A stretch of DNA of 24,337 bases from the IMG/VR virus record IMGVR_UViG_3300018080_000583, positions 1 to 24,337 of that record; one strand, given 5' to 3'. The notes under the pieces were generated by a model, which had not been told where the DNA came from, searched no databases, and saw nothing but the letters and a program-made list of their open reading frames with translations. This stretch comes from a virus. The position numbers were made by a program, and so were the translations under genes. Numbering within the stretch: the first letter of the stretch is position 1; each line of letters starts with the position of its first letter. Shown here piece by piece: positions 1-24,337 of the stretch.

Positions 1-60
1 ATGTACCGCAACGTTTGGCGGGAATTTACGACTCTGGACTATTATATCAAACAAAAGTAG
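1..60 (+). CDS. C-terminal tail of an unidentified gene (or a 19-codon ORF)
   Basis: Frame 1 is open from the first base to a TAG at 58-60. It reads as 19 residues ending in Asp-Tyr-Tyr-Ile-Lys-Gln-Lys. The stretch uses GC-richer codons (CGC, CGG, CTG) than the phage genes downstream, so it may belong to a different gene class. The window starts exactly on an ATG, so it cannot be told whether this is a true start or an internal Met of a longer gene running in from the left. No family was recognised. In a temperate phage, the position just before the lysis gene suggests the end of the structural or tail module; that is inference. Confidence 0.3.
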   Translation: MYRNVWREFTTLDYYIKQK

Positions 61-84
61 CTTAGGTGAAATTGGATAGGATGA

Positions 85-216
85 ATGAGTAAAAAGACAT
101 TTTTATATGTTTTTAGTAACGGTCATTTTGTAGGATCAATATTAACATTTATTAATGGACACAGAAAGGCTGAGCAAGGTAGCTGCCGGATTTATCCGTG
201 CAGAGTTTCAGCTTAG
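85..216 (+). CDS. Small ORF running through repeat copy 1 (43 aa, doubtful)
   Basis: ATG at 85 follows a purine-rich GGATAGG (74-80). The frame encodes 43 residues, starting Met-Ser-Lys-Lys-Thr and ending Pro-Cys-Arg-Val-Ser-Ala with stop TAG at 214-216. The last third is encoded by the 43-nt repeat, and the same frame of repeat copy 2 also ends within one codon of the repeat (TGA). It overlaps a second ORF (155-313) in another frame; at most one is likely to be the functional product. Changes between the two repeat copies are mostly non-synonymous in this frame (Ser/Cys, Cys/Arg, Tyr/His), which argues against it. No family was recognised. Confidence 0.25.
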   Translation: MSKKTFLYVFSNGHFVGSILTFINGHRKAEQGSCRIYPCRVSA

Positions 217-313
217 TTTAATAGATGGAATATTAATGAATGATGTTTCTGAATTTTTTATTAAAAAAAGAAATATGTTTGATACTGTTGGTTTTGAAAC
301 TGAATATTTTTAA
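155..313 (+). CDS. Small ORF running through repeat copy 1 (52 aa, doubtful)
   Basis: ATG 155 to TAA 311-313 encodes 52 residues. Residues 6-19 (Leu-Ser-Lys-Val-Ala-Ala-Gly-Phe-Ile-Arg-Ala-Glu-Phe-Gln) come from the 43-nt repeat. The same frame of repeat copy 2 (ORF 19275-19376) gives the same peptide except Val to Asp. Two of the four differences between copies are synonymous here (GCT/GCC, TTT/TTC), which mildly favours this frame as the conserved one. There is no convincing ribosome binding site close to the ATG. It ends ten bases before the endolysin ribosome binding site. Function unknown. Confidence 0.3.
   Translation: MDTERLSKVAAGFIRAEFQLSLIDGILMNDVSEFFIKKRNMFDTVGFETEYF
169..211 (+). 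repeat. 43-nt GC-rich structured repeat, copy 1
   Basis: This segment matches 19298-19340 at 39 of 43 positions, in the same orientation. Its GC content is far above its surroundings. It can fold: CTGCCGGA (183-190) pairs with TCCG and GCAG (195-198, 200-203), with one bulged T at 199 and a TTTA loop. GCTGA (169-173) pairs with TCAGC (208-212) as an outer stem. It lies between the end of the left-hand gene and the endolysin. It could be a recombination site, a structured RNA element or a shared peptide-coding segment; the sequence does not settle which. Confidence 0.75.
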
Positions 314-334
314 TTAAGAAAGGTGGTGTTAAAT

Positions 335-895
335 ATGATGAATATGGAAATTGAACTTTGTATTGATATAGATAATCAAATTTATATTGATATTATAAAA
401 GAACTGAAAGAAGAAGAGGGCTTTTCACCAACTTTATATTTAGATTCTTTAGGAAATTATACTATAGGATATGGAACTAAAAGAAATTTATATGACTATG
501 AAAAAGAAAGATTAAATATTAAAAGACTATTAGATATAGTAGAAGTGTCTAAGCAGGAGGCGGAATATTTATTAATAAACGAAGTTAATGAATTAATTAA
601 AAAGTTCTTAAACTTAGAATGGTTTAGATGCAAGCCGGGAATAGTACAAAAGAATCTCATAAAATTAGCATACAATGTTGGTTTTACTGGAACACTAAAG
701 TTCAAAAAAATGATAAGAAATTTAATAACTTATAATTTTACAGGGGCTATGATAGAAATGTTGGATTCAAAACACCTAGAACAAGTAAAGGGCAGAAATA
801 TTAGATATGCTCTAGAAATTGGTTATTTAGAAAAAATAAGTATTGAAAACTCTAGAAAAATTTATGAAATATTAGAGTATCGGATTGGGAAGTGA
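335..895 (+). CDS. Endolysin, T4-lysozyme type (glycoside hydrolase family 24)
   Basis: This is predicted to cleave the beta-1,4 bond between N-acetylmuramic acid and N-acetylglucosamine in peptidoglycan, releasing phage at the end of infection. From the ATG at 335 (AGGTGG at 321-326) it is 186 residues, close to T4 lysozyme. The catalytic triad is complete and spaced as in T4: Glu28 (Glu-Glu-Gly-Phe), Asp37 (Tyr-Leu-Asp-Ser) and Thr43 (Asn-Tyr-Thr-Ile-Gly). No signal peptide is visible, so export should need a holin; none was recognised in the window and it may lie to the left. An upstream GTG (323) is possible but sits inside the ribosome binding site. The gene ends just before, or slightly overlaps, the resolvase gene. 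Confidence 0.88.
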   Translation: MMNMEIELCIDIDNQIYIDIIKELKEEEGFSPTLYLDSLGNYTIGYGTKRNLYDYEKERLNIKRLLDIVEVSKQEAEYLLINEVNELIKKFLNLEWFRCKPGIVQKNLIKLAYNVGFTGTLKFKKMIRNLITYNFTGAMIEMLDSKHLEQVKGRNIRYALEIGYLEKISIENSRKIYEILEYRIGK

Positions 896-899
896 TATT

Positions 900-1748
900 T
901 TGGAAAAAGAACCTAAACATTTAGATTTAATTAGTAGAATATTTTATAATAGGGAGTCGGAGAAGTGGGGGAAATATCGTGTAACTGAGTTTATAGAATT
1001 TAGGGGCAAAACTGAAGTTGAATATTATAAGTGTAAATTTAAAGACACTGGAAATATTATAGAAGCTCCTATAAAAACTATATTGGAAAATAAGGTTATT
1101 GATATTGACAAACAAAAGAATAATACTATTAAACATAATAGAAATTTAAAAAAGGAAATTTTAAATAAGAAAAGAGAATATAAAAAATGTGTTAAAATTT
1201 CAGGAAAAATAAAATTATTATCTTTAGATGTTAGCTCTCATTCAACTGGGTATTCAATATTTGGAGAGAAAAAATTAGTTAAATATGGTTATTTATATGA
1301 GCCTAAGAAAAAGTATGTTACAGATAGATTAAATTCTATGAAACATAAAATAATAAACGTAATTAATGAAAATGATATAAATGTCGTCTGTATAGAGGAC
1401 ATTATTTACAAAACTAAAATTAGTTTAGCTGTATTGTCTAAAGCTCAAGGAATAATATTAGATTGGTTATATGAAAATGATATTGATGTTGGAGTAGTTA
1501 GTGTTATGGAGTGGAAAAGTGCATATGATATTAATAGAAATAGTAAATATAAGGGTAAAAATAGTAGAATAGTTAGTAAAAAGAAAACCTTAGATTGTGT
1601 AAATAGAGATTTTAATTTGAAATTGGAGGATGAATTTAGTGATTATCCTAGAGATTTAAGAGAACCACCAGCTTTTGACGTGGCAGATTCTATAGCACTT
1701 GGAAAAATATTTTTAGAAAAATATATAATAAGGGTTGACAAAAACTAG
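900..1748 (+). CDS. RuvC-like Holliday junction resolvase with an N-terminal extra domain
   Basis: Predicted to resolve four-way DNA junctions during phage replication, recombination and packaging. The RNase H-fold domain occupies about residues 105-275, with four acidic metal ligands visible: Asp110 (Leu-Asp-Val-Ser-Ser with a following Thr-Gly), Glu166 (Cys-Ile-Glu-Asp), and Asp260 and Asp263 (Phe-Asp-Val-Ala-Asp-Ser). About 90 residues precede this domain. They include Lys-Tyr-Arg-Val-Thr-Glu-Phe and Phe-Lys-Asp-Thr-Gly-Asn, resembling the small beta-rich domain found at the front of some phage HNH and resolvase proteins, perhaps for DNA binding. The start is uncertain: TTG 900 is preceded by GGGAAG (888-892). 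TTG 885, in frame, would add five residues but lacks a ribosome binding site. The next promoter overlaps its 3' end. Confidence 0.8.
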   Translation: MEKEPKHLDLISRIFYNRESEKWGKYRVTEFIEFRGKTEVEYYKCKFKDTGNIIEAPIKTILENKVIDIDKQKNNTIKHNRNLKKEILNKKREYKKCVKISGKIKLLSLDVSSHSTGYSIFGEKKLVKYGYLYEPKKKYVTDRLNSMKHKIINVINENDINVVCIEDIIYKTKISLAVLSKAQGIILDWLYENDIDVGVVSVMEWKSAYDINRNSKYKGKNSRIVSKKKTLDCVNRDFNLKLEDEFSDYPRDLREPPAFDVADSIALGKIFLEKYIIRVDKN

Positions 1749-1774
1749 AAAATGTATTATACTTATGGTATAAT
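1735..1774 (+). promoter_or_regulatory. Sigma-70 promoter of the replication operon
   Basis: TTGACA (1735-1740) and TATACT (1758-1763) are separated by exactly 17 bases. A second, extended -10 (TGG followed by TATAAT, 1766-1774) lies 11 bases on. The -35 box overlaps the last codons of the resolvase gene. It points into the long operon beginning at 1834. Such a strong match suggests an early phage promoter. Confidence 0.8.
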
Positions 1775-1791
1775 TATAATAAGTTAATAAT

Positions 1792-1813
1792 TTTAACTAT
1801 GTTTATAGTTAAA
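1792..1813 (+). promoter_or_regulatory. Perfect inverted repeat downstream of the promoter (operator or leader hairpin)
   Basis: TTTAACTAT (1792-1800) and ATAGTTAAA (1805-1813) form a perfect 9-bp palindrome with a GTTT spacer. It lies about 20-30 bases after the likely transcription start and just before the ribosome binding site AGGAGG of the SSB-like gene. It could be a repressor operator or an AU-rich leader hairpin. No repressor gene was recognised in the window. Confidence 0.5.
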
Positions 1814-1833
1814 TAAAAAATAGGAGGTATAAA

Positions 1834-2934
1834 ATGGCAAAAATTAGTAATAATTTTAAGTTTGTAGGGAAATTTAAGAGTATTAAAGACGGAATAAGAG
1901 AAATTGAAAGTAAAAACAACCCTTCATGGAAGGGAAAGGAAATTGCATTCAATATAGTTACTGAAACTGGAACACAAAGAGTACTATTATTTGGCGGTGA
2001 AGATAAAACAAAACCTATAAAAACTTTTAGTAAGACTAAAAATGAAGATGGTAAAATTGTAAAATTAGAAATACCATATTCAAAAAGACTAGATCCAAAA
2101 GTAATTGAAGAAGTAGCCAACTTTAAAAAAATTAAAATTGGAGATAATGTATTTATAACAGAATATGATGCTATTAATTTTATTGAAGAGAACATTTTAG
2201 AACTAGAGGGAAAACCTATAATAGTAACTGGACAAGTTAAATTTGACGTATATAATAGTAAAATATACACAAAATACTATATGAATAATATATACACAGA
2301 ATTAAAAGATGATGTTAAAGAAGGATTTACTGGTCAACTAGCTTTATTCATAACTCCTGATACTATATCAGAAGATTATAAAAAAGGAAAAGATATAAAT
2401 TATTCATTAGTTGAAAAAGAAAGAGTAATAGTATTTAATACTTATATTGAAGAATATAATTCTGATAAAAGTACTAGAGAAGAAGTTCCTTATCTTTATA
2501 TTCCAGTTCAAACTTGTATAAAATTAAAAGACAAATTTGATTTTAATAACCCAGATCATATGAAACAACTAAAATTCAGAGTAGAAAATTTAGTTGTTAA
2601 AAAGGGAATATATGAAATTGGAATGAATTGTGAATTTATAAGGGGAGCAGAAAAAGAAGATATAAAATATGAAGATCTTACTACATGGGAAAAAAGTAGG
2701 ATTGAAAGTGGAGATACTACATTTGAGGAAATTGTTAAAAGTAAGCAAGGATACGGAGAATTTACAGAAGAAATACAATTAAAGACTTTTCATTCTAAAT
2801 ATGATGAAGGACTAATAAAAACAGAATTAGTTGAAGATGATTTAATTGATTTAACTGTAGAAGAGGTTAAGGAAGAAGTCAAAGAGGAAATGAGTAGTAA
2901 AATGGAAGACGTAGATGATGACGACTTATTTTAA
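1834..2934 (+). CDS. Phage single-stranded DNA-binding protein (SSB-like), large type
   Basis: 366 residues, about twice the length of bacterial SSB. The best clue is the C-terminus: a Glu/Asp-rich stretch followed by Asp-Val-Asp-Asp-Asp-Asp-Leu-Phe, the acidic tip with a terminal hydrophobic-Phe that SSB proteins use to recruit partners. The body has alternating beta-rich segments (for example Lys-Pro-Ile-Ile-Val-Thr-Gly-Gln-Val-Lys-Phe) compatible with OB folds. Context supports the role: it is the first gene after the operon promoter and directly precedes a RecA-fold ATPase of the Sak4 type, a pairing common in phages. ATG 1834 has AGGAGG eight bases upstream. The identification rests on the tail and context rather than a clear domain signature. 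Confidence 0.65.
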   Translation: MAKISNNFKFVGKFKSIKDGIREIESKNNPSWKGKEIAFNIVTETGTQRVLLFGGEDKTKPIKTFSKTKNEDGKIVKLEIPYSKRLDPKVIEEVANFKKIKIGDNVFITEYDAINFIEENILELEGKPIIVTGQVKFDVYNSKIYTKYYMNNIYTELKDDVKEGFTGQLALFITPDTISEDYKKGKDINYSLVEKERVIVFNTYIEEYNSDKSTREEVPYLYIPVQTCIKLKDKFDFNNPDHMKQLKFRVENLVVKKGIYEIGMNCEFIRGAEKEDIKYEDLTTWEKSRIESGDTTFEEIVKSKQGYGEFTEEIQLKTFHSKYDEGLIKTELVEDDLIDLTVEEVKEEVKEEMSSKMEDVDDDDLF

Positions 2935-2942
2935 AATAATAA

Positions 2943-2975
2943 TTTATACCCATTGTTCAAAATAGTGGGTGTAAA
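2943..2975 (+). promoter_or_regulatory. Intercistronic hairpin between the SSB-like and ATPase genes
   Basis: TTTATACCCAT (2943-2953) pairs with GTGGGTGTAAA (2965-2975) over 11 positions (two G-T pairs), around an 11-base loop. No run of T follows, so it is not a standard intrinsic terminator. It probably acts on the mRNA, as a 3' stability element or for attenuation, since the ribosome binding site AAGGAGG of the next gene begins six bases later. Confidence 0.55.
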
Positions 2976-2995
2976 TAAACCTAAGGAGGGATAAA

Positions 2996-4126
2996 ATGGC
3001 AAGAAAATATGGTAAAAAAAATATTGTTAAAGTAGACCCTTTAGCTTATAATATAGGATTGTTTGGGCTTGGAGGAATAGGTAAAACTACTTTACTAATT
3101 GAAATGTGTGAAAAATTAGTGGGTGAAGATGGATATCTACATTTCAATATAGGACGTGAAAAAGGGGTAGATGCAATACAGGGAGCTATGTCAGAAGATG
3201 TTCCAGATTGGGTTACATTTAATGATATTATAAATGATATATTAGATAATAAAGGAACTGATTATAAAGATTTAAGGGTAGTTTTATTAGATACTTTAGA
3301 TGAATTAGAAAAATTAGGAGAAAAAGAAGTTATTAGACTACATAATAAACAGCATAAAACTAAAATATCTTCTTTTAACAAAGCTTTTGGAGGATTTAAC
3401 AGACCTAGAGATATGTTAAGTGAATTAATCTTAGAATCTATAGATAAACTAAAAAGTGTAGGTGTTACTGTAATAATAGTTGGGCACGTAAAAAGGAAAA
3501 CACAAACAGACCCAGTATCTATGATAGACTATGATGTTATTACTGCAAAATGTTCTAATAGATTATTTGAAGATATTAAAACTAAACTTGATGTATTAGG
3601 CTTAGGAATTATAAAAAGAGATGTTAATACTGAAGTTATAGGTCAAAATATTGTTGGAAAAGATATTACCATAAACAATACTAAGAATGAAAAAAGAGTA
3701 ATAACTTTTAGAGACGATAATTATACAATAGAATCTAAATCTAGATTTGCTGATATAATAAATGAAATTCCGTTTGATACTAATGAGTTTATAAAAGCTA
3801 TTACAGATGCAATTGAAAAAGCCTTTAATAAAAGACCAATCGGAAAAACTTTTAAACAAGCTGAAAAGGAACAAAAGAAAGAGTTTGAGAATAAAGTAAA
3901 ACAAAATATAGAAGAAATTAAAAAACAGAAAGAATTTGAAAGACTTGGAGATAAATCAGAAATAATACAAGAGATTCGAGATTTGTTTTCTCAAGCAGAG
4001 GATGAAAAGAAGCAGTCTGTAATAGAAGCTATGAAGAAAATTGATTGTAAAAATTTTGATCTATTAGAAAATGAAGATTATGAAGTTATAGTTAATATTT
4101 TAAATTTAATTAAGGAGAGTGAATAA
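2996..4126 (+). CDS. RecA-fold ATPase, Sak4-like recombinase candidate
   Basis: 376 residues. Walker A is Gly-Leu-Gly-Gly-Ile-Gly-Lys-Thr-Thr at 24-32 and Walker B is Val-Val-Leu-Leu-Asp at 95-99, followed by Thr-Leu-Asp-Glu-Leu. A later Val-Ile-Ile-Val-Gly-His strand fits the RecA core, as in the phage Sak4 (AAA_24-type) proteins that promote strand annealing or exchange with an SSB partner. The last 110 residues are highly charged and helical (Lys/Glu-rich, about 285-345), probably a coiled coil. It follows the SSB-like gene, which supports a recombination role. A start at ATG 2996 with AAGGAGGG fits well. A helicase-loader ATPase is a less likely alternative. Confidence 0.7.
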   Translation: MARKYGKKNIVKVDPLAYNIGLFGLGGIGKTTLLIEMCEKLVGEDGYLHFNIGREKGVDAIQGAMSEDVPDWVTFNDIINDILDNKGTDYKDLRVVLLDTLDELEKLGEKEVIRLHNKQHKTKISSFNKAFGGFNRPRDMLSELILESIDKLKSVGVTVIIVGHVKRKTQTDPVSMIDYDVITAKCSNRLFEDIKTKLDVLGLGIIKRDVNTEVIGQNIVGKDITINNTKNEKRVITFRDDNYTIESKSRFADIINEIPFDTNEFIKAITDAIEKAFNKRPIGKTFKQAEKEQKKEFENKVKQNIEEIKKQKEFERLGDKSEIIQEIRDLFSQAEDEKKQSVIEAMKKIDCKNFDLLENEDYEVIVNILNLIKESE

Positions 4127-4128
4127 GT

Positions 4129-4356
4129 ATGTTAAAAGTTGTAAATGAGATAGAGGAAATAAGTGCAAGTGATGCTTTACAAATTACAAATTCTAATATG
4201 AATATTTTTGCGAGGATTAAAAAACAGGCTGAAATGGGGCAATGTAATCTAATTGTACCATCTTCTGAATATGATTATGATTTAACCTCTTTATTAATGG
4301 AATTAGGATATACTGTTAGTGAAATAGGTGGTATAGAAGTTTATATTGAGTGGTAG
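4129..4356 (+). CDS. Small hypothetical phage protein (75 aa)
   Basis: ATG 4129 lies two bases after the previous stop, with AAGGAG upstream, so it is translationally linked to the ATPase gene. The protein has an N-terminal acidic stretch, a helix around Ile-Phe-Ala-Arg-Ile-Lys-Lys-Gln-Ala, and a beta-like end (Gly-Gly-Ile-Glu-Val-Tyr-Ile-Glu-Trp). No family was recognised. Its stop codon runs into a G-rich hairpin. Confidence 0.65.
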   Translation: MLKVVNEIEEISASDALQITNSNMNIFARIKKQAEMGQCNLIVPSSEYDYDLTSLLMELGYTVSEIGGIEVYIEW

Positions 4357-4371
4357 GGGGTTAATACCCCC
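4356..4371 (+). promoter_or_regulatory. Compact GC hairpin at a gene junction
   Basis: GGGGGT and ACCCCC form a perfect 6-bp stem with a TAAT loop, beginning on the last base of a stop codon. No T tract follows. It is very GC-rich for this genome. It is likely a stable mRNA structure between two operon genes, perhaps modulating read-through or mRNA decay. Confidence 0.55.
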
Positions 4372-4397
4372 ATAATTATAAGGAATGGGTGTGTTTA

Positions 4398-4892
4398 ATG
4401 GCTAAAGTTAAATGTAAAATTACAGGTGAAAAAATAAATAAAAGTGAATCTTTTTCAGTTATAGTTGAAGGTTATAAGAATCCTTTTTATTTTAAATCTG
4501 AAAAAGAATATAATTTTTATGTTCAAGAAAAATTAGCAGAAGAAAATGTAATACTTTTATTTAATAGAATTTTAAATAAAAACAAATATTCACAACTTAG
4601 TAGAATTATTAAGAACAAATTAAAAATATGGTTAGAAGATAACTATATATATCAAGAAATTGAATTTACACTAAAACATAACTTTGAATTGCTTTCTAAT
4701 GTAAAAATAAAAGGAGAACCATATCTGGTTACTGTAATTGAAAATAAACTTCTTGAAAGTAAAGAAGTATTTCTAAAAAATAATAAAATTGAAAATAAAA
4801 AAACTAAAATAGAAATTGATGATGAAATTGAAAATAAAATAAATAAAAGTTCCTTTAAATATGAGAGGAGGGATATTACAAATTGGATCTAA
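4398..4892 (+). CDS. Hypothetical protein next to the helicase (164 aa)
   Basis: No recognised family. Residues 1-10 read Met-Ala-Lys-Val-Lys-Cys-Lys-Ile-Thr-Gly, followed by a beta-rich part (Tyr-Lys-Asn-Pro-Phe-Tyr-Phe) and a mostly helical, Lys/Glu-rich remainder ending Arg-Asp-Ile-Thr-Asn-Trp-Ile. It overlaps the helicase gene by ten bases and supplies that gene's GAGGAGGG ribosome binding site. This tight coupling makes a helicase accessory or loader role conceivable, but nothing in the sequence proves it. A GTG at 4389 would add three residues; ATG 4398 was preferred because AAGGA (4380-4384) lies too close to the GTG. Confidence 0.65.
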   Translation: MAKVKCKITGEKINKSESFSVIVEGYKNPFYFKSEKEYNFYVQEKLAEENVILLFNRILNKNKYSQLSRIIKNKLKIWLEDNYIYQEIEFTLKHNFELLSNVKIKGEPYLVTVIENKLLESKEVFLKNNKIENKKTKIEIDDEIENKINKSSFKYERRDITNWI

Positions 4893-6328
4893 AAATTGTT
4901 GAAAGTAATTTTATATTTTCTATCTATAAAGACTTAGAACTATTTGATGAAGTAGAAAATACTATTACATTGGATGATTTTGAACTAAAGGAGTCTAAAT
5001 TATATTATAGTATATTAGTTAACATGATAAAACAGAGATATGAAAGTATAGATGAAGTGTCACTAGAAAACTATTTATCGGATAAGCCTGCTACTAAAGA
5101 ATTATTTGATAAATACGGAGGATATAATACCATAGAAGAAATAAAATTAATAGTAAACATAAAGAATTTCGAAAAATATAAAGACGACCTTTTAAAAAAT
5201 AACGTTCTAAAGAAATTAAAAAGTATTGGATTTGATGTTTCAGATAAAAAGTTTTTAGAGATGTCTTCTAATGATATATATGACTTTTACGAACACCAAT
5301 TAAACGATGTGTTTATAAAAGTAGAAAAAAGCTCTAAAATTGAAAATTTTGAACTGACTGAAAAATATCTTGATCTATTAGATTCTGGAATTGGTATTGG
5401 AGCTAGTATTGCACAGATTTCACCAAGATTAAATTACCTCTTAGCAGGATTAAGAACTAAAGAAGTTGGAGTTATAGCTGGAATTAGTGGTGCTGGTAAA
5501 AGTAGTTTAATGACATATGGATTTATTTTACCCCTAGTTAAACAGAAAATAGAATGTTGTTTAATTAGTAATGAAATGTTAATAAATAAATTTCTAGATA
5601 TGACCATTTGTAGTGTTTTATATGATGAATTTCATTATTATAAAATAACTCGTAAAAGACTAAAAGCAGGTAACTTTAATAAAGAAGAAAAGGAAATGTT
5701 AAAGAAAGCACAAGATTTTATAAATATAAATTATAAACCTTATTTAAAATTTGTAAGAATGAACTCACAAAAAAATGAAGAAACTTTTAAAATTTTAAAA
5801 AAACTATCTAGAGAAGGAGTTAAATTTTTTTTCTATGATGTGTTTAAAGCCGATGATATGTCGGATAGGGCATATATTGGAGAAATGGTTCAATTTTCAA
5901 AAAATATATCTGAATTAGTAGTAAAATTAGATATAGGATTTGTAATGACACAACAAATAGCGTCTTATAAAGAGAATGTTAGATATTTAAGTAGAGGTTG
6001 TTTATCTGGTTCAAAACAAATAATAGAAACAGTTGATTTTCTATTATTAATGAGGTATGTATGGGATGATGAGTATATGGACGAAAAATATGATATTACT
6101 CCATATAATTTTAAAAAAGATTCAAATGGAAATTATATGAAAGATGATAAAAAACATGCAGTTAAGGAAATAGTAGAATTAGATCGTGATAATAGAAATT
6201 TTTTACTATTTTGTGATAAAAATAGAAATGGAGAAGATAAGGAAGTAATAGTTTATAAACAAATAGGAAATTATAATATATGGAGGGAATTAGCTTTTGC
6301 TAACGTATCTTATGTAAATAGACAATAA
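4883..6328 (+). CDS. Replicative DNA helicase, DnaB/T7 gp4 helicase family
   Basis: 481 residues from TTG 4883 (GAGGAGGG ten bases upstream). An N-terminal helical domain (about 1-150) precedes the RecA-type motor. Walker A is Gly-Ile-Ser-Gly-Ala-Gly-Lys-Ser (200-207). Then come Ile-Ser-Asn-Glu-Met (the Glu of motif H1a), Walker B Phe-Phe-Phe-Tyr-Asp with Asp319, and a Met-Thr-Gln-Gln-Ile sensor-like segment. It should unwind the fork 5' to 3' and work with the primase encoded next door. There is no intein in this copy. The separation of helicase and primase into two adjacent genes matches many Gram-positive phages. Confidence 0.88.
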   Translation: MDLKIVESNFIFSIYKDLELFDEVENTITLDDFELKESKLYYSILVNMIKQRYESIDEVSLENYLSDKPATKELFDKYGGYNTIEEIKLIVNIKNFEKYKDDLLKNNVLKKLKSIGFDVSDKKFLEMSSNDIYDFYEHQLNDVFIKVEKSSKIENFELTEKYLDLLDSGIGIGASIAQISPRLNYLLAGLRTKEVGVIAGISGAGKSSLMTYGFILPLVKQKIECCLISNEMLINKFLDMTICSVLYDEFHYYKITRKRLKAGNFNKEEKEMLKKAQDFININYKPYLKFVRMNSQKNEETFKILKKLSREGVKFFFYDVFKADDMSDRAYIGEMVQFSKNISELVVKLDIGFVMTQQIASYKENVRYLSRGCLSGSKQIIETVDFLLLMRYVWDDEYMDEKYDITPYNFKKDSNGNYMKDDKKHAVKEIVELDRDNRNFLLFCDKNRNGEDKEVIVYKQIGNYNIWRELAFANVSYVNRQ

Positions 6329-6347
6329 TAATAAGTTGGTGTATTCT

Positions 6348-7388
6348 ATGAATATGAAAAAGTTAAAAAATCACTTAATAGAAAACCCAGATTACATTGA
6401 GGTTTTACTAGAAAAATTATTTTACAATGTTAAATTTTTTGACAATAAATCTCCACAATGGAGAATGAGTTTAAGTAAGGACGATATATCTAATCATATA
6501 AGATTATACTCTTCAAATTTACAATATAAAGATTATAAATACAACGAAAAGGGTGATATATTTTCTCTTTTAATGAATAAATTAAATATAAATTTAGGAA
6601 AATGTATAAATATGTTAGCTGAAAAATCTCTTTTCTTAGGTTCTGAATCCCAAAAAGTAGAAGAAGTATATGGAGGATATTTTAAAAAAGTTAAAAAAAA
6701 CACTACAGAATTAAAAATTTATTCAGAAGAAAATATAACATCTTATCCTGAAATAATATCTAAAATGTTTTTAAGAGATGGTATATCTATTGAAACACAA
6801 AGAAAATTTAATATTCGTTATGATTCTGTTACCAATAGAGTTATAATACCTTGTTATAAAAATGGAAAACTTATAGGTGCTATTGGAAGATATAATAAAG
6901 AAAATTCTGAAGATATACCTAAATATTTACCAATTTTAACCTACAATAAAAGTAAATATTTATTTGGTGTTGACATAAATTACAATAATTTAATAAATAA
7001 TAGGGTTATTGTAATTGAAAGTGAAAAATCAGTTTTAAAAGCATTTACTAAAGGTATAAAAAATGTAGTAGCTTTGGGTGGGAATTCTATTAGTAAATAT
7101 CATAAAGAACTTTTATATGAATTATGCCCAAGTGAAATAATTGTTATGTTTGATAAAGGTCTTGATAAGAGAAATATAATAGAATCTAATGGTGATATAG
7201 AAAAAGAATTAGAAAAAAGTATTAAAAATAGATTATCAATTTTAAAATCAAATAATTGTTTTTACTCTCCAATAATAAAATATATTAACTTAAACTTATA
7301 CTCAGAAATTAAGGATAAAGATAATATATTTGACTATGATAATTTAAATTATATGAAGTATATTGATGATGCAATAATTTATAATTGA
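6348..7388 (+). CDS. DNA primase, DnaG type, with a cysteine-free zinc-finger-like region
   Basis: 346 residues. The Toprim catalytic core is clear: Val-Ile-Val-Ile-Glu-Ser-Glu-Lys with Glu224, then Gly-Gly-Asn-Ser, then Val-Met-Phe-Asp-Lys-Gly-Leu-Asp with Asp269 and Asp273. Residues about 25-75 align in layout with the CHC2 zinc-binding domain (ending Tyr-Asn-Glu-Lys-Gly-Asp-Ile-Phe), but the zinc-ligand cysteines are missing. Between the two lies the RNA-polymerase subdomain segment (Asn-Arg-Val-Ile-Ile-Pro-Cys). It follows the helicase gene by about 20 bases. The start is uncertain: ATG 6348, ATG 6354 and TTG 6336 are all in frame with weak ribosome binding sites. Confidence 0.82.
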   Translation: MNMKKLKNHLIENPDYIEVLLEKLFYNVKFFDNKSPQWRMSLSKDDISNHIRLYSSNLQYKDYKYNEKGDIFSLLMNKLNINLGKCINMLAEKSLFLGSESQKVEEVYGGYFKKVKKNTTELKIYSEENITSYPEIISKMFLRDGISIETQRKFNIRYDSVTNRVIIPCYKNGKLIGAIGRYNKENSEDIPKYLPILTYNKSKYLFGVDINYNNLINNRVIVIESEKSVLKAFTKGIKNVVALGGNSISKYHKELLYELCPSEIIVMFDKGLDKRNIIESNGDIEKELEKSIKNRLSILKSNNCFYSPIIKYINLNLYSEIKDKDNIFDYDNLNYMKYIDDAIIYN

Positions 7389-7417
7389 TTAATAATTTAA
7401 AATAAGGTGGTGGTAAA

Positions 7418-7597
7418 ATGAAAGTTTTTTATATTGTAAAGTTTTACAATGGTCATATATATGATATGGTATATGAAAACAAAATATATGATAGTATGGA
7501 GGATGCTTATTTGGAATTTAATAAATTAGATATGTATTCGGATTCTAATGTTGAATTTGAAGTTTGGGAAGCTGATTTTATTTCTTCAAAAAATTAA
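7418..7597 (+). CDS. Small hypothetical protein (59 aa)
   Basis: ATG 7418 to TAA 7595-7597, with AAGGTGGTGG just upstream. The peptide begins Met-Lys-Val-Phe-Tyr-Ile-Val-Lys-Phe-Tyr and is acidic and aromatic, with no cysteines and no membrane segment. It fills the gap between primase and nuclease and keeps the operon spacing. No family was recognised. Confidence 0.6.
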   Translation: MKVFYIVKFYNGHIYDMVYENKIYDSMEDAYLEFNKLDMYSDSNVEFEVWEADFISSKN

Positions 7598-7601
7598 AAT
7601 A

Positions 7602-7651
7602 AAAGGAAAGGGGGGACGCAAGGGAATTAAAGTATTCCTTGCTAAGTCACT
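7602..7651 (+). promoter_or_regulatory. Split translation-initiation region: distant Shine-Dalgarno plus hairpin
   Basis: A strong purine-rich Shine-Dalgarno (AAAGGAAAGGGGGG, 7602-7615) lies 36 bases before the nuclease ATG, far too distant to work directly. Between them, GCAAGG-AAT (7618-7627, one bulged G) pairs with ATTCCTTGC (7634-7642) around a TAAAGT loop. Removing the hairpin leaves an effective spacing of about 11 bases. An in-frame TAA at 7643-7645 excludes an upstream start. T4 gene 38 is a known case where a hairpin brings a distant Shine-Dalgarno to the start codon. Confidence 0.6.
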
Positions 7652-8677
7652 ATGGCAAATGATTTATCAATTCCAAATAAATATAAGAATAAGAAAATAT
7701 ATTCTTATTCAAAACTAAGTAGTTTAAAAGAATGTAAATATGCTTATTATTTACAAAGAATAAAAAAAGTTAAGACTAAAAATAACATATGGGGAATAAC
7801 TGGAGGTAATGTACACAACTTATTAGAAGATCTACAGCAAAATAAAATTAATATAGAAGATGCAAAAAAAAGATTTTTAAAAGAACTAGATGAAATGAAG
7901 ATGATAGTACAATTTCCTACAGAACAAATGGAAAATAATTATGTAAAAAATATAATACATTATCTTGATAACTATGAAAAAGTAAAATGTAAAGATTACA
8001 AAATTGAGCTAAAAGAATTTTTAAATCTAGGTGAAATTGTATTAATTATGTTTTTAGATCTAGTTATAAGATATGAAGATGATGTTACTGAAATTAGGGA
8101 TTATAAAACATCTAGTAAATTTTCGAAAAATGATTTAAAAGAAAAATCTAAACAATTAATTTTATATGCCATGACATTAAAACAAAATTATAAAAAAATA
8201 AATGATGTTAAAATTTCTTATGATATGTTGAAATATGTAGTAGTAAGACATAATAATAAGGGAAGATCTAAAGTAGTAGAAAGATGTAAATTAGTAGTAG
8301 AGTTACAAGATAAAATAGAGAAAGATTTACTAAATTTAGGATTATCTGAACTTGAAACAAATGAAATTATTTTAAATGCTATAATTAAAAATGAAATACC
8401 AATACAAGTTAAAGAAAATTTTGAAATAAAACCTTATATTTTATATGTGGACTACAACGAAGAAGATGAAAAAGAATTGTTAAATTGGATTTATAATTCT
8501 GTACAAGAAATTGAAAATGAAATTGAATGGAAACCTAAAGAAATTGATAAAAATAGTGAGTTTTTCTGTAATAATCTATGTTCAGTTTCACATGAATGTA
8601 AATATTGGAATGAATATTTGAATAATAAGAATGAAATTGAAGAAGAGAATATTAAAGTGAGTGAAAATTTATTTTAG
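7652..8677 (+). CDS. PD-(D/E)XK nuclease, Cas4/RecB type, with a Fe-S cluster motif
   Basis: 341 residues. The nuclease core has Gly-Gly-Asn-Val-His (the His motif), Met-Phe-Leu-Asp-Leu (motif II Asp), Glu-Ile-Arg-Asp-Tyr-Lys-Thr (motif III) and Gln-Leu-Ile-Leu-Tyr-Ala (motif QxxxY). Four cysteines fit the iron-sulfur arrangement of Cas4 and AddB: Cys28 near the N-terminus (Leu-Lys-Glu-Cys-Lys) and Cys306, Cys310 and Cys316 near the C-terminus. It is expected to be an exonuclease that resects DNA ends to give single strands for the SSB and Sak4-like proteins. No CRISPR array or other cas gene was seen, so a phage recombination role is likely. Its translation start looks structure-dependent (see 7602-7651). 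Confidence 0.82.
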   Translation: MANDLSIPNKYKNKKIYSYSKLSSLKECKYAYYLQRIKKVKTKNNIWGITGGNVHNLLEDLQQNKINIEDAKKRFLKELDEMKMIVQFPTEQMENNYVKNIIHYLDNYEKVKCKDYKIELKEFLNLGEIVLIMFLDLVIRYEDDVTEIRDYKTSSKFSKNDLKEKSKQLILYAMTLKQNYKKINDVKISYDMLKYVVVRHNNKGRSKVVERCKLVVELQDKIEKDLLNLGLSELETNEIILNAIIKNEIPIQVKENFEIKPYILYVDYNEEDEKELLNWIYNSVQEIENEIEWKPKEIDKNSEFFCNNLCSVSHECKYWNEYLNNKNEIEEENIKVSENLF

Positions 8678-8695
8678 AAAGGTTGTGAATTTAAT

Positions 8696-10831
8696 GTGCC
8701 AAAATTAAATAATGAGGATTTAAATGGGATAATAAAAGAATTGCATAAAGAACACAATTTGGAATTTTATACTACTAATAATCTTAAAATAGCAAAGAAG
8801 TGGATAAAACAGATCAAAGAAAATATAAAAAATAGTATTGTAATAGATATAGAAACCAGTGGTTTTGATGCTGTTAATAATGATATGCTTGGAATAGTTA
8901 TTACAGTTAATTTAAAAAAATCAGTGTATATAAATACAAGAACGTGGGATGATAATGAAATTGTAGATTTAATAACCGAAATAAATAAAATACCTAATAA
9001 TAAAGTAGCACACAATATGTTTTTCGATATTAGTTTTATAAAAATAAGATATAAAATTACATTAAATATCGATAAAGATACTATGATTTACACTTACTGT
9101 TTATATACTAATAGAATATATTATGATAAAGGAATAGGTCTAAAAGATTTAACAAGAGATATGACACCTTACGGAAACTATGAAGAAGAATTAGAAGATT
9201 ACAAAACACATTATTGTAAATTAAATAAAATAAAAAAGTCTGATTTCTCGTATGCTATGATAGATGATGATATATTATGTCCTTACGCTCTTATGGATGG
9301 TATAGCAACAATATATTTATATAATCTATTTGAAAAAGATAAAATAAGATTTATAGAGGGGGGTTGGGATAAACTACAAAAATTATTAGATATCAAACAC
9401 AAAGTAACTTACTTATATATTGATGCAAAAACTAATGGATTTAAGATTGATAGAGAAATGATTAAAGAATTAGATTCCGAATGGAGAGAAAAAAGAGATA
9501 TTATATTTTCAGAAATAAAACAAATGAAAGAAATAAAACAAAGTGAAAAAATAATAAAAAGAAAAGCATTAATAAAAATGCAGAAAAACAGAAAAAGTAT
9601 TGCTCCTTTATCAAGATGTAGACAAATATGGAAAGAAAACTATTTTAATTTTAATTCTAATGCACACCTGAAAGTTTTATTTTACGATGTTCTAAATTTA
9701 GAGGTTATAAAGAAAACTGAAAAAGGAGAACCATCTACTGATGAAGAAGTTATATCTAAATTTGGAGAAAGTGGACACCCTTTTATGTTAAAATTATTAG
9801 AAGCTTTAAAATATGAAAAAGGACTCTCTACATTTCTTGGAACAGAATCGAAGAGAGGCAATGGTTTAATAAATTTTACTACTGATGAACACCCTTATGT
9901 TCATTCTAACTTTAACCATTGTGGAACTATATCATCAAGAACAGCAACTACAGAACCTAACCAAAGTCAAGTACCATCTAGAGGTGAATTAAAAAAGGTA
10001 AAAAAATGTTATATAGTTGAAGATGATAGGAAGCTAATAGGTTTTGACTATAAATCTAGTGAAATGTATATTGCTACTGCTATTTCGGGGGAAGAAAACT
10101 ATTTTAATATTATAGAAAATGAATTAGATTTTCATAGTGTTAATGCTCTTGCCTTTGAAGATAAAATGGATTTACCTGAAGGATTAAGCTATAATGATAA
10201 ATTAGAATATATAAAAGAAAATTACAAACAGACGTGGAGATATTACGCAAAAGCATTAGGATTTTCTTTACTATATGGTACTACAGAATTTGGTTTAAGT
10301 AAAACCCTTGATGTAAGTAAAAAAGAAGCTAAAGAAATAATAAAATCTTTCCTTAAAAAAAATAAAGGTATAGATAATTATATTGAATCTACTAAAGATT
10401 TTGTATGTGAACATGGTTATGTTGAAAATTTTATGGGTCAAAGAGTTTATCTACCAAATACTAAAGGATTTAATAGATTTAAGACTAAAGTAAGAAAAAC
10501 TAAAAGAGATTATCATGCCTTAGCTTCCCTTAGATTTGCAATAAACTATAAAATACAAAGTGCAAATGCTTTTTTATTATACGAAGGTATGCTTAAATTC
10601 TTTGAAAAAGTAAAAGAATTAAATTTAGATATTAAACTATTAAGTACAATTTATGATGCCTGTTACTTTAGTGTGAATAAAAACGTAGAAAGTAAATTGG
10701 TTAGTAAATTATTAAAAGAAAGTTTTGAAGTGGACTTTAAAGGTGTAAGAATGGAAATTGATATTACTCAAAGTGATACTGGAAGATGGTATGATTGGGA
10801 AAATATTGATTTAAATAATATTAATATTTAA
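8696..10831 (+). CDS. Family A DNA polymerase with 3'-5' proofreading domain
   Basis: 711 residues from GTG 8696 (AAAGG 13 bases upstream). The exonuclease domain has Exo I Asp51-Ile-Glu53, Exo II Ala-His-Asn-Met-Phe-Phe-Asp and Exo III Tyr-Ala-Leu-Met-Asp. The polymerase domain has Ser-Ser-Arg-Thr-Ala-Thr, motif A Phe-Asp451-Tyr-Lys-Ser-Ser-Glu, motif B Arg515-Tyr-Tyr-Ala-Lys519 to Tyr527-Gly528, and motif C Ile-Tyr-Asp654-Ala. Both catalytic aspartates of motifs A and C are kept, but motif C reads Tyr-Asp-Ala in place of His-Asp-Glu. No 5' nuclease domain is present. It should be the phage replicase, acting with the helicase and primase upstream. Confidence 0.93.
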   Translation: MPKLNNEDLNGIIKELHKEHNLEFYTTNNLKIAKKWIKQIKENIKNSIVIDIETSGFDAVNNDMLGIVITVNLKKSVYINTRTWDDNEIVDLITEINKIPNNKVAHNMFFDISFIKIRYKITLNIDKDTMIYTYCLYTNRIYYDKGIGLKDLTRDMTPYGNYEEELEDYKTHYCKLNKIKKSDFSYAMIDDDILCPYALMDGIATIYLYNLFEKDKIRFIEGGWDKLQKLLDIKHKVTYLYIDAKTNGFKIDREMIKELDSEWREKRDIIFSEIKQMKEIKQSEKIIKRKALIKMQKNRKSIAPLSRCRQIWKENYFNFNSNAHLKVLFYDVLNLEVIKKTEKGEPSTDEEVISKFGESGHPFMLKLLEALKYEKGLSTFLGTESKRGNGLINFTTDEHPYVHSNFNHCGTISSRTATTEPNQSQVPSRGELKKVKKCYIVEDDRKLIGFDYKSSEMYIATAISGEENYFNIIENELDFHSVNALAFEDKMDLPEGLSYNDKLEYIKENYKQTWRYYAKALGFSLLYGTTEFGLSKTLDVSKKEAKEIIKSFLKKNKGIDNYIESTKDFVCEHGYVENFMGQRVYLPNTKGFNRFKTKVRKTKRDYHALASLRFAINYKIQSANAFLLYEGMLKFFEKVKELNLDIKLLSTIYDACYFSVNKNVESKLVSKLLKESFEVDFKGVRMEIDITQSDTGRWYDWENIDLNNINI

Positions 10832-10862
10832 ATCAAAATAAATAAAAAAAAGGAGGACTAAA

Positions 10863-11396
10863 TTGGAGGAAATTAAGATTTTATATCATAATAAAGATAT
10901 GCCAAAATTAGAGAATATAGGTGGTATAGATAAGTCAGCAATGATAGACTTATATACTGCCGAAGATTATGAGCTAGAGGTTGGTAAATTTTATTTATTG
11001 AATTTGGGGGTTAGTATGAAACTTCCAGAGAGTTATCAAGCTAACATAGTTCCTAGATCTAGTACATTTAAAAAGTTTGGATTGATTCAGTGTAATCACT
11101 ATGGTGTAATTGATAATAGTTATTCTTCAGCAGAAGATATTTGGAAACTACCTGTATTTGCTCCATTAACTCAAGAAGATATAAAAAGTGCTTTTTTAAA
11201 TATAGTAGGATTACCATTGAATAGAGAAGATTTTACAAACGGAGTTAATTTAATGGAATTTCGAAAAATAAAAATACCTAAATATACTAGATTATGTCAG
11301 TTTGAAATAAAAAAAACTATGCCGGATATTAAGTTTATAGAAAGTGATTTAAGTGAAGAAATTGGAAGGGGGGGATTTGGAAGTACTGGATTTTAA
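10863..11396 (+). CDS. dut: dUTPase (deoxyuridine 5'-triphosphate nucleotidohydrolase)
   Basis: 177 residues from TTG 10863, with AGGAGG upstream. It hydrolyses dUTP to dUMP and pyrophosphate, keeping uracil out of DNA and feeding dTMP synthesis. All five trimeric dUTPase motifs can be followed: residues 25-35 (motif 1), Pro64-Arg-Ser-Ser67 (2), Gly81-Val-Ile-Asp-Asn-Ser-Tyr87 (3), Arg-Leu-Cys-Gln-Phe (4) and Gly-Arg-Gly-Gly-Phe-Gly-Ser-Thr-Gly at the C-terminus (5). About 40 residues between motifs 3 and 4 form an insertion beyond the minimal fold, as in several phage members. Motif 5 is encoded by a run of seven G (11368-11374). Confidence 0.88.
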   Translation: MEEIKILYHNKDMPKLENIGGIDKSAMIDLYTAEDYELEVGKFYLLNLGVSMKLPESYQANIVPRSSTFKKFGLIQCNHYGVIDNSYSSAEDIWKLPVFAPLTQEDIKSAFLNIVGLPLNREDFTNGVNLMEFRKIKIPKYTRLCQFEIKKTMPDIKFIESDLSEEIGRGGFGSTGF

Positions 11397-11411
11397 GGGG
11401 GGGGATAAGAA

Positions 11412-11681
11412 ATGAAAATTCTATTAGAAAAAGATATATATTTAACTTCTGATAAATACGGGTATATTATATCTAAAGAAATAATTAGAAGTAATAATAA
11501 CGGAATAGTTGAAACAAGTATGTCACATATAAGTTATCACCAAACTATTGAAAATGCAATTAAAAGTTTTTTTAACAAAAGAGTAAGAGAATCAAAAGTA
11601 AGTACTATTGATTCTCTTATTTCTAAAATAGAAGAAAGTACTAAATTAATTGAAAATATTTTTAAGAAGGTAGGTGTTTGA
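11412..11681 (+). CDS. Small phage protein, possibly DUF5405-like (89 aa)
   Basis: ATG 11412, with a ribosome binding region that includes eight consecutive G (11397-11404). The sequence starts with a short beta-rich part (Ile-Tyr-Leu-Thr-Ser-Asp-Lys-Tyr-Gly-Tyr-Ile-Ile) and then helices (Ile-Glu-Asn-Ala-Ile-Lys-Ser-Phe-Phe, then Arg-Glu-Ser-Lys-Val-Ser-Thr-Ile-Asp-Ser-Leu). This layout resembles a small family of phage proteins labelled DUF5405, from memory and untested. Function unknown. Confidence 0.62.
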   Translation: MKILLEKDIYLTSDKYGYIISKEIIRSNNNGIVETSMSHISYHQTIENAIKSFFNKRVRESKVSTIDSLISKIEESTKLIENIFKKVGV

Positions 11682-11685
11682 TAAA

Positions 11686-12024
11686 ATGAGTTATGGGGAA
11701 GTTGATATCTATATAAAAAATTACCCAGAACCAATTATAGGAGAAATATTTTTATTAAAGGACATAAGATTTTTAGGGGAATATAAAAATGCAGTATATT
11801 ATCCAGAGAGTAATATACAAGAAGAAGAACTTCCCTTATTAACATTTAGTAGTATGATTGTTCATTGCTATGAAATTAATTCAAATAAAGATATTATAGA
11901 TAAAATAGAAATAAACAATTTAAACATACCATACGAGACAAAATATGAATTTAAGGTTGAATTAAGTATTATAGATAAATTTTATGCTACTTTAGAATCA
12001 TGCTTAGTCATACATTGTAAATAA
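11686..12024 (+). CDS. Hypothetical phage protein (112 aa)
   Basis: ATG 11686 begins five bases after the previous stop; a GTG at 11674 in the same frame would overlap the previous gene. The protein is beta-rich and acidic, with Ile-Ile-Gly-Glu-Ile-Phe-Leu-Leu-Lys-Asp-Ile and a C-terminal Ser-Cys-Leu-Val-Ile-His-Cys-Lys. No family was recognised. It lies between dUTPase and nucleotidase genes, so a small role in the same module is possible. Confidence 0.58.
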   Translation: MSYGEVDIYIKNYPEPIIGEIFLLKDIRFLGEYKNAVYYPESNIQEEELPLLTFSSMIVHCYEINSNKDIIDKIEINNLNIPYETKYEFKVELSIIDKFYATLESCLVIHCK

Positions 12025-12048
12025 ACTCAAAGGGGGGGGTGGAATAAA

Positions 12049-12645
12049 TTGAATATTTTTATAGATTTTGATGGAGTTATTTATAATACAGTTGAAAGTT
12101 TTGTGAATTTAAATAATAAATTAAATAATATAAATGATGATTGGACTAAAGTTAAAAATTGGAATTTTAAACCTGAATGTTGTAATAATTTAACCGAAAA
12201 AGAAATTGAGGATTTATTTAATCATAAGGAACTTTATAGTACAAAATTAATAAAAGATAGTGTAGAATATATAGAAAAATTAGATAAGAAGCATAAAGTT
12301 TTTGTTTGTACGGTAGGGTTTAATTATAATAATAAAAATAAATTAAAATTATTAGAAAAATATCTCCCAAATATTGATGTTATAACTATTTCAAAAAATT
12401 CTGAATTACAAGCGTCGCCCGGAAAACAAATAATAAATATGGATAATTCTATATTTATAGATGACCATATGAAAAACCTTGAAAGTTCTAATGCAAGATA
12501 TAAAATTTTATTCCAACCATTTATGCCAATGAATTGGAATAAAAATTGGAAGGGGGTTAGAATAAGTAATTGGAAAGATCTTTATGATTATATCATTAGG
12601 AAGGGGGATTTTTATGAAAGTTTTTTTAATAAGCGGAAAAGCTAG
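12049..12645 (+). CDS. HAD-superfamily 5'(3')-deoxyribonucleotidase-like protein
   Basis: 198 residues from TTG 12049, after a G-rich ribosome binding site with eight consecutive G (12032-12039). HAD motif I is Phe-Ile-Asp6-Phe-Asp8-Gly-Val, where Asp6 is the nucleophile. Motif II is probably Phe-Val-Cys-Thr-Val-Gly, and motif III is Phe-Ile-Asp-Asp-His. Proteins of this kind dephosphorylate deoxynucleoside monophosphates. The setting among dUTPase and dNMP kinase genes fits a nucleotide pool role. It overlaps the dNMP kinase gene by 32 bases in another frame. Confidence 0.75.
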   Translation: MNIFIDFDGVIYNTVESFVNLNNKLNNINDDWTKVKNWNFKPECCNNLTEKEIEDLFNHKELYSTKLIKDSVEYIEKLDKKHKVFVCTVGFNYNNKNKLKLLEKYLPNIDVITISKNSELQASPGKQIINMDNSIFIDDHMKNLESSNARYKILFQPFMPMNWNKNWKGVRISNWKDLYDYIIRKGDFYESFFNKRKS

Positions 12646-13168
12646 ATCGGGGAAGGGGGAAATAGCAAGAATAATTAAAAAATTTTATAAGAAGAATTGT
12701 ATTGAGTTAATGTTTGCTAAAACAATAAAACAATATGCTATTGATTATTTTGACTGGGACGGATCTGATGAAACTAAACCTCGTGATTTTCTACAAAAAG
12801 TTGGTACTGAAATTATTAGAGATAAACTTAATATACCAGATTTCCATGCTTGTAGGGTTTTAGAAGATATTGAGATATTAAGGAGTTTTTTTGATGTATT
12901 TGTGATTTCTGACTGTAGATTTCCAAATGAATTAAAATTATTAAAAGACAAGTATGGAAACGATTGTTTTTCTATCAGAGTAAGTAGAGATTTTACTAAT
13001 TTAGACGAATATCAACAAAATCATAAAAGTGAAACAGCTTTAGATAATGTGTCAAATTGGAATCTTTTAATAGATAATAATGGAACTAAAGACGATTTAG
13101 AAGAAAAAGTGGTTAGTTTTTTAAAAACCTTAGATAGAATTAATGTTTCGGAAATGGAGGGTGTTTGA
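12614..13168 (+). CDS. Deoxynucleoside monophosphate kinase (T4 gp1-like)
   Basis: 184 residues from ATG 12614 with AAGGGGG at 12601-12607. It would phosphorylate dNMPs to dNDPs for phage DNA synthesis. The P-loop is Ser-Gly-Lys-Ala-Arg-Ser-Gly-Lys-Gly (residues 7-15). Further family marks are Lys-Val-Gly-Thr-Glu-Ile-Ile-Arg, Val-Ile-Ser-Asp-Cys-Arg-Phe-Pro-Asn-Glu and a C-terminal Asn-Asn-Gly-Thr with downstream helix. A start further left (12584) is open but lies inside the previous gene and lacks a ribosome binding site. The stop overlaps the next start by one base (TGATG). Confidence 0.8.
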   Translation: MKVFLISGKARSGKGEIARIIKKFYKKNCIELMFAKTIKQYAIDYFDWDGSDETKPRDFLQKVGTEIIRDKLNIPDFHACRVLEDIEILRSFFDVFVISDCRFPNELKLLKDKYGNDCFSIRVSRDFTNLDEYQQNHKSETALDNVSNWNLLIDNNGTKDDLEEKVVSFLKTLDRINVSEMEGV

Positions 13169-14454
13169 TGGATAAATTTGATAAGGAATTTTATTCCGAA
13201 ATACAAAATAGAAAAGAATCTAAGGAATCCTACGAAATACTATTTAATAGAAAACTTTATATAGGATTATCAAAGGACGAAGCCCGAAAACAGCTTAAAG
13301 GAATAGAAAACTATCTTAATTTTAAATTAGAAAATATACCAGAAATAAATTCTAAAAAATACCCTGAAAAGAAAGAACAAACAGAAAATTACATTAAAGC
13401 TGAAAGAATATTTACGAGAGAACCACAAAGTTTAGAAGATGTTCAAGAGATGTTTCAGGTAAACTCTAAAATTTGGGAATGCTCTAAATTTACAGTTAGT
13501 AGTTGGGATGTGACTGCACCAACTGTTGGAGTAACTGCAACTAATTATGCAGTTAAGGCAGAGTTTAAAAAAAGACAAGATATAATTAATTATCAAGAAT
13601 TGTTGGAAAAGTTTATAAATGATACAAAAGGATATGTTCCAATTCAAGCTAAATATGAATATAAAGAATATAATTCTGGAAATCTTCTCGAAATAAATAT
13701 TCAAGATTTACATCTTGGAAAATTAGGTTGGGGTGAAGAAGTTGGTGAAGACTATGATCATAAGATTGCAGAATCAAGGTTTTTTGAAGTTATAAATGAT
13801 CACATAGAAAGATCTAAAAATAAAAAAATAGATAAGATATTGTTTATTTTTGGGAGTGATTTTTTTAATAGTGATGGCATAACTGGAAACACAACTAAAG
13901 GAACTAAACAGGATAATGATTTAAGGTGGCAAAAAATGTTCAATAAGGGTTGTGAAATTATGGTAAGAGGTATAGATATGATGTTAAAACTAGCTCCTAT
14001 TGATATTTTATATGTGCCGGGAAATCATGACTTTGAAATTAGTTATTACGCTAATATGTATCTGTCAGCTTGGTTTAGAAATTGTAATGATGTTAATATA
14101 GATATATCTCCTGCAACTAGGAAATATTACAGATGGGGGAATTGTTTAATAGGTTTTTCACATGGAAGTGAAGAAAAAGGAAAAATTGGTGGTTTGATGC
14201 AAATTGAGGCGTGCAGAGATTGGGGAGAAACTATATTTAAAGAATGGCATTTAGGACATCTTCATTCTGAACAAACTAAGGAAGAAAATGGAATTATTAT
14301 TAGAAATATAAGTTCGATAACTGGAAGTGATTCATGGCATAAAAACTCTGGATATGTTGGAGCAATTAAGAAAGCACCATCATTTCTATGGAATAAAGAA
14401 AAAGGATTATTAACTATAGAAAATTCCATAATTTTAAGTGGGGGGGCACAATGA
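13168..14454 (+). CDS. Calcineurin-like metallophosphoesterase
   Basis: 428 residues from ATG 13168, with GGAGG seven bases upstream. Metal-binding motifs are in the right order: Asp180-Leu-His182, Gly-Ser-Asp-Phe-Phe (the GD motif), Gly285-Asn-His-Asp288, Phe-Ser-His-Gly, and Gly363-His-Leu-His366. The first 170 residues carry no recognised motif and may hold a DNA-binding or oligomerisation part. Phage enzymes of this kind may act on nucleic acid ends or on nucleotides; substrate unknown. It is longer than SbcD-type nucleases' catalytic part, and no SbcC partner is in the window. Its last codons contain a run of seven G (14440-14446) that also serves the next gene. Confidence 0.8.
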   Translation: MDKFDKEFYSEIQNRKESKESYEILFNRKLYIGLSKDEARKQLKGIENYLNFKLENIPEINSKKYPEKKEQTENYIKAERIFTREPQSLEDVQEMFQVNSKIWECSKFTVSSWDVTAPTVGVTATNYAVKAEFKKRQDIINYQELLEKFINDTKGYVPIQAKYEYKEYNSGNLLEINIQDLHLGKLGWGEEVGEDYDHKIAESRFFEVINDHIERSKNKKIDKILFIFGSDFFNSDGITGNTTKGTKQDNDLRWQKMFNKGCEIMVRGIDMMLKLAPIDILYVPGNHDFEISYYANMYLSAWFRNCNDVNIDISPATRKYYRWGNCLIGFSHGSEEKGKIGGLMQIEACRDWGETIFKEWHLGHLHSEQTKEENGIIIRNISSITGSDSWHKNSGYVGAIKKAPSFLWNKEKGLLTIENSIILSGGAQ

Positions 14455-14672
14455 AAGATATAAAGTTTAAAGTATATTATCCTAAAAATTTTTCAGAAGT
14501 TATGAATATTTTTAGTCAACACAATATTAATAAAGAGTTTTATAAGGATACTATAGAATTAATAACTATTGGTATAAATGAATATCTAAACCAAAAGTTA
14601 GCAACTATAAAATATAAATGTATTGCTAAGTCGTTTGAAGCCAGCTTTCACAGTGAACGTATATGGTTATAA
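14451..14672 (+). CDS. Small hypothetical protein (73 aa)
   Basis: ATG 14451 overlaps the TGA of the phosphoesterase gene (ATGA), so it is translationally coupled. It is mostly helical with Tyr-Tyr-Pro-Lys-Asn-Phe-Ser-Glu near the start and ends Ser-Glu-Arg-Ile-Trp-Leu. No family was recognised. Confidence 0.55.
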   Translation: MKDIKFKVYYPKNFSEVMNIFSQHNINKEFYKDTIELITIGINEYLNQKLATIKYKCIAKSFEASFHSERIWL

Positions 14673-14691
14673 AGCCGAAAGGAGAAATAAT

Positions 14692-15312
14692 ATGGATTTA
14701 ATATTTGAAATACCTAAAGAAGTGTTAGAACTTAATGATGGTAAACCATTAGTAACGGTTGATTATATTAATGATTGGAAGGATTATTTAAACAGAAGGT
14801 TATTTATTAACTCAGATATTGATGATATTACTTTAGATGTAATTACTTATCACATTAATTCTTATAACAAAGAAGATGTAGGTTTACCAATCGAAAATAG
14901 AGTTCCAATTAAGTTATTTGTAAATTCAGATGGGGGAGGTTTATACGAGGGTATGCACATTTCTGATATAATCAGAATGTCCAAAACACCAGTATGGACT
15001 ATCTGTCAAAGTAGGGCTTATTCTTCTGGAGGTTTAATTTTTATATCTGGACATAAACGATTCTGTTATCCTTCAAGTAGTTTTTTATTACATAATGGAA
15101 GCATGGGTATAGGGGGTAAAACTGATAGTGTATTTGATAATATTGAATTTTCTAAAGGTTATGAAAAACATATAAAAAAATTGTTTTTAGAAAAAACAAA
15201 TATAACTTCTAAAATGTATGACGACAATTATAGAAGAGAGTGGTATATGGATAGTAATGATATGTTAAATTATGGGGTAACTGATGAAATAAGTAAAGAT
15301 CTTATATTTTAA
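14692..15312 (+). CDS. ClpP-like serine protease
   Basis: 206 residues from ATG 14692, with AAAGGAG eight bases upstream; the frame is open further left but this start is far better. ClpP-fold signatures: Phe-Val-Asn-Ser-Asp-Gly-Gly (oxyanion region), Ala109-Tyr-Ser111-Ser-Gly-Gly (nucleophile Ser111) and Leu-Leu-His134-Asn-Gly (catalytic His). The third residue is less clear: Glu183 or Asp187 in Arg-Glu-Trp-Tyr-Met-Asp, where ClpP usually has Asp. In phages ClpP-like proteins are often prohead proteases, but here no capsid or portal gene is near; the neighbours are a phosphoesterase and PhoH. A role in cleaving regulators or in a host-type Clp complex is possible. Confidence 0.82.
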   Translation: MDLIFEIPKEVLELNDGKPLVTVDYINDWKDYLNRRLFINSDIDDITLDVITYHINSYNKEDVGLPIENRVPIKLFVNSDGGGLYEGMHISDIIRMSKTPVWTICQSRAYSSGGLIFISGHKRFCYPSSSFLLHNGSMGIGGKTDSVFDNIEFSKGYEKHIKKLFLEKTNITSKMYDDNYRREWYMDSNDMLNYGVTDEISKDLIF

Positions 15313-15333
15313 AGAAAGGTAGATGATAAAGTT

Positions 15334-17424
15334 ATGAGTAACTACTTATTGGATACAAATATTTGTTTAAGATTCTTTGACAAAATATTAAATACTTATA
15401 AAGATTCAAATATATTTTTGTGTGAAACGGTATTATCGGAACTAGATAATCAAAAGTCTAGAGATGGAGAAGTAGGGTATCTTAGTAGAAGAGTTATAAG
15501 AACATTGTTTGAGATTAAGAAATATGGTAATTACAATGAATTTATACAATTAGAAAATGGTAACAGAATAAAATATGATCCACATTTAGATGAAGACTTA
15601 AATATATTATATGAAAATAATGATGATAGGATAATTTCTTCTTTAAGTTACTGCAATAAAGTATATGGAGAAACAACTTTAATAAGTAATGATTTTTTAA
15701 TATCAATAAAAGCAAGTGGTTTAGGCTTTAAAACCATGTTTCTTGAAGATGATGATAGGTTTTTATATGATGAATTTAGAGGAATTAAATTTATCGATTT
15801 AGAAAAAGTACCTCCTAAAATATTAAGTCAACATTATGAAAATCCAAACGAAAATATATTTGGATTAGTGGAAAATGAATATTTAATTTTAATGGACAAT
15901 GGTAAAAGAAAGGGGGAAATCAAAAGATGGGGTAAAGGAAAATTTAATAGGTTGAAATACAAAGAATTTGCAGTAGAACCAAAAGATGATTTTCAGGCGT
16001 GTGCTTTAGACTTATTGTGTAATAGAGAAATACCTATAAAAATTATTACAGGTAAGTTTGGTTCTGGCAAAAGTCAGCCACTATATTCTAAAATATTAAC
16101 TCCAACGGGTTTTGTTGAGATGGGTAGTTTAAGTATAGGAGATTTAGTAATCGGTCAAAATGGAGTTCCTACAAAGATAACTGGGATATTTCCACAAGGT
16201 ATAAAAGATAATTATAGAATTTATTTTACAGACGATTCTTATACTGAATGTTGTGATGATCATTTATGGAAATATAGAACTTATAGAAATCAAAGTTATA
16301 AAGTAGATAGTTTGAAAAATATAATGGATAAAAAAGATGTATTTATACCAAATTGTAAACCAATAATATTTAATGAAAATAAACACAATATTCCTCCATA
16401 TTTGTTAGGTATAATTTTAGGAGATAATTTTGTTATTGATGAAATAAGTTCTAAGTTAGTAGATATTAACTCAAATTTATTTGAATTAGATTTAAAACTT
16501 TATGATACACATTTTATAAAACAAGAACTAATGAAACTGGGACTTTTAAATGAAAAATTCATACCGAAAGAATATTTACTAGATTCAGTTCAAAATAGAA
16601 AAGATTTATTATCTGGGTTGTTAGATTCAGAATCTAAATTAGGCGAATCTCTAATATTAGAATATAAAACAAAATCTGAAAAATTCAAGGATGACATAGT
16701 ATGGTTGTTAAATAGTCTGGGAAGAAGATGTAAAATTAAAAAATTAAATGAAGACTATGTTATATATATAAATTCTTTTGAGGAAGACATGAAAGTTAAA
16801 AAGATTGAAAAGATAGGTCAGACTGAAATGCAATGTATAAGCGTAGAAAATGAAGATCATCTATACATTACTGATAATTTTATAGTTACACATAATACGT
16901 TTCTATCTTGTCAACAATTATTTAAAGATTTTAGAGATAACAAATACAATAAGTTAGTTTTATGTAGACAAGCGGAAGGAGATACCGATTCAGAGCAACT
17001 TGGTTATTTAAAAGGTGGATATAGTGAAAAAAGTGAGCCTTTCTTTATGCCGATAATGGATAATTTAGGATTTGATGCTTATAGTATAGAGGCAATGCAA
17101 AAAAAAGAAGAATTAGAAATGGTTATACCTTATTACTTGAAGGGTAGAAGCTTTAATGGGGATGTTGCAATATATGTTGATGAGGCAGAAGATTTAACAA
17201 TTAAAACATTAAAACTTATAGGTAGTAGAATAGGGCAAAATGAAAAGGGTGAGTCTGGAACTGTAGTATTTGCTGGGGACTATGCACAAACTGAAAAAAA
17301 ATATCAAAAAAATAATGGACTTTTATTTTTAATAAATAAAACTAAAGATAGCCCATTAGTAGGATATGTAGATTTAGACGTTGATTATCGAAGCGAAGCT
17401 AGTAAAGTTTTTGCTGATTTATAA
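15334..17424 (+). CDS. PIN-PhoH protein (RNase plus ATPase) with an intein
   Basis: 696 residues before splicing, about 421 after. Residues 1-130 are a PIN RNase domain: Leu-Leu-Asp7-Thr-Asn, Val-Leu-Ser-Glu36-Leu-Asp, Asp97-Asp98-Arg, and Ile-Ser-Asn-Asp120. The PhoH ATPase follows. Its Walker A begins Gly-Lys-Phe-Gly-Ser-Gly-Lys at 240-246, is interrupted by the intein (247-521) and resumes with Thr522-Phe-Leu. Walker B is Ile-Tyr-Val-Asp616-Glu617-Ala-Glu-Asp. The end has Val-Asp-Tyr-Arg-Ser. PIN-PhoH proteins are RNA helicase/nucleases in bacteria; the phage role is unclear. It is the last gene of the long operon, before a strong terminator. Splicing should be needed for ATP binding. Confidence 0.9.
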   Translation: MSNYLLDTNICLRFFDKILNTYKDSNIFLCETVLSELDNQKSRDGEVGYLSRRVIRTLFEIKKYGNYNEFIQLENGNRIKYDPHLDEDLNILYENNDDRIISSLSYCNKVYGETTLISNDFLISIKASGLGFKTMFLEDDDRFLYDEFRGIKFIDLEKVPPKILSQHYENPNENIFGLVENEYLILMDNGKRKGEIKRWGKGKFNRLKYKEFAVEPKDDFQACALDLLCNREIPIKIITGKFGSGKSQPLYSKILTPTGFVEMGSLSIGDLVIGQNGVPTKITGIFPQGIKDNYRIYFTDDSYTECCDDHLWKYRTYRNQSYKVDSLKNIMDKKDVFIPNCKPIIFNENKHNIPPYLLGIILGDNFVIDEISSKLVDINSNLFELDLKLYDTHFIKQELMKLGLLNEKFIPKEYLLDSVQNRKDLLSGLLDSESKLGESLILEYKTKSEKFKDDIVWLLNSLGRRCKIKKLNEDYVIYINSFEEDMKVKKIEKIGQTEMQCISVENEDHLYITDNFIVTHNTFLSCQQLFKDFRDNKYNKLVLCRQAEGDTDSEQLGYLKGGYSEKSEPFFMPIMDNLGFDAYSIEAMQKKEELEMVIPYYLKGRSFNGDVAIYVDEAEDLTIKTLKLIGSRIGQNEKGESGTVVFAGDYAQTEKKYQKNNGLLFLINKTKDSPLVGYVDLDVDYRSEASKVFADL
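16072..16896 (+). other. Intein (275 residues) with reduced LAGLIDADG-like region
   Basis: Intein residues 247-521 of the PhoH product. Block A begins Ser247-Gln-Pro-Leu-Tyr-Ser-Lys-Ile-Leu-Thr-Pro. Block B is Thr-Glu-Cys-Cys-Asp-Asp-His310. Blocks F and G end in His-Leu-Tyr-Ile-Thr-Asp-Asn-Phe-Ile-Val-Thr-His520-Asn521, followed by Thr522. The splice rejoins Gly-Ser-Gly-Lys to Thr, restoring a Walker A. Between B and F, Leu-Leu-Gly-Ile-Ile-Leu-Gly-Asp-Asn (357-365) and Leu-Leu-Ser-Gly-Leu-Leu-Asp-Ser-Glu-Ser (425-434) look like decayed LAGLIDADG motifs set about 65 residues apart, shorter than usual, so the homing nuclease is probably inactive. Ser1, His-Asn and Thr+1 are compatible with normal splicing. 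Confidence 0.9.
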
Positions 17425-17437
17425 TAAATAAATTTGT

Positions 17438-17465
17438 GGAGTAGAAAATATTCTACTCCTTTTTT
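17438..17465 (+). terminator. Rho-independent terminator after the PhoH gene
   Basis: GGAGTAGAA (17438-17446) and TTCTACTCC (17451-17459) form a perfect 9-bp stem with an AATA loop, followed by six T. It lies 14 bases after the PhoH stop and closes the long operon. Confidence 0.92.
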
Positions 17466-17475
17466 AATTTTAATA

Positions 17476-17504
17476 TTGACAAAATATAATATATGTGTTA
17501 TACT
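17476..17504 (+). promoter_or_regulatory. Sigma-70 promoter of the second transcription unit
   Basis: TTGACA (17476-17481) and TATACT (17499-17504) with an exact 17-base spacer, directly after the terminator. It would drive the small genes from 17555 to the terminator at 19178. Confidence 0.85.
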
Positions 17505-17554
17505 AGAGTATGTAAGGCAATAAAACAGTGATTTTATAGAAAGGAGAGAGACCA

Positions 17555-17705
17555 ATGCCATCTTGTAAAGATTGTAAATATTTACATACTCTATACAAAC
17601 ATCCATCTAATATTATTTTTAGTTGACAGATCAAAGCAACATATAGACGACGAAAAAGCACTTGATGAAATAATGCAATATCTTATAAAATATTTTTACA
17701 ATTAA
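17555..17705 (+). pseudogene. Small gene with an apparent frameshift
   Basis: ATG 17555 has an excellent AAAGGAGAG upstream and starts Met-Pro-Ser-Cys-Lys-Asp-Cys-Lys-Tyr-Leu-His, a CxxC-like zinc-binding start, but stops at TGA 17624-17626 after 23 codons. A different frame is open across the A/T-rich stretch near 17611-17621 and continues Leu-Val-Asp-Arg-Ser-Lys-Gln-His-Ile-Asp-Asp-Glu-Lys-Ala-Leu to TAA 17703-17705. That stop lies directly before the next ribosome binding site, as expected of a real operon gene. One insertion or deletion near the T run would join them into about 50 residues. It could be a broken gene, a programmed frameshift or a sequencing error. Confidence 0.45.
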
Positions 17706-17713
17706 AGGAGGAA

Positions 17714-18124
17714 ATGATGAGAAGTAAATATTTAGAAGAATTAGGAGTACCAAGTAACGAGTTGTCATGGAATTTATGCACTGAAGACAAAAGAAATAAT
17801 AAAGAATGGAAAAAACAAAGAGAAGAATTAGGCTTTGATGATAGAGACACATGGAACTTAGATTGGACGTTAATATGTCTAATATATCCTAGATTAAAAC
17901 AATATTTAAAAGTAGCTTCTAATTTAGTAGATCTAGATTACCATAAGGTTACGTATGGAGAAGATAATAAAGAATATACAGAACGACAAATAATAGAAAT
18001 GATTTTAGAAATATTTGAAAGTCATATAAAAGAAAGAGATAATATTGATTATGTATATGATAAAAAAAAGATGCAAGAAGCTTTTAGTTTGTTGGGATTA
18101 ATACTGCCTGCTTTATGGTGGTAG
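17714..18124 (+). CDS. Conserved-looking phage protein of unknown function (136 aa)
   Basis: ATG 17714 (or the next codon, ATG 17717, better spaced from AAAGGAGG at 17704-17711). The middle carries Gly-Phe-Asp-Asp-Arg-Asp-Thr-Trp-Asn-Leu-Asp, then Ile-Tyr-Pro-Arg-Leu-Lys-Gln-Tyr, and later Tyr-Thr-Glu-Arg-Gln. The end is hydrophobic (Leu-Gly-Leu-Ile-Leu-Pro-Ala-Leu-Trp-Trp). I recall similar Asp-Arg-x-Thr-Trp-Asn-Leu-Asp proteins in gut phages, function unknown. It is probably soluble and helical. Confidence 0.68.
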   Translation: MMRSKYLEELGVPSNELSWNLCTEDKRNNKEWKKQREELGFDDRDTWNLDWTLICLIYPRLKQYLKVASNLVDLDYHKVTYGEDNKEYTERQIIEMILEIFESHIKERDNIDYVYDKKKMQEAFSLLGLILPALWW

Positions 18125-18170
18125 ATTTTAAATAAAAGAACTATTTTATAAAGAAAGGAGAGATATAAAA

Positions 18171-18257
18171 ATGCTATATTTTTGGGATAGCTTTTTAGAA
18201 GTTGAAAGAATAAGAAAATATAGAAATAATTGGGAGAAAAAGGAGGATATGACATGA
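18171..18257 (+). CDS. Very small ORF (28 aa)
   Basis: ATG 18171 is preceded by a strong AAAGGAGAG (18153-18162), which is why this short frame is reported. It reads Met-Leu-Tyr-Phe-Trp-Asp-Ser-Phe-Leu-Glu and turns highly charged. The TGA overlaps the next gene's ATG (ATGA), and its 3' part encodes that gene's AAAGGAGG. It may be a real micropeptide or a leader for translational coupling. Confidence 0.45.
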   Translation: MLYFWDSFLEVERIRKYRNNWEKKEDMT

Positions 18258-18451
18258 AAATAGAGCCAAATTGTATTTATGAATCATATGAATTAAGCGG
18301 ACATGCTAGACATCGTTATATTTATACATGGATCAATGAAAATGGGAAACTCGTAGCAAATAATACATATCATCATGGAGATTTTAAAAAAACTTTTGAT
18401 TCCTATGAATATAGTTACGACATTAAGAAATTAGAAGAGATGGAGGAGTGA
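18254..18451 (+). CDS. Small hypothetical protein (65 aa)
   Basis: ATG 18254 with AAAGGAGG seven bases upstream; the frame is open further left, but without a better site. It is rich in His and Tyr (Gly-His-Ala-Arg-His-Arg-Tyr-Ile-Tyr, then Thr-Tyr-His-His-Gly-Asp-Phe) and ends in an acidic helix. No family was recognised. It sits five bases before the next start, within the same operon. Confidence 0.62.
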   Translation: MKIEPNCIYESYELSGHARHRYIYTWINENGKLVANNTYHHGDFKKTFDSYEYSYDIKKLEEMEE

Positions 18452-18455
18452 TAAA

Positions 18456-19184
18456 ATGTTAAAAGTTAAAAATACAAGAGTTTATGGATTAGAAGAAAGT
18501 ATAATTGCAAGTGGATACCCCATGATGGTAAATACACCAGATGAAGATGAATTTAACAACCTATCAAACATATTGGAAGATGAATATTTTGGAAGTATAA
18601 TAGACGATACTCCATTGCCAGAAGATTGTAAAAAACATTTCAATAGAGCAGAGAAATTATTTAATGCAAAATCTGGATCAGGACATTCATGTGCCTCGAA
18701 AGGGATTGTGGTTCAATGCGATATAACCTATCCACAATATTGGAGTTTACAATTTCAACGTTACCACTTTTCAGACATTATTTCTAGCCAAAGTAAGATG
18801 CACAAAATCACAAAGATGCCGATCAAAGATTGTTGTAATAAATACGTAGATAACATAATTATAGAAAACCTCAACAAGTGGATTAGTATTTATAATAACT
18901 ACGAAGATAATAAAACCACTGATCTAACTAAAAAACAAATATTTATGAAGATAATTTCCAATACACCAATGGGATTAGAGATGACTATGCGAGTAACAAA
19001 CAATTATCTACAACTTCAAGGACAATACTATCAAAGAATGAATCATAAATTAGAAGACTGGTGGAGATATTGTGCTTGGGCAGAATCTTTACCAATGTTT
19101 GTGGAATTTATGCTTAATGGAGAAAGGAAGTTTACAAACGAATACGCAGAACCATTGAAACCAGAATATGTTTGGACAGAGTAG
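18456..19184 (+). CDS. Distant ThyX-like phage protein (tentative)
   Basis: 242 residues. GGAGGAG lies seven bases before ATG 18456. Residues 74-117 (Gly-Ser-Gly-His-Ser, a strand, then Phe-Gln-Arg102-Tyr-His-Phe and Ser110-Ser-Gln-Ser-Lys-Met-His116) recall the region around the RHR-x(7)-S signature of flavin-dependent thymidylate synthases. The C-terminal part (Arg-Val-Thr-Asn-Asn-Tyr-Leu-Gln-Leu, then Trp-Arg-Tyr-Cys-Ala-Trp-Ala) has the helical pattern that follows it. The classical RHR signature is not intact, so activity is unproven. With dUTPase and dNMP kinase upstream, a dTMP role would fit. I recall similar unnamed proteins in other phages. The gene ends in a terminator. Confidence 0.55.
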   Translation: MLKVKNTRVYGLEESIIASGYPMMVNTPDEDEFNNLSNILEDEYFGSIIDDTPLPEDCKKHFNRAEKLFNAKSGSGHSCASKGIVVQCDITYPQYWSLQFQRYHFSDIISSQSKMHKITKMPIKDCCNKYVDNIIIENLNKWISIYNNYEDNKTTDLTKKQIFMKIISNTPMGLEMTMRVTNNYLQLQGQYYQRMNHKLEDWWRYCAWAESLPMFVEFMLNGERKFTNEYAEPLKPEYVWTE

Positions 19185-19208
19185 AGAAATTTACTCTTTT
19201 TAATTTTT
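19178..19208 (+). terminator. Rho-independent terminator overlapping a stop codon
   Basis: AGAGTAGA (19178-19185) pairs with TTTACTCT (19190-19197) around a GAAA loop (one G-T pair), followed by a T-rich tail. The TAG of the ThyX-like gene lies inside the stem. Confidence 0.82.
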
Positions 19209-19212
19209 AGGG

Positions 19213-19241
19213 TTGACTTAATTTTATGTTTATGGTATAAT
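19213..19241 (+). promoter_or_regulatory. Sigma-70 promoter upstream of repeat copy 2
   Basis: TTGACT (19213-19218) and TATAAT (19236-19241), 17 bases apart, with an extended TGG before the -10. Transcription would start near 19248 and run through AAAGGAG (19257-19263), the short ORF and the 43-nt repeat towards the recombinase. Confidence 0.82.
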
Positions 19242-19274
19242 TGTATTAAGAAAATAAAAGGAGTGTGAATTAAG

Positions 19275-19376
19275 ATGTGTCAACTACTCACAAAAAAGCT
19301 GAGCAAGGATGCCGCCGGATTCATCCGTGCAGAGTTTCAGATTGAAAAATATAGATTTTACTGTTTTAGGAGTTGA
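19275..19376 (+). CDS. Short ORF containing repeat copy 2 (33 aa)
   Basis: ATG 19275 lies eleven bases after AAAGGAG and behind a near-consensus promoter. Residues 9-22 (Leu-Ser-Lys-Asp-Ala-Ala-Gly-Phe-Ile-Arg-Ala-Glu-Phe-Gln) come from the 43-nt repeat and match ORF 155-313 at 13 of 14 positions. Its TGA overlaps the -35 box of the recombinase promoter. The tail after the repeat has normal AT-rich composition. It could be a small peptide, or the transcript itself may be the functional product. Confidence 0.4.
   Translation: MCQLLTKKLSKDAAGFIRAEFQIEKYRFYCFRS
19298..19340 (+). repeat. 43-nt GC-rich structured repeat, copy 2
   Basis: Same orientation as copy 1 (169-211), with 39 of 43 bases identical. 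The CGGA/TCCG stem, its loop of four, and the outer CTGA/TCAG pairing are kept; one pair of the lower stem is lost through the T to C change at 19313. It lies between two promoters and about 100 bases before the recombinase start. Confidence 0.75.
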
Positions 19377-19402
19377 CTTTTAATGTCTTAATATGTTAAA
19401 AT
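19373..19402 (+). promoter_or_regulatory. Promoter of the recombinase gene
   Basis: TTGACT (19373-19378) and an extended -10 (TGT then TAAAAT, 19394-19402) with an 18-base spacer. The transcript would have a short leader before GAGGGG (19425-19430) and the TTG start at 19438. Confidence 0.65.
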
Positions 19403-19437
19403 ATAGTAAATGTAAGTCGTTCAAGAGGGGTGATAAT

Positions 19438-20007
19438 TTGAAAAAAATATCTAAAAATTTCACATGTAAACCTATCAAAAATAGAAAAACTATTGAAAAA
19501 ATATTTTTGATTGCCGAAATTAAAAATCAAAGATTGTTGTGTATGATTAAATTACAACTTAATCTCGGATTGAGAATTTCAGATATTGTAAAATTAAAAG
19601 TATCTGACTTTGAAAATGATCATGTGTATATTAAAGAAAAGAAAACTGATAAGTATAACAGAATTAAAATTAATGATGAACTTAAAAAATTTATACAGGA
19701 ATACATCTATAGAAATGAATTGAAGTTATCGGACTATCTTTTACAAAGTCGAAAAGGGGAGAATCAACATATTACAACCAGACAGGCAAATCGAGATCTT
19801 GAGTATATCAAAGAAAAGTTGAAACTAGAATATTTTTCTAGTCATAGCTTAAGAAAAACATTTGGATATTTTGCTTATATGCAGTCAAAGGGTAATTTGC
19901 CTCTATTGATGAAGAGATTCAATCACAGTAGCCAGGCAATGACTTTGCGGTATATTGGAATAGAGCAGGAGCAACTTGACGATTTAGCTGAATTGGTGTC
20001 GTTTTAA
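19438..20007 (+). CDS. Short tyrosine recombinase (integrase/invertase)
   Basis: 189 residues from TTG 19438 (GAGGGG seven bases upstream). It has the complete catalytic set: Arg46 (Leu-Gly-Leu-Arg-Ile-Ser), a beta-hairpin Lys (Lys-Glu-Lys-Lys-Thr-Asp-Lys), His136-Ser-Leu-Arg139, His163 (Phe-Asn-His-Ser-Ser) and the nucleophile Tyr172 (Leu-Arg-Tyr-Ile-Gly). The N-terminal core-binding (SAM-like) domain of normal phage integrases is absent. The size is that of FimB/FimE-type invertases and of some minimal integrases. As the last gene before a non-coding repeat-rich stretch, it may integrate the phage there; as a neighbour of hsdMS it could alternatively invert DNA. An upstream ATG (19393) overlaps the promoter and is less likely. 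Confidence 0.85.
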   Translation: MKKISKNFTCKPIKNRKTIEKIFLIAEIKNQRLLCMIKLQLNLGLRISDIVKLKVSDFENDHVYIKEKKTDKYNRIKINDELKKFIQEYIYRNELKLSDYLLQSRKGENQHITTRQANRDLEYIKEKLKLEYFSSHSLRKTFGYFAYMQSKGNLPLLMKRFNHSSQAMTLRYIGIEQEQLDDLAELVSF

Positions 20008-20042
20008 TGAAAAGAAATATATATTCAAAAAACCTCAAAAAG

Positions 20043-20064
20043 TTAATACTTTGTTAACACTTTG
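20043..20064 (+). repeat. Tandem 11-bp repeat just after the recombinase gene
   Basis: TTAATACTTTG (20043-20053) is followed directly by TTAACACTTTG (20054-20064), ten of eleven bases equal. The two also create GTTAA/TTAAC half-sites. Direct repeats in this position are candidate recombinase arm sites. Confidence 0.55.
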
Positions 20065-20142
20065 CAATTAAAAATATGGTATACTTTTAAAAGCACTGTA
20101 GGATTTTCTATTTATAATAATTATAATTTGATTAATTAGAGG

Positions 20143-20213
20143 TAGTTCGGATATAATGAAAATAGAGAATAATATGCGAATATAATAAGAACTTAGTTTC
20201 GGATATAAAATAG
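20143..20213 (+). repeat. Degenerate repeats of a CGGATATAA word
   Basis: TAGTTCGGATATAA (20143-20156), GCGAATATAA (20176-20185) and TAGTTTCGGATATAA (20194-20208) share a core, and the first and third are both followed by AAATAG. Spacing is about 25-30 bases. They could be protein-binding sites. Confidence 0.45.
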
Positions 20214-20310
20214 TTATGTGAACAGAAATCAACCTGTTTGTGGCACTAATAAAGTATAATCTGACTTATTGAAAAAAGCATAAAACCGCCCCCTAAAAGC
20301 AAATTTCCGG

Positions 20311-20325
20311 CTGACATCGTGTCAG
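20311..20325 (+). repeat. Short perfect inverted repeat
   Basis: CTGACA (20311-20316) and TGTCAG (20320-20325) with a TCG spacer, in a GC-richer patch upstream of the hsdM promoter. It could be an operator or a recombination half-site pair. Confidence 0.45.
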
Positions 20326-20361
20326 ACTAAGTTAAAATATACTGAAAAAAATTAAGAAAAA

Positions 20362-20370
20362 TGTTATAAT
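20362..20370 (+). promoter_or_regulatory. Extended -10 promoter of hsdM
   Basis: TG-T-TATAAT at 20362-20370, with no good -35 box (ACTGAA at 20341-20346 is 18 bases upstream). AAGGAA at 20391-20396 and ATG 20404 follow at the expected distances. Confidence 0.6.
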
Positions 20371-20403
20371 CTATTGAAATCTAATAAAGAAAGGAAGTAG
20401 AAA

Positions 20404-22749
20404 ATGAGACAAAAATTATCGCTTTCAAAACTAGAAACAAAGTTATTAAAAGCTTGTGATGTATTAAGAGGGAAAATGGATGCTAATGAATTTAAAGAAT
20501 ACATTTTTGGTATGTTATTCTTAAAAAAGGCATCAGATGAATTTGAAGATAGAAAAAGAGAATTGAGAAAAGATTTTGAAAAAGATGGAGTAGATACTAA
20601 TATGATTGAAGAGTTGCTTGAAGATAGAGCAACTTACGGTAGTTCATTCTTTGTGCCGAAAGAAGCAAGATGGAGTTATAAAGAAAATGGACAAAATAAA
20701 GGGATTCTGCATATAAAGAAAAAAGTAGGTGATGAACTTAATATTGCATTAAGTTCGCTTGAGGAAGCAAATAATAAACAGTTGCAAGATGTGTTAAGTG
20801 GAATAGATTTTACTAAAAAGATTGGTAAAAACTCATTACCTGATAGTAAGTTGTCAGCTTTTATTTCTGTATTTGATGAAATACCACTAGGAAGAGCAGA
20901 TTTAGAATCACCTGATATCTTAGGTTCGGCGTATGAATATCTAATAAAATACTTTGCAGATGAAGCTGGAAAAAAAGGTGGAGAATTTTATACACCGAGA
21001 GAAGTTGTAAAATTAATGGTAAGTTTATTAAAACTAACAGAAGGAATGGAAGTCTATGATCCAACAGTTGGTTCTGGTGGTATGCTTATTCAAAGTAAAG
21101 AATATGTCGCAGACCATAATGGGGATACAACAAATATGCACTTTTACGGACAAGAAGATAATGGAGTAACTTGGAGAGTTTGTAAAATGAACCTTTTATT
21201 CCACGATATTAAAAATTTTAGCATAGAAAATGAGGATACAATAAAAGAGCCTAAGCATACAAAAGGTGGAGATTTACAGAAATTTGATAGAGTAATAGCT
21301 AATCCGCCATTCTCCCAAAATTATACGAAAAAAGACCTTAAATTTGCAGACAGATTTAGATATGGTTTTGCTCCTGAAACTGGGAAAAAAGCAGATTTAA
21401 TGTTTTTGCAGCATATGGTGGCAGTATTAAAAGATAGTGGAAAAATGGCAACAGTTATGCCTCATGGAGTTCTATTTAGAGGAGGAAAAGAAGAAGATAT
21501 AAGAAAAAACCTTGTCACTCAAGATAAAAAATGTTTGATAGAAGCAGTAATTGGTTTACCTGCTGGACTTTTTTATGGAACAGGAATCCCTGCTTGTATT
21601 ATAGTAATAAATAAAGTTGAAGCAGAAAGCAGGGATAAAGTTTTATTTATTAATGCTGATAGAGAGTATAAAGAAGGAAAAAATCAAAATATATTAAGAC
21701 CTCAAGATATACAAAAAATAGTTAGAACTTATGAAAATATGGAAGAAATAGAAAAATACTCTAAATTGGTAAGTATCAAAGAGATTGAAGAAGAAGGGTA
21801 TAATTTTAATATAAGAAGATATGTTGATAATACACCTGAACCTGAAAAAAATGATGTAAAAGCTCATATTATAGGTGGAATCCCAAAAGAAGAAATAGAA
21901 GAAAAGAAAGAATTTTGTAATAATCAGAATTTTGATATTTATTCATTGTTTACAGAAAAAGATGAAAAGTATTTTGAATTTAATATAAATGAAAAGGAAG
22001 AAATTAAGAAAAACATAGATAGCTTTAAATCATTACTAAAAAAAAGAGAAGTAATTCAAAATGAACTTGAAAAATGGTGGAATGAAAATAAAAGTTATCT
22101 TGAAAACTTACAAGGCAATTCAATAATAGAAGCTAAACATAAAATGATGGATAGTTTTGTAGAGAAGCAGATAGATTTTAATATTCTTGATAGAAATAAA
22201 CTAGAAGGTGTTTTTGTTACATTTTTAAACGAGATAACGGAAGATATGAAAGCTATTAATGCGACAGGATTTTTACCAAATCTATTAACTATGGGAGAAA
22301 TATTTGATATTAGATATCCTGATATTTTTGAAAAAATTGAAAAAAAGGAAATAAAAGAAATTAAAAAGGCTAATTTTGAGAAGATATATAATTATATAAA
22401 AGACGGAAAAGAAGGGATATTAGAAAGGTCTTTGGAAGAAAAGAAAAATGGTGGAATAAAGACAAATGAGGGAGATTACAATTATTTTAATATTCTAATT
22501 AAAAAAGCGATGGAGAAAATAGAAGAAAAAGAAGTTAGAGAAGTAGTATTAAAAAGAATTTATAAAGTGATAAATGGAACATTAATTAATTCATTAGACG
22601 ATGAAAAACAAAAAATGATTGACTTGTTAGAACAGGTCTGGGAAAATTATAATTTATCATTAAATACTTTATTGAGTAAAAGAAATGAGGAAAAAAAAGA
22701 ATTAGACGGCTTTTTAAATGAATTATATCTTGATGGAAGTGAGGTATAA
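20404..22749 (+). CDS. hsdM: Type I restriction-modification methyltransferase subunit (HsdM), long form
   Basis: 781 residues. Transfers a methyl group from S-adenosylmethionine to N6 of adenine, in complex with HsdS. An N-terminal HsdM helical domain (about 8-150) leads to the methylase core: Gly-Gly-Glu-Phe-Tyr-Thr-Pro-Arg, motif I Asp219-Pro-Thr-Val-Gly-Ser-Gly-Gly226 and motif IV Asn300-Pro-Pro-Phe303. Past residue 480 a charged, helical, Lys/Glu-rich extension of about 300 residues replaces the shorter tail of the EcoKI type (529 residues). Such long HsdM proteins form a recognised branch. It has its own promoter and forms a pair with hsdS (three-base gap). Confidence 0.92.
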
Positions 22750-22752
22750 ATT

Positions 22753-24057
22753 ATGATTGAAAATTTGAAATTACCTGATGATTGGGAAATAAATTTATTT
22801 GAAAAAGTTATATTAAAGTTTTTTGACTACAGAGGAAAAACACCTTTAAAATTAGGTATGGATTGGGGAAATGGAAATATATTAGCTTTATCAGCAAATA
22901 ATGTTGAAATGGGTAGAATAAATAAAGAAAAAGAGGCTTATTATGCTTCGGAAGAATTGTATAATATTTGGATGAATAAAGGAGATTTAAAAAAAGAGGA
23001 TATTTTAATGACTATGGAGGCACCTTTAGGAAATATTACTCAAGTTCCTGATAACAAGAAATACATCTTAAGTCAAAGAGTTGTTGCAATTAGAACTAAA
23101 AACCAATTAGTAGAAAAATTTTATACTTATTTTCTTAAATCAGAATATTTTCAAGCTGAATTGAGAAAAAAATCGACAGGAACAACAGCTTTAGGTATAA
23201 GTCAAAAAAATCTTTTTCCATTAAAAGTCTTTTATCCAAAATCAACAAACGAGCAAAAAAAAATAGCTTATATATTACAAAGTATTGAAAAAAATATTGA
23301 ATCAACAGAAAAAATTATAGAAAAGTATAAAAAAATAAAACTAGGACTTATGTCTGACCTTTTAACTGGAAGAATTAGAATTAAAGATGGTAAGAAGTAT
23401 GTTGAAACTGAATTTGATATTGTAGATGGAATAAGGAAGCCAATTGATTGGGAAGTTAAAAGTTTAGGGGATGTTGGAGATTTTAAAAATGGTTTGAACA
23501 AAGGAAAAGATGATTTTGGCTTTGGTATTAAATTTGTAAATATTAGTGATGCTTATGAGACAGATTGTGTAAAAATAGATAATTTAGGGCTTATTAATGC
23601 TTCAAAAAATGAAATCAAGACTTACAAATTAAAAGATGGTGATATTGTTCTTGTTCGATCATCTGTAAAACTTGAAGGAGTTGGATATCCTGTTTTATTT
23701 GAAGAATTGACAAAGGAAGATATTGTTTATTGTGGTTTTATGATTAGATATAGGCTTTTTAACAAAAAATTAATTTTACCTAATTATTTACTATTTCTAC
23801 TTAAACATCATTCTACTAGAAGAAAAGTTTTAAATTATGCTACTAAAAGTGCAAATGTAAATATTAATCAAGAAAGTTATAAAAATATAAAAATTATGTT
23901 CCCTAAAAAAGAAGCAGAGCAGCAAGCAATATTGGAACTTGTTTTAAAACAAAATAGGTTGATTGAAAAAGAAGAATTATACCTTGAAAAGCTAAAAAAA
24001 TTAAAAGCAGGATTAATGGAAGATTTATTAACTGGAAAAGTAAGAGTAAAATATTAA
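22753..24057 (+). CDS. hsdS: Type I restriction-modification specificity subunit (HsdS)
   Basis: 434 residues with two target-recognition domains (about 8-170 and 228-395), each followed by a helical conserved region. Both halves end in matching peptides: Leu-Gly-Leu-Met-Ser-Asp-Leu-Leu-Thr-Gly-Arg near 198-208 and Ala-Gly-Leu-Met-Glu-Asp-Leu-Leu-Thr-Gly-Lys near the C-terminus. Gln-Lys-Lys-Ile-Ala and Gln-Gln-Ala-Ile-Leu mark the start of the spacer helices in each half. It therefore looks full length, reading a two-part DNA site for HsdM. No second or partial hsdS and no inverted repeat pair was seen, so inversion switching is not evident within the window. Confidence 0.92.
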   Translation: MIENLKLPDDWEINLFEKVILKFFDYRGKTPLKLGMDWGNGNILALSANNVEMGRINKEKEAYYASEELYNIWMNKGDLKKEDILMTMEAPLGNITQVPDNKKYILSQRVVAIRTKNQLVEKFYTYFLKSEYFQAELRKKSTGTTALGISQKNLFPLKVFYPKSTNEQKKIAYILQSIEKNIESTEKIIEKYKKIKLGLMSDLLTGRIRIKDGKKYVETEFDIVDGIRKPIDWEVKSLGDVGDFKNGLNKGKDDFGFGIKFVNISDAYETDCVKIDNLGLINASKNEIKTYKLKDGDIVLVRSSVKLEGVGYPVLFEELTKEDIVYCGFMIRYRLFNKKLILPNYLLFLLKHHSTRRKVLNYATKSANVNINQESYKNIKIMFPKKEAEQQAILELVLKQNRLIEKEELYLEKLKKLKAGLMEDLLTGKVRVKY

Positions 24058-24068
24058 ATATAGATTAT

Positions 24069-24089
24069 AGTCAGTAATTTTTACTGGCT
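24069..24089 (+). promoter_or_regulatory. Hairpin between hsdS and the PHP gene
   Basis: AGTCAGTAA (24069-24077) pairs with TTACTGGCT (24081-24089) over nine positions (one G-T), with a TTT loop. Only a very short T run follows, so it would be a weak terminator at best; partial read-through into the next gene is plausible. Confidence 0.5.
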
Positions 24090-24128
24090 TTAAATGTATG
24101 TTTAATTTATAAAAAGGGGTGTTTGAAA

Positions 24129-24337
24129 GTGAAGGAAATAAACTGCGGTTCAATATGGAGAAAAAGTGACTTACATATACATACACCAATGTCTTGCTTA
24201 AATAATGAATTTGGAGAGGAAATAAAAAAATTAAAAGAAAAATATAGTTTTTTTGATGTAGATCCAGATGATTTTTTAATACATATTGCTAAAACATCAT
24301 GGGATTGGAAACCACTATTTCAAAAGAATGGGTATTA
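24129..24337 (+). CDS. PHP-domain protein, TrlF-like, N-terminus only
   Basis: GTG 24129 follows AAAAAGGGG by about ten bases; the frame is open to the window end (69 codons). Residues 9-21 read Ile-Trp-Arg-Lys-Ser-Asp-Leu-His-Ile-His-Thr-Pro-Met, the HxH metal-binding start of a PHP phosphoesterase, with the Trp-Arg-Lys lead and Leu-Asn-Asn-Glu-Phe-Gly that I associate with the TrlF family (PHP fused to an AAA/SMC-like ATPase). Such genes are often found inside type I restriction loci. The rest, including any ATPase, lies right of the window. hsdR is not seen and may follow. Confidence 0.75.
   Translation, partial: MKEINCGSIWRKSDLHIHTPMSCLNNEFGEEIKKLKEKYSFFDVDPDDFLIHIAKTSWDWKPLFQKNGY

Follow-up and report, generated by a model that had tools for sequence, protein, structure and literature searches.

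Two 49-nt single-hairpin repeats in a phage genome as probable terminal-only derivatives of an IS200/IS605-family transposon

A GC-rich repeat pair and its surroundings

The window (the whole 24,337-nt stretch of viral DNA analysed, IMG/VR record IMGVR_UViG_3300018080_000583) encodes a DNA polymerase closest to those of the Fusobacterium phages phiKSUM, FNU2/FNU3 and Fnu1, which suggests a phage host in the Fusobacteriota. Positions 20-123 contain the right end of an IS607-type TnpB element with a RAGATH-18 guide-RNA scaffold (31-92, 64.7 bits); the tnpB gene of this element lies off the contig, and its end near position 123 (...TTTTTAGTAACGG) resembles the ends that follow tnpB in the phages S25-3 and CB457P1. 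At 19393-24057, a tyrosine recombinase gene (19393-20007, PF00589) is followed by type I restriction-modification genes hsdM and hsdS, an arrangement on a phage contig that possibly represents a junction of phage and host DNA or a specificity locus subject to phase variation. A GC-rich repeat occurs once near each of these regions. Copy 1 begins approximately 40 nt beyond the IS607-type element end, and the recombinase gene begins 53 nt past copy 2. With a promoter-like site (19213-19241, score 11/12) on one side and the recombinase gene on the other, copy 2 may well be transcribed; any functional role of such transcription is purely conjectural.

The limits of the repeat were placed at 163-211 and 19292-19340 (49 nt, gap-free, 43/49 identical), with flanks of 30 nt that matched at chance level (7/30 and 6/30); a repeat finder returned 160-214 and 19289-19343 at 87%. 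As originally predicted, the 43-nt core (169-211 and 19298-19340) was 39/43 identical in direct orientation, and its GC content (0.53 in copy 1, 0.58 in copy 2) was far above the 0.26 of the whole window. In a scan of the 24,337-nt stretch, the GC content of copy 2 was unmatched by any other 43-nt segment. The longest exact stretch common to both copies (18 nt) is by itself unremarkable in AT-rich sequence. GC richness, gap-free similarity over 49 nt and homologues outside the window together demonstrated that the repeat pair is real.

Both copies share one layout. A left tetranucleotide stands exactly 16 nt before a guide tetranucleotide; next comes a hairpin, which has a TTYA loop and a bulged T, and TCAG follows after a spacer of 4 nt:

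159-162, plus strand: copy 1 left cleavage/target site ACAC (C_L, on the flanking side), separated from the guide by 16 nt; 3/3 pairs with GTAG by the IS608 rule
163-211, plus strand: copy 1, very probable 49-nt terminal-only IS200/IS605-type element; 43/49 identical to copy 2 with unrelated flanks; its right 29 nt match a Poribacteria IS605 right end at 28/29
179-182, plus strand: copy 1 guide tetranucleotide GTAG (G_L), 5' foot of the hairpin; a Pontibacillus IS605 left end has the identical GTAG/ACAC pair
183-203, plus strand: copy 1 hairpin CTGC-CGGA-TTTA-TCCG-(T)-GCAG (DNA fold); compensatory changes in the subfamily maintain its 8-pair stem
208-211, plus strand: copy 1 right cleavage tetranucleotide TCAG (C_R), 4 nt past the hairpin; spacing and sequence as in Poribacteria and Pontibacillus right ends
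19288-19291, plus strand: copy 2 left cleavage/target site TCAC (C_L), separated from the guide by 16 nt; 3/3 pairs with GATG
19292-19340, plus strand: copy 2, very probable 49-nt terminal-only IS200/IS605-type element; 27-nt exact match to the Poribacteria IS605 right end
19308-19311, plus strand: copy 2 guide tetranucleotide GATG (G_L), assigned by IS608-rule pairing
19312-19332, plus strand: copy 2 hairpin CCGC-CGGA-TTCA-TCCG-(T)-GCAG, assigned by comparison with the Poribacteria left end (CCGC..GCGG) and right end (CTGC..GCAG)
19337-19340, plus strand: copy 2 right cleavage tetranucleotide TCAG (C_R), 4 nt past the hairpin as at copy 1

The inner CGGA/TCCG stem had been foreseen from the sequence. 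The outer stem proposed with it (CTGA/TCAG) does not belong to the conserved fold, since TCAG is the right cleavage site; the outer stem instead pairs CTGC with GCAG and in copy 1 includes a bulged T. In copy 2 the outer stem carries one C.A mismatch, the broken lower pair that had also been noted. Neither element has terminal inverted repeats and, at 49 nt, both are too short for a transposase gene. Apart from the single tetranucleotide no target duplication was found, the flanks of the two copies being unrelated. An empty insertion site would be expected to read ...ATGGACAC joined directly to CTTAG... or ...CTACTCAC joined directly to ATTGA....

Homology to the ends of complete IS605 elements

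A codon-degenerate 27-mer scan of approximately 85,000 bacterial and archaeal species genomes yielded three independent matches, one of which was exact (27/27) in six contigs of a single Candidatus Poribacteria MAG; a seventh copy had diverged. The DNA beyond TTTCAG differed among all the Poribacteria copies, which places the right edge of a repeat at this point. A complete IS605 (G001:C537), with genes for a Y1 transposase (PF01797, E 8.7e-43) and, after it, TnpB (PF07282), ends in one of the copies, and related gene-less elements of approximately 390 bp end in others. The shared 27-29 nt are non-coding in Poribacteria and lie 3' of the tnpB stop codon. The 43-mer itself had no real match in phage and plasmid collections.

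The left end of the Poribacteria IS605 reads TCAC-AATGTTTTGCGCCGAG-GAAG-CCGCCGAATTCATTCGTGCGG. An IS605 on a plasmid of Pontibacillus sp. ALD_SL1 has the same hairpin class, the GTAG/ACAC left pair and a TCAG right end. A full-length parent IS605 of the window copies, most likely to be harboured by Fusobacteriota or Clostridia, would be expected to have the pattern [AT]CAC-16nt-G[AT][AT]G-C[CT]GCCGG on the left and GAAC-CTGCCGGATTYATCCGTGCAG-AGTT-TCAG on the right. Across six subfamily ends the 8-pair stem and its bulged T were kept by two-sided changes at four pairs; 97.9% of cells were paired, compared with 22.9-56.3% in slid versions, and the covariation score of the stem reached 0.433, whereas shuffling gave 0.163 on average (0/500 shuffles).

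Compared with these ends, both copies in the window combine a left half of left-end type (site, 16-nt linker and guide) with a right tail of right-end type (AGTT-TCAG) around one hairpin. The hairpin of copy 2 is itself composite, with a 5' foot of left-end type (CCGC) and a 3' arm of right-end type (GCAG). The 16-nt left anatomy ruled out the element being a pure right end. The other matches that were followed up did not belong to the repeat: those in L003 and L009 look like coding or chance matches, those in L013/L014 were chance matches, probably inside a lysozyme gene, and those in L044-L050 and L052 were pattern matches without further similarity. L056 is coding sequence containing GFIRAE, from what we take to be a YchF-like GTPase.

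A single-hairpin relative was observed in an unrelated gut phage (L051, a 175-kb record; 3350-3430, minus strand), between two genes. It shares 24 identical nt with copy 1, a 21/21 hairpin, a similar upstream linker segment (AAAGGC.GAG) and the TCAG end; upstream of the shared part it differs in length by 1 nt from the window copies. The L051 phage also carries three IS605-type tnpB genes.

Pairing between guide and target tetranucleotides

In the IS608 rule, guide base 1 pairs with site base 2, guide base 2 with site base 1, and guide base 4 with site base 4, and the rule was coded in this form. The layout agrees with the contacts A+16:T-3 and A+17:T-4 and with the IS608 sequences TTAC/AAAG and TCAA/GAAT (PMC5934647). 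IS608 inserts 3' of the tetranucleotide C_L, which is recognised by pairing with the guide G_L at the 5' foot of the left hairpin, and its right end carries a separate pair, C_R/G_R (PMC5934647).

Both left pairs in the window, ACAC/GTAG in copy 1 and TCAC/GATG in copy 2, showed 3/3 pairs at a linker of 16. Swapping the sites between the copies broke both pairings, which identifies the difference as a compensatory change. At a fixed linker of 16 and with the composition of the window, the chance of 3/3 pairs was 0.34% and 0.20% for the two guides. The joint chance was approximately 7e-6 as a product and approximately 6e-5 when linkers of 14-16 were allowed, or overall about 1e-5 to 1e-4.

The rule also held at other ends of IS605 and IscB type. 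The Poribacteria IS605 showed 3/3 pairs at its left end (TCAC/GAAG, linker 16) and right end (TCAG/GAAC, linker 4), and the Pontibacillus IS605 likewise obeyed the rule (left ACAC/GTAG, linker 14; right TCAG/GAAC, linker 4). Three TnpB elements of a 175-kb phage (G086) gave matching right pairs TCAC/GAAG (twice) and TGAC/CAAG and left pairs TCAA/GAAT and TGAA/CATT; their right ends are of a different class, which excluded these IS605 TnpB elements as the source of the window copies. A minority of control IS ends, with hairpins chosen by eye, did not reach 3/3. The rule was further obeyed by a Poribacteria element with an IscB-like coding sequence (L083/L084, G001:C538; left CCAC/GGTG, linker 16; right TGAC/CAAG, linker 4). 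Both ends of this element have the same hairpin class, and guide and site have changed together.

At the right site, TCAG formed only 1/3 and 2/3 pairs with the single guide of the respective copies, though the 4-nt spacing was correct. As expected of a one-hairpin fusion, which would retain the left guide only, the copies lack the right-guide match that characterises an autonomous or fully mobilisable element. This absence bears on mobility, not on derivation; with a single guide that does not match TCAG, the 49-nt unit may not be excisable.

Alternative readings, origin and mobility

Taken together, the anatomy, the match of guide and target in each copy and the homology to the ends of complete IS605 elements make it very probable that the two copies derive from an IS200/IS605-family transposon as 49-nt single-hairpin forms without a transposase ("terminal-only PATEs"). 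The GTAG foot (GATG in copy 2) and the bulged hairpin of copy 1 also resemble classical REPs (PMC8266576, PMC3733652), single hairpins with a 5' GTAG-type tag that are mobilised by TnpA_REP (RAYT), a domesticated transposase, rather than by an IS200/IS605 TnpA. A REP-like origin is nevertheless improbable: the record holds two copies instead of many, without inverted pairs and without a RAYT gene, a 16-nt linker leads to a matching tetranucleotide, and the sequence identity is to genuine IS605 ends, not to REPs. Even less credence can be given to a structured RNA, either a small RNA or the 3' end of an omega-RNA working with a TnpB encoded elsewhere. In Poribacteria the 29-nt counterpart does follow tnpB closely, at the usual position of omega-RNA 3' ends, and copy 2 has the promoter-like site upstream. 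However, a TnpB scaffold would not fit into 49 nt, the left half resembles a left end rather than an omega-RNA, neither copy matched Rfam even at E<=5, and RNA stability was not unusual (z -0.7 and -0.8). Moreover, the sequences after TCAG, taken as TnpB guides, found no good self-target in the window and did no better than random.

Direct repeats near both ends of a phage-like segment, one of them close to a recombinase gene, could be attachment or recombination sites at which the tyrosine recombinase excises or inverts the intervening segment. This explanation, which the original prediction had offered alongside a small RNA and a shared peptide, is very unlikely, given that the identical sequence serves as a transposon end in an unrelated bacterium, that its anatomy is that of Y1-transposase ends, that each copy matches a different target tetranucleotide, and that related recombinases occur in other phages without such a repeat. 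A conserved short peptide (..LSK[DV]AAGFIRAEFQ..) would account for the open frame in both copies (33 aa in copy 2), for GGAG and ATG upstream in copy 2 and for the silence of 2/4 differences in the 43-mer. It can almost be dismissed: the counterpart in Poribacteria is non-coding, the L051 copy has changed in length, the short ORFs matched no protein family and no solved structure, and the similar open frames in L003 and L009 look like chance matches of the codon-degenerate search. The original prediction was thus partly supported. The idea of a structured repeat of mobile-DNA type was borne out by anatomy and homology, and a fragment of a known mobile element, the outcome it had set against its own proposals, is what the search found in the form of an IS605 end.

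For the terminal-only derivatives, the parent transposon would have carried left-end and right-end hairpins of the subfamily seen in Poribacteria and Pontibacillus IS605. The parent would have entered as single-stranded DNA, placed by its Y1 transposase (TnpA) immediately 3' of a guide-paired tetranucleotide, and a deletion between the two similar hairpins would have removed tnpA and tnpB, leaving the left flank, a chimeric hairpin and the right tail ending in TCAG. The C.A mismatch in the copy 2 stem is expected of such a left/right chimera. No transposase gene was found within the window, and any later movement would presumably have depended on a transposase acting in trans. No full-length parent IS and no empty site were found in related phages; no relatives of the window's phrog_6721-type protein or DNA polymerase were confirmed in viral contigs.

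Whether the 49-nt unit itself moved to a second place is more doubtful. It is conceivable, though we lean away from it, that the unit is mobile and spread between phages after guide mutation, each copy then choosing a different target tetranucleotide; deletion scars, or an undecided outcome, take the remaining weight. Mobility is favoured by the fact that one phage has the same fusion twice, with guide and target matched separately in either copy, and by the third relative in L051. Against it stand the guide without a TCAG match and the L051 relative, which does not obey the guide rule. Furthermore, a guide/target match is also expected of independent core deletions, since the parent was inserted by the same rule. 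A unit mobile in this way would rank with the smallest mobile DNAs known and would be retargeted naturally as its guide mutates.

Haloquadratum walsbyi has terminal-only PATEs (derivatives of ISHwa23 and HqIRS46; 52 bp) that arose by core deletion between near-terminal palindromes, and the study describing them left undecided whether forms of approximately 50 bp move or each represent a separate deletion scar (PMC3119063). The window copies share with them the length of approximately 50 bp, the fused ends around one near-terminal palindrome and the absence of a transposase gene (PMC3119063), but they reside in a bacteriophage of a probable Fusobacteriota host, not in a haloarchaeon, and their two guides differ, each matching its own target. 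With IS200/IS605 insertion sequences (IS608, ISDra2, and the Poribacteria and Pontibacillus IS605) they have in common the hairpin class, guide/cleavage pairing and linkers of 14-16 nt on the left and 4 nt on the right, whereas they lack tnpA and tnpB, a second hairpin and a right guide. REP sequences, too, consist of one imperfect hairpin that has a tetranucleotide at its foot (GTAG in copy 1); they differ in copy number, which is low in the window, in lacking the IS605-type linkers and target tetranucleotide, and in their association with a RAYT, of which none is known here. Two copies in one phage, with differing guides that each match their own site, provide a natural test case for mobility of the approximately 50-bp form; they are also an example of IS200/IS605 remnants at phage loci that a reader might take for att sites or small RNAs.

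Elsewhere in the window, a PIN-PhoH protein (15334-17424) was observed to carry an intein-like insertion inside its P-loop (GKFGSGKS / QPLYSKILTPTGF...FIVTHN / TFLSC), between the PIN and PhoH domains.
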